From Bacteroidota bacterium (GTDB lineage Bacteria > Bacteroidota > Bacteroidia > JABDFU01), in contig JACPDY010000007.1 in NCBI GenBank assembly GCA_016183775.1, positions 1-45,218 on the forward strand: DNA of 45,218 bases, written 5' to 3'. A program made the translations under genes and the position numbers. Below the pieces are notes generated by a model, which did not search any database, was not told the origin of the DNA, and was given only the letters and a program-made list of their open reading frames with translations. Of this stretch, positions 1 to 45,218 are shown in pieces (the stretch's first letter is position 1; each line of letters opens with the position of its first letter).

Positions 1-64
1 TATCCTTATGGACATCTATACCGCAACCGGTTGTTACAACCTGTTTGAATTTTATTTCTTGCAT
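1..64 (-). CDS. IS110-family transposase, N-terminal fragment (left copy)
   Basis: Only the first 21 codons are inside the window; the gene runs off the left edge. The reading starts MQEIKFKQVVTTGCGIDVHK followed by D. The GIDVHKD motif is the hallmark start of the DEDD (RuvC-like) catalytic domain of IS110-family recombinases, and its Asp is normally the first catalytic acidic residue. An identical 20-codon start occurs at the right edge on the opposite strand. The fragment is too short to assign a subgroup. Confidence 0.8.
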   Translation of the reverse strand, partial: MQEIKFKQVVTTGCGIDVHKD

Positions 65-122
65 TACGTTTCATGTTTTGCACGAAGTTAAATATTCATC
101 CTCGGTTGGTGTGCTTCATTCT
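1..122 (-). mobile_element. 5' end of an IS110-family insertion sequence (left copy)
   Basis: This is part of a 136-bp sequence (5..140) repeated exactly, as its reverse complement, at 45083..45218. About 57 nt of non-coding leader precede the transposase start if the element begins right after the CT at 123-124. That CT is a plausible core dinucleotide by analogy with characterised IS110 elements, which lack conventional terminal inverted repeats. The boundary is inferred: the exact repeat continues 18 nt further into what reads as Kelch coding sequence. A perfect 13-nt palindrome, ggttgttacaacc, lies at 29-41 within the transposase start. Confidence 0.7.
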
Positions 123-140
123 AGCTCATGACCATTTCAT
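5..140. repeat. 136-bp terminal repeat, inverted relative to 45083..45218
   Basis: Bases 5-140 read as the exact reverse complement of 45083-45218; the next base inward differs (a at 141 versus g expected from c at 45082). The repeat contains the start of an IS110-type transposase, so it is best explained by two copies of one IS in opposite orientations. The window probably ends here because the repeat could not be resolved in assembly. Confidence 0.9.
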
Positions 141-1251
141 ATTTTTTCGGAGGTAAATTGGTTGCTGCCGGAACACATTTTGTTCCGTAGTTTGCAGCTG
201 CATTGCCTCCTTTCCAGGTCCATTGATTAATAGCAGGGTCATATAACCACATATCATTCTGGTTTGTCACTAATGAACCTAATGTTCCACCGAATAGCCA
301 GAATTTTCCGGTAAGATCTGTCCATGAAGCATAGGTCCAACGGCCTCCGGGTGTATTAGCAGCTGCAGGGACATTTAATGTGCCATATACTGCGGGTGCA
401 TTAAAAATATTTGATCCGCTCATCCAGGTCCATTGGTTCGTTGTAACATCATATTTCCACATGTCTCCGAAACGCTTATTGATGCCGCCATTGCCACCAT
501 AGAACCAAAGGTTACCGGCATTATCAACCCATGATGCAGAACATTCCGCCCTGGCCGGCGGCATATTGGTTGGACTGGCAACCCCCATTGTTCCATATGA
601 TCCGGGACTGTTGTTTATATTATTCGGGCCACCCATCCAGGCCCATTGATTTGTGGCAACATTGTATTTCCATAATTCATTCATCATATTTCCGGCACTT
701 ACAGCATTGTATCCGGTACCGCCAAACAGCCAGAAGTTACCTGCATTATCTACCCATGTCAGTGAGGCGTATGCTCTGCCACCCGGATAATTTGCGGCAG
801 CGGGGATTCCCTGTGTTCCATAAACTCCCAATTGATCGGGAATGCCGGGGCCATTGATCCATGTCCATTGATTGGTGGATACATCATATTTCCATACATC
901 GCTGTAATAGCCTAAACCAAGTCCGCCGAAAAAATAAAGATTACCCGCCGAGTCCTTCCATTCACCTGCAGGTTCGTATAATGCGGGAGGCATATTCGCC
1001 GGATTGGGTACGCCTTTTGTGCCAAATACACCGGGTGAATCAAATGTAGTGAGGCCATGCATCCATGTCCATTCCCCTGGCGCCTGGGCGAATACAGCAT
1101 TGCTGAAAAACTGAAAGGTGAAGTGAACGACAAGTAGTAGTATTCCGAATTCATTTTTCGGCCGAATACATTTTGTAAAAAACGTATTGTAAAGCGAAAC
1201 TCGCCTTATACCTTCATTACTCTTTGCATTGCTTAAACATATTTGTTTCAT
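121..1251 (-). CDS. Kelch-repeat secreted protein, truncated by IS insertion
   Basis: A 376-residue protein with a long basic leader and a hydrophobic segment around residues 38-55 ending ...FAQAPGEW, which looks like a secretion signal. It then carries tandem Kelch-like beta-propeller blades with recurring MWKYDVTTNQWTWM and GNLWFYGG-type motifs, each blade linker reading N-x-P-P/G. The last blade reads NLPPKKYEMVMS and stops at TAG, exactly where the preceding linkers have S-W-x-D. The stop lies at the edge of the IS110 copy, so the propeller is cut in mid-blade and any C-terminal sorting domain is missing. It may bind partners at the surface; no enzymatic residues are visible. The long n-region leaves the start codon uncertain. 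Confidence 0.75.
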   Translation of the reverse strand: MKQICLSNAKSNEGIRRVSLYNTFFTKCIRPKNEFGILLLVVHFTFQFFSNAVFAQAPGEWTWMHGLTTFDSPGVFGTKGVPNPANMPPALYEPAGEWKDSAGNLYFFGGLGLGYYSDVWKYDVSTNQWTWINGPGIPDQLGVYGTQGIPAAANYPGGRAYASLTWVDNAGNFWLFGGTGYNAVSAGNMMNELWKYNVATNQWAWMGGPNNINNSPGSYGTMGVASPTNMPPARAECSASWVDNAGNLWFYGGNGGINKRFGDMWKYDVTTNQWTWMSGSNIFNAPAVYGTLNVPAAANTPGGRWTYASWTDLTGKFWLFGGTLGSLVTNQNDMWLYDPAINQWTWKGGNAAANYGTKCVPAATNLPPKKYEMVMS

Positions 1252-1272
1252 TGGCTCATTCGTTAGTTGAAA

Positions 1273-1295
1273 CCCTGCCTTGCCTGCAGGCAGGG
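1273..1295. repeat. GC-rich palindromic intergenic repeat
   Basis: The segment has arms ccctgcc and ggcaggg and contains the perfect 12-bp palindrome tgcctgcaggca at 1281-1292. The CTGCCTGC/GCAGGCAG theme recurs at 21281 and 23003, suggesting a dispersed repeat family. A second small hairpin, tgcact-tac-agtgca, follows at 1297-1311. Confidence 0.55.
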
Positions 1296-1340
1296 ATGCA
1301 CTTACAGTGCAGGACTTTCAGTTTCTAAAAATATTTTTTT

Positions 1341-1463
1341 CTCTGTGGCTCTCTGTGAAACTCCTTTTTCTCTGTGTAATTTTTGTGTTACACAGAGCTT
1401 CGCATCTGTGTAACACAACACTTCGGTGGGTAGGCACAGAGGTTACAGTAGAGAGCCACAGAG
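1341..1463. repeat. Nested inverted repeats with CTCTGTG motifs
   Basis: A 14-nt arm ctctgtggctctct at 1341-1354 is the exact reverse complement of 1450-1463. Inside it, ctctgtgtaa (1370-1379) pairs with ttacacagag (1388-1397), and further CTGTG/CACAG copies fill the interval. No open reading frame with recognisable content is present. CTCTGTG-rich intergenic repeats of this kind are common in Bacteroidota. A role in transcription termination or RNA structure is possible but unproven. Confidence 0.6.
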
Positions 1464-1473
1464 CATTTTTATT

Positions 1474-1534
1474 AAGTATTTCAGAAAGAATGAAATACTT
1501 TCTTTACCACAACCTCTGGACTTTCAGTCCAGAG
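1474..1534. terminator. Two adjacent hairpins downstream of the WG-repeat gene
   Basis: Hairpin 1 has arms aagtatttc (1474-1482) and gaaatactt (1492-1500), 9 bp with a 9-nt loop. Hairpin 2 has arms ctctggact (1514-1522) and agtccagag (1526-1534), 9 bp with a 3-nt loop. They lie just beyond the stop of the minus-strand WG-repeat gene, 13 nt away for the second, so hairpin 2 is a plausible terminator for it. A clear U-tract is lacking. Confidence 0.45.
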
Positions 1535-1546
1535 TGGTTTAGTTAT

Positions 1547-2248
1547 TTATTTTATTCCGTTTTTCCTGTTATCTTCCTCTTCACTTTCTTTTCGCTCAAT
1601 TTCTTTCACAAACTTTCCTGCTTTGTCAATGTAAAATTCTTTTCCATCCATTCTTACTTCAACCATGTTATTCTGAAAGAGGTAAGCTTCATCATACTTA
1701 AAAGCTAAGAGTACATCTCCCTTTGGATTGATAAATCCCCATTTGCTTCCCTGTTTAACTGCGGCAACTCCTTCAGAGAAATTTCTTGCATCGGAGTATT
1801 GAAGCGGGATAATTGGTTTTCCTGCTTTATCAATATATCCGTATTTGCCATCTTTTTTTACACGAGCCAGGCCATTGATGAAGTCATCCGCCAGATCGTA
1901 TTCCATTGCAATAGCTGTTTTCCCATCTTTGTTAATGAATCCGTGCTTGCTGTTTTGCGTTACTCTGGCCAGTCCATCATAAAAAGCGGAAGCATCATCA
2001 TATATAAATGGTATTGCTACCTCGCCTTTCTCATTCAGGTAACCACGCTTTCCTCCCTGCAATACCAGCACTAACCCATCATAAAAATCACTCCCTGCCT
2101 CGTATTGAGGTGTTACTACAATTGTACCACTTTTGTCGCGATAGCCACATTTGCCATTTTGGTAAAATCGTTCCGGAGATTGGGAATACATGATCCCGCT
2201 AAATATTAATCCGATAAAAAGTCCTGTGAATAGGTTTGAATGGTTCAT
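1547..2248 (-). CDS. WG-repeat protein, secreted
   Basis: A 233-residue protein with an N-terminal signal sequence (hydrophobic residues about 8-20, FTGLFIGLIFSGIMYSQ) and then six repeats of about 34 residues. Each contains a G-[KW]-x-G-[YF]-[IL]-[DN] element followed by IP-x-x-Y-D-D-A-x-x-F-x-x-G-L-A-x-V. This is the WG (KWG) beta-repeat found in many Bacteroidota envelope proteins; its molecular role is generally unknown, with protein binding suspected. The C-terminal tail is charged (KEIERKESEEEDNRKNGIK). The gene stands alone, flanked upstream by about 100 bp and downstream by hairpins. The product is probably exported to the periplasm or beyond. Confidence 0.85.
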   Translation of the reverse strand: MNHSNLFTGLFIGLIFSGIMYSQSPERFYQNGKCGYRDKSGTIVVTPQYEAGSDFYDGLVLVLQGGKRGYLNEKGEVAIPFIYDDASAFYDGLARVTQNSKHGFINKDGKTAIAMEYDLADDFINGLARVKKDGKYGYIDKAGKPIIPLQYSDARNFSEGVAAVKQGSKWGFINPKGDVLLAFKYDEAYLFQNNMVEVRMDGKEFYIDKAGKFVKEIERKESEEEDNRKNGIK

Positions 2249-2344
2249 AAATATGTATTTAAAAAAATGTTCGGAAATTATTCTGTCAAAAGTATTATTT
2301 TATGCTGTCTAAAGTTCACTCAGAAAATTATAACAAAAACCGAC

Positions 2345-5300
2345 TCATGGTGCAGTGAGGTTGATATTCACACTGCACCCGTTTTTATCTTTAATATTTA
2401 CAGTGTAAGCTCCAGGGCAAAGTTGATTTTTATATCTATTGGTATATCCATCGGGCCAGGTATAGCTGTATGGAGTTGTACCGCCATTCGCTGAAACTAT
2501 TAGCCATTCCTTGCAGCCGCAAGCTGCACAGCCTGCAGTGCCTTTGGAAAATTGCCCGATCAATGGCTGGGGTGAAATTACACTTGAAGCAGAAATAGCC
2601 GTACAACCTTTGCTATCTGTGATCGTTACGGTATAACTCCCTGCGCTCAAACCTGAAACCATTGAACCTGAAACCCCATTACTCCAATTATAAGCATAGC
2701 CCGGCGTTCCATTGCTTCCGTTTGCAATTATACTTCCATTTGTTCCGCCATTACAACTTATGTTGGTTGGGGTTACTGTTACACTGACTGCAGGATTAAT
2801 TGTTATTGCTGCCGTTGAAGTGGATGTGTTCCCACCCGTATCTTTTATTGTTACTGTGTAAGTTGTGGTAAGGGTAGGGCAGGGTGATGGTGTACTATTC
2901 TGGGTGGTGGCGCCGGTACTCCACGTATAAGTATAAGGGCTGACACCTCCCGTACCACTTGCAGTTACAGTACCACAGACACCGGAACATACTGAGCTGC
3001 CGGTAGCGGTTACCACAGGCATTGCTGAACAATCGACCACATTGACTACAGATGTTACCGTACCACCCTCCCGGTGGTGCGGCGTAACCACTATAGGGTA
3101 TCGTTGAAACTGTCCATGCGTAATTTGTAGGACTACCACTACCGGTATGTGTAAAATTTACTGTTGTGCCTTTACAAACTGTTCCACCGGGCGATTGTGT
3201 AAAATCTGCTGAAAGTGGAGCTGTGCCGGTTATAGTGAAGTTTTGGGTTGCAGTACATCCTCTGTCATCTGTAACTGTTACAGTATAATTTCCGGCTGTA
3301 AGCCCAATTGTTGATCCTACCAATTGTCCGTTTGTCCAGGTATAATTATACCCTGGTTTTCCGCTTGCGATTGTTACCGCAGCAGAACCGAATGTTGAAC
3401 AACTAATGTTTGTACTGGATGGAATGAGAGCAAGTGGAGTATAAACTATCGGAACACTTCCGTTTATTGTACAACCATTAACATCAGTAATTGTTACACT
3501 GTATGTAACACCTGCATTTAATCCTGTTGGCGTTTGAACGGTTTGCCCATTGCTCCATAAATAAGTATAAGGCAATGTGCCACCACCCACATTTACTGTT
3601 GCTGTTCCTGCATTAGCCGGGCATGACCAGGTTGTTGAAAAAAATAAACTTAATGGTTGGGGTTGAGTAATAATTACAGTTTGTTTATACATGCAGCCTG
3701 CGGCATCAGTAATGGTAACAGTAAATACACCGGACGAAAGACCTGTTGCTGTTGGTGTGTTTTGCCCGCCTGCTGAGGGACTCCACAAATAAGTGTAAGG
3801 CAGAACTCCTCCGGATACAGTTACTGTAGCTGTCGCATTCGTACCACCATTACAAGCTGCATTGGATTGAGTGGCAGTTACAGATAAACCGCTTCCGGCA
3901 GACACCGTTACACTTGTTGTTTTATCAATACAGCCGGAGCTGCTTACTGTAACTAAATAGTTACCGGCACATACACCAGTAATTGTTTGCCCTGTTTGCC
4001 CAGTGTTCCAGAGGTATGAGTATGTAGCGGAACAACCTCCGTTTGGCGTAACAGTAGCACTGCCACTACAGCTGCATCCCGCATTAACAGAGCTTGTAGT
4101 AAGTGTAAGCGGTATGTTTTTAAACTTAGCTATAAAGCTATCATCTTGCCCACCATTAAATGTTCCATTATAATAAGCTCCGCCTCCTGGATTGGTTAAA
4201 GGATAAGTGGCAACATTTGGATTAGATAAGATACTGTTAATTGTATATGCAGTCCATTCCCCTCCAACAAAAAGACTCCCGGCATTATCAACCGCAATAG
4301 GAGATCGGTAATCAAGTCCATCTCCTCCAAAATAGGTTGCCCATAGCAAGTCTCCGGTATTTGAAAATTGTGTAATAAAAATATCAGCACCATAATTCGA
4401 ACCCGTAATGTTCGGATCTCCATTATAAGTGGAGTCATAGTAGCCATTTACATCACAAGATTGCTTGGTTGTAATGGGGACAGCGGGACCATTTGCATTA
4501 GTGTAAGGTGCTGAAAAACTCATATAAACTGTTCCGCAGGAGTCCACAGCTAAATTATCGAATGTAAGAAGCGTAGTGAAAGCTTTGCCATAATAAGTAG
4601 CCCAAAGGCGATTACCTGAATTGTCAAATTTAAGAATGAAGGGTGTATCATGACCAAAAGCTGGGGTGTTGCTAAAATATCCCGGACAAGTAGTGCATAA
4701 AGGGAAGTCGTTTGAACCGGTTGTTCCGGATACAAATACATTGCCACTGGCGTCTGTTGCGATTGAATAACCATAGTCGCCTGTATAGCCTCCATAATAA
4801 GTAGCCCATAAGCGATTACCGGAATTATCAAATTTCAGAATGAAGACATCTCCATTTCTAAAAGTATCAGCCAACGTTCCCTGAAAATATCCGGGGCAAT
4901 TACTACATACAGGGAAATCATCGGAAAGCGTTGTGCCGCTTACAAAAACATTTCCATTGTTATCTGTTGTTATAGCAAAGCCGGTTTCACCCGAAAAACC
5001 GTTACCGGATAGGGCAATTGCATTAGTGCTACCCCCATAAAAAGTAGCCCATAAGCGTACCCCGTTATTGTTGAATTTTAGTATAAAGACATCTCCATTA
5101 CCTCCATAACCCTGAAAATAACCCGCACACGTATTACATACGGGGAAGTTGGCAGAGGAAGTATTGCCGGTAACAAATATGTTACCATTGGAGTCTGTTG
5201 TGATTGAATTGGCAACACCGGATCCATAATAAGTAGCCCAAAGGCGATTCCCTGTATTATCAAATTTCAGGATAAACATACTGCCACCAGTTCCTTGAAA

Positions 5301-6581
5301 ATATGCTCCACCAAAGGGATTGAAAACAGGAAAATTACCTGACCCGGTACGTCCAGTTACAAACACGTTGCCTCCAGCGTCTGCAGTTATGGAGTGCCCC
5401 ATATCATCACCCGTTCCACCATAATAAGTAGCCCATAGCCGAACTCCTGTATTGTTGAATTTAACAATTACTACATCTCCATAGCTATTTCCACCTCCAA
5501 TGATACCCTGGTAATATGCACCAATACTGCTTTGAACAGGATAATTGGCTGAAGTGCTGTAGCCGGTTACTAATACATTTCCCACATTATCTGTTGCGAC
5601 CGACTGAAATCCATCTACTCCTGACCCTCCGTAGAATGTAGCCCACACTAGTTGTGGGTCTATAACAAGGGAATCGTTCGGATCATATTTGCCGGTTTTA
5701 ATAGCTATTTCGTAAGAGAAAAGCCCCTCTCCGGCTCTCCCCGAAGGGGAGAGAGCAGAGTGTCCTTTAGATGGAGCATTACCTGCTCCAGAATATAGTA
5801 GTGAGTAGTTTTTTTTAATTGTATAATGAGATGAGATGGTATTTGATCTACTTTCTTGATAACACAACAACTCTCCTTCGGTAACTTTACCCAAATCGTT
5901 TTCAAACTCTATTTGGTCCCTGTTAACTTTTAGTTTTCCGCTGCCTTCGTAAACTAATTTTATTTGTTTGGGATCGGCATGAGGGTGTACTATAAAATCG
6001 TGCTTCAGGCCCCTTCCGGTTTCCCCTTGCTTGGTTAGCGAAGTATAGAGTACCCAATCAATACCGGGGTAAACTTCTTTAATGGTTATTTTGGAATATG
6101 TTTTTACATTAAAAATTCCATCGGGGCAATGTGTCAGAAAATAATTGATGTTGCCTTGAGTAATATCATCCTGTGTAATAATATTCTCTTTTTTAATTGA
6201 CGCATTTTTCAAAACCATATCTACGTGTTGCCATTCGCCTTTTATTTTTTCACCACCAGATTCCTTTTCTTCATGATTTTCTTCTGAATCGCGTTCCGCC
6301 TCTTCCATTTTTAAAAATTGGTAGGTAAGTCCCTTATTTGTAACCCAAATAATTATGTTAGGTGTTTCGGCCTTAAATAAAACATAAGGAGTGGGCTTAC
6401 CATCCATATCGACCATTTGCCCTTTGTTTTCTTCGAAGCCCAATTGCATCTGATTTTTTACCCATTGCCTGGCTTTAAGTTCAGAGTCTGAATCTTTCAT
6501 TTGGCCATGCGCAGACATGTTGCAGGCAATAAGAAGCCCGACTATAATTAGTAATGATGTATAGTTCTTTAAGTAAATCAT
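2345..6581 (-). CDS. SBBP/SprB-repeat giant surface protein (frameshifted near 3070)
   Basis: The gene starts at 6581 with a signal peptide (LLIIVGLLIACNMSAHGQ) and continues with the N-terminal domain typical of Bacteroidota SBBP proteins (FEENKGQMVDMDG..., ending LVIDPQLVWATFYGG). Seven or eight SBBP beta-propeller repeats follow (GNVFVSGTT...FPVC..CPGYFQG...ILKFDNSGNRLWATYYGG), then SprB-type repeats (PYTYLWSNGQT...YSVTITDVNGCT) and a PKD-like segment. Near the G-rich stretch at 3062-3075 the frame shifts: the first frame runs on as unrelated residues to 2895, while the SprB sequence resumes in the next frame (GGTVTSVVNVVDCSAMP...) and ends at 2345. The intact product would be about 1,410 residues. 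A 28-residue insertion encoded by a palindromic repeat sits near 5735. It is probably an adhesin or cell-surface filament protein, perhaps exported by T9SS, although no classical sorting domain is seen. The frame break may be an assembly error or real decay. Confidence 0.8.
5735..5753. repeat. Palindromic repeat inserted in frame in the SBBP gene
   Basis: A hairpin with arms ctctcccc (5735-5742) and ggggagag (5746-5753) and loop gaa sits in coding sequence, flanked by further CTCT/AGAG complementarity (5727-5730 with 5757-5760). On the coding strand it encodes SALSPSGRAGEGLFS, a residue pattern I associate with a dispersed Bacteroidota palindromic repeat translated in this frame. The second giant protein lacks it at the corresponding place. 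Confidence 0.6.
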
Positions 6582-6588
6582 GGAGTTG

Positions 6589-7214
6589 TTATGTTAGCAT
6601 TACAGTATAAGTACCCGTACAAAGTTGGTTTCTATATCCATCAGAGCAGATATAGCAGTAGGGTTTTGTCCTGCCTGTGGAGTTACCATCACCCACTCTT
6701 TACAACCACAATCGGCACATGCCGCAGTGCCTTTGGCATATACCGTACCTCTGCATATCATTGCCGAATTTATTGTGGCGGTGATACTTCCGCAGACATT
6801 AACAGTAATGTAACTATTCTTAATTAAAGAATCTTTTTCACAGGGTGTAACAACTAACTTAACTCTATAGGTTCCGGCTGTATTATAAACAATGCCTGTC
6901 GGATTTTGTAAAGTAGATGAAGATGGAGTGCCGCCTGTGAAAGCCCATTGCCAGCTGGTGGCAGCTGCGTCACACGAACTAACTGTGCTTTGGTTGGTAA
7001 AGCTGAGGATATTTCCTGCATAAATAGTTGTATTGGTAGTAAATGCTATTGCGGGTTTGCCTGCATCTCCGCACCCCTTTCTGCAAAGCTTGGCAATGGT
7101 CATGCCACCAGGCGATATGCCTGTACCTGTAGACAAGAAGGTGATCTGCCTGCTTCCGGAATTACAATTATTTTTTCTTTTAAAATTCATTTTCATGTAC
7201 CAGGCAATTTGCAT
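6589..7214 (-). pseudogene. Fragment of a third repeat-protein paralogue (PKD plus Cys-rich C-terminal module)
   Basis: The readable part contains a PKD-like domain (SFTNQSTVSSC...WQWAFTGGTPSSSTLQNP...YNTAGTYRVKLVV). It is followed by the module KGTAACADCGCKEWVMVTP that also ends both neighbouring giant proteins. After QNP the frame breaks: the conserved tail PYCYICSDGYRNQLCTG-TYTV continues in another frame to a TAA at 6589-6591, eight bases before the next gene starts. The N-terminus lacks a signal peptide and any upstream repeats. This looks like the remnant of a larger surface-protein gene, with the start at 7214 only nominal. A genuine short secreted protein is unlikely because no export signal is visible. 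Confidence 0.6.
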
Positions 7215-7403
7215 TCAATATTATTGACTACGTTTCGAAAGAGATTCAATTGTAATAAAGGTTGTAAATAAATAGCCTTAAAGCAAACCAAAAATCACTT
7301 AAAATTACTTTATCAATTGTTAAAATAGCGGTATCAATAATAAAATACTAATAATTTCAAATTGAAATTTGTATATTTATTTTGGTAAAAAATAACAACG
7401 AAA

Positions 7404-8969
7404 ATGAAAACTCCATCCGACGAACTTTTTGTGTTGATCAAGGGTATGAATGCGCACGAAAAGCGCATTTTTAAGCTAAATTCAACGAAAAATAACATTG
7501 GTTCACAAAGTAAAACATACCTGAGAATTTTTGACATCATCAATAGACAAAAAAAATATAATGAAAAAGAATTGATTTTAAAATTGAAAGAAAGCGGAGG
7601 CGCTCTTAATTTTTCAAAGTCTAAAAATTACCTTTTTAAAGCTTTATTGGATTGTCTCGCTGTGTGTCATTCCCATAGTAACACATCCTTCAATTTGCGA
7701 ACCCTTATTTCTCAGGCGGAATTGCTATTCAGCAAAGGCCTACTTAAGACCGCTATGAAATTAATTGTTAAGGCAAGAAAAATAGCCTTGCAAAATGAAA
7801 GCTATGCCTATTTGAATATCATTAATAATATTTATTTAAACATTTTGCTCAGCGGACTTTATTCAAAGGATTTGAAAAAATATACAGAAAAGGGAATTGC
7901 AGAAAGCATAAATTATGTTGACCACCTTAAAAATCACCTTGAATTAAAAAATCTTCAGATGAGAATGTTTCAATTGTGTCATGAAAGCCAGGTGAAAGGC
8001 ACTACTGACCTGCAAGAGGTTAAAAAAATTCTGAGGTCGCCGTTATTGTCATCTCCGGAAATGGCGATCTCTTATCCTTCTAAAATATCTTATTATAATG
8101 CGCATTATGCCGGAGCTTTATTGTTGGGAGATAATTCCGAAAGGGAATATGCCAGGAAAAAGGAATGGTTGCACTATCTTGAATCGGATAAAAACAAACT
8201 GGAACTTCGTGCTGAAAGTTACCTGATAGCTATTTCCGGGTTAACGCTGACATTGCAGTCAAATCCTGCTCTTCCCTACCGGGAAGAAGAAGTTGGTTCT
8301 TTATACAACAGGACGACAAATTATTATTCCGGTCTTTCATCAAGAGGGAAAACAAACCATGTTTCAATAACTTATTTGCACATCCTGGTAAATTTCATGA
8401 GTGCCTTTTTAAAGATGGGTATGCCTTCGGAGGTTTTAAATGTAATGAACGAGATAAAATTACATGAAGCATATAAGGAGGGTTTGAAAGAAACAACCAA
8501 AATATTATTGTATAATAATTTTTTCACAGGCTATTTTATCAACAAACAATTTCGTGAAGCTTTAAGATGGCTTACAAAGATTATTCATTCGAAAAGTGAT
8601 TCGTGGATAGAGATACAGTCAGATGCAAGAAGATTCCTGTTAATGATCCATTATGAGTTAGGGAACTATGACCTGCTTGTTTCCGTCGCAAAAAACGCAA
8701 AGCGATTCATGATAAAGAATAACTATTACAATGAATTTGAAAAGGCGATGATCGATCTTTTTGTGAAGGACCTGCCGGCTGCTGAAAATAAAAAGGAAGA
8801 AGCGGAAGCCTTTAAATCGTTAAGACAAAAGATCGGGGCATTGAACAAAAAGAACAAACAGATACCGGCCTTGCGGAATTTCAATTACATCTGGTGGCTT
8901 GATAGCAAGATCGAGGATCGTCCTTTTATAGAGATCATTAAGATGAAGGGAGAAACAGTGAGAAGCTGA
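7404..8969 (+). CDS. Cytoplasmic alpha-helical (TPR-like) repeat protein
   Basis: A 521-residue protein without signal peptide or membrane segments. The sequence is strongly helical with degenerate TPR-like pairs, for example LLFSKGLLKTAMKLIVKARKIALQNESYAYLNIINNIY and NFFTGYFINKQFREALRWLTKIIHSK. The N-terminus (SDELFVLIKGMNAHEKRIFKLNS) resembles a family often seen in Bacteroidota near SprB-type surface-protein genes, for which I know no assigned function. It is transcribed opposite to the flanking repeat proteins and converges on the second one with an 18-bp gap. A scaffold or regulatory role is possible from the fold, but none can be stated. Confidence 0.7.
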   Translation: MKTPSDELFVLIKGMNAHEKRIFKLNSTKNNIGSQSKTYLRIFDIINRQKKYNEKELILKLKESGGALNFSKSKNYLFKALLDCLAVCHSHSNTSFNLRTLISQAELLFSKGLLKTAMKLIVKARKIALQNESYAYLNIINNIYLNILLSGLYSKDLKKYTEKGIAESINYVDHLKNHLELKNLQMRMFQLCHESQVKGTTDLQEVKKILRSPLLSSPEMAISYPSKISYYNAHYAGALLLGDNSEREYARKKEWLHYLESDKNKLELRAESYLIAISGLTLTLQSNPALPYREEEVGSLYNRTTNYYSGLSSRGKTNHVSITYLHILVNFMSAFLKMGMPSEVLNVMNEIKLHEAYKEGLKETTKILLYNNFFTGYFINKQFREALRWLTKIIHSKSDSWIEIQSDARRFLLMIHYELGNYDLLVSVAKNAKRFMIKNNYYNEFEKAMIDLFVKDLPAAENKKEEAEAFKSLRQKIGALNKKNKQIPALRNFNYIWWLDSKIEDRPFIEIIKMKGETVRS

Positions 8970-8987
8970 TAATAGTTGCCGGTAAGT

Positions 8988-11900
8988 TTATGGCGCCGAC
9001 AAGTTAACATTTATACTGCACCCGTTTTTGTCCTTAATATTGATCGTGTAAGCTCCCGGACACAACTGATTTTTGTATCTGTTTACATAACTATCCGGCC
9101 AGGTGTAAGAGTAGGGGCTTGTTCCTCCGGTGCCGGTTACCATGATCCACTCTTTGCATCCGCAGGAGGCGCAATTGGCGGTACCTTTCGTAAACTGTCC
9201 GGCAAAAGGTGGAGGTGAAATCAAAGAAGTTGTGAAAGTCGCGGTACATCCTTTTGAATCAGTAGCTGTTACAGTGTAACTGCCCGAGTTAAGGCCTGTG
9301 GCTGTGGATGTGGTTTGTCCGTTACTCCAGGTGTAAACATAAGGTGCAGTACCGTTTCCGGCTGAGGCGAATACTGAGCCGTCAGCTCCCCCGTTACAAC
9401 TTATACCTGTTGCAGTGGTTGTAAGATTTACAGCCGGATTGATCATTACTATAGCTGTTGATGTGGAAGTGCTCCCTCCGGCATCTCTTATGGTAACCGT
9501 ATAAGTAGTTGTTGCCGAAGGACACGGGCTGATGTTTTGTGTGGTTGCGCCATTGCTCCAGGAGTAGGTATATGGACTTGTTCCTCCGGAGCCGCTGGAG
9601 GTAGCTGTAGCGCAGGACCCGGGACACACAGAGCTGCCTGTAGCTGTAACTGTTGGGGCCGCGCAGTTAGTTATGTATACATTCCTTGTAACAGTTGCCG
9701 TACAACCGGCGTTAGTAACGGTATGGGTAACAGTATATGTGCCGGCAGACAAAAAAGTATAAGAAAAATTTGTAGTTGTGCCTGATACCAAACCAGGAGT
9801 GATCGACCATGAATGTGTACCAGTTGTACCGGTGTGAGTAAAAATTACTGCGGTATTTGTACATGCATTTATTTTTGATTGCGTAAATGTGGCTGATACA
9901 GGATTGGTTCCTGTGATGGTAAATATTTTTGTTTGTGAACATCCATTACCGTCCGTAACTGTTACGGTATAATTGCCTGCTACTAGTCCGTTTGTGGTTG
10001 GACCGGTTGCTCCATTGCTCCAGGTGTATAAATAAGGTGTGCTAACACCAACAGTGACAGATGCGCTGCCGGTTGTTGTACAACTATTATTTACACTTGA
10101 TGTGCCGGTGATAGGCGGATTAGGCTGGGTAATTTGTACAATCGAAAGGATCTTGCACCCATTGGCATCTGTTACAGAAACAGTATAAGTACCTGCAGTG
10201 AGGCTACCGGCAGTGGCATTTGTTCCAGCTGCAGGGGACCAGCTGTAGGTGTATGGAGCTGTTCCTCCTGTTACATTTGCTGTTGAACTGCCTGTATTTC
10301 CGCCGTAGCACTGAACATTTGTCTGCGATTGAGTAATAGCCAGGCCGCTTGGTGAGGTAATTTTTACAGTATCAGGATATGGCTTGCAATTGTAGGTCAG
10401 GGTAACATTATGTATTCCTGCACACAGGCCGGTTGCCGTTTGGGTGGTTTGTCCGTTACTCCATGAATACATTACACCTGCAGCAGCCGGGTTTCCGCAC
10501 TGAACAAACAATGAGGCCGTAGCGGTGCCATTACATGAACAGCTGGCCGGAGTTATTGCCTTTGCAATTGAGTCGGTTGCTTGTCCTGCAACATCAATGG
10601 AAGTAACAAATTTTTCGCCGCAGGCATACAGTGTTTTCCCTTTATATCCTATGGCTACATCGTGTACTGTATCCAGATTGGATGGAAGATTAATCACATT
10701 GGTTTGCACCAAAGAAGTATTGAATACCTTGATCGTTGTCTGGTATCCAACATATAATCTTTCACATGCATCTACATCTATCCCACACCAAAAAGTTTTC
10801 ACAGAGGTTCCAATGCCTCCTGCAACAATTACAGGGGGCAGAATAGCATTGCTGGTTATTAAAGCACCTGTAGTTTTATTGAATTTGGAAAGTGTATACC
10901 CATCCCACATATAAACTCCGTTGTTTCCCGCTGTCATAATATTCATTCCATTTTGAAATGAACCGGCATATCGGTTATGCGATTGCTCCGAAAATTGGTA
11001 TCCATTGTTAACGTTAAATAATGTAGGTGTAAGGGGGGGTAAGGGTAGTTTAACTAAAACATTATAGGGGATTCTAAAACAACAAGCCATATAGCAAGTT
11101 GTTCCGGCAGGGTCAATTGCAACACCGACCATATCGCGACTGCTCGATGGGGCAGCAACCACATTCAGAAAGTTGAATCCGGTTAAATTTGTATTTATTA
11201 TAGCACCCTGATAGCGCCCGGCTGTGCCCCCTGTGCCCCCTCCTCCAATTACTATCTGATCGGTGCAGGGATTCCATACAGCGCGCCAGAACTCTCTCAC
11301 ACTTCCGGCAATAGGTGCGGGAGAAAAGTAAGTTCCCATTAGTCCACCTGTTGTTGAAACTTTTTCAACGCTGCCTGCGGTACCTCCGCCTATGCCGACA
11401 ATAAAACTATTCCCGGTCACCCTGTCAACTGTAAAATCACAATACAGTGTTGTTGGAATATAGGTCCATATCAATGCCCCTACACTATTCAATTTAACAA
11501 GACGGGAACTTGTACCCGAATAAACATTTCCATTGTAATCGTAATCGATGTCCCATCCATCTGCCGTACCTCCGAATGGATTTGTGATCCAGGGGTCTAT
11601 CACAAGCGTTTTGTTTGCATCATACGAGTCGGGGAGAACGAATGATGAGCCCTGCCGCTTCAAATTAAATTTTGTGAATATTTTGCGGTCCGTTTCTCCT
11701 TCATAATAACTTACCGGTGCGTGATCAATAAAATCACCCATTTCAGTTTTTATAATTACATCACCTTCTTTACTTTCTTTAAGAGATCTTGCTCCGATGT
11801 ATATAGTTTTTACTTTTGTGACGTCTGCTCCGGGATGCACAATAACAGTATATTTTAATCCTTCTTTATCTTTTGGAAAAATATATTCCACATCAATTCC

Positions 11901-12401
11901 TGGGTAAAGATTCCGATACGTTATTTTTTTGAACACATTTGCTTCCAACGATGAGGCGGGTCCGGTGGCATAAACAAAATAGTCGGATCGTTTTTCTGAA
12001 GCCTCTATAGTCACATCGGGATTCGCTCCTTCCCACAAAATTTTAAAGTAATGTGTTTTGCGTATTTTGAAAGCTTCCTGTTCAGCTTCTTCATTTTCTT
12101 CTTTAGCATCTCTCTTTTTAGGATATTCATCATAACGGTAAGTCAAGCCCTCAGAAGTAAAATAGGCCTTAACGGCCCCCAGTTCGGCACCGTACCATAC
12201 CCTGGTATCGGATTTTAATAATGTATCGAACTGCCCACGATTCTCAATAAATACTTTTCCTTCAAAGGGATTAACTTTCCAGTTGATCTTGTGTTTTTGA
12301 GGTGGGTTGTTTTCGGAGGTGCGCGAAAAAAATGCTCCGTTCTGACCGAAAGTTGTATTCCATGAAAATAATATAACCAATACCAAATAGTTAACTTTCA
12401 T
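8988..12401 (-). CDS. SprB-repeat surface protein with PKD domain
   Basis: An intact 1,137-residue protein. A signal peptide (MKVNYLVLVILFSWNTTFGQ) is followed by the SBBP-type N-terminal domain (GKVFIENRGQFDTLL...LVIDPWITNPFGG) and a propeller-like middle region of about residues 280-640. Then come several SprB repeats (APYTYSWSPAAG...YTVSVTDANGC) and a PKD-like segment (SATFTQSKINACTNTAVIFTHTG...YTFLSAGTYTVTHTV). The end is the Cys-rich module GTANCASCGCKEWIMVTG...NRYKNQLCPGAYTINIKDKNGC. There is no classical T9SS type A tail. It is a close domain-level paralogue of the protein at 2345-6581 and shows where that gene's frame should run. By analogy with SprB it may act in adhesion or gliding at the surface. 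Confidence 0.85.
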   Translation of the reverse strand: MKVNYLVLVILFSWNTTFGQNGAFFSRTSENNPPQKHKINWKVNPFEGKVFIENRGQFDTLLKSDTRVWYGAELGAVKAYFTSEGLTYRYDEYPKKRDAKEENEEAEQEAFKIRKTHYFKILWEGANPDVTIEASEKRSDYFVYATGPASSLEANVFKKITYRNLYPGIDVEYIFPKDKEGLKYTVIVHPGADVTKVKTIYIGARSLKESKEGDVIIKTEMGDFIDHAPVSYYEGETDRKIFTKFNLKRQGSSFVLPDSYDANKTLVIDPWITNPFGGTADGWDIDYDYNGNVYSGTSSRLVKLNSVGALIWTYIPTTLYCDFTVDRVTGNSFIVGIGGGTAGSVEKVSTTGGLMGTYFSPAPIAGSVREFWRAVWNPCTDQIVIGGGGTGGTAGRYQGAIINTNLTGFNFLNVVAAPSSSRDMVGVAIDPAGTTCYMACCFRIPYNVLVKLPLPPLTPTLFNVNNGYQFSEQSHNRYAGSFQNGMNIMTAGNNGVYMWDGYTLSKFNKTTGALITSNAILPPVIVAGGIGTSVKTFWCGIDVDACERLYVGYQTTIKVFNTSLVQTNVINLPSNLDTVHDVAIGYKGKTLYACGEKFVTSIDVAGQATDSIAKAITPASCSCNGTATASLFVQCGNPAAAGVMYSWSNGQTTQTATGLCAGIHNVTLTYNCKPYPDTVKITSPSGLAITQSQTNVQCYGGNTGSSTANVTGGTAPYTYSWSPAAGTNATAGSLTAGTYTVSVTDANGCKILSIVQITQPNPPITGTSSVNNSCTTTGSASVTVGVSTPYLYTWSNGATGPTTNGLVAGNYTVTVTDGNGCSQTKIFTITGTNPVSATFTQSKINACTNTAVIFTHTGTTGTHSWSITPGLVSGTTTNFSYTFLSAGTYTVTHTVTNAGCTATVTRNVYITNCAAPTVTATGSSVCPGSCATATSSGSGGTSPYTYSWSNGATTQNISPCPSATTTYTVTIRDAGGSTSTSTAIVMINPAVNLTTTATGISCNGGADGSVFASAGNGTAPYVYTWSNGQTTSTATGLNSGSYTVTATDSKGCTATFTTSLISPPPFAGQFTKGTANCASCGCKEWIMVTGTGGTSPYSYTWPDSYVNRYKNQLCPGAYTINIKDKNGCSINVNLSAP

Positions 12402-12487
12402 TTTCCTTTGTTTTCTGTTTGAAGATAAGAAATAAAAATACTTTTGACAATTTTAGGTCCCGTAAATATAAATGTTGCAAGCTGAAC

Positions 12488-14167
12488 TTACCTGAACACA
12501 ACCAGTTTGTCCTGCCGAAGTATCGTTTCAGGTGAACGGATAACGAAATAATATATCCCGTTCATAACGCCGTTCGCTGCTAAATCAAGGAAGTTTTTGG
12601 ATTCCGCTAACTTTTTACTGCATACAAGCTGTCCCGTCATCGAATATAATCTGAACTCCACCTGTAACTGAATGTTTTGTTTTGCTTGATCGAATTCAAT
12701 TGTGATAGTTCCATTATTTGGGTTGGGATAAACCGCTAAAGAAAAATTTTCGATCAGCTTATTAATACCTGAACAGTCGTTGAGTTTAACATGAGCCGTT
12801 TTTGACGTAGTTGAACAAATTCCTTTGGTGACAATGACAGAGTAATCTCCGGTTACGGAGGCGGTATAAGATGATAATGTTGCGCCATTTACATCGGATC
12901 CATTGAGCTGCCATTGATAAGTTAAATTGTTCCCGGTTAATGCCTGCAGCTTTAATGTTGCTCCGCAGGAAACAAGTGTATCGGTGATTGAGAAAAATGC
13001 CACCGGCTTACAGGAAGAAGTATCAATCAGGTGCCAGATCTTTCCGCTCGAATTCCCGGTAAGATATAACTCTCCGGCATCATCTTCGCCAAACGCGCTG
13101 TAATCATTCTTTGTAAAGCTTCCGATGGTATCGGTTACAAATGTGCTTGTTCCTGTACGTCGTATAGACCAGATGCGTCCGCTGCAAAAGTCGGTAAAGA
13201 AATACCTGCCAAACATATTGTTGTATTGTGTTCCGCGGTATACATACCCGCCTGTTACCGAACAGCCATTGCCCGAATTATGAGGATAGTTGAAGACCGG
13301 AGAGGTATAGTTTGACAACGGTCCGCAACCGCCGGTGTTGTAGTTACTTGTAGCTTCATAACACCTCCATCCGTAATTTTCACCGCCTGGTGATGAGCCG
13401 GGCTGAAAATCTATTTCTTCATAAATATTCTGCCCTACATCCGCGATCCACATATCTGCTGTGATCCTGTCAAAACTGCAGCGCCAGGGGTTGCGCAGTC
13501 CCAGTGACCATATCTCTTCCTTAACACTTGTTTGTCCCACTAATGGATTGTCTGCCGGGATCGAGTATTTTATGCCCGTGAACGGATCAATGCGCAGCAT
13601 CTTCCCAAGGAATACATTTTTATTCTGCGCGTAATTATTGGGGTCTCCTCCACTTCCACCATCACCCTGCGAAATGTATAAATATCCGTCTTTGCCAAAC
13701 ATCATATTGCCGCCGTTGTGATTGGTATATGGCTGAGTAAATTGCAACAATATCAGTTCACTGCCCGGCAGTGCCTTATTTGAGTCAGCAGGATCAACGG
13801 AATAACGGGCAATGACAGTGTATCCGGCACTGGTGCCACCTGTATAATTCACAAAAAAATATCCGTCGGTTTTATAATTCGGACTGAAAGCGAGTCCCAG
13901 TAAACCCTGTTCATTTCCGACGGAGTTCACTTTACTTGTTATATCAAGAAATAGGGTAGGGTTCACAACCCCTGTTTTACTCATAATGCTTATTGTGCCT
14001 GATTGATTGACAACAAATAGTCTTGAATCGCTGCAATGTTTTATATCGGTCGGTCTTGTAAAACCTGAAGCGATCTGAACCGGGTAAAGTTTTGGTTTTT
14101 GAGCAACCCCGGCCAGGCAAATTATGAATAAGGCGTACGTAATATTTTTTCGGATAATGTTATACAT
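12488..14167 (-). CDS. Secreted PQQ-dependent sugar dehydrogenase-like protein with T9SS tail
   Basis: A 559-residue protein. A signal segment (YALFIICLAGVAQ) is followed by a six-bladed glucose/sorbosone dehydrogenase propeller, about residues 25-380. Family motifs include GLLGLAFSPNY, NHNGGNMMFGKDGYLYISQGDGG, IWSLGLRNPWRCSFD, WIADVGQNIYEEID and ENYGWRCYE. An Ig-like segment follows (SCGATLKLQAL...YQWQLNGSDVNG...SVIVT), then a type A T9SS sorting domain (FSLAVYPNPNNGTITIEF...YSMTGQLV...GIYYFVI). In the family this domain oxidises aldoses with PQQ and bound calcium, so it probably acts at or outside the outer membrane. PQQ biosynthesis genes are not in the window. Many such Bacteroidota proteins have unproven substrates. 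Confidence 0.9.
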   Translation of the reverse strand: MYNIIRKNITYALFIICLAGVAQKPKLYPVQIASGFTRPTDIKHCSDSRLFVVNQSGTISIMSKTGVVNPTLFLDITSKVNSVGNEQGLLGLAFSPNYKTDGYFFVNYTGGTSAGYTVIARYSVDPADSNKALPGSELILLQFTQPYTNHNGGNMMFGKDGYLYISQGDGGSGGDPNNYAQNKNVFLGKMLRIDPFTGIKYSIPADNPLVGQTSVKEEIWSLGLRNPWRCSFDRITADMWIADVGQNIYEEIDFQPGSSPGGENYGWRCYEATSNYNTGGCGPLSNYTSPVFNYPHNSGNGCSVTGGYVYRGTQYNNMFGRYFFTDFCSGRIWSIRRTGTSTFVTDTIGSFTKNDYSAFGEDDAGELYLTGNSSGKIWHLIDTSSCKPVAFFSITDTLVSCGATLKLQALTGNNLTYQWQLNGSDVNGATLSSYTASVTGDYSVIVTKGICSTTSKTAHVKLNDCSGINKLIENFSLAVYPNPNNGTITIEFDQAKQNIQLQVEFRLYSMTGQLVCSKKLAESKNFLDLAANGVMNGIYYFVIRSPETILRQDKLVVFR

Positions 14168-14263
14168 GGTAAATGGATTAGGGTGTGCATAAATATAGGA
14201 TGGGAGTATGTGATAAGCAAGGAATCTTAAATAATGTGTTTAAATCTCTATTGCTTTTCAGCT

Positions 14264-16768
14264 TTAATCCGAAGTCGCAGACATATACCCTTCCAGTTTT
14301 TTTCTTTGCCAATTGCTCAACGGCTTGGAAGCGAGATGATCGCTGATAATTTTTTTGTATTTGTTCTGTTCATAAAAATAACCCAGTGCTTCATGGGCTG
14401 GGCGGCTCAATCGGCTGTTATGGCTTAGTATAGCATCAGTTAAGTTGTCGACCATTTTTATATCAAAGTAGTTGCACTTTTTTAATGCATTCATAGCATT
14501 TACCCTTGTGCGGAATTCATAGGAATTACCGGTATATGTAACCAGCTTATCTGCATGCTGTATTTTTCCTGTAGAAGTGTATGCTATTTCCAGCCATTTT
14601 ATAGTAACATTTCTCCCGACGGTTCCTTCAACGTCTTTGGTTGCCTCAAGGTATGCTGAGGTTTTAGCAGGGTTGTAATAACATAATTTGTCCAGGGCAG
14701 AAGCAACTATTTCGTATGATGAGTCTGTAAGAAGTTTTTCAAGTTCTGTTGTCATTTCAGGAGAAGGATCAACGATCTCTTTTAACGCGGTTTTTCTTAC
14801 CTGCACATCTTTATCAGAGATCGCTTTTATAATTAGCGCCACACTTTTTGGTTCTTTGTCATTTACAAGTTGGGCAATAATTTCACTTTTGATCGCATGA
14901 AATGTTTCTTTGTTATATACTGCTGTCAGCAGTTCTCTTTTCTTTTCGATCGCGATATTTCTCATTGCCGCCACTGCGTCATACCTGTCGAGCATATAGT
15001 GGGCTTTCAATGCCTGGGCTTTCAGCATTTCAAATGGTTTATTGAAAGCAACTGATTTCAGAATATTATTGTTCGGGTCAAATAATACATAATCAATTTT
15101 TTTTTGATCAGGGTTTGAAATGGAAACCAATTCACTTTGTTTGTCGATCACCACTTGCTTTTTATCCATTGTTCCGTCACTATAATATACTTCAAACCAT
15201 ACCGGCATTTTATATAAGCCCGATGGCCTGCTGTCGCTTTTGGACAACGAAACAAAAGGATCATTCGAAGCAACCTGCAGGTTAGGACCCATAACCGGTA
15301 AGCCATTAATATTATCAAGTTCCTGTGTTTGTATCACCATAAATTGAACGGTGTTACCCATTTCCTGTAAAGTCACATTATATTTTGGTTCACCGCCTTT
15401 ATAGACCCATTCTTCCCAGAACCAATCCAATGAAAGTCCCAGCGTTTCATGAAACGCGTTGAGCAGATCCTGTGAATCAACATTGCCGTATTTGTGTTTT
15501 TCGAGATAGTATTTAACGACTTTGTTATAAGCATCTTTACCTCCCACAACATATTTTAACATGTTCAATACAAAAGCCCCTTTGGGATAATGCCGTACGG
15601 TACCTCCTTCACTGTGCGCAACCGGGAAATTATTCTTTGAAGATTCTTCGAGCGCGGAGTTCTGGGCATTTCTTCTTGCCCAGTCAAACTGATCATCACC
15701 AAAAATTTCCCGTTCAAAAAGCTGGTTGTAATAGGTGGCAAAGCTTTCCTGCAGCCAATGATGAGCCTCACTACGCGCTGTAACAAAGTCACCGAACCAT
15801 TGATGGGCCAGTTCATGCGCATTCACGCCGATATAATACCTGTCGAGATAGCCGCGCTCATCAACAAAAAAGAAGTCGCCGAATACAGTGGCAGTAGTAT
15901 TTTCCATGGCACCATACATATAATCCTGAACAGGAATCTGGGAATAGCTTTCCCAGGGGTATTTCACGCCAATCTCTTTTTCAAAGAAGTCAACCATGCG
16001 TTCACTGTATTTATAAGTGGTTTCCACCCTGTTTTCCCATTCGGGATAATAATACAAATGCATGGGTACACCTGAGGCGGACCGGGTTTCTTTAATATCA
16101 TATTTCCCGATACCCAGCATGACCAAATAGGGCGCATGCGGATGTGACATTAAGTAATGCCAGGTGAGTGTTCCGTCTTTATTATCTTTTGCACCTAAAA
16201 ATTTTCCATTAGAAAGGACTTTGTATTCTTTGTCAAATTTTACGATCAATTCAGTCGTCAATTTATCATTCATCTCATCGTAAAAGGGAATCCAATTGCG
16301 GTTGTCGGTTCCCTGCCCCTGGCTCCAGATCTGCTTCCGGCTTAAATTATTGGGATCATTCCATCCGATAAAGTTCAAGCCTTTCCGGGGACTTGCTTCA
16401 TAGGCAATAATCAGGCTGTCGGTGGTTCCCCATGTCAATGCGGGAACAGGAAAGATCGTAATAAAAGAGTTATCATTGTTATATTTTACCGGTTTGCCAT
16501 TCAGTTTGATCTCTTTAACAGTTATGTTGATGGCATCCAGTATAATTGAATCAATTTTCTGTTGCAAGGGACTAAAACGAAGGGTTGCGTTTCCCCTCAC
16601 CACTCCTTTTGCGGGATCGAATGCCAGTTCAAGCCGAAGATGTTTGAAGTCAACATTATGTTCCCTTGGAGCCAGCGCGGGATCGATCAGGTAGTTGCGG
16701 GTTTTGAGCTGTGAACGACCTGTCAGGCTGAGTATGCTGATGGCCAGCAAAAGAGTAATTTTCTTCAT
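14264..16768 (-). CDS. M1-family zinc aminopeptidase with HEAT-like C-terminal region
   Basis: An 834-residue protein with a signal peptide (ITLLLAISILSLTGRSQ). It has the M1 N-terminal beta domain, the exopeptidase motif GAMEN at about residues 286-290, and the zinc site HELAH (318-322) followed by the third ligand Glu341 (WLQESFA), i.e. HExxH-x18-E. The C-terminal half (about 590-834) consists of helical HEAT-like repeats (SDKDVQVRKTALKEIVDPSPEMTTELEKLLTDSSYEIVASALDKL). It should remove N-terminal residues from peptides in the periplasm or at the surface. The downstream sugar dehydrogenase gene lies 96 bp away in the same direction. All visible catalytic residues are intact. Confidence 0.93.
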   Translation of the reverse strand: MKKITLLLAISILSLTGRSQLKTRNYLIDPALAPREHNVDFKHLRLELAFDPAKGVVRGNATLRFSPLQQKIDSIILDAINITVKEIKLNGKPVKYNNDNSFITIFPVPALTWGTTDSLIIAYEASPRKGLNFIGWNDPNNLSRKQIWSQGQGTDNRNWIPFYDEMNDKLTTELIVKFDKEYKVLSNGKFLGAKDNKDGTLTWHYLMSHPHAPYLVMLGIGKYDIKETRSASGVPMHLYYYPEWENRVETTYKYSERMVDFFEKEIGVKYPWESYSQIPVQDYMYGAMENTTATVFGDFFFVDERGYLDRYYIGVNAHELAHQWFGDFVTARSEAHHWLQESFATYYNQLFEREIFGDDQFDWARRNAQNSALEESSKNNFPVAHSEGGTVRHYPKGAFVLNMLKYVVGGKDAYNKVVKYYLEKHKYGNVDSQDLLNAFHETLGLSLDWFWEEWVYKGGEPKYNVTLQEMGNTVQFMVIQTQELDNINGLPVMGPNLQVASNDPFVSLSKSDSRPSGLYKMPVWFEVYYSDGTMDKKQVVIDKQSELVSISNPDQKKIDYVLFDPNNNILKSVAFNKPFEMLKAQALKAHYMLDRYDAVAAMRNIAIEKKRELLTAVYNKETFHAIKSEIIAQLVNDKEPKSVALIIKAISDKDVQVRKTALKEIVDPSPEMTTELEKLLTDSSYEIVASALDKLCYYNPAKTSAYLEATKDVEGTVGRNVTIKWLEIAYTSTGKIQHADKLVTYTGNSYEFRTRVNAMNALKKCNYFDIKMVDNLTDAILSHNSRLSRPAHEALGYFYEQNKYKKIISDHLASKPLSNWQRKKLEGYMSATSD

Positions 16769-18497
16769 GTTTATATTGTTTATAGTGCCAAATTCGCCAA
16801 AAAATCCGAAGTTTCAATACGGAAATGGATGGTCGGAAGTTTTGAAGGATAAGTGGATTGTTATTTGTCGCTTTTATCGGTATGCGTTTTAAAACATATA
16901 TTTTATTAAAATCAAATGATATCCATGATGAGAAAATAAATTCACGTTCTATTTTATAGCCGTTTATTAGTTTTGGAGTGATAATATAACTGTCGTCATT
17001 GATCCACCACCAACGACCTGTATGATCTGCAAAATAATTTTTTGTACTGAATAAATACCAGCCATTGAATTCGAACCCCCCATCTATATTGCCGGGAGAA
17101 ATACGGAGCTCGTTGGTTAGATAATTTGCCGCGTTCCACCTGGCTTTATTGATGCTCAGATAATCATGTGTACTCATAACCGAAAAGCAGATCAAAGGAA
17201 CAAGGGCAATAAAGAGCCATCTTTTGTTAAATGAAAAATCAACAGATAAGGTATACATCAACAGTAGAAAAGGTAAGAGGAATAGTAAATACCGGTCATT
17301 TGCATAACTTAAACAAATCGGAGTGAGGTAAAGCATAAATATCAGGAAGAACAGATAAATGATATTCTTTGATGCGACGATTTTTTGTACAGAAAGATTA
17401 TTTATAATTGAAACTAATGCAGTATAAAAACTCAATGCTCCCATAAAATTTAATGTTATCCAAAAAAGCTTCGATGTTACGGATCCCGGCTGGAGTTCGC
17501 TTGTAATAAATCCGGTAAGAATTATCGGACCTGTCCCGGTTGGATAAAACATATTTCCGACAAAGGGAAAGATGTTTCCCGAAAGGATGACTTTTAAGGC
17601 TATTAATGCAATATAGCCTGTCAGAAATAATTTCGCCCAAAGCGACCGGAGTATTTGATGAAAATGGTGTTTATAATGGAAGATGGTTAATGGTAAAATA
17701 AACAGACCCAGTGCGATAGTGGATGTGATAAAGTAATAGGAAAAAGCTTTAAGGATTTTTATATCAGGATGGGTTATAGAATGGAGTATATGACCCGTCT
17801 GCAGGTGATAATTGCCCGGTAATATTTTTAAAGCGGTAGCAATATATTCATAGAGGAAAAGAAATATCAGATTTAAAATTAGCGGGAGAAGGCCGATGAG
17901 AAATTTATTTATTCTGTTTTCTCCGGCAATTATATATATAAAGCCAAAGGCCAGGGGTAGTACTATGCCGGTCTGCCGGTTTAGGGTTGCCAGAATCGAA
18001 AAGAAAATGAACCAAACCAGGTGGCTGATTTTAAATTGTTGTAAAAAATTCAGCATGAATAAAAAGGCTGCGAGAGTTAAAAGAACAGTAAATACATCAG
18101 GTAAAAATGTATTGCTAAGTGACAACGTTAATGGATTAAATGCGAAACATAATAAAATCACAAATCGTATAATGTCATTTACATTGAATGACTTTAAAAT
18201 TTTGTCAAACACAATAATTATAGCGATCAGCCCCGCAATTGATATGAATCTTAAAATTGTGAATGAAAACCCAAATAGTTTGGATAGACTTATTCCGGCA
18301 ATGAACTGAGGTATAAAAGGAATTGCCTGCCAATCGGAAGTTTTCCAGACCCCGGCATTTACGAATGCGGCAATGGAACTTGAGTAAGCCCAGTCATCAT
18401 TTAAGGGAAATTCACCAATCGGGTTTATGATCAATTCCGCCACTAATAGCAGAGTAATTACCGTTGCAGTATATGTTTTTCCTGTCATCTTAAACAT
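16656..18497 (-). CDS. Multipass membrane glycosyltransferase-like protein (GT39/ArnT type)
   Basis: A 613-residue protein with about 12 hydrophobic segments and the N-terminal loop motif PLNDDWAYSSSI, in the position of the catalytic acidic loop of lipid-linked glycosyltransferases of the ArnT/PMT type. It probably transfers sugar from a polyprenyl-phosphate donor in the inner membrane; the acceptor is unknown. Its start overlaps the end of the upstream membrane protein by 8 nt, suggesting translational coupling. The last 113 nt overlap the aminopeptidase gene in another frame and encode a polar tail unlike the rest. An alternative frame stops just after KRIP near 16863, so the true end may lie before the overlap if one base is wrong. 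Confidence 0.7.
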   Translation of the reverse strand: MFKMTGKTYTATVITLLLVAELIINPIGEFPLNDDWAYSSSIAAFVNAGVWKTSDWQAIPFIPQFIAGISLSKLFGFSFTILRFISIAGLIAIIIVFDKILKSFNVNDIIRFVILLCFAFNPLTLSLSNTFLPDVFTVLLTLAAFLFMLNFLQQFKISHLVWFIFFSILATLNRQTGIVLPLAFGFIYIIAGENRINKFLIGLLPLILNLIFLFLYEYIATALKILPGNYHLQTGHILHSITHPDIKILKAFSYYFITSTIALGLFILPLTIFHYKHHFHQILRSLWAKLFLTGYIALIALKVILSGNIFPFVGNMFYPTGTGPIILTGFITSELQPGSVTSKLFWITLNFMGALSFYTALVSIINNLSVQKIVASKNIIYLFFLIFMLYLTPICLSYANDRYLLFLLPFLLLMYTLSVDFSFNKRWLFIALVPLICFSVMSTHDYLSINKARWNAANYLTNELRISPGNIDGGFEFNGWYLFSTKNYFADHTGRWWWINDDSYIITPKLINGYKIEREFIFSSWISFDFNKIYVLKRIPIKATNNNPLILQNFRPSISVLKLRIFWRIWHYKQYKHEENYSFAGHQHTQPDRSFTAQNPQLPDRSRAGSKGT

Positions 18498-19740
18498 TTT
18501 TCTTTCGGGATAAAATGTTGTTTAAGATATACACTGTACAAGTTGCCATGAACAAAAGCAGTGGTTCAATAATTACCCGATGCCGGGTTTCAACATAAAA
18601 AATTGCCTGGAGTAATGATAATGATATAGGGATTGAGAAAATGATCAATGCGTCTCTCGGACTTTTTGCAAGAAAGTAAATTGCTAAAAAGAGTACGATC
18701 ACATACCCCCATTTGTAAAATGGGATCAAACGTTTAATTTCATTGCTATATTCTATTCCTATTTTCGATCTGAATGCCCAGAAATTTTTTAGTTTAATAA
18801 CATACATTTTTAATACATGCATCGGTTCATTGACTACGATCTTCTTATATTTTTTTAAAAAATAATCGGATTGTTCCTCCGAATTGAGATGAATGATATC
18901 CGGCCATTCATTGGAAGGTATTATTAAGTGATAAGGGTTTCCGTCCGGTAAACTTGCTCCTCCTTCTGTTTTTTCCTGTATTCCCAGCCATAAGTTTAGT
19001 CCTACACTTGATATAAGGCTCAGCTTGTGATAAATGGAGTAGTTTCTGTAAAGCCAGGGTGATAAAAAAGTAATGCCTATCAGGAGTACAATGAATGATT
19101 TCCTAAACGCATGGATAAATGAATGAGTCAAAATCAGGGAAAGAAAAAATGGAAAGATCAATACAATAAAGGAGGTTCTGTTTAACAATGTTAATCCAAA
19201 GGCGAAACCAAAAATAATGATATTGCGGGTGTCGGACTTTTTTAGATACCTGATCATCAGGAAAAGTGAAACAACCATCATTAACAGATCCAATGAAAAG
19301 GGGTGTATTATCATCAATGTGTAATAGTTGATGAGCGGATGGAACAATATTCCAAGTGAAGTAATAAAGGAAATGGGCAAAGCATGATCTTTGACGACTT
19401 GAATTCTGCTCCTGGACGTGAACCAATGGAAGACCTGAAACCCCAATAGCGCTGACAAGGAATGAAAAACACAATTTAGTATGATCCCGGCTTTAGGAAT
19501 AATACCAAATAAGTTATAGAGTAGAAATAACAGGTAAGGATAAACAGGAAACTGATAATTATAATTATACTGGTTGTAAAAAAAGTATTTCATCTCACCG
19601 CTTTTTACCATATTTACGGCGATGTCATGTGCTTCAAATAAAGTAAAGTGATTTAGGAAATTCAGAAGGATTACTCGTAATATAAACCAACCTATGACAA
19701 TAAAAAACAGTGTCTTTCGTGTCTTAATTAAGTTGGTCAT
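18490..19740 (-). CDS. Multipass membrane glycosyltransferase-like protein
   Basis: A 416-residue protein with about nine or ten hydrophobic segments (IGWFILRVILLNFL, LFLLYNLFGIIPKAGIILN, IIIFGFAFGLTLLNRTSFIVLIFPFFLSLIL and others). An early loop, EAHDIAVNMVKSGEMKYFFYNQYNYNYQFPVYPYLLF, resembles the substrate-binding loop and YPP-like motif of ArnT/PMT-type transferases. It forms a two-gene unit with the next gene (8-nt overlap). The pair probably builds or modifies a surface glycan; no donor or acceptor can be named from the sequence. Confidence 0.7.
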   Translation of the reverse strand: MTNLIKTRKTLFFIVIGWFILRVILLNFLNHFTLFEAHDIAVNMVKSGEMKYFFYNQYNYNYQFPVYPYLLFLLYNLFGIIPKAGIILNCVFHSLSALLGFQVFHWFTSRSRIQVVKDHALPISFITSLGILFHPLINYYTLMIIHPFSLDLLMMVVSLFLMIRYLKKSDTRNIIIFGFAFGLTLLNRTSFIVLIFPFFLSLILTHSFIHAFRKSFIVLLIGITFLSPWLYRNYSIYHKLSLISSVGLNLWLGIQEKTEGGASLPDGNPYHLIIPSNEWPDIIHLNSEEQSDYFLKKYKKIVVNEPMHVLKMYVIKLKNFWAFRSKIGIEYSNEIKRLIPFYKWGYVIVLFLAIYFLAKSPRDALIIFSIPISLSLLQAIFYVETRHRVIIEPLLLFMATCTVYILNNILSRKKNV

Positions 19741-19807
19741 GGGGTTAAAGTACTTTTTGGAGTCACTTTCTTTAAGTGTGAAAGTACAAAACCGTTAACC
19801 TAAAACC

Positions 19808-21244
19808 TCAATTTTTTTTATCGATCACCTTCTGATTGATAAGATGTTCAAAAAAGCCATCCAGTTGATCTGATTCAAGTCGCCTGTTAGCGACTATCTT
19901 TTTATTCTCGTCCATAATGATCATAACCGGAGTGCTTATAATGTTGTATTTGCTTCTGAATCCTGATTGAGCATAGGGGTCATATATATTTATCCAATCC
20001 AGTTTGTTTTCAATAATATATTTTTTCCAGGGGGCGGCATCCGTCTCGGTGCCTACCGCAAATATTTTTACTGCATTGAACTTTGTTTTGTGCCACCATT
20101 CCAGCAGTACCGGAGTAACCTTTTTGCAATGACTACAGTTGTAGTCCCAAAAATAAATAATCGTATAAGGTGCTTTTATGTCGTATAAAGTAACATCGTG
20201 CATTGACGAATCCTTAAGGGTAAGGTTGGGAGCATATTTCCCTATCAGTAATGGTTTCAGGGCGATGGCGTGTTCATTGATCTTGACAAGTTGGGCAGAA
20301 TCCACCCAAAAAGCCTGTTTGGTCATGTAATACTTTTCTACCAGGTGAACAAATACGGCATCCATTCCCATCAGATTCGAGGATTCATAAGCGAAGGTTT
20401 GGCTGGCGACAACATACCGGAAGACTTCTTTGTTGGCGCGTGATTTTTCAACGATAATATCAAGAGCGGCTGCCACTGAGTCCGGGAAAGGGTAGGTCAT
20501 GTTATCAATAAATTGTTTCATCTTGCTGTGTAAGATCGGCGTATACAACAGGCGTTCATCCGAAAAATCATAATTGTCCCAAAAATGGGCGCGCATATAG
20601 CGCCACGCGAATGTGGAGTCAGGGCGGCCGTTTGAAAGAATGGGTGCCGCAGGTATTTCCGGATCCAACATTGTGGCTATCATTTTAGCTGTGAGTGTTT
20701 TGGGATGCTGTTTAACAAAATTCTGAAAATATGATTTTACTTCTTTATCAATTTTATTCATCTTGTCACTAAGCATTTTAGTGGAATCTTTATTGTTTTT
20801 AACTCTTTGAAGCTGCTCCCGTAAAGGTCCCGCTTCCTTTTGTTTGGCAATGAGAAATGATACATATTCATAATATACTTTATTGTCGTCCGACCCTGTT
20901 ACTTTCATGTACTTCATAAAGTCGGTTGTGTCCGTTTCCAATTTGAAGTTCTGGGTCTTATCAATAATAAGTTCGAAACTTTTCTTTTTAGGAAGGATAA
21001 GCACATAAAGGCCTTCTTCTAATTTTTCCTTACCTGTAAATATTAGTAGTCCGTTTGCATCAACTTTCGCAGTATCCTGTATGTAATGTTTATCAGCGAA
21101 ACTGTTTGCCAGGTAATAGTTTGAATCTTTGATCGCGCCCTTAATTTTAAATATAATGTTATATGCGTTATCGCCTCCGGCAAAAGCGATGTTGGCAAAC
21201 ACGAAGAACAAGATCAGGGAAAGAAGGTGCTTTAAAGTTTTCAT
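19808..21244 (-). CDS. TlpA-like thioredoxin with DUF4369 and DUF5106 regions
   Basis: A 478-residue periplasmic protein. A signal peptide (LLSLILFFVFANIAFA) precedes a DUF4369-like beta domain (IIFKIKGAIKDSNYYLANSF...LIIDKTQNFKLE, about 25-115), then a DUF5106-like helical region (about 125-330). The C-terminal thioredoxin fold has FWDYNCSHCKKVTP with the active CSHC at 370-373 and a cis-Pro segment, ISTPVMIIMDE. Such proteins reduce or exchange disulfides in the periplasm of Bacteroidota; the physiological partner is unknown. It stands alone, with 243 bp of upstream sequence holding a dispersed inverted repeat. Confidence 0.9.
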   Translation of the reverse strand: MKTLKHLLSLILFFVFANIAFAGGDNAYNIIFKIKGAIKDSNYYLANSFADKHYIQDTAKVDANGLLIFTGKEKLEEGLYVLILPKKKSFELIIDKTQNFKLETDTTDFMKYMKVTGSDDNKVYYEYVSFLIAKQKEAGPLREQLQRVKNNKDSTKMLSDKMNKIDKEVKSYFQNFVKQHPKTLTAKMIATMLDPEIPAAPILSNGRPDSTFAWRYMRAHFWDNYDFSDERLLYTPILHSKMKQFIDNMTYPFPDSVAAALDIIVEKSRANKEVFRYVVASQTFAYESSNLMGMDAVFVHLVEKYYMTKQAFWVDSAQLVKINEHAIALKPLLIGKYAPNLTLKDSSMHDVTLYDIKAPYTIIYFWDYNCSHCKKVTPVLLEWWHKTKFNAVKIFAVGTETDAAPWKKYIIENKLDWINIYDPYAQSGFRSKYNIISTPVMIIMDENKKIVANRRLESDQLDGFFEHLINQKVIDKKN

Positions 21245-21280
21245 ATGCAGATATTATATAAGTTGATAAATGTCATATGC

Positions 21281-21320
21281 TGCCTGTCGACAGACAGGGA
21301 ATATACCATGCAATTTTCAT
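21281..21320 (-). repeat. 40-bp inverted repeat flanking the MFS gene (downstream copy)
   Basis: The reverse complement of this segment matches 22982..23021 at 38 of 40 bases, both sharing ttgcatggtatattccctgt and a tcgacaggca end. It carries a small palindrome, ctgtcgacag. The two copies enclose the transporter gene plus about 450 bp. They resemble a dispersed REP/MITE-like repeat more than terminator hairpins. Confidence 0.7.
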
Positions 21321-21488
21321 TTCATGAGTTTAGGTGCATGGCTATTTCATAAATAATGGTTTTAAGAGTTCGGGTTGTAAAATTAATAATTTCTTAAGGA
21401 ATGCCTTATTTATCAAAAATCGTGCAATTGTGTGTTGGTCATTCTATCGCTCGGCTAAAGCAGAACAAAAAGACTGATGATTAAGAAG

Positions 21489-22769
21489 TTAAGGATTCGT
21501 TTTTTCAGACTTATGCCCCGGTATCAATTTGCTTACGCGAAATACCATATAAATGGTCATCGCTGTGAGTATAATAATTAAATAGCCAAGGGTATCGTAA
21601 TGTTCAAGCGGACTGAATTTATCTTTTTGGATTACTACCAGTCCTCCGACCGCTGAGGCAATTCCGCCCGCAATTTGCTGCAGGGAAGAATTGATACTCA
21701 TGAATGCTCCGCGATCCTGGAGTTCAGGGAGGGCCGATACCAATGCTGTTGAAGGCACCATACGGCTCAAAATACCAACCATGAGAATTACATTCACTAT
21801 CATAACCATCCAAAAGGGTATGGGCCTAAGGTTGGTGTAAACCACAACAATAACTGCCATCCAAATAGAGGCAAGTGTAAATAATTTAAACTTATCCATT
21901 TTATCGCTAAGCTTTCCAATCAACGGCATTATGATCAATGAACTTACTCCTGAAACCATAAAAAGAACAGGAAGTTGTTGTTGTGTAACATGCAGGTTAT
22001 TTATTGCAAACGCGCTTCCCCATGGCATCATCATAAAACCTCCGATGGAGAGCAAAGCAGTACATAAGAAACCGATCCTGTAATCGCGTTTGGCAATGGT
22101 ATGCCAAAGGTGCATCAGGGCATTGCGATCATTTTGTACTTCGAGATGTTTGGTGATTGGTTGCAGTTTAATGAGAATAGCTATCCATATAATTATGGAG
22201 AGGAAAACAATCATTATAAATGGAGCCTGCCATCCCCAGTTATTTGCGAGGTATAAACTAATTGGGATACCCAATACCTGACTGGCTCCAAAGCCCATCA
22301 TTAAAAAACCCATCACGCGTCCGCGTTGCTCAATTGGGAACAGGTCGGTAACAATGGCCATTGCAATTGACCCGATAACTCCGCCAAATACACCGGTAAC
22401 AATACGTGCCGCTATAAGCAGCGGGTATGAAGTAGCCAGGCCGCAAAGTAAAGTGCCGGCAATAAATCCAATATAAAAGAACAGCAATAATGTTTTACGG
22501 TCGAAGCGGTCGGCAAAACCTGCTGTTAGTAAGCCGGATATACCGGCGCTGAATGCGTATGCCGAAACTGAAAATCCAAATTGAGAAGTGGTGAGACTCA
22601 TCGATTTCATAAGCATATCGCCCAGTGGCGACATAACCATAAAGTCAAGCACAACAGTAAATTGAGTGAGCGCAAGAATAAAAATTACGAAAATCTGATC
22701 TGAAGTAAAATTAGCTTTAACTATTGGTATCTCTTGTTTCATTTTCTCTGCGCCATTAGCCACCTGCAA
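21489..22769 (-). CDS. Major facilitator superfamily transporter
   Basis: A 426-residue protein with 12 predicted membrane segments. Segment 1 carries LDFMVMSPLGD, and loop 2-3 has the MFS signature GFADRFDRKT (about 84-93). Segments 4-5 read GVFGGVIGSIAMAIVTDLFPIEQRGRVMGFLMMGFGASQVLGIPISLYL, typical of DHA1-type drug or metabolite exporters. The central cytoplasmic loop lies between segments 6 and 7. The internal Met10 (MKQEIPIV) is an equally plausible start. The substrate cannot be told. The gene is bracketed by a near-identical inverted repeat. Confidence 0.9.
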   Translation of the reverse strand: MQVANGAEKMKQEIPIVKANFTSDQIFVIFILALTQFTVVLDFMVMSPLGDMLMKSMSLTTSQFGFSVSAYAFSAGISGLLTAGFADRFDRKTLLLFFYIGFIAGTLLCGLATSYPLLIAARIVTGVFGGVIGSIAMAIVTDLFPIEQRGRVMGFLMMGFGASQVLGIPISLYLANNWGWQAPFIMIVFLSIIIWIAILIKLQPITKHLEVQNDRNALMHLWHTIAKRDYRIGFLCTALLSIGGFMMMPWGSAFAINNLHVTQQQLPVLFMVSGVSSLIIMPLIGKLSDKMDKFKLFTLASIWMAVIVVVYTNLRPIPFWMVMIVNVILMVGILSRMVPSTALVSALPELQDRGAFMSINSSLQQIAGGIASAVGGLVVIQKDKFSPLEHYDTLGYLIIILTAMTIYMVFRVSKLIPGHKSEKTNP

Positions 22770-22981
22770 ACAGCCGGCAAAAGTACGTGTATTGTTTTAG
22801 AATAGCGATATCTTTCATGAAAGGCATTTATTTAATTTTTATCCGTATAAATTGTATGTATTTGATTTTCAATTAGTAACAATTGATTGTGTAGCTGTAT
22901 CTTTATGTTGTTGTATCAGTTATATCAACAACATTTGTTCTGTATGTAATGGCCATCTTTGCTAAGCCAGGACAAAATGGA

Positions 22982-23021
22982 ATGAAGATTGCATGGTATA
23001 TTCCCTGTCTATCGACAGGCA
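22982..23021 (+). repeat. 40-bp inverted repeat flanking the MFS gene (upstream copy)
   Basis: This copy matches the reverse complement of 21281..21320 at 38 of 40 positions; the differences are g/a near the start and a/g in the tcgacagg palindrome. It lies about 35 bp before the LRR-protein gene on the other strand, so it may also affect that gene's leader. Confidence 0.7.
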
Positions 23022-23055
23022 GGCATGATAATTAATACTTACAAAACATTTACGT

Positions 23056-25158
23056 GTGAAAAGAATAGCAGCCGTCCTCTTATTATTTGTTCTGGGTTTA
23101 AAGATTAGTACAGCACAAATTGCATCAGGCAAGGATCAATTGTACAATAAGCTGTATCAGCAGGAAGAACTGACGGTTGATATGACCAACCCCGAATACG
23201 TTGGTCTGGTTTTAGATAAGATACATGAGTTTAAAAATCTCCGATCAATTGAATTCGAAGGCGAAGCCAACGAAAACACTTTAAAGAAAGTTTTTTACCG
23301 GCTCTCTGTTTTAAAAAACCTTGCAAACATAACCTTGCGCGACAATGAACTAAAGAAGATGCCGGACAATGTTAAGAACATTAAAACTTTAACATCTTTA
23401 ACAATTGAAGGCAACAATAATCTTGATTTTGATGATATGTTTGATAAACTTTCAGAGATCAACCTTGTCGGATTAAAATTGATCGACAATGATTTTAAAA
23501 ATGATCCTAAAGGGATATCGGAAATAAGCTCGCTGAGAAGTTTAACGCTCAGCGGAAGCAGCCGGTTGAATTATGAAAAACTGATAGATAACCTGTCAAA
23601 GCTGCCTGCATTGGATTCTCTTTCCCTTCCTATAAATTTTATTACTCAGCTGCCCCAGAATATTTTCCGGCTAAAATCGTTAAAGCAATTGGATGTAAGC
23701 AACAACGTACTCAGTGAATTGCCAGAAGGAGTATCATCCTTAAAAGCTATAAACAATTTAAGTATTAATGGTAATATTATTGTAAACCAATTTCGGGAGC
23801 TGGAAAAATTCAGGGATGCTGACATTAAATATTTGTCAATTGATAAGGAGATCAGCGGGGATGAAATTGAGCAAATAAAAAGGATGTTTCCCAAAGCTGA
23901 AATCAACTACCCTGTATATGAAGAGGATGATGATTCACAGATGACTGCCATTGTTCCTGCTACAGATAGAATTGTCCCTAAAAAAACTGAAGAAAAAGCG
24001 GGGAACCTTGTAGTAAAAAAGGATTTCAGCATACTGTCGGCAGCGTATCTTAATTACCCGGATATTTTCCGGTCGGTACACTACAATTTTGACACACTTT
24101 TGTTCAACGAACGATACGCTGACGCCTCTTATATAAATACCACAAAACGTGTTAGGAGTAATTATGCTGGGGGACGGTTCTCGCTTTACAAAATGAAGGG
24201 TAGGAGAAAGGAGGTCGCTTTCAATATTGGTTCAAGGTATTCCAGAGCGATCGATTTCAATGAGCTGACTGCCTTTAACGGTATGCATTGGGTGTATAAC
24301 GGTGAATTAACTAAAAAACAATTTTTAAAAAAATATATTAAGAAAAAGGAGTGGAATGATGTTCGCATCAGCTTCGATAATAATAACAGCCAGTTTTCAA
24401 TTGAGCTCAAAAATGACAAGGGCTTTGAAAAAATAAGCGCATATCCGATCTATAATAAAGGTACACTGGAAAAAAGTCGTGAAGCATACAACAGGAGATT
24501 CTCCAACTACCAGAAAGCATTGGTGCGACGGGCCAAAAGATTTGAGAAAAATCTCTTAAAGGATAAGAAAAGATACGATAACGATTACATTTTAGTTAAG
24601 CAAAAGGCCTGGGACGAATTGCTACTGCAAATGAGCAATGAAGAACGTGTAATGACCGAGAAGCAATGGTTGGAATATTACGACAATATTATTACCAATG
24701 AGAAGCTGGCATTAAATAATTCTTCCCTTCAACTGGAGTATTTTGAAAGAGGTATGAAGATCAGGGGTTATAACAGCACAATTCTCAGGAACAATAACAG
24801 CAAGAAGTCACAAATAACCTATGGAAAACTTATAAGTGTTTCGGTTGAATTTATTGATGAGAATGGCGGCGGAAAATTGGCTGTAAAAAATGTTATTACC
24901 ATAGATAAAATGGGAAACCGTTATTATCAGAGTGAAGGAGGACTCGGGTTGTCGCCCAACAATATTATATTCTGGCAAAATGCTAATAATGTAATTATTG
25001 TAGAACTCAGGAATGGTACATTGGGGATTGTGTCTACTTCAGAAATAAACAGTAAGAAAATACCTGTTAAATCAGAGCTACTCGAATTGAAAACAAAGGT
25101 GCTGGATAAGAACCTCGATACGATGGCGGATATTTTTAAAACGATCGGTCTGGAGTAA
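23056..25158 (+). CDS. Secreted leucine-rich-repeat protein
   Basis: A 700-residue protein that starts with GTG; the signal peptide KRIAAVLLLFVLGLKISTAQ follows directly, which supports this start. Residues about 50-270 are leucine-rich repeats (LKNLANITLRDNELKKMPDNVKNIKTLTSL, LKSLKQLDVSNNVLSELPEGVSSL). The C-terminal half is not recognised: it is rich in Lys, Tyr and Asn and contains a basic coiled-coil-like stretch (KALVRRAKRFEKNLLKDKKRYDNDY). It precedes a sigma-factor gene by 99 bp in the same direction and may belong to the same expression unit. The role is unknown; LRRs suggest protein binding in the periplasm or at the surface. Confidence 0.8.
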   Translation: MKRIAAVLLLFVLGLKISTAQIASGKDQLYNKLYQQEELTVDMTNPEYVGLVLDKIHEFKNLRSIEFEGEANENTLKKVFYRLSVLKNLANITLRDNELKKMPDNVKNIKTLTSLTIEGNNNLDFDDMFDKLSEINLVGLKLIDNDFKNDPKGISEISSLRSLTLSGSSRLNYEKLIDNLSKLPALDSLSLPINFITQLPQNIFRLKSLKQLDVSNNVLSELPEGVSSLKAINNLSINGNIIVNQFRELEKFRDADIKYLSIDKEISGDEIEQIKRMFPKAEINYPVYEEDDDSQMTAIVPATDRIVPKKTEEKAGNLVVKKDFSILSAAYLNYPDIFRSVHYNFDTLLFNERYADASYINTTKRVRSNYAGGRFSLYKMKGRRKEVAFNIGSRYSRAIDFNELTAFNGMHWVYNGELTKKQFLKKYIKKKEWNDVRISFDNNNSQFSIELKNDKGFEKISAYPIYNKGTLEKSREAYNRRFSNYQKALVRRAKRFEKNLLKDKKRYDNDYILVKQKAWDELLLQMSNEERVMTEKQWLEYYDNIITNEKLALNNSSLQLEYFERGMKIRGYNSTILRNNNSKKSQITYGKLISVSVEFIDENGGGKLAVKNVITIDKMGNRYYQSEGGLGLSPNNIIFWQNANNVIIVELRNGTLGIVSTSEINSKKIPVKSELLELKTKVLDKNLDTMADIFKTIGLE

Positions 25159-25257
25159 GATAAGTTTAATCTATTGAATATTAGTCATTTATACACATAG
25201 CTTCATTTCATTGTATCTTTTGATCATTCGTTCAGTTATTAATACAAAACACGGATA

Positions 25258-25830
25258 ATGACTTTGAATGCAGCATATCACCTAACCCCGGAGCAGATCA
25301 ATAAGGAAGCCGATCTTATCCGGCAGGCGAAGGAAGATCCTTCAAAATTCGCACTCCTGTATAATAAGTACCATGAGCAGATTTTTCTGTTCATAGTAAG
25401 AAGGGTAGAGTCGAAGGATGATGCGGCAGATATTACATCACAGGTTTTTTTAAAGGCCATGTTAAACCTTAAAAAATACCAGCCGCAGGGAATTCCTTTT
25501 GGTTCCTGGTTATACCGTATCGCACGTAATGAGATCTATGATCAGAACGCACGAAATATAATAAGTATGGTATTAACTGTTGAAAAGGAGGGCGTTCGTG
25601 AAATGGCCGCTGAAATAGAAGGAGAGAATAATTCAGAGGAAAAGTATAATCAATTACAGAATGCGCTCACCACACTTTCTGAAGATGAATTGGAAATTAT
25701 TGAGTTGCGTTATTTTGAAAAACATTCATTTAAGGAAGTAGGAGAAATAGTAAATATCACGGAGAATAACGCGAAGGTTAAAACCTACAGGATATTGGAG
25801 AAACTTAAAAATAATTTTACCCATGAATAA
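25258..25830 (+). CDS. ECF-type RNA polymerase sigma factor
   Basis: A 190-residue sigma-70 family protein. Region 2 spans about residues 31-100 (FALLYNKYHEQIFLFIVRRVESKDDAADITSQVFLKAM...PFGSWLYRIARNEIYD). Region 4 spans about 135-188 (LSEDELEIIELRYFEKHSFKEVGEIVNITENNAKVKTYRILEKLK), a good helix-turn-helix. Its last 8 nt overlap the next gene, whose product has a single membrane segment, the usual arrangement of a sigma factor and its membrane partner. The following PorP/SprF gene makes envelope or T9SS genes plausible targets. Confidence 0.92.
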   Translation: MTLNAAYHLTPEQINKEADLIRQAKEDPSKFALLYNKYHEQIFLFIVRRVESKDDAADITSQVFLKAMLNLKKYQPQGIPFGSWLYRIARNEIYDQNARNIISMVLTVEKEGVREMAAEIEGENNSEEKYNQLQNALTTLSEDELEIIELRYFEKHSFKEVGEIVNITENNAKVKTYRILEKLKNNFTHE

Positions 25831-27367
25831 TCGCAAAAAAATACTGACTGACAGAAAGCTGCCTGACAGTGCGGAGATAGCGGGATATAATAATTTCGAT
25901 AAAGTGCTGGGCAATTATACCCTGATTAAAAAACTATTGCTCCACAAAACGATGATTTGGTCAGTAGTTGCTGTAGTAACAGTTTTCGCAACAGCTTTGA
26001 TATTGTATAATACTCAGACTAAAACTGCCGGCAAGCAGGTAGCAAAAGTCATCCCCGACACTCGGAATGTAAATACAGAAACACCGTTCATTGCTCCTCC
26101 TTTAAACGATATAAGTGTTGCATACACTGAAAGGAGTATTGACGCAAAAAAAGGAGCCTGGATCAGGTATCCTTCAGGAACATCTATCCATGTGCCTGCT
26201 AATGCATTTGTTTTTGAAGATGGGTCACCTGTTATCGGAGAAGTAAATATAAAGTTCAGGGAATTTAATGGTCCCAAAGATATTTTTCTTTCAGGAATTC
26301 CAATGGGGTATGATTCAGCAGGCAAGAATTACACATTGGAGTCGGCCGGGATGATAGAGTTAAGCGGGTTTTCCGATAATAAACCTGTAGTATTAAAACA
26401 AGGGAAAGGAATTCATGTAAAAATGAAATCGGATTATACCGATAATAATTATAATTTATACAGGCTGGATGAAGAGAAAAGGGAATGGATATATGCGGGT
26501 AGAGATTCTGTTCAGAAAATAAGTGGTCATAAGATGGCTGCAAAACCATCGGCACAAATTCAAAAATTTGAATATCCTACAGATGATAAATTTGATGATG
26601 TTGACGTAGCGGATAATTCAAAATACCGGTTCCAATTGCAGGTCGATAAAAAGCAATTTCCTGAATTGGCATTGTACGATAACGTTATGTTTGAAGTGAC
26701 CGATAATAATTTCAATTCAAAATTTTACAAAATAAAATGGGACAATATGATATTGAAAGCCGGGCCATCGATGGGAAGTTATATCGCAAATCTAAAAAAG
26801 GCTGACACTACTATAGCTGTTAACGTAAAACCTGTGCTAAGTGAAAATGATTATAAGTCTGCTCTTGAAAAATTTACCCGGGAGCACAAAGAGTATGAAG
26901 AAAATGTTGCGACTAAGGAAGAAAAACGAAATGATCAATTGGTTTCAATTGCTAAAACTTCAGGGATAACTAACAGAGTTTTTATGATTTCACAAATGGG
27001 AGTATGGAATTGCGATAGACCGCTTTCTCCATTGCCTGACGAGTTAAGTATAGATCTTGGAAATTTACTTCTCGACCACAATAATAATGTTATCGTATGT
27101 AATAATATTTATGTTGTGGAGAAAAATAAAAACACTGTATTCACTTATAATAAAGGAAGAGGAGTTAAGATAAACACCAAAAGTCAGAATCTGGTTTGGG
27201 CAGTATCCGATAAGGGGCAAATAGTTTTTATTCGCTTAGGAGATTATAACAGGCTTTACAGGGGACAGCAAAATAAAATTACTGTTGATGTGGTCGGGAA
27301 TAAGGAACTGGCTTTAGCTCAAATAGATGAATTCGCAAAAGGAAGTCATAATAAAATTAACCCGTGA
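25823..27367 (+). CDS. Single-pass membrane protein with VPANAF-type domain, possible anti-sigma factor
   Basis: A 514-residue protein with about 45 cytoplasmic residues, one membrane segment (MIWSVVAVVTVFATALILY, about 45-63) and a large periplasmic part. Residues about 110-235 carry GTSIHVPANAFVFEDGSPVIGEVNIKFREF...FLSGIPMGYDSAGKNYTLESAGMIEL, a pattern recurrent in Bacteroidota proteins with no function I can name. The remainder is unrecognised apart from a charged helical stretch (EKFTREHKEYEENVATKEEKR). Overlap with the sigma gene and the topology suggest an anti-sigma or sensor role, but no zinc-binding HxxxCxxC anti-sigma motif is present in the short cytoplasmic part, so this is inference. 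Confidence 0.6.
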   Translation: MNNRKKILTDRKLPDSAEIAGYNNFDKVLGNYTLIKKLLLHKTMIWSVVAVVTVFATALILYNTQTKTAGKQVAKVIPDTRNVNTETPFIAPPLNDISVAYTERSIDAKKGAWIRYPSGTSIHVPANAFVFEDGSPVIGEVNIKFREFNGPKDIFLSGIPMGYDSAGKNYTLESAGMIELSGFSDNKPVVLKQGKGIHVKMKSDYTDNNYNLYRLDEEKREWIYAGRDSVQKISGHKMAAKPSAQIQKFEYPTDDKFDDVDVADNSKYRFQLQVDKKQFPELALYDNVMFEVTDNNFNSKFYKIKWDNMILKAGPSMGSYIANLKKADTTIAVNVKPVLSENDYKSALEKFTREHKEYEENVATKEEKRNDQLVSIAKTSGITNRVFMISQMGVWNCDRPLSPLPDELSIDLGNLLLDHNNNVIVCNNIYVVEKNKNTVFTYNKGRGVKINTKSQNLVWAVSDKGQIVFIRLGDYNRLYRGQQNKITVDVVGNKELALAQIDEFAKGSHNKINP

Positions 27368-27553
27368 TCATTATAGCGGGAAGTAGCTTACAGGTCAACA
27401 GGAATAAAACTTCCGGGACCTTATAATAGATCAGGAATGGCCATTCGTTGATCATATAAAAATCCAGAAGTAAGATTTAAGGAATTGCGTAGTAGTTAAC
27501 TTTTTACAAAACAATATTTGTAAGGAACGGTTCACCCTATAAAAAATTTAACC

Positions 27554-28546
27554 ATGCAAAAGACACTAAAAATAATAGCACTGACACTTCTATGCGGAGT
27601 TTCATTTGCGCAGCAAGACGCACAGTTCAGTCAAAACATGTTCAACAAACTACCTGTCAACCCGGCTTATGCAGGAACCGATGGCGCCATTTGTGGAACA
27701 GTATTGTTGAGACAACAATGGGAGAATTTCCCAGGTGCTCCCAGAACAGGACTGATAGCACTTGATGCTCCTGTATTTCAGTCAACTCCATTTCACGGTG
27801 GTGCGGGCTTAACGTTTTGCCAGGACCAGCTTGGTTTTGATAAAACCACATTTGCTAAAATCTCCTATTCCTATCATAGAGCATTATGGGCAGGGACTGT
27901 AGCCCTGGGATTTGAGGCAAGCATGATGCAAAAGCAATTGAACGGAGTATGGATTGCGACCGATCCTGTTGCTCAGGACGCCTCAATTCCCGATATTAAT
28001 ACCGGAGGAAGGAAATCGTATGATCTCGGACTGGGTGTTTATTATACCAATCCAATAGGCATGTATTTCGGTATTTCATCCACTCATTTAACTCCTTCTT
28101 CATTTAAATTAAAAGCCCCTGCAGCTAATGGCAATCCGCTGAATGTACCTGATGATTACAGCTTCGTAAATGCAAAGCATGTGTATGTAATGGCTGGTTG
28201 CCCATTCCCGGTTTCAAGGAATGCGGAGGTTATCCCTTCTGTTTTAGCGAAGACAGACCTGACTTCAACACAGCTTGATCTGAATGTAAGGGTTGTTTGG
28301 CAAAAAAGGGTATGGGGAGGTGTTTCGTACCGTTTAACGGATGCTGTTGTGGCAATGGTAGGTTTTCAAAATGGAGGATTCAGATTTGGTTATTCATTTG
28401 ATATGACCACATCAGCCATAAGAAATTACAGCAACAACACGCATGAGATCATGGTAGGCTATTGCTACCAACCACCCATACGGGTAAAACGTACAATGCA
28501 CGACAACATACGTAATATGAATTTCAGGAATGGGGAAATGGAGTAA
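27554..28546 (+). CDS. PorP/SprF-family type IX secretion membrane protein
   Basis: A 330-residue protein with a signal peptide (IIALTLLCGVSFAQ) and the family start QQDAQFSQNMFNKLPVNPAYAGTDGAICGTVLLRQQWENFPGAPRTGLIALDAPV. An outer-membrane beta-barrel pattern follows (alternating strands, WGGVSYRLTDAVVAMVGFQNGGFRFGYSFDMTTSAI, ending near HEIMVGYC). In this family PorP/SprF proteins assist export or surface attachment of T9SS cargo such as SprB. The SprB-type proteins earlier in the window are candidate clients, although the genes are 15 kb apart. It lies 186 bp after the sigma/membrane-protein pair in the same direction. Confidence 0.93.
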   Translation: MQKTLKIIALTLLCGVSFAQQDAQFSQNMFNKLPVNPAYAGTDGAICGTVLLRQQWENFPGAPRTGLIALDAPVFQSTPFHGGAGLTFCQDQLGFDKTTFAKISYSYHRALWAGTVALGFEASMMQKQLNGVWIATDPVAQDASIPDINTGGRKSYDLGLGVYYTNPIGMYFGISSTHLTPSSFKLKAPAANGNPLNVPDDYSFVNAKHVYVMAGCPFPVSRNAEVIPSVLAKTDLTSTQLDLNVRVVWQKRVWGGVSYRLTDAVVAMVGFQNGGFRFGYSFDMTTSAIRNYSNNTHEIMVGYCYQPPIRVKRTMHDNIRNMNFRNGEME

Positions 28547-28585
28547 AAAACCAAAGATGTTTATTTTAAACTCCCGGAGCCTAAT

Positions 28586-29638
28586 TTATTTTATAGAATT
28601 ATTTATAATAAGAAGTGCTCTTGTCTCAATATTAAGTACCTGGCTTTGGATACTTGTTAATAAAGTAACAGCCCCCGATAGCGGAGTCATATAGAACATT
28701 GATTCGTGCCAGGTGGTTGTGGAAGATTCGTCAATATTCATGTTATCCTTGATCTTGAGATCAAGCCCGTTGAAGGACAAGAGCTTTTGTTCTGCTTTTT
28801 CCATTTTAAGTTCTGTAAGGATGGCAATAATTTGTTGGTTATAGTTATTTAAGGATTCATACAAATCTCGACCATTCGAACTTTCGGCCTGGCCTAAAAA
28901 ATGAGTCGGAATATCGTAATTATCTAAGCCGGTCATATTCCAGTGATCCGATGTGCCGTCAACGGGCTGATAACTTACATGGGCGATCAATTCATTTTTT
29001 AATTGTTCAACATTTTTAATTGTTTGGTTTGATAGTACATTGATCGCCACAGATGCGTCCCGTAAATGCTGATAGTTTTCGGCGTTTCCCTGAGTTCTGA
29101 GTTTTATGTTAGCCAACAGTAAAGTGTTTATTTCTTTAGTGTTCTCATTTGTCTTCAGTAAAGCGTCTTCTATTTTTAAATAGGTATATAAAATATTTTT
29201 CGAATAATTAAGGCCATAGACAAAAAAGAATACACTTACGAATAGAGTAAGAAATACCATTCTCCAGAATTCGCTGAATTTTCTGTCATATTCCTGGTAC
29301 TGTTGGATTGTGTATAATATTAAAGTGGGAAACACTAATAATGACGATCCCATAACTATCATGAGTCCACCCCCGGGCCAGTGCATAACCTTGAATAATA
29401 CACCAGTAAACAGTGATGAAATGGAGAGAAATCCGAAAATATTTACAAATATATTTAGCCCACTTCTGTTTTCATATATTCTTTGCCCGAAAAAAAATGG
29501 AAGAAAGATCATTGAAAGTAATGACATTCCGAATGTCAAAAGAATGCCCGCACCAGGCCAATGCATCAGTTTAAACATTGACCCAATGCTAATAAAGAAC
29601 ATAACGAACGCTCCAAAAGCAATTAAGAATTTTTTCAT
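28586..29638 (-). CDS. GldL-like membrane protein with GldM-like periplasmic region
   Basis: A 350-residue protein with five hydrophobic segments. Two tandem units each contain the GldL signature FK-[LV]-MHWPG-[AG]-G (residues about 22-31 and 82-91), each between two membrane segments; a fifth segment lies at about 128-145. The remaining 200 residues are predicted periplasmic. They contain HLRDASVAINVLSNQTIKNVEQLKNEL and end TWHESMFYMTPLSGAVTLLTSIQSQVLNIE, which resembles the first periplasmic domain of GldM (P-L-x-A-x-x-L-L-x-x-I-Q-x-x-V-x-N-x-E). GldL and GldM form the proton-driven motor of T9SS and gliding. The combination in one chain is unusual. The gene converges on the PorP/SprF gene. 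Confidence 0.65.
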   Translation of the reverse strand: MKKFLIAFGAFVMFFISIGSMFKLMHWPGAGILLTFGMSLLSMIFLPFFFGQRIYENRSGLNIFVNIFGFLSISSLFTGVLFKVMHWPGGGLMIVMGSSLLVFPTLILYTIQQYQEYDRKFSEFWRMVFLTLFVSVFFFVYGLNYSKNILYTYLKIEDALLKTNENTKEINTLLLANIKLRTQGNAENYQHLRDASVAINVLSNQTIKNVEQLKNELIAHVSYQPVDGTSDHWNMTGLDNYDIPTHFLGQAESSNGRDLYESLNNYNQQIIAILTELKMEKAEQKLLSFNGLDLKIKDNMNIDESSTTTWHESMFYMTPLSGAVTLLTSIQSQVLNIETRALLIINNSIK

Positions 29639-29667
29639 GAGAAGGCTCGTTGGTTTTTTAATGTATG

Positions 29668-29691
29668 CCGGTTGAGCGGAGTCGAAGCCGG
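29668..29691. repeat. Dispersed GAGCGGAGTCGAAG-type repeat
   Basis: The segment contains ggttgagcggagtcgaagcc between short ccgg ends. TTCGACTCCGCTCAACC is a sequence I recall as a frequent intergenic repeat in Bacteroidota, often ending hairpins. It lies in the 54-bp gap between the GldL-like and DUF349 genes, on the 3' side of the latter, and may terminate it. Confidence 0.45.
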
Positions 29692-29692
29692 A

Positions 29693-31531
29693 TTAAATAG
29701 AAGGAATTGATTTTATTTGTTCCCGCAGTTTACCAAGGTCTTGCTTCACTTCTTCCAGTTTTTTCGTGTATTCATCCAGGATTGGATTTGCCTTTTTTGA
29801 TTTTCCAAAAAAGCCCAGGTTGGTTTCCAACTGGTTTGCTTCAGCTTCCAGTTTCTTGATTTTATCCTGTATAGCGAATCGTTCTCGCTTTATCTGTTCC
29901 TGTCCCTGAGGGTATTTACGCATTTGCTCGTACTTAAGCCGGTAAAATATTTTTTCCTGTCCGGGAGTACTGTCTTTTATTTTTTCAAGAAAATTTTCTA
30001 CGGCTTTTCCAAATGTGTTATTGAGCCTGTCAATTTCTCTCACCGGAACAGGTCCTGAAGCAGCCCATTCTTCCTGTATCTTTTTAAGCTCTTCCAGGTT
30101 TTGGTTCATATCGCCTGATGGTTGCAGTTGATCAACCCTTGTTGTTATTGCCTGTTTTGCCTGTACATTCGCCAAAAGTGCATTCTCCTTTTCTTTTATT
30201 TCCTTGTTTTTATTTTCAAAGAAATGATCGCAGGCTTTCCTGAACCGGTTCCATATTGGTTGTGAATCCTTAACAGCCACCGGGCCTATAGCTTGCCATT
30301 CGACCTGCATTTTTTTAAGTATTTCCGCTGTCGCGGCCCAGTCGGTATTTTCCTGCAATGATTCCGCTCTGACACAAATATCAATTTTCTTTTGCAGGTT
30401 TTGTCCGAATTCGCGACGCTGCCTGGCATAAAATGCATCGAGTACATTGTAAAAGTGCTGGCGCGCTTTTTTAAATCTTTTCCAACACTCACCGTTATCA
30501 CTTTTAGGAACAAAGCCGATTTTTTGCCATTCGGCCCATATTGTTTCTGCTTTTTCAGAAGCCGCCCTGCATAATTTATAAGAGGAAAGATCAGTTTCTG
30601 CCAGCTTGTCCAGTTGTTCGCATAAGGCAATTTTGGCTGCAAGATTGGCTTGCTGCAGTTGTTTTACCTGCGCCACATGTTCTTTTCTTCGCTCATATAT
30701 TTTATCGGTTGCGGCTTTAAAGCGTTGCCATAAGGGATCGCTTAACTCTTTACTCAGGTTATTTGATGTACGCCATTCTTCCTGTAAAAAGCGAAGGCTG
30801 TCAAGCGCTTTTTTCAATGAGGGCTCTTCAACAAGTTTATCCGCTTTTTCACAGAGCTCATTTTTAATTTCAAGATTTTTTTTGCGGTCAAGCTCGCGCA
30901 GCTCATTGCTGATCTTTACTATTTCGTAGAATTTTCCGGTAAGAAAATGATGGTTCTCCTGCAGGGTATGCATGTCCTGCCTGGGTACATTCCCCGTTGC
31001 GCGCCACTTACTTTGGAGAGCCTGAAATTTATTATATGCTTTTGAAAAATGATCTTCGCTCTTTAACAGTTCTCTTAATTCATCAATGATGAGTCTTTTG
31101 GTTGATAGATTATCCTGCAGTGTTTTTTCCTTTTGTCTGCGCAGTTCAGCTTTCTTTTTATTAAATTCCTTATAAAGGCGTTCGACTTTCTCATCCAATG
31201 GATCAATGCGTGGGGTGAAGTCTTCTTCCGGGCTTCCGTCCTGTGTAAAGATTTTCAACTTGTGCGCGTACTCTTCTTTAACCAATCTATCATAGGCTGA
31301 CTTGATCAGGTTTATAATATCCACTTCTGACATTACATCTTCGGGTGCAAGAAGTTCTTCCAGCTTATCCGCGAGCTGCGATTTACTCATTGATGCCAGT
31401 TCGTCTTCTGATACAATGGTTTCAGCTGCATTTCCATCCGTTACTTCATCTATATCAGGTAATAATTGAGACTCGGAGGAAACAGGAATGGCCTCATCCG
31501 GGATAGGTTTATTTTTTTCGTCTATTTGCAT
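29693..31531 (-). CDS. DUF349-repeat protein
   Basis: A 612-residue cytoplasmic, highly charged helical protein without signal or membrane segments. After an acidic N-terminal region (about 1-75) come five DUF349 repeats. Each has a W-x-x-[IST]-G-x-V-P/A-x-x-x-x-x-x-x-[LI]-W-x-R-F-[KR]-x-A-x-[DQ]-x-[FY]-[FY] pattern, e.g. EWQAIGPVAVKDSQPIWNRF and EWQKIGFVPKSDNGECWKRF. The C-terminal 60 residues are a coiled coil (DKIKKLEAEANQLETNLGFF...KKLEEVKQDLGKLREQI). The family is widespread in Bacteroidota and Actinobacteria and its function is not settled. It stands as a monocistronic gene. Confidence 0.9.
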   Translation of the reverse strand: MQIDEKNKPIPDEAIPVSSESQLLPDIDEVTDGNAAETIVSEDELASMSKSQLADKLEELLAPEDVMSEVDIINLIKSAYDRLVKEEYAHKLKIFTQDGSPEEDFTPRIDPLDEKVERLYKEFNKKKAELRRQKEKTLQDNLSTKRLIIDELRELLKSEDHFSKAYNKFQALQSKWRATGNVPRQDMHTLQENHHFLTGKFYEIVKISNELRELDRKKNLEIKNELCEKADKLVEEPSLKKALDSLRFLQEEWRTSNNLSKELSDPLWQRFKAATDKIYERRKEHVAQVKQLQQANLAAKIALCEQLDKLAETDLSSYKLCRAASEKAETIWAEWQKIGFVPKSDNGECWKRFKKARQHFYNVLDAFYARQRREFGQNLQKKIDICVRAESLQENTDWAATAEILKKMQVEWQAIGPVAVKDSQPIWNRFRKACDHFFENKNKEIKEKENALLANVQAKQAITTRVDQLQPSGDMNQNLEELKKIQEEWAASGPVPVREIDRLNNTFGKAVENFLEKIKDSTPGQEKIFYRLKYEQMRKYPQGQEQIKRERFAIQDKIKKLEAEANQLETNLGFFGKSKKANPILDEYTKKLEEVKQDLGKLREQIKSIPSI

Positions 31532-31745
31532 AGAGCTAAGATAAAAATAATCCTTCTTAATGAGGAAACATAAATGCTTTTGAGGAAACAGCTTATGCCA
31601 GCGGTTTATGGCATTTTTTTGTATTTAGCCGCTGCTATTTAAGTTTTCATAATGTATAACCGGATAGGACACAATATGTTCCCTTATGCAGTTAGGAGCT
31701 TAATTTTAAAGTAAACATTGCCAATATTTTTGTAGATAGGTTGTT

Positions 31746-32075
31746 TTAATGCACGGGCTGTTGATTATGGCACGTTTCGGCACATTTACGGCACGCCTCT
31801 GCGCATCTTTTACAATGTTCTAAGTCGGAGTGCTTTTCGCATTCTGTCGCACACCGTTCGCAGATTTCACCACATAATTTTAGAAAAAGCTCTGTGTTTT
31901 CAGAGTTTCTTTCTAAAAGCTGACCAGTTAGCCGGCATATATCGGCGCAGTCCTGGTCGAGCATCATACAGCGTTGTAATTTATCTTTCTCCTTTTCTAT
32001 CTGGCAGGCATCATAGCATCTGGTGCATTGCGCGGCGCAGAAATACAGTTCATCTGTAATTTGTTTGTTTTCCAT
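31746..32075 (-). CDS. Four-helix-bundle copper-binding-type Cys-rich protein (DUF326-like)
   Basis: A 109-residue protein starting MENKQITDELYFC. It has about 16 cysteines in CxxxC/CxxC spacing (CAAQCTRCYDAC, CADIC, CGEICERCATEC, CKRCAEACRKCAETC), the pattern of four-helix-bundle copper-storage proteins. It should bind several Cu(I) ions in the cytosol, since no export signal is seen. The reading frame stays open 54 codons further upstream, but that stretch is compositionally different and the Met used here starts the recognisable protein. The roughly 200 bp upstream holds only two overlapping short unrecognised frames. Confidence 0.87.
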   Translation of the reverse strand: MENKQITDELYFCAAQCTRCYDACQIEKEKDKLQRCMMLDQDCADICRLTGQLLERNSENTELFLKLCGEICERCATECEKHSDLEHCKRCAEACRKCAETCHNQQPVH

Positions 32076-32278
32076 TTTTTGATTTATTTTTAAGAGTGTT
32101 AATGATTTTATATTATCCCAAATGGGAACAGGGTAGGTGAATGCATAATTCTCCCGGTATTCGTATGGAGGAGTGGTATACCACTTTATATGAATCAACA
32201 TCGATCGAGAATTCTTCCTCGTGTTCAGGTTGTTCATCCTTATCTTTTTTTAAGTAAGGGATCGGCTGCAATGCCGCA

Positions 32279-32947
32279 TCATGTCGATTCTGAAACAGCA
32301 TGAGTTTTAATTTTAGGATTTACAAGATGCTTTTTGAGCCATTTAGTAGCCAATTCGGCAACTTTATCGAGTTTTCCCGGTTCTTCAAATAAATGAGATG
32401 CTCCTTCCACAATTTCCATTCTCTTTTCGCAACGAAGTAAGGAATACGCCTGTTCATTTAGTTCAATAACACTGGTATCCAGGCTGCCAACAATTAGTAA
32501 TGTGGGCGCTTCTACCTGGATTAATGTACCGGCCAGATCGGGGCGGACGCCGCATGAAACGATGGCATGGATCAGGTCGTTTAATTGTGCCGCAGCTTGC
32601 AATGCCGAAGCCGCGCCTGTACTCGCTCCAAAATAACCGATGGGAAGTTTTTTCAGTTCAGGTAATTGGTGAATATATGAGGTAACAGTAATAAGACGTT
32701 TGGTAAGCAAGTAAATATTAAAACGATTTTCAAAAATACGGTCTTCGCTCTCTGTTAGCAGATCGACGAGTAGTGTTGCGATTTTTTCTTTGTTCAATAT
32801 TTCTGCAACATAATTATTTCTGGCGCTGAAACGACTGCTGCCGCTTCCATGAGAAAATATAACAAGGGAATTAGCCCCCAAAGGAATATTTAAGTGACCT
32901 TTTAACGTGAGGTTTCTGACCGGAATATTAATTTCCTTTGTTTCCAT
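32279..32947 (-). CDS. Dienelactone-hydrolase-like alpha/beta hydrolase
   Basis: A 222-residue cytoplasmic protein. The oxyanion-hole region is IFSHGSGSSRFSARN, the nucleophile elbow is GASTGAASAL (Ser at about 109), the acid is probably Asp158 (LIVGSLDTSV) and the His is at about 185 (GASHLFEEPG). All triad members are present. Relatives are often fused or adjacent to phosphoribosyltransferase domains in stress-related clusters. The substrate is unknown. It lies upstream of the Cys-rich copper protein in the same direction. Confidence 0.87.
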   Translation of the reverse strand: METKEINIPVRNLTLKGHLNIPLGANSLVIFSHGSGSSRFSARNNYVAEILNKEKIATLLVDLLTESEDRIFENRFNIYLLTKRLITVTSYIHQLPELKKLPIGYFGASTGAASALQAAAQLNDLIHAIVSCGVRPDLAGTLIQVEAPTLLIVGSLDTSVIELNEQAYSLLRCEKRMEIVEGASHLFEEPGKLDKVAELATKWLKKHLVNPKIKTHAVSEST

Positions 32948-33083
32948 AATTATATTTTATAGAAGTGCATGATATATTCTGTTTTACATAAAAACTTCTA
33001 TATGATTTCACTTTAATTTTTTTTCGGACCCGGTTTATATTCCCTTATATGAATGCGTATTTATACTTGTTGCTTTTTTCGCA

Positions 33084-33476
33084 TCAGGATAATAGTTGCG
33101 CCCGAAAGGCGGCATTTATTTTTTCTTTCAATGCCGGGGTTATTACAGGAACAACAGTAATTAAATTGTTAACTCCCACAACGCCTTTAATATCTTCTGC
33201 TAAATATGTTGCTCTTGATTTTTGATACTCCCAATCCACATAACCTTCCAGTGTTACCCATCCATCCCTGACCTTTATTTTTATTTTGTTTTCATCAATT
33301 GAGCTGTTCCATTTTATAACATTTAATACAGCATTTTTAATATCAGAATCGCTTCGTTTGGAAGATGGCGGAAGGTTTGTCTTAATATAACCGGTATAAT
33401 CTCTGATCTCGCTGACAGCGGTTTCTGTTTGGCCCTCATTATTTATATGTTTTTTAATTTTCAATTCTGTTTTCAT
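33084..33476 (-). CDS. BON-domain protein, apparently decayed at the C-terminus
   Basis: A 130-residue protein with one clear BON domain (IKNAVLNVIKWNSSIDENKIKIKVRDGWVTLEGYVDWEYQKSRATYLAEDIKGVVGVNNLITV). Relatives I know have three BON domains. Here the first is replaced by about 45 unrelated residues, and the third begins (LKEKINAAFRAQ) and stops at once. Directly after AAFR another frame reads RNYYPDAKKATSINTHS, which resembles the next part of a degraded BON domain, so a frame break is likely. BON domains bind phospholipid or envelope surfaces and are linked to osmotic stress. No signal peptide is visible. Confidence 0.7.
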   Translation of the reverse strand: MKTELKIKKHINNEGQTETAVSEIRDYTGYIKTNLPPSSKRSDSDIKNAVLNVIKWNSSIDENKIKIKVRDGWVTLEGYVDWEYQKSRATYLAEDIKGVVGVNNLITVVPVITPALKEKINAAFRAQLLS

Positions 33477-33543
33477 AAATTTTATTTTTTATTGCTTTTG
33501 GCAGGTTATTGAATTATAATAATCTTTTTAGGCCGGATAGCAA

Positions 33544-33855
33544 TTATTTGTATTTTTCTTTAGTCGTTTTTTCTTGAGATTTTTCTTTTTTCTCCTTCAT
33601 TATTTTTCCGTCCTTATTGATACACTCCCCTTCTTTTAACATCACTGTACTTCCGTCTTTCTGTATTACTGTCCCATCAATTTTAATTGTGGTTCCGTTG
33701 GCAAGGGTTATATCCGATGTTATTGGAGTCCCTTCATGCGTTACGGTAAGGATTCCGTCTTTCAATTTGGCGCAATATTCATGTTTGAAAGAATTCTCTG
33801 CACTTACACTTATGGAAAAGATGATTGCAGCAATTAAAAATAGTTTTGTTTTCAT
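33544..33855 (-). CDS. Small exported DUF6799-type protein
   Basis: A 103-residue protein with a signal peptide (LFLIAAIIFSISVSAEN). A short beta-rich repeat follows (KDGILTVTHEGTPITSDITLANGTTIKIDGTVIQKDGSTVMLKEGECINKDGKI) that matches the DUF6799 pattern, then a Lys/Glu-rich tail. It is probably periplasmic. Related domains often occur with copper- or stress-related genes; no activity is known to me. It precedes the BON gene in the same direction, 67 bp away. Confidence 0.7.
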   Translation of the reverse strand: MKTKLFLIAAIIFSISVSAENSFKHEYCAKLKDGILTVTHEGTPITSDITLANGTTIKIDGTVIQKDGSTVMLKEGECINKDGKIMKEKKEKSQEKTTKEKYK

Positions 33856-34305
33856 TTTTAGATTTTTTTAATTAATTATTAAATTTTAGTCATGTTTCCT
33901 GCATAAATTATATGCCAAATTCAAATTGGCTTTAATAAATATATTCTATATCTAAAATGCAGAATGATAAGTGGAAATTTTATGGCATTATGGGGAAAAT
34001 AATTCGCAAAATTTTATTAGCGAGACTTGGGTTTCACTTTTTTTGCGAAAACATAGTCTTGCCCTTCCCTGCCGGGAAAGGCTCTTGAGCGAGATGAGGG
34101 ATCGGGTTCAATATCCCGCAGCTCTGCTGCGAATTTTCCGCTGGCAGAAGAGGACTTTTTTTGATACCGATCCTCTGGGGAGGGGTAGTTCATTGAAACC
34201 TTGACTTTATAAGATATTTACTGGTATAAAATCCTTTCTTCTTCAGCACAGATTAGCGGCATGGTTTTTAGCTATAATGTAAGTGTAATTAATATCTGGT
34301 TAATC
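33856..34305. other. Intergenic region with small GC-rich hairpins
   Basis: This is a divergent spacer between the DUF6799 and SDR genes. The part near 34050-34200 is richer in G+C than its surroundings. It holds a hairpin cgcagc-tct-gctgcg (34117-34131) and an imperfect one around ccttccctgccgggaaagg (34064). A 77-codon open frame across it has no recognisable motif and I do not call it a gene. Promoters for both flanking genes should lie here but none is clear. Confidence 0.5.
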
Positions 34306-35370
34306 ATGGATGAAGAAGTAACAAAAAAAGAAAAGGATGTTATTATTATTACCGGCGGCAGCGGCTTCATTGGGGGAGCGGTAATGAGCAGGCTTTCTAA
34401 ACAGTATCGTGTGGTTGGTACGGATAGGGGCGAATATCAAAACACTTCTGAATTTATTCATATGGATATCGCTTCAGAAGAAAGTATTAAAACGGCGATG
34501 GCTCAAATCCGGTCGGGTTACGGAAATAAAATCGCTTCAGTAATTCATTTTGCAGCTTATTATGATTTTTCGGGAAAGCCAAGTCCGCTATATGATAAAA
34601 TTACTGTTCAGGGCACGCAAAAATTATTGAAGGCTTTACAAAATTTTGATGTTAAACAATTTATTTTCTCCAGTAGTTTGTTGGTTTATGCTCCTTCAAG
34701 GCCGGGTCAAAAAATTAACGAAGACTGGCCCCTCGCACCAGGATGGGACTATCCTGAATCAAAAATAAAATCAGAAGCAATCCTTCATTCCGAAAGAGCC
34801 AATATCCCCGTTGTGATTTTAAGGATTGCGGGGGTTTATAATGATACCGGCAACTCTATTCCGCTTGCCAACCACATACAACGCATTTATGAAAATCAAA
34901 TAACAGCTCATTTTTTCCCCGGGGAGATAACACATGGAAATCCTTTTGTTCACATAAATGACCTGGTGGAAGCAATTGTTAAAGTTGTTGAAAAGCGTGC
35001 CGAACTTCCTGCAGATATTACTATTAATATCGGAGAGCCGGAAACATTAAGTTATGAATACCTGCAAAAGGAGATTGGCAGATTGATTCATGGCGAAGCG
35101 TTTAAAACATATAGGATCCCTAAACTTATTGCGAAAACCGGGGCGTGGGTACAGGGCATTTTCGGAGATTCTTTTATCAAACCCTGGATGATCGATATGG
35201 CCGACAACCACATGGAGCTTGATATTTCAAAAGCGAAAAAAATATTGGATTGGGAACCTCAATATTCTTTGCGGAAAACATTGCCTAAAATGATCGCCGC
35301 ATTAAAATCCGACCCCAAAAAATGGTATCTCCGGAATAAATTAAAGCTGCCCTCCCGATTTAAAAAATAA
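34306..35370 (+). CDS. NAD-dependent epimerase/dehydratase (extended SDR)
   Basis: About 354 residues from the chosen start MDEEVTKKEKD; an in-frame ATG at 34261 would add 15 hydrophobic, atypical residues. The Rossmann nucleotide-binding motif is ITGGSGFIGGAV, the ADP-ribose-binding acidic residue follows strand 2 (VVGTDRGEY), and the active site has SSSLLVYAPS and YPESKIKSE (Y-x-x-x-K). The fold is complete, with an unusual helical end (GDPKKWYLRNKLKLPSRFKK-like basic tail). It may modify a nucleotide sugar or other NAD(P)-linked substrate. It is followed after 4 nt by the SPW-VKOR gene, so the two form an operon. Confidence 0.88.
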   Translation: MDEEVTKKEKDVIIITGGSGFIGGAVMSRLSKQYRVVGTDRGEYQNTSEFIHMDIASEESIKTAMAQIRSGYGNKIASVIHFAAYYDFSGKPSPLYDKITVQGTQKLLKALQNFDVKQFIFSSSLLVYAPSRPGQKINEDWPLAPGWDYPESKIKSEAILHSERANIPVVILRIAGVYNDTGNSIPLANHIQRIYENQITAHFFPGEITHGNPFVHINDLVEAIVKVVEKRAELPADITINIGEPETLSYEYLQKEIGRLIHGEAFKTYRIPKLIAKTGAWVQGIFGDSFIKPWMIDMADNHMELDISKAKKILDWEPQYSLRKTLPKMIAALKSDPKKWYLRNKLKLPSRFKK

Positions 35371-35374
35371 AATT

Positions 35375-36730
35375 ATGGTAATTGAAACAGAAGAAACAGA
35401 TAATGTGAGGGAAGACCAAAAGATGCTCAATCATCATGTTCATCACCGGCAAACAGTGTGGATGCATTTTGCTAATTTCTTTCTTGGCGTTTGGTTGATC
35501 GCTGCCCCTTTAACTTTCATCTATAATAGTGAGCCCATGGTGATTAATGATTTTATTTGCGGCTTTTTAATATGCTTATTTACTTTACTTTCTATCAATC
35601 CTTTCAGGCTGTGGGCTCCCTGGGCTGCAGCTATTGTCGGACTGTGGTTAAATGTTGCCCCTCTTATATTTTGGGCGCCCGAGGCGGTTAGTTATAACAA
35701 CGATACCATTATTGGTATTCTTGTAATTGCCTTTGCAATTGTAGCTCCGGGTGTTCCCGGAGTGAAACTATATGAAGAACCAGGACCCGATGTGCCACCG
35801 GGCTGGTCAGTTAACCCTTCCTCATGGATACAGCGGATTCCCATAATCTTTCTTGGCTGGATCGGCTTTTTTGCTTCACGTTATTTAGCTGCCTATCAAT
35901 TGGGATATATTAACACTGCCTGGGATCCTTTTTTTGGTGAAGGAACTGAAAATGTTTTAAACTCAGATGTTTCAAAAGCCTGGCCCGTTTCAGATGCCGG
36001 GCTCGGCGCTTTTTCTTATATGCTGGACGCAATGATGGGATATTTAGGCGGAGAAAACCGCTGGAGAACTATGCCCTGGGCCGTAATTTTTTTCGGGATT
36101 TTAATAATTCCTTTGGGAGCAATAAGTATTACTTTAATTATTTTGCAGCCTCTTGCTGTTGGTTCATGGTGTTCTATCTGTCTTTTTACTGCTATTGTTA
36201 TGCTTATTATGATTCCCTGCTCCTTTGATGAAGTATTTGCTTCAATTCAATTTTTAAGAAAAAGTAAAAAGGAAGGAAAATCAGTATGGAGAATATTCTG
36301 GCTGGGAGGTACCACTTCGGAAAAATCCATTGAATACATAAGACATGATCTGACTTCTTTTAGAAAAACCGTAAAAGAAATTTTTTCAGATTTTTCAGTT
36401 CCCTGGAATTTAATCCTTTCATCTTTGATCGGGGTTTGGCTGATGTTCTCTCCCTTTGTCTTCGGGCACACAAACGCATTAGCCGACAGCGATCATTTTG
36501 TTGGAGCTTTGATAATAACATTTTCTGTAATTGCTATGGGAGAAATAATAAGGCCCATACGATTTATAAATATTGCCTCCGGATTATGGATAATGTTGTC
36601 TCCTTTTTTACTTGCAGGCGAAATAATTATCTACAACGAATTGATAAGTGGATTTTTGTTAATAATATTAAGTTTCAGGAAAGGGAAAATAATTAATAAC
36701 TACGGAAGTTTTAATAAATATATAGTTTGA
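35375..36730 (+). CDS. SPW-repeat membrane protein with vitamin K epoxide reductase-like domain
   Basis: A 451-residue protein with about 12 membrane segments. Two SPW repeats at the start (FANFFLGVWLIAAPLTF, PWAAAIVGLWLNVAPLIFW) and two at the end (PWNLILSSLIGVWLMFSPFVFG, NIASGLWIMLSPFLLAG) enclose a VKOR-like domain of about residues 150-285. That domain ends in the redox motif WCSICLF (CxxC). The additional loop cysteines of classical VKOR/DsbB are not visible, so electron transfer to a partner may differ. It may re-oxidise or reduce envelope thiols via quinone. It shares an operon with the SDR gene. Confidence 0.85.
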   Translation: MVIETEETDNVREDQKMLNHHVHHRQTVWMHFANFFLGVWLIAAPLTFIYNSEPMVINDFICGFLICLFTLLSINPFRLWAPWAAAIVGLWLNVAPLIFWAPEAVSYNNDTIIGILVIAFAIVAPGVPGVKLYEEPGPDVPPGWSVNPSSWIQRIPIIFLGWIGFFASRYLAAYQLGYINTAWDPFFGEGTENVLNSDVSKAWPVSDAGLGAFSYMLDAMMGYLGGENRWRTMPWAVIFFGILIIPLGAISITLIILQPLAVGSWCSICLFTAIVMLIMIPCSFDEVFASIQFLRKSKKEGKSVWRIFWLGGTTSEKSIEYIRHDLTSFRKTVKEIFSDFSVPWNLILSSLIGVWLMFSPFVFGHTNALADSDHFVGALIITFSVIAMGEIIRPIRFINIASGLWIMLSPFLLAGEIIIYNELISGFLLIILSFRKGKIINNYGSFNKYIV

Positions 36731-36869
36731 GTTTATGCTTTATGTGATACTTGGAAAGAGAAAAAAAATCACTAAACCGGCAATAAATTCCCCATCATGT
36801 TAACAATTTTCTTATCAAATGTTCTCAATTCGCAATGGCATGATATTTATGTATTAGATTAAATGATAA

Positions 36870-36955
36870 TCTGCTTAGGGGAGATTCCAACAGAGAAATC
36901 TGAGAAGCAAACCCTTACAACTTGACCCAGGTAATGCTGGCGAAAGGAAAGCAGA
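36870..36955 (+). promoter_or_regulatory. TPP riboswitch (THI element)
   Basis: The segment folds to the TPP aptamer. P1 pairs tctgctt (36870-36876) with aagcaga (36949-36955), P2 pairs the aggg near 36877 with accct near 36910, and the invariant CTGAGA lies at 36900-36905. The second arm reads ACCCTTACAACTTGACCCAG-GTAATG-CTGG-CGAAAGGAA, with the conserved hairpin ccag-gtaatg-ctgg. These are the residues that bind the pyrimidine and pyrophosphate. A strong hairpin follows. The gene behind it is an OsmC protein rather than a thiamine gene. Confidence 0.92.
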
Positions 36956-36962
36956 AAAATCA

Positions 36963-36988
36963 ACCAAACCCCGGTAACGGGGTTTGGT
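36963..36988 (+). terminator. Hairpin following the TPP riboswitch, likely expression platform
   Basis: An 11-bp perfect stem (accaaaccccg with cggggtttggt) and a gtaa loop lie 7 nt after the aptamer and 40 nt before the osmC start. Its position fits a riboswitch-controlled terminator. The run behind it is atacttatacattt rather than a clean U-tract, as often in Bacteroidota. An anti-terminator pairing was not identified. Confidence 0.7.
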
Positions 36989-37028
36989 ATACTTATACAT
37001 TTAATAATAATCTAAAAAATATATATAC

Positions 37029-37454
37029 ATGAAAAGATCTTCAACTGCTATATGGCATGGCTCAGGTAAAGAAGGAAGCGGAAAAATTACATCGCAAAGC
37101 AAATTGTTAAACAATGCTTTTTATGCATGGAACACCCGTTATTCCGAAGACAAAGGGACGAACCCTGAAGAATTACTTGCAGCTGCACATGCAGGTTGTT
37201 TTACAATGAAATTAAGTTTCCTGTTAAGTGACGCAGGTTATGCTCCTGAAATGATTGAAACAACATCTACCGTTACATTGGAAGAGAATACTATTACTCA
37301 ATCGCATCTTGTTGTAAAAGCAAAAGTGCCCGGTATAAGCGAAAAGAATTTTTTAGATTGTGCTGAAAAGTCAAAGAATGAATGTCCCGTATCGAAAGCC
37401 CTCAAGCTGAAGATTACCATGGATGCAAATGTTGAATCACCTGTTCAGGTATAA
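37029..37454 (+). CDS. osmC: OsmC-family peroxiredoxin
   Basis: A 141-residue protein of normal OsmC length. The family motif GTNPEELLAAAHAGCFTMKLSFLL contains the peroxidatic Cys (about 57), and NECPVSKAL contains the resolving Cys (about 119). The active-site Arg is probably in WNTRYSED. It should reduce organic hydroperoxides in the cytosol using thiols. It lies behind a TPP riboswitch and hairpin and is followed after 5 nt by a small basic protein gene in the same transcript. Confidence 0.93.
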   Translation: MKRSSTAIWHGSGKEGSGKITSQSKLLNNAFYAWNTRYSEDKGTNPEELLAAAHAGCFTMKLSFLLSDAGYAPEMIETTSTVTLEENTITQSHLVVKAKVPGISEKNFLDCAEKSKNECPVSKALKLKITMDANVESPVQV

Positions 37455-37459
37455 CGAAA

Positions 37460-37672
37460 ATGAAAACATCAAGAAGTACAAATAATCGTCAAAGTAAACA
37501 GGGCATATCAAAAAAACCTCGCCCAGAAATAAGAGATGATTTGGATAGTCGTAAAGAAAAAGAAGCTGGTTATCGGGGGGATATAAGCAAGAAAGGCGCC
37601 CGGAAGAAAAAAAATTTCAAAAAAATTTCTCCGCAAGAGCCGGTTTTATTACAAAAAACAAAAGCCTGGTAA
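37460..37672 (+). CDS. Small basic hydrophilic protein
   Basis: A 70-residue protein with no hydrophobic segment and very rich in Lys, Arg, Ser and Asp (RSTNNRQSKQGISKKPRPEIRDD, GARKKKNFKKISPQEP). It is probably disordered and might bind nucleic acid, but no family is recognised. Its start lies 5 nt after the osmC stop, and its tight spacing supports a real gene. It ends 18 nt before a convergent gene. Confidence 0.6.
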   Translation: MKTSRSTNNRQSKQGISKKPRPEIRDDLDSRKEKEAGYRGDISKKGARKKKNFKKISPQEPVLLQKTKAW

Positions 37673-37690
37673 AGTATATAAAAGACCATT

Positions 37691-38716
37691 TCATTTTTCA
37701 TAGCTCATATTCTTTCCTTTTATCCGTCTGATTAATCCATATATTGATTGAGCATTTAAAGATTCAAATCTACTCTGTTGAAGGTTTTTACAATAATGCT
37801 TATCTCCATGTGTGTAAAAATTAAAAATGAAAGGGGCGTTATGTATATACCATCCGCCATTTTGTCCAAAGCGCATATCACTTATAACAGCTGAATCATT
37901 TTGCAGGTTGATACAATAATATCCTTTTGTAAAGCGGATAAAATTATGCAGTTCTTCAGAGTCGCATAGTTGGGATAAGAGGGAATCGTTTTTATTAATA
38001 ATTTGAAAGGGAACAAGCCGATTGCCGTCAAATACAGAATAATAGCCAGTGTAATATTTGTTTTTAGTGGGTATGATAATATACCACAATAAATTATTGA
38101 AAGGAGTGGGAGTAGTCATGTAATCATCATGGGGGAGTTGTTGTATTGAAATATTTTTTTCAACCACCTTATTTATATGGAGTTTATTCAACGCTGCAGC
38201 TGTGAAATAAATTCCACTTATGACCAAACTTATTTTCACCCACTTTGCTCTTTTAATTGAATTTTTCTGAAATGGGAGTAGCGCAGTGCCAAGCAAAAGC
38301 GGGAGAGTAAAAAGGGGGTCGATAATAAATAATGAGTTAAAGCTAATACGCGTATGGCTGAAGGGCTCAAGCCAACCCGTACCATATACTGTAAACGCAT
38401 CAATAAAAATATGCAGTCCTAAGCCACTTAGAAATAAAAACAGCCAGCGTTTATAGGAAACCATTGCATGGGCAAATATCTTTTTAAAAACAAATGCCAA
38501 TGCGGGAGAAAAAAGCAGGACAAACAAAATAGAATGCGTAAAACCCCGGTGAGCCAATAGTCCCTCCACCGGCTGCATCCAAAGCTGAAAAATCACATCT
38601 GCATCCGGAATATTATTTGCTATTATGCCTGCTAGAATAGCTTTTTTTCCCAATTGTCTGCCGGCAATAACTTCCCCCAAACAAGCTCCCAGAGCGGTAT
38701 GAGTAATTGAATCCAT
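37691..38716 (-). CDS. YdjM-like membrane-bound metal-dependent hydrolase (DUF457)
   Basis: A 341-residue protein. The N-terminal half has about five membrane segments and the family's putative metal-binding motifs: DSITHTALGACLGE at the start, NNIPDADVIF, and LLAHRGFTHSILF. The C-terminal half (about 200-341) is a soluble, mainly beta region without recognised motifs. The family is named after LexA-regulated YdjM of E. coli and its real substrate is not known. It converges on the small basic protein gene. Confidence 0.88.
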   Translation of the reverse strand: MDSITHTALGACLGEVIAGRQLGKKAILAGIIANNIPDADVIFQLWMQPVEGLLAHRGFTHSILFVLLFSPALAFVFKKIFAHAMVSYKRWLFLFLSGLGLHIFIDAFTVYGTGWLEPFSHTRISFNSLFIIDPLFTLPLLLGTALLPFQKNSIKRAKWVKISLVISGIYFTAAALNKLHINKVVEKNISIQQLPHDDYMTTPTPFNNLLWYIIIPTKNKYYTGYYSVFDGNRLVPFQIINKNDSLLSQLCDSEELHNFIRFTKGYYCINLQNDSAVISDMRFGQNGGWYIHNAPFIFNFYTHGDKHYCKNLQQSRFESLNAQSIYGLIRRIKGKNMSYEK

Positions 38717-38847
38717 CAGTTCAGTTTTTCCTTAAAAGTTCAAAAACAATGCCTCGTTTACCTTACTGCAGATGAAAAAATTGATTTGTAATCTCTAGAA
38801 TGAATAGGAATGATTTTTGATTATAAAATGTCTGGTATTTAAAAAAG

Positions 38848-39468
38848 ATGAAGAAGAGAAATCTTAAAACTATTAATGGGCTGCTTTTTATGTCAGGACG
38901 TGCAGTAAGGATAGTAAATATCATTACGCTCTATCGGATTATTACTTCCCCGCTACTGATTATCCTTATATTTTCAGGTCAGTTGAATATTTTCAAATGG
39001 TTGCTTCTTGCGAGTTTTTGTACCGATATGATTGATGGTTATCTTGCCCGGAAATATAAAGCCGCGAGCATTTTAGGATCAAAATTGGATTCTATTGGCG
39101 ATGACTTAACTGTTTTAGTAGCAATAATAGCGCTATTTAAAACCAACCCGGAATTTATCAGGGAAGAAGGATTAGCTATTATTGGATTACTGGTTTTATT
39201 TTTTATTCAATTATCCCTTTCTTTATTAAAATATAAAAAACCCAGTAATTTCCATACTTACTTGGCAAAAACAGCTGCTTTATTACAAGGAGTTTTTTTA
39301 CTGTCCGTATTCTTTTTTGAAACAATTTTTTACGGGTTGTTTTATGTTGCTACAGTAATAACTGCATTTGAATTGATAGAAGAAATTATTCTTATTTTAT
39401 TGCTGCCAAAGTGGAAAAATGATGTAAAAGGGGTGTATTGGGTGTTAAGAAGAAAAAAAGCGCCATAG
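38848..39468 (+). CDS. CDP-alcohol phosphatidyltransferase family protein
   Basis: A 206-residue membrane enzyme carrying the full signature D-x2-D-G-x2-A-R-x8-G-x3-D-x3-D (Asp60, Asp63, Gly64, Ala67, Arg68, Gly77, Asp81, Asp85 in this start). About six membrane segments follow the family plan. It transfers a phospho-alcohol headgroup with release of CMP; whether the product is phosphatidylglycerol phosphate, cardiolipin precursor or another lipid cannot be told. It is monocistronic here, with 131 bp upstream and about 600 bp of non-coding DNA downstream. Confidence 0.87.
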   Translation: MKKRNLKTINGLLFMSGRAVRIVNIITLYRIITSPLLIILIFSGQLNIFKWLLLASFCTDMIDGYLARKYKAASILGSKLDSIGDDLTVLVAIIALFKTNPEFIREEGLAIIGLLVLFFIQLSLSLLKYKKPSNFHTYLAKTAALLQGVFLLSVFFFETIFYGLFYVATVITAFELIEEIILILLLPKWKNDVKGVYWVLRRKKAP

Positions 39469-40072
39469 CAAAATGCAGGGATAAATTTTAAACAACCTCT
39501 AAAGGGCGCCATTTGGGGTCGAACTGTTGCACAATCGGGTAAAAGCCTCTAATAGCGCCGGAAAGATAGTTTTATCAGGTAATTTTTCAAATATGGCTTA
39601 TCCATAAGCAAATTTTAACTATAATTTTTCATATAAATATGTTCGTTTATCGAAATAAAAAAATAATTCTTCCTTTCAGCCGGACAATCCGCTCATTTGC
39701 CCTCAAAAATGATTGACTTAATTTTTACATCACTAGAAGTAGTTGCAACTATCAAAAAGGCTTCGATTTTGAATCGCGATCCGTAAGCAGCATCTTTCTC
39801 CAGTTTATAGTTCCTTTTGCCAATGGCTTCATACGGTAGCGATACCTCTTATTACAGAAACAGAAGCAGCTATTGATATAAAATCGCTCACTTTATGCTT
39901 TACTTGCGATCCTTTCATTAGAAGACATAAAAAATGAAGAAGGGAGAAGTATTACCGCTGCTGAGACGTAACACTTCTCCCCTTCAACTTAAAGTGCAAC
40001 AATAAAACTTCAATCAAAACACCAAACAAGAAATGAAAACGAACTTATTACTGTCTGTTGCACAATGTAAAA
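39469..40072. other. Non-coding 604-bp gap between convergent genes
   Basis: No convincing gene on either strand. Features seen: short direct repeats cctctaa...gcgcc near 39497 and 39546; the repeat ctgttgcacaat followed by gtaaaa at 39524-39544 (with three extra bases) and again at 40055-40072; and a long hairpin at 39939-39985. The outer repeats would be compatible with an inserted non-autonomous element, but no terminal inverted repeats were found. Confidence 0.5.
39939..39985. terminator. Long hairpin in convergent intergenic region
   Basis: Arms gaagggagaagt (39939-39950) and acttctccccttc (39973-39985) pair with one bulged C. The stem can extend inward through attac/gtaac with one mismatch to a loop of about 12 nt. 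It lies 88 bp beyond the stop of the minus-strand envelope operon, so it could terminate that operon, or the plus-strand gene much further away. Confidence 0.5.
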
Positions 40073-40639
40073 TTACTTTTTCTTTATAGCTTTTTTATCT
40101 GTCTCGGTTTTACCATATTTTTTCACAATCTGCTTTACCAGATCATTGTACTGCTGCGATAAACTTGTTATCTGTTTTTGCAACTCATTGTTTGCTTCAA
40201 TAATCCCATTAAACACGGACATATTTTGTTGCCAATCTGTTTTAATAGCTTCTTCGTCTTGTTCAGACTTGGGAATTGAAGCAATAAAAGTATTGTTGGT
40301 TTCAATGCTTTTAGCCAATGAACTATAATTTCCTTCGTACTCTTTGGTTGCTTTATCTATTTTCTCCTTTATGCTTTTCAATTCTGATTTTACCCCATTA
40401 TCCTTTTCATAGGCTACTTTTTTCTTAGGATCAATGGCAGCAACCATCTCTGTCTGTTTTTTCTCTATATCAGAAGATGTTTTGTATTTAAAGGCTTTCA
40501 TCTCGGATACTTTTTGCTCCAAAATTTGATTTTCATTGGTATAAGATTGAATAACAGATTCATCAATCTGCTGTTTGCAGGCTGTTAAAAAGATGCCTGC
40601 TGTCATTATAGCAACTCCGGCTTTGATAGCTTTTTTCAT
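40073..40639 (-). CDS. Coiled-coil lipoprotein
   Basis: A 188-residue protein with a lipoprotein signal (VAIMTAGIFLTAC, lipidated Cys about 21). The rest is almost entirely charged heptad-like helix (NENQILEQKVSEMKAFKYKTSSDIEKKQTEM, KSELKSIKEKIDKATKEYEGN, ANNELQKQITSLSQQYNDLVKQIVKKYG). The tail is lysine-rich. It is the last gene of a tight minus-strand operon with an OmpA-like protein, a membrane coiled-coil protein and a microprotein, suggesting a periplasmic or outer-membrane scaffold part. No family is recognised. Confidence 0.75.
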   Translation of the reverse strand: MKKAIKAGVAIMTAGIFLTACKQQIDESVIQSYTNENQILEQKVSEMKAFKYKTSSDIEKKQTEMVAAIDPKKKVAYEKDNGVKSELKSIKEKIDKATKEYEGNYSSLAKSIETNNTFIASIPKSEQDEEAIKTDWQQNMSVFNGIIEANNELQKQITSLSQQYNDLVKQIVKKYGKTETDKKAIKKK

Positions 40640-40651
40640 ATTGATTTTGTT

Positions 40652-40777
40652 TTAGTATAGTTTAATTATTCTGTATTGTTCTAATAAGCAGGCAAGCGAT
40701 AGTATCAGTGCAACAATGGCTATAATCAAAGCCCATGTTGAACGCATACTGTGCCTTTTATAATTACCGTATGACAT
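40652..40777 (-). CDS. 41-residue single-pass membrane microprotein
   Basis: A short frame reads MSYGNYKRHSMRSTWALIIA and continues with a hydrophobic stretch to a short basic tail (EQYRIIKLY). The membrane segment is about residues 14-32 (TWALIIAIVALILSLACLL). The start lies 4 nt after the stop of the upstream coiled-coil gene, and the stop lies 12 nt before the lipoprotein start, so it fills the gap exactly as an operon member would. The positively charged N-terminus predicts it cytoplasmic. No family is recognised. Confidence 0.6.
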   Translation of the reverse strand: MSYGNYKRHSMRSTWALIIAIVALILSLACLLEQYRIIKLY

Positions 40778-40781
40778 TATA

Positions 40782-41684
40782 TTATCTCAATTCAAATTCT
40801 TTTTTACCGCTTAGGCTGCCATCTGCATATATTTCCATCTTGTATTTTCCTTTTGTTAGTTTATCATCTGTATCGTAATTAACAGTTATTTTCTGTTCAT
40901 CATTTTTGAAGTCTATTGTTTTCAAAGAAGAATAAACCTGTTCCGTATTAGTTTTAGTATTCGTGAATTTTTCACTGGTCTTTGCCAATACACTTTTCTG
41001 TGGATCATAGATAACGAGGTAGATATTTTTGCTGCCGGATTCTGCAACCATATTCTCTGCAAGTGTAAATGATACGGATATTCTATTTACTTTTTTTGCT
41101 CTTATGGTTGGTTTCTGCTTGCTCTTGGTTACTTTATAATTCATCACTCCTACTTCATAGGCTTTCAGGTCTTTTGCCCACTCTAATTTCTTTTTGAGAC
41201 CTTCATTGTCCTTTTTAAGATCAGCAAGTGTTTTGTTTAATGCAGCTATTTTAGCTTGGAGGTCTCCGTTGCCTTTCAGGATTGAGTTTACCTGTTTTTC
41301 ACAGTCATCACGGAGTTTCTTTGTATCTTTAAGCTGTTTTCTCAGTGCCGAAACGTTACCATTGTCTTTAGTTATTTTTTCAATAACCGTTCGCTTCTCT
41401 GTTATCTCGTTATTCAATTTTGAGATAGCAGCATTTAATTCATCATTGTTGCTTTTACAATTATTCAAAGCTGCCTGCGCTTCCATTAAATACTTTTCAA
41501 CCTGGAGTTTTACTGAAAGTGAAGAGTCAGCATGAAGAAGGGCTGTATCTCTTTCTGTATTGAGGCTATTCCGGTTTAGCATAAAAAAAACATTCCCAAT
41601 ACCCGATCCTATTAGCAGGAGCAACAGTATAAGCAAATATTTTAATTGCTTTCTGATTTTTGTTTTATCATCTTCTGTATTCAT
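40782..41684 (-). CDS. Membrane-anchored coiled-coil protein with C-terminal beta domain
   Basis: A 300-residue protein. A short basic N-terminus precedes one membrane segment (LKYLLILLLLLIGSGIGNVFFML, about 14-36). A long coiled coil of about residues 55-175 follows (LQVEKYLMEAQAALNNCKSNNDELNAAISKLNNEITEKRTVIEKI...). About 115 residues of predicted beta structure end it (VNRISVSFTLAENMVAESGSKNIYLVIYDPQ...GKYKMEIYADGSLSGKKEFELR). It resembles generic Bacteroidota envelope coiled-coil proteins without assigned function. Its start lies 12 nt after the OmpA gene's ancestral stop, so both belong to one operon. Confidence 0.75.
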   Translation of the reverse strand: MNTEDDKTKIRKQLKYLLILLLLLIGSGIGNVFFMLNRNSLNTERDTALLHADSSLSVKLQVEKYLMEAQAALNNCKSNNDELNAAISKLNNEITEKRTVIEKITKDNGNVSALRKQLKDTKKLRDDCEKQVNSILKGNGDLQAKIAALNKTLADLKKDNEGLKKKLEWAKDLKAYEVGVMNYKVTKSKQKPTIRAKKVNRISVSFTLAENMVAESGSKNIYLVIYDPQKSVLAKTSEKFTNTKTNTEQVYSSLKTIDFKNDEQKITVNYDTDDKLTKGKYKMEIYADGSLSGKKEFELR

Positions 41685-41696
41685 GGTATCAGCGTG

Positions 41697-42610
41697 TTAT
41701 TTTTTCCGGGTTTCTAATAGTTTAAATAATTCATCGAGCTTGGGAGAGAGGATAATCTCTGTTCTCCTGTTTTTGGCTTTGCCCTCACTTGTCAGATTGG
41801 GAGCCACAGGAAATACTCTCCCTTGCCTGATGCGGTTACCCGTTTCGCTTCAACATTGTATTCATCCGTTAAAAGGCGCACAACAGACGTTGCCCTGGCC
41901 GCACTTAAGTCCCAATTATCTTTGTAAACAGCTGTTTTAATGGGAACGTTATCGGTATGCCCTTCAATTAGTATATCTACATCTGTATTTTTATTCAGCA
42001 CTTCCATTAATTTTTTTAAAGCCTCTTTTCCTTTCACCTCTACTTCGGCACTCCCGGATTTGAAAAGGAGCTTGTCTGACATGGAAACATATACTTTCCC
42101 ATTTTTCATTTCTACTGTCAATTCATCAGGATTAAAACCAAGCAAAGCATTTTTGACAACAGTATTCAATCGGTTAACCAGGGAATCCTGCCTGTCAATT
42201 ATGCTTTGCATCTCTTTTAGCTTTTGTTCACGCTCCTGGAGCAGTTTTTCTTTTCTCTCCAGCTCTTTGGATTTATTTTTTAAATCTTCACTCATTTGAG
42301 CCAGCTTCATGCCCGAAGTAGTGGAAAGTGTTTTGTATTTATCGCCCAGGTCATTATACTCTCCATGCAGCTTTCGTAATTGCTGACCAAGCGCAGTGGT
42401 ATCATTTTTTAATTGTTGGTTAGCACTGCACAATTCATCCCTCTCTTTTAGACAAGCCCTGTACCTTTTAGACTGCAATAGCTTATCCGTTTTATCTATA
42501 TAAGGTTGCATGGTTTTGCAGGAGGAAAGCATTGCCAGTAAAAGAAAAATAAGCAATGCAAAACCGATATCAGAAAAAATGGAGTAACTTTTAATTCGAT
42601 CAGTAAACAT
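41697..42610 (-). CDS. OmpA/MotB-type protein with coiled coil, frameshifted near its end
   Basis: The start at 42610 (MFTDRIKSYSIF) is preferred; an in-frame ATG at 42655 adds 15 atypical residues. An N-terminal hydrophobic segment ends LLAMLSSC, a lipobox or membrane anchor. A coiled coil of about 110 residues follows, then an OmpA peptidoglycan-binding domain (LLFKSGSAEVEVKGKEALKKLMEVL...ILIEGHTDNVPI...WDLSAARATSVVRLL). The open frame stops early after GKGEYFLWLPI at 41792, while the expected ending PVAPNLTSEGKAKNRRTEII and then LSPKLDELFKLLETRKK lies one frame over and stops at 41697-41699. A single missing T around 41811 would explain it. The operon promoter carries ATTAGAA boxes. Confidence 0.8.
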
Positions 42611-42652
42611 AATTGCTTCAGTAATTGTCCGGTTATAACTATTGCACCGGTA

Positions 42653-42710
42653 CAAAGATTTTAAATTAGAATTTGAGGAGTATTAGATTTAGATTAGAAT
42701 CCAATTAGAA
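42653..42710 (-). promoter_or_regulatory. Promoter with tandem response-regulator-type boxes upstream of the OmpA operon
   Basis: On the plus strand ATTAGAA-like heptamers start at 42682, 42693 and 42704 (exact 11-bp steps; the first reads ATTAGAT), with another at 42665. Transcription runs on the minus strand, where they read TTCTAAT. A -7-like element aatctttg (5 of 6 matches to TAnnTTTG) lies at 42660-42653, and the ATG is at 42610. Direct repeats at an 11-bp period are typical of OmpR/PhoB-type regulators. The same boxes flank the response regulator gene. Confidence 0.65.
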
Positions 42711-42947
42711 TAATTTTATTTGTGATGTTGGTGAATCAATTAGAATATAAATGCAATGAAAAATAGCCTTGAAAAACTGAGCTATTATCCATACTGCTAC
42801 AATTATGCCCCCAATCAACATACCAAGAGGTAGGTACAGGTATTGCATAAAAAGCATGGTGTTTTTTAATTTCCGATCCGATACTATTTGTGATAAATGA
42901 AATGGGACAAAAAGAACAAATATAATTAATTGAAATAGTGTGGACAT
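42705..42947 (-). CDS. Small two-segment membrane protein
   Basis: An 80-residue protein with two hydrophobic segments (LFQLIIFVLFVPFHL, about 4-18, and YLYLPLGMLIGGIIVAVWIIAQFFKAIFHCIYIL, about 36-70). It follows the histidine kinase gene in the same direction with a 19-nt gap, so it probably belongs to the kinase operon. No family is recognised. Its last bases overlap the regulatory boxes of the next operon. Confidence 0.6.
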   Translation of the reverse strand: MSTLFQLIIFVLFVPFHLSQIVSDRKLKNTMLFMQYLYLPLGMLIGGIIVAVWIIAQFFKAIFHCIYILIDSPTSQIKLF

Positions 42948-42966
42948 GAATAGTACGATTTGCCCA

Positions 42967-44331
42967 TCAATATGGCAAGAAAATACTAACGGAGGTTCCT
43001 TTATTTAATTCGGAGTTAATGCTTATTTCTCCCTGGTGTAGCTTAATAATTCTTTGCGTTAATGTTAATCCGATTCCATGACCCAAATAAGATTTTACAT
43101 TTTCACTTCTGAAAAAGGGCTCAAAAATGTGTTCCAGGTCTTTTTGCGGTATGCCTATTCCTTTATCAGTAATAATTAAATGTATTCCGGTTTCCTTAAA
43201 AGAAATTGCAACATTCGCTTCCTTATGGACAGAATATTTGCAAGAATTTTCAATAATGTTAATAATAGCTGCTTTTAATAACTGTTCACTACCGGTCAAT
43301 ATAAGTTTTTTCTCTTCCTCCGGGAACTCTTTAAAATCAGCGCCTATTTTATAATTTTTATTTCGTTTTAATAATTCCGCTCTTGCATGACCAATTAATT
43401 CATCAATTCGTATCTGAGCCACTTTGATTTCTGAAATATCCAGGCTTGCCTGAGCAAGGTCGAGTAATCCATTGGAAAGTTTGTTTAGATTTTTAATATC
43501 GTCTAATAGAGATTTTAGAAGCTGCTTGGTATCCTCATTGATTTTATCATTCATTAATGATACTTCAATTTGCCCCGTTAGCGATGTAAGAGGGGTTCTT
43601 AACTCATGTGAGGCGTTGGAAACAAAACTCCGCTGCATCTCAAAGGCTGCTTCCAAACGTTCCAACATTTTGTTAAACTTAATAGCCAGTTGAGCAATCT
43701 CATCTGTTCCGTTTCCTTCATTTACACGTGAATACAAATTGGAAACTGTGATCTTATCTACCTCACCTACCACATTTGCTATGGGTTGTAATGCCTGCTT
43801 GGAAAAAAACAATCCCGTAATAACCGTAAGGACAATAGTAATAAGCACTCCAATCAATAAGACGTATTTTAAAAATCGGAGTTTACTAAAACCATACTTG
43901 TCAAAGGCTGAAGCTATAACAACAAACCTGTCGTATTGCCCCTCAAATAATACACCGATTACTTCGCTTTCTCCTTCAGTGTATCGAACTTCTTTTTCAA
44001 GCCTTATTTTGTTTATCAGTTCAGCAGCAGCAAGTGTACTATCATCATTACTATCATAAAGTAAAGTGTTCTTAAAATCGTATATCGTAACTTTTTCTCC
44101 GGGAAGGTTATTTACAGAATTTCTATCAATTGCTTTCAATATTGAAGGATTCACTTCCTTTACATCTTGTGAAAGAAGTTTGGCAGTAGTAATGGCTTTA
44201 TCTTTTAATCTGGAGTAAAACTCCTGTTCTCGATAATTGGAGGAGAAGTAATAAATAGCCACAGAAAAAAGAATCAATATTAGTGCAACGTTGATGGTAA
44301 ACTGATATGTCAGCTTTGTTCTGATCTGCAT
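42967..44331 (-). CDS. Sensor histidine kinase
   Basis: A 454-residue protein with two membrane segments (about 12-30 and 155-177) enclosing a 125-residue periplasmic sensor. A HAMP domain follows (about 178-230, SKQALQPIANVVGEVDKITVSNL), then HisKA with the phospho-acceptor His at about 242 (FVSNASHELRTPLTSL). The HATPase domain has an N box (IINIIENSCKYS), G1 (DKGIGIP), an F box (IFEPFFR) and G2 (GHGIGLTL). All catalytic boxes are present. Its ATG overlaps the ancestral stop of the response regulator gene by one base (taATG). Confidence 0.93.
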   Translation of the reverse strand: MQIRTKLTYQFTINVALILILFSVAIYYFSSNYREQEFYSRLKDKAITTAKLLSQDVKEVNPSILKAIDRNSVNNLPGEKVTIYDFKNTLLYDSNDDSTLAAAELINKIRLEKEVRYTEGESEVIGVLFEGQYDRFVVIASAFDKYGFSKLRFLKYVLLIGVLITIVLTVITGLFFSKQALQPIANVVGEVDKITVSNLYSRVNEGNGTDEIAQLAIKFNKMLERLEAAFEMQRSFVSNASHELRTPLTSLTGQIEVSLMNDKINEDTKQLLKSLLDDIKNLNKLSNGLLDLAQASLDISEIKVAQIRIDELIGHARAELLKRNKNYKIGADFKEFPEEEKKLILTGSEQLLKAAIINIIENSCKYSVHKEANVAISFKETGIHLIITDKGIGIPQKDLEHIFEPFFRSENVKSYLGHGIGLTLTQRIIKLHQGEISINSELNKGTSVSIFLPY

Positions 44332-44917
44332 TATTCGTCTCCTTCTTTAAGAAGGTACCCCATACCAACCTGTGTGTGTATCAGCTTGGGAGAAAAATTC
44401 TTGTCAATCTTTTTTCTCAGGTAAAAAATATAAAGGTCAATGATATTCGTCCCTGTATCAAAAGTTTTTTTCCTGCTCTTTTTACCGTTTTGCTGTTTAA
44501 ATCCATTTCCAGGTCAGCTACTTTCAGTAAGCTATCTGATAATACTTCGGATTGACTTCTTTTCAACAAAGCTCTTATTCTCACAAGCAGCTCGTCAAAT
44601 TCAAAGGGTTTCACAAGGTAATCATCTGCTCCGAGATTAAAACCTGTAACTTTATCAGAAGTTGTTCCAAGTGCAGTAAGCATCAAAATAGGAACACGTG
44701 CGTTGTGTTCCCGTATCTGCTTACATACATCAAAGCCGTTAACTTTGGGAAGGTTAATGTCAAGAATAATTGCATCATACTTTTTTGAAAGTGCCTTTCG
44801 CAGACCTATTTCCCCATCGTAAGCGGTTTCCGCTTGAAATTTATTAACCTCCAGTCCTTTCTTAATAAAAGATGCTACTTTGGGTTCATCTTCAATTATG
44901 AGAATTTTTATATCCAT
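44331..44917 (-). pseudogene. OmpR-family response regulator with internal deletion in its DNA-binding domain
   Basis: The start MDIKILIIEDEPKV at 44917 is preferred over 44938. The receiver domain is intact: acidic pocket IIEDE, phospho-acceptor in AIILDINLPKVNGFD, switch Thr in LMLTAL, Lys in YLVKPF. The winged-helix part begins ([19 protein letters not shown]) and then jumps to another frame at the A-run near 44466. In that frame it resumes as [20 protein letters not shown] and continues [22 protein letters not shown] to a TAA at 44331-44333. About 106 nt (alpha-1, alpha-2 and the following loop) are missing. The translated product stops at 44417 without a functional DNA-binding domain, unless the gap is an assembly error. 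Confidence 0.75.
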
Positions 44918-44958
44918 TGTTACAGCAAAGTTCCGCATTTATTTCAATTTGCAAGTAC

Positions 44959-45006
44959 TTCTAATCAAATTCTAATCTTGAATTCATCCCATAGTCCATA
45001 CCTTTG
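44959..45006 (+). promoter_or_regulatory. Divergent promoter with tandem response-regulator-type boxes
   Basis: TTCTAATC occurs at 44959-44966 and again at 44970-44977, an 11-bp step. Directly behind are a TTG (44978-44980) and, 18 nt later, TACCTTTG (44999-45006), which matches the Bacteroidota -33/-7 pattern TTG-N18/19-TAnnTTTG on the plus strand. The box-to-promoter distances (29 and 40 nt) nearly equal those before the OmpA operon (28 and 39). The site also lies 42-60 nt upstream of the response regulator start, so autoregulation is possible. Confidence 0.6.
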
Positions 45007-45057
45007 TGGTATCAATATTGCTGGGTTAGATGGTTCACTCTATCGTAAGGCGAGCCA

Positions 45058-45102
45058 ATGAATTATATAATACTTACTAAACATGAAATGGTCATGAGCT
45101 AG
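45058..45102 (+). CDS. Short open frame interrupted by the right IS copy
   Basis: Behind the divergent promoter an ATG at 45058 opens MNYIILTKHEMVMS and ends at a TAG formed at the IS junction. The last five residues EMVMS are encoded by the same bases that end the truncated Kelch protein at the left edge. It could be the 5' end of a gene cut by the IS, or chance. No family can be assigned to 14 residues. Confidence 0.25.
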   Translation: MNYIILTKHEMVMS

Positions 45103-45218
45103 AATGAAGCACACCAACCGAGGATGAATATTTAACTTCGTGCAAAACATGAAACGTAATGCAAGAAATAAAATTCAAACAGGTTGTAACAACCGGTTGC
45201 GGTATAGATGTCCATAAG
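45101..45218 (+). mobile_element. 5' end of an IS110-family insertion sequence (right copy)
   Basis: This has the same content as the left copy: about 58 nt of leader, then the transposase start. The boundary is placed after the shared CT at 45099-45100, by analogy with the CT core used by characterised IS110 elements. The rest of the element lies outside the window. Confidence 0.7.
45159..45218 (+). CDS. IS110-family transposase, N-terminal fragment (right copy)
   Basis: Twenty codons, MQEIKFKQVVTTGCGIDVHK, run off the right edge. The GIDVHK motif with its likely catalytic Asp identifies the family. The sequence is identical to the left-edge fragment. Confidence 0.8.
   Translation, partial: MQEIKFKQVVTTGCGIDVHK

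Follow-up and report, generated by a model that had tools for sequence, protein, structure and literature searches.

Most type B CTDs of the T9SS have cognate PorP/SprF partners, and the partner gene usually adjoins. Three classes of T9SS signal, A, B and C, are distinguished in the available text of PMC10202324. According to the same portion of that source, type A CTDs have an Ig-like fold, whereas type C, the third class, is a C-terminal region of ~100 residues on a chitinase, with a sequence unlike types A and B. The module analysed here shares with the type B CTD (TIGR04131 / PF13585, served by PorP/SprF shuttles) its C-terminal position, its occurrence on adhesin-like repeat proteins and its T9SS genome. 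However, it has no sequence relation to that domain, is shorter (70 versus ~85–95 residues), has no adjoining PorP/SprF gene and is never found in the same ORF. Type A CTDs (TIGR04183 / PF18962) are similar in length and also C-terminal; the module is Ig-like by prediction and has no sequence relation to them. The type C CTD (ChiA type, cl41395) enters the comparison through this description, and NCBIfam overall gave no CTD match for the modules.

The SprB repeat (PF13573) is a homologue. In contrast to this repeat, the module is strictly terminal, begins with CxxCxC-K-[EQ]-W instead of the usual CNGG...G and contains a conserved NRYKNxLCPG loop. The closest solved relative of an SprB repeat together with the module is found in the Ig repeats of GhpA (Grappling hook protein A) from Aureispira, with a profile match at E 2.2e-10. 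The structural match (9flw_A, Z 9.4, rmsd 4.5, 143 aligned) covers internal GhpA repeats, not a terminal domain, and its Z is barely above that of general Ig domains (<=9.0). No paper describing the module was found in a literature search that included the available parts of PMC10202324 and PMC12618676.

In one uncultured lineage, the same cysteine-rich tail ends well over 100 large adhesin-like proteins. As the tail occupies the site at which a known export signal is found in related bacteria, it may serve as a new cell-surface address label. From its sequence and position, the module would be a T9SS-type sorting or anchoring domain that evolved from an SprB repeat and, within an adhesin family that has expanded greatly, replaced the type B CTD; the probability of this reading is put at roughly 0.55. 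If true, a further class of T9SS signal has taken the place of a known one. This would show how a cargo domain can become a secretion signal, and it would allow what the translocon and shuttles recognise to be tested cleanly.

The following features are present in the window, i.e. the whole stretch of DNA analysed (45,218 nucleotides):

2345..6581, minus strand: carrier gene split by a frameshift into ORF 2895-6581 (DUF7948, SBBP, SprB) and ORF 2345-3139 (SprB, module)
2348..2557, minus strand: complete copy of the module at the end of ORF 2345-3139
6589..6734 (approximate, read by eye), minus strand: broken module remnant with an internal frame change, ending before the last strand
6600..7214, minus strand: short remnant carrier ORF of 204 aa, a PKD domain followed by the broken module
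7404..8969, plus strand: helical-repeat protein of the BT2802 family (NF058569), 521 aa, putative local regulator
8988..12401, minus strand: intact carrier gene, 1137 aa, with a DUF7948 N-terminus, SprB repeats, a weak PKD match and the terminal module
8991..9200, minus strand: intact copy of the module, 70 residues, stop codon immediately after
27554..28546, plus strand: outer-membrane protein of the PorP/SprF family without a type B CTD gene beside it, putative receptor and a lead only

The module forms the last element of ORFs 8988-12401 and 2345-3139 (both on the minus strand), with the consensus KGTxxCxxCGCKEW...YSYTWPDxYxNRYKNQLCPGAYT(V/I)NIKDKNGCS(V/I)N(V/I)NL(S/T)AP. ORF 2345-3139 is the 3' part of the split gene; the N-terminal part, ORF 2895-6581, lies in a different frame. 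The remnant copy in ORF 6600-7214 has KGTAACADCGCKEW in the ORF's own frame and the YRNQLCTGTYTV part in a different one. The only intact module gene in the window is 8988-12401. Accordingly, the original prediction of three neighbouring proteins with a common module stands for the two complete copies, but the third is a frameshifted, truncated remnant, and as an example of an intact carrier only 8988-12401 can be retained. The proteins were also thought to end at QLCxGxYTV. Both complete copies run ~17–18 residues further (NIKDKNGCS...NLxAP), and this extension is part of the module. Furthermore, the spacing given as Y-x4-D is actually Y-x3-D (YTWPD). The absence of a known T9SS tail is confirmed, as neither ORF 8988-12401 nor ORF 2345-3139 matches TIGR04183 or TIGR04131.

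The module is not limited to these three neighbours. Profile scoring detects it at at least 146 places in the genome from which the window is taken (own genome). This number is a lower bound, as 150 of 1083 candidates were scored, although the last of these matches were already weak; it excludes the second piece of one broken copy (C50), three matches at E 9e-10 to 6e-9 and the remnant at 6589-6734. Chance is excluded because 140 of the 146 copies score E 7.5e-31 or better. The question whether the module is always C-terminal is answered largely in the affirmative. A stop codon follows immediately after the last module residue in 140 of the 146 own copies, and the module is the protein end in all 51 full-length copies tested from two congeners (51 of 53 loci; the partial loci L151 and L152 were left out). 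In the fetched own DNA, none of 143 matches to the cysteine motif is internal, and the distance from the motif to the stop is exactly 61 residues in 127 of them. Some own copies are broken. The module-bearing ORFs total 432 kb, which corresponds to 9.5% of the genome.

The full module was seen only in the own genome and the two congeners. A wide distribution is rejected, as a match at E<=1e-16 was present in only one of 395 genomes drawn from the phylum, the own genome itself. A contig scan of genomes (best 80 matches), which may leave out the own genome and whose patterns miss strongly diverged forms, yielded strong matches from two MAGs only. The other 26 loci (L153-L178), which scored lower, are SprB-like repeats that lack CxxCxCxxW. 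Judging from the open frames seen, none of them sits at a protein end; L160 is cut by a contig end. At 1e-10, 28 of 60 genomes have a match, namely the own genome, the two congeners and 25 weaker-scoring genomes of the class (best 1.9e-20, in G028 with 16 matches). The matches in these 25 genomes are taken for SprB repeats. Alignment A3 comprises 49 of the 51 congener copies and the two window copies.

A signal-peptide-like start was found by a crude hydropathy rule in 85 of 104 full-length carriers; 19 failed. The module is portable: five carriers tested have no DUF7948 match, and some copies are preceded by sequence other than SprB repeats. For DUF7948 and the SBBP repeat, the literature yielded a Leptospira paper. 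Neither a mostly internal module nor matches outside secreted proteins, which had been named beforehand as evidence against a terminal sorting domain, were observed.

The own genome contains T9SS genes: SprA, the PorV family (5 matches, 4 above the cut-off), PorP/SprF (18 matches, including two that are pieces on C17) and both type A and type B CTDs were found. In two module-less congeners, 33 of 46 DUF7948 ORFs carry the type B CTD TIGR04131 (13/16 in G001 and 20/30 in G004). One of the remaining 13 has a tail resembling type A, and among those fetched, three are cut by the end of the contig or of the fetched stretch. There are three module-less congeners, and they are only 56–72% complete. 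The own genome has 140 DUF7948 matches. Among the 83 listed, 64 ORFs have the module, 6 have TIGR04131 and none has both; the 13 with neither include 7 that run off the contig end and 2 that stop early. Likewise, none of the 49 own TIGR04131 ORFs contains the module. Inspection of the C-termini showed that the module occupies the place of the relatives' type B CTD in homologous DUF7948 proteins. As the own genome retains 49 TIGR04131 matches, the replacement is partial.

The module does not correspond to a type B CTD (no TIGR04131 match at E<=1 in 51 modules, hhalign probability 0.4) or to a type A CTD (no NCBIfam match in 51 modules; comparison with four local type A tails gave an hhalign probability of 0.4). 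No PorP/SprF gene lies beside a module gene in the own genome, the nearest on a shared contig being ~11.8 kb away. A PorP/SprF clade confined to module genomes was rejected, since in a tree of 52 proteins this label needs 13 changes (G003 is incomplete). The orphan PorP/SprF genes (27554-28546 in the window and one on G000:C131) and their G002 counterparts group with a gene of one module-less congener. Thus, they are at most a lead.

Judged by its sequence, the module is a diverged SprB repeat. Over its columns 27–74, hhalign matches it to ordinary SprB repeats with a probability of 98.0 (E 1.9e-13), and 49 of 51 modules match PF13573 at E<=1 (best 6.4e-7); on its own, the window module reaches 16.1 bits against a Pfam cut-off of 28 bits. 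The terminal copies and their location at the relatives' type B CTD site support the original prediction of a separate terminal sorting domain. The CxxCxC-KEW part does replace the usual repeat start, but the module itself is related to SprB repeats. The AlphaFold2 model of the module alone is Ig-like (mean pLDDT 84.0), and this predicted fold is common to the module and the preceding repeat. Model confidence is lower in the loop with the cysteine motif (block means 72–82). Fold searches of the PDB gave a general Ig/PKD likeness. Among the 50 PDB matches listed for the isolated module there is no T9SS CTD, from which nothing can be excluded.

The tail is the most conserved part of the last 250 residues, and the upstream repeats are far less conserved. 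It is very improbable that the tails are alike only through late copying, as a by-product of recent gene amplification. The copies do occur in strings, with 37 of the 104 full-length module genes directly following another one on the same strand, and some are broken. However, synonymous sites are near saturation while the protein sequence is held (dS 1.65 and dN 0.157 for 2000 random pairs from 114 copies), and recent duplication is rejected on this basis. Furthermore, a neutral tail would drift like the upstream repeats, and the tail is common to different N-terminal parts. The module copies are old and under purifying selection.

Five cysteines each have a frequency of 1.0 in 128 aligned copies, and the CxxCxC motif is strictly kept. 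The motif and C47 might bind metal or switch disulfides in a metal- or redox-responsive domain whose terminal position is incidental. This is improbable: the five include the cysteine positions canonical for SprB, the motif loop is modelled less confidently, no metal-site family was matched by the modules in profile searches, and such a role would not account for the fixed distance to the stop. The first SprB-like repeat of the carriers is also cysteine-rich (CSCxG...CAG...C), so that extra cysteines are not peculiar to the tail. A structural or adhesive cap is an unlikely but more serious alternative. Being built from an SprB repeat, the module may be merely a specialised terminal repeat that seals the stalk of repeats or uses its conserved cysteines to bind or cross-link neighbours, with export provided by another part of the protein. 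The clear homology and the predicted fold shared with the preceding repeat agree with this, and the odd number of invariant cysteines would suit a free thiol. A cap leaves unexplained, however, why the homologues of congeners end in a type B CTD and why the tail is the most conserved segment.

For the preferred reading, a sorting or anchoring domain, the following mechanism is proposed. An SprB adhesin repeat would have given rise to the module, and the module would have taken over from the type B CTD. The carrier would exit via Sec, and the Ig-like module would fold in the periplasm, pinned by its cysteines. Its near-invariant surface would be recognised by the T9SS translocon and one common receptor or shuttle; the carrier would be moved out and then held at the surface by the same receptor. 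One receptor would fit the uniformity of the module across diverse cargoes; most type B CTDs, by contrast, have their individual partners. More tentatively, and at somewhat less than even odds, the module may represent an additional T9SS sorting-domain class. In this view, an ordinary adhesin repeat would have become, within one genus, a sorting domain that relies on one common receptor and has supplanted the type B CTD. Such a domain would then support a switchable coat drawn from ~146 adhesins, with clusters run by their own divergent RusR-like regulators.

BT2802 is presumably identical to RusR. According to the available text of PMC12596196, the ribose locus BT2803-2809 of B. thetaiotaomicron is regulated by RusR. 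In contrast to the BT2802 family, the neighbours here are adhesin-like genes, not sugar genes. The window member (7404..8969) is transcribed divergently from 6600-7214, with 189 bp separating the start codons, and converges on 8988-12401, the two gene ends lying 18 bp apart. It is homologous over its full length (profile positions 3–501 of 502, E 2e-30), but its score of 106.3 bits does not reach the curated NF058569 cut-off of 550 bits. All 25 partner proteins tested match NF058569 (best 3.8e-62). Being divergent from the first gene of many clusters, these proteins may choose which adhesins are made. With nearly a tenth of the genome given to proteins with one common tail, many headed by a putative local regulator, the question arises how the bacterium chooses its surface. 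A divergent BT2802-family gene is located directly upstream of 47 of the 104 full-length module genes.

The 70-residue module ends large adhesin-like proteins of the DUF7948/SprB-repeat kind. Three neighbouring proteins in the window were predicted to share it. The module is present, but the copies are unequal, with one intact gene, one split and one broken.

8988-12401, minus strand: intact carrier gene with the module at its end (ORF reading, domain search)
2348-2557, minus strand: complete module copy, in the split gene (ORF reading)
2895-6581, minus strand: ORF, 5' piece of the split carrier, with DUF7948, SBBP and SprB (ORF and domain search)
2345-3139, minus strand: ORF, 3' piece of the split carrier, with SprB and module, in a different frame (ORF and domain search)
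6600-7214, minus strand: ORF, broken module copy with a frame change inside the module and a stop ahead of the last strand (ORF reading)
7404-8969, plus strand: BT2802-family member (family search)

The two carriers in 2345-7214 are frameshifted or truncated, and of the 121 module ORFs of the source genome whose 5' side lies within the fetched DNA, 17 have fewer than 850 residues. Such carriers may be pseudogenes, phase variation or assembly errors. Directly upstream of 8988-12401, a glucose/sorbosone dehydrogenase-like protein (12488-14167, minus strand) carries an ordinary type A C-terminal sorting domain (CTD) of the T9SS, an in-window contrast to the module. A WG-repeat protein (1547-2248) and a Kelch-type protein (121-1251), both on the minus strand, lie beside the module genes; ORFs that look Kelch-like by eye occur near module genes at two further loci (L076 and L064).

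A search of the source genome (4.54 Mb, 164 contigs) with the 70-residue query at E <1e-12 located the module at at least 146 places, a count that omits three weak matches and a further fragment of one broken copy. ORFs carrying it total 431,961 bases (9.5% of the genome). The predicted C-terminal position was borne out: in the fetched surrounding DNA a stop codon immediately follows 140 of the 146 copies, the remaining six extending by 4–23 residues, and the same is true of 51/51 full-length copies tested in two congeners. The fetched DNA of the source genome contains 143 occurrences of C-x(2,6)-C-x-C-x-x-W; these start 61 residues before the protein end in 127 cases, 63 in 11 and 45–64 in five, and are never internal.

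The two congeners are the same-genus MAGs JAEUTS MAG-335 and JADLGT SJ452, equated by agreeing match coordinates with G002 (52 matches) and G003 (19 matches). Congeners G001, G004 and G005 (65, 72 and 56% complete) gave no match at 1e-10, and among 395 genomes sampled across the phylum only the source genome matched at 1e-16. Twenty-five more genomes of the class have weaker matches, known by score alone; G028, with 16 matches, holds the top score outside the genus (E 1.9e-20).

By profile comparison with the SprB repeat (hhalign 98.0, E 1.9e-13, columns 27–74), the module is a diverged SprB repeat; the window copy alone scores under the Pfam cut-off. AlphaFold2 predicts an Ig-like domain resembling the preceding repeat (mean pLDDT 91.2 for the repeat-module pair, 84.0 for the module alone). 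Among solved structures, the pair is best matched by the Ig repeat array of Aureispira GhpA (Z 9.4, r.m.s.d. 4.5, 143 aligned; profile match E 2.2e-10). The proposed distinctness from ordinary SprB repeats holds for the CxxCxCxxW motif, which is absent from 26 weaker SprB-like loci read in a contig scan, but not for ancestry. Two of the five conserved cysteines align with ordinary SprB-repeat cysteines and three are extra, an odd total that would suit a free thiol or a bond to another partner. The tail is not alone in having extra cysteines, as the first SprB-like repeat of the carriers also contains some.

The module copies are old and maintained by selection. Median DNA identity is 74% (114 copies, each exactly 70 residues), with a median dS of 1.65 and dN of 0.157 in 2000 random pairs of these copies. 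Across 128 aligned C-termini, C10, C13, C15, W18, Y30, W34, R41, C47, D57, C61 and P70 have a frequency of 1.0 when rounded to two decimals. Averaged by column, the commonest residue reaches a frequency of 0.83 over the final 37 columns, against 0.71 over the preceding 70, which straddle the start of the module, and 0.55 and 0.47 farther upstream. Fresh duplication was rejected on this identity, the excess of dS over dN and the peak of conservation in the tail.

Among 104 full-length carriers, 95 have the N-x-G-Q motif typical of DUF7948 proteins near the start, and 85 begin with what a crude rule takes for a signal peptide. In the module-less congeners many DUF7948 ORFs carry the type B CTD (TIGR04131; 13/16 in G001, 20/30 in G004), and the C-termini that were read there show the PNGDGxND...DRWG signature. 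Among the matches listed for the source genome, 64 of 83 DUF7948 ORFs have the module, six have TIGR04131 and none has both; of the 13 with neither, seven run off a contig end, two stop early and four are other cases. Five tested carriers lack a DUF7948 match and have different N-terminal parts, and some copies follow non-SprB sequence (PKD in 6600-7214; loci L122 and L146). Given these varied N-terminal parts, its position and the lack of DUF7948 ORFs with both tails, the tail is portable, terminal and does not co-occur with the known signal. In parallel, G004 has an expanded DUF7948 protein set of its own (L196-L209), which carries the ordinary signal as closely similar type B CTDs.

The module was also predicted to occur in genomes with a T9SS, and this was confirmed. 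SprA was found in G002, G003, the source genome, G001 and G004, and was not found in G005 (56% complete). The source genome further has five PorV-family matches (four above cut-off), 18 PorP/SprF matches, at least 150 type A CTD matches and 49 type B. In the window, a 350-residue protein (28586-29638, minus strand) fuses GldL and GldM N-terminal domains, both under NCBIfam cut-offs, beside a PorP/SprF gene (27554-28546); it is perhaps a small T9SS motor variant.

Position, exclusivity, replacement of the type B CTD, selection and T9SS genes lead us to defend the module as a T9SS-type sorting and anchoring domain, through which carriers would be transported, recognized by a receptor and anchored. 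The main rival, also plausible, is a cap or adhesive terminal repeat. Assignment to the type A or type B CTDs was rejected, since family-model search and profile comparison, covering these two types, found no sequence relation to either. According to the available text on F. johnsoniae, type B CTDs require cognate PorP/SprF shuttles, one shuttle is common to three orphans with >44% identity, and PorV serves type A CTDs (PMC12618676). By analogy, the uniformity of the modules would fit one shuttle common to all. No PorP/SprF gene adjoins any module gene in the source genome, the closest on a shared contig lying ~11.8 kb away (C100), and a tree of 52 PorP/SprF proteins contains no clade clearly linked to the module. 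The available text of a review describes signal types A, B and C (PMC10202324). The module is a candidate further class, judged by sequence comparison with types A and B; a literature search, covering few subscription papers, found no published description of it.

The ~520-residue BT2802 family accounts for 67 stretches in the fetched DNA of the source genome (L021-L099). All 25 aligned members match NF058569 (BT2802, which we take to be RusR) and are 18–42% identical to the window member. Directly upstream of the 104 full-length module genes lies a divergent BT2802-family gene in 47 (median 212 bp) and a same-strand module gene in 37; for 20 the fetched DNA shows neither, and none has a same-strand BT2802-family gene there. 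Seen from the 67 stretches, 48 have a divergent module gene on the 5' side within 900 bp and 39 a convergent one on the other side within 600 bp. At least one member occurs in 46 of 60 genomes searched. As one lies beside a DUF7948 gene in module-less G001 (contig C11), the pairing with adhesins may predate the module. According to the available text of PMC12596196, a ribose locus of B. thetaiotaomicron is under the control of RusR. By analogy, the simplest reading would be local control of adhesin clusters by these putative regulators, which presumably expanded together with the adhesins. Elsewhere in the window, a leucine-rich-repeat protein is followed by a sigma-70-type factor (23056-25830, plus strand).
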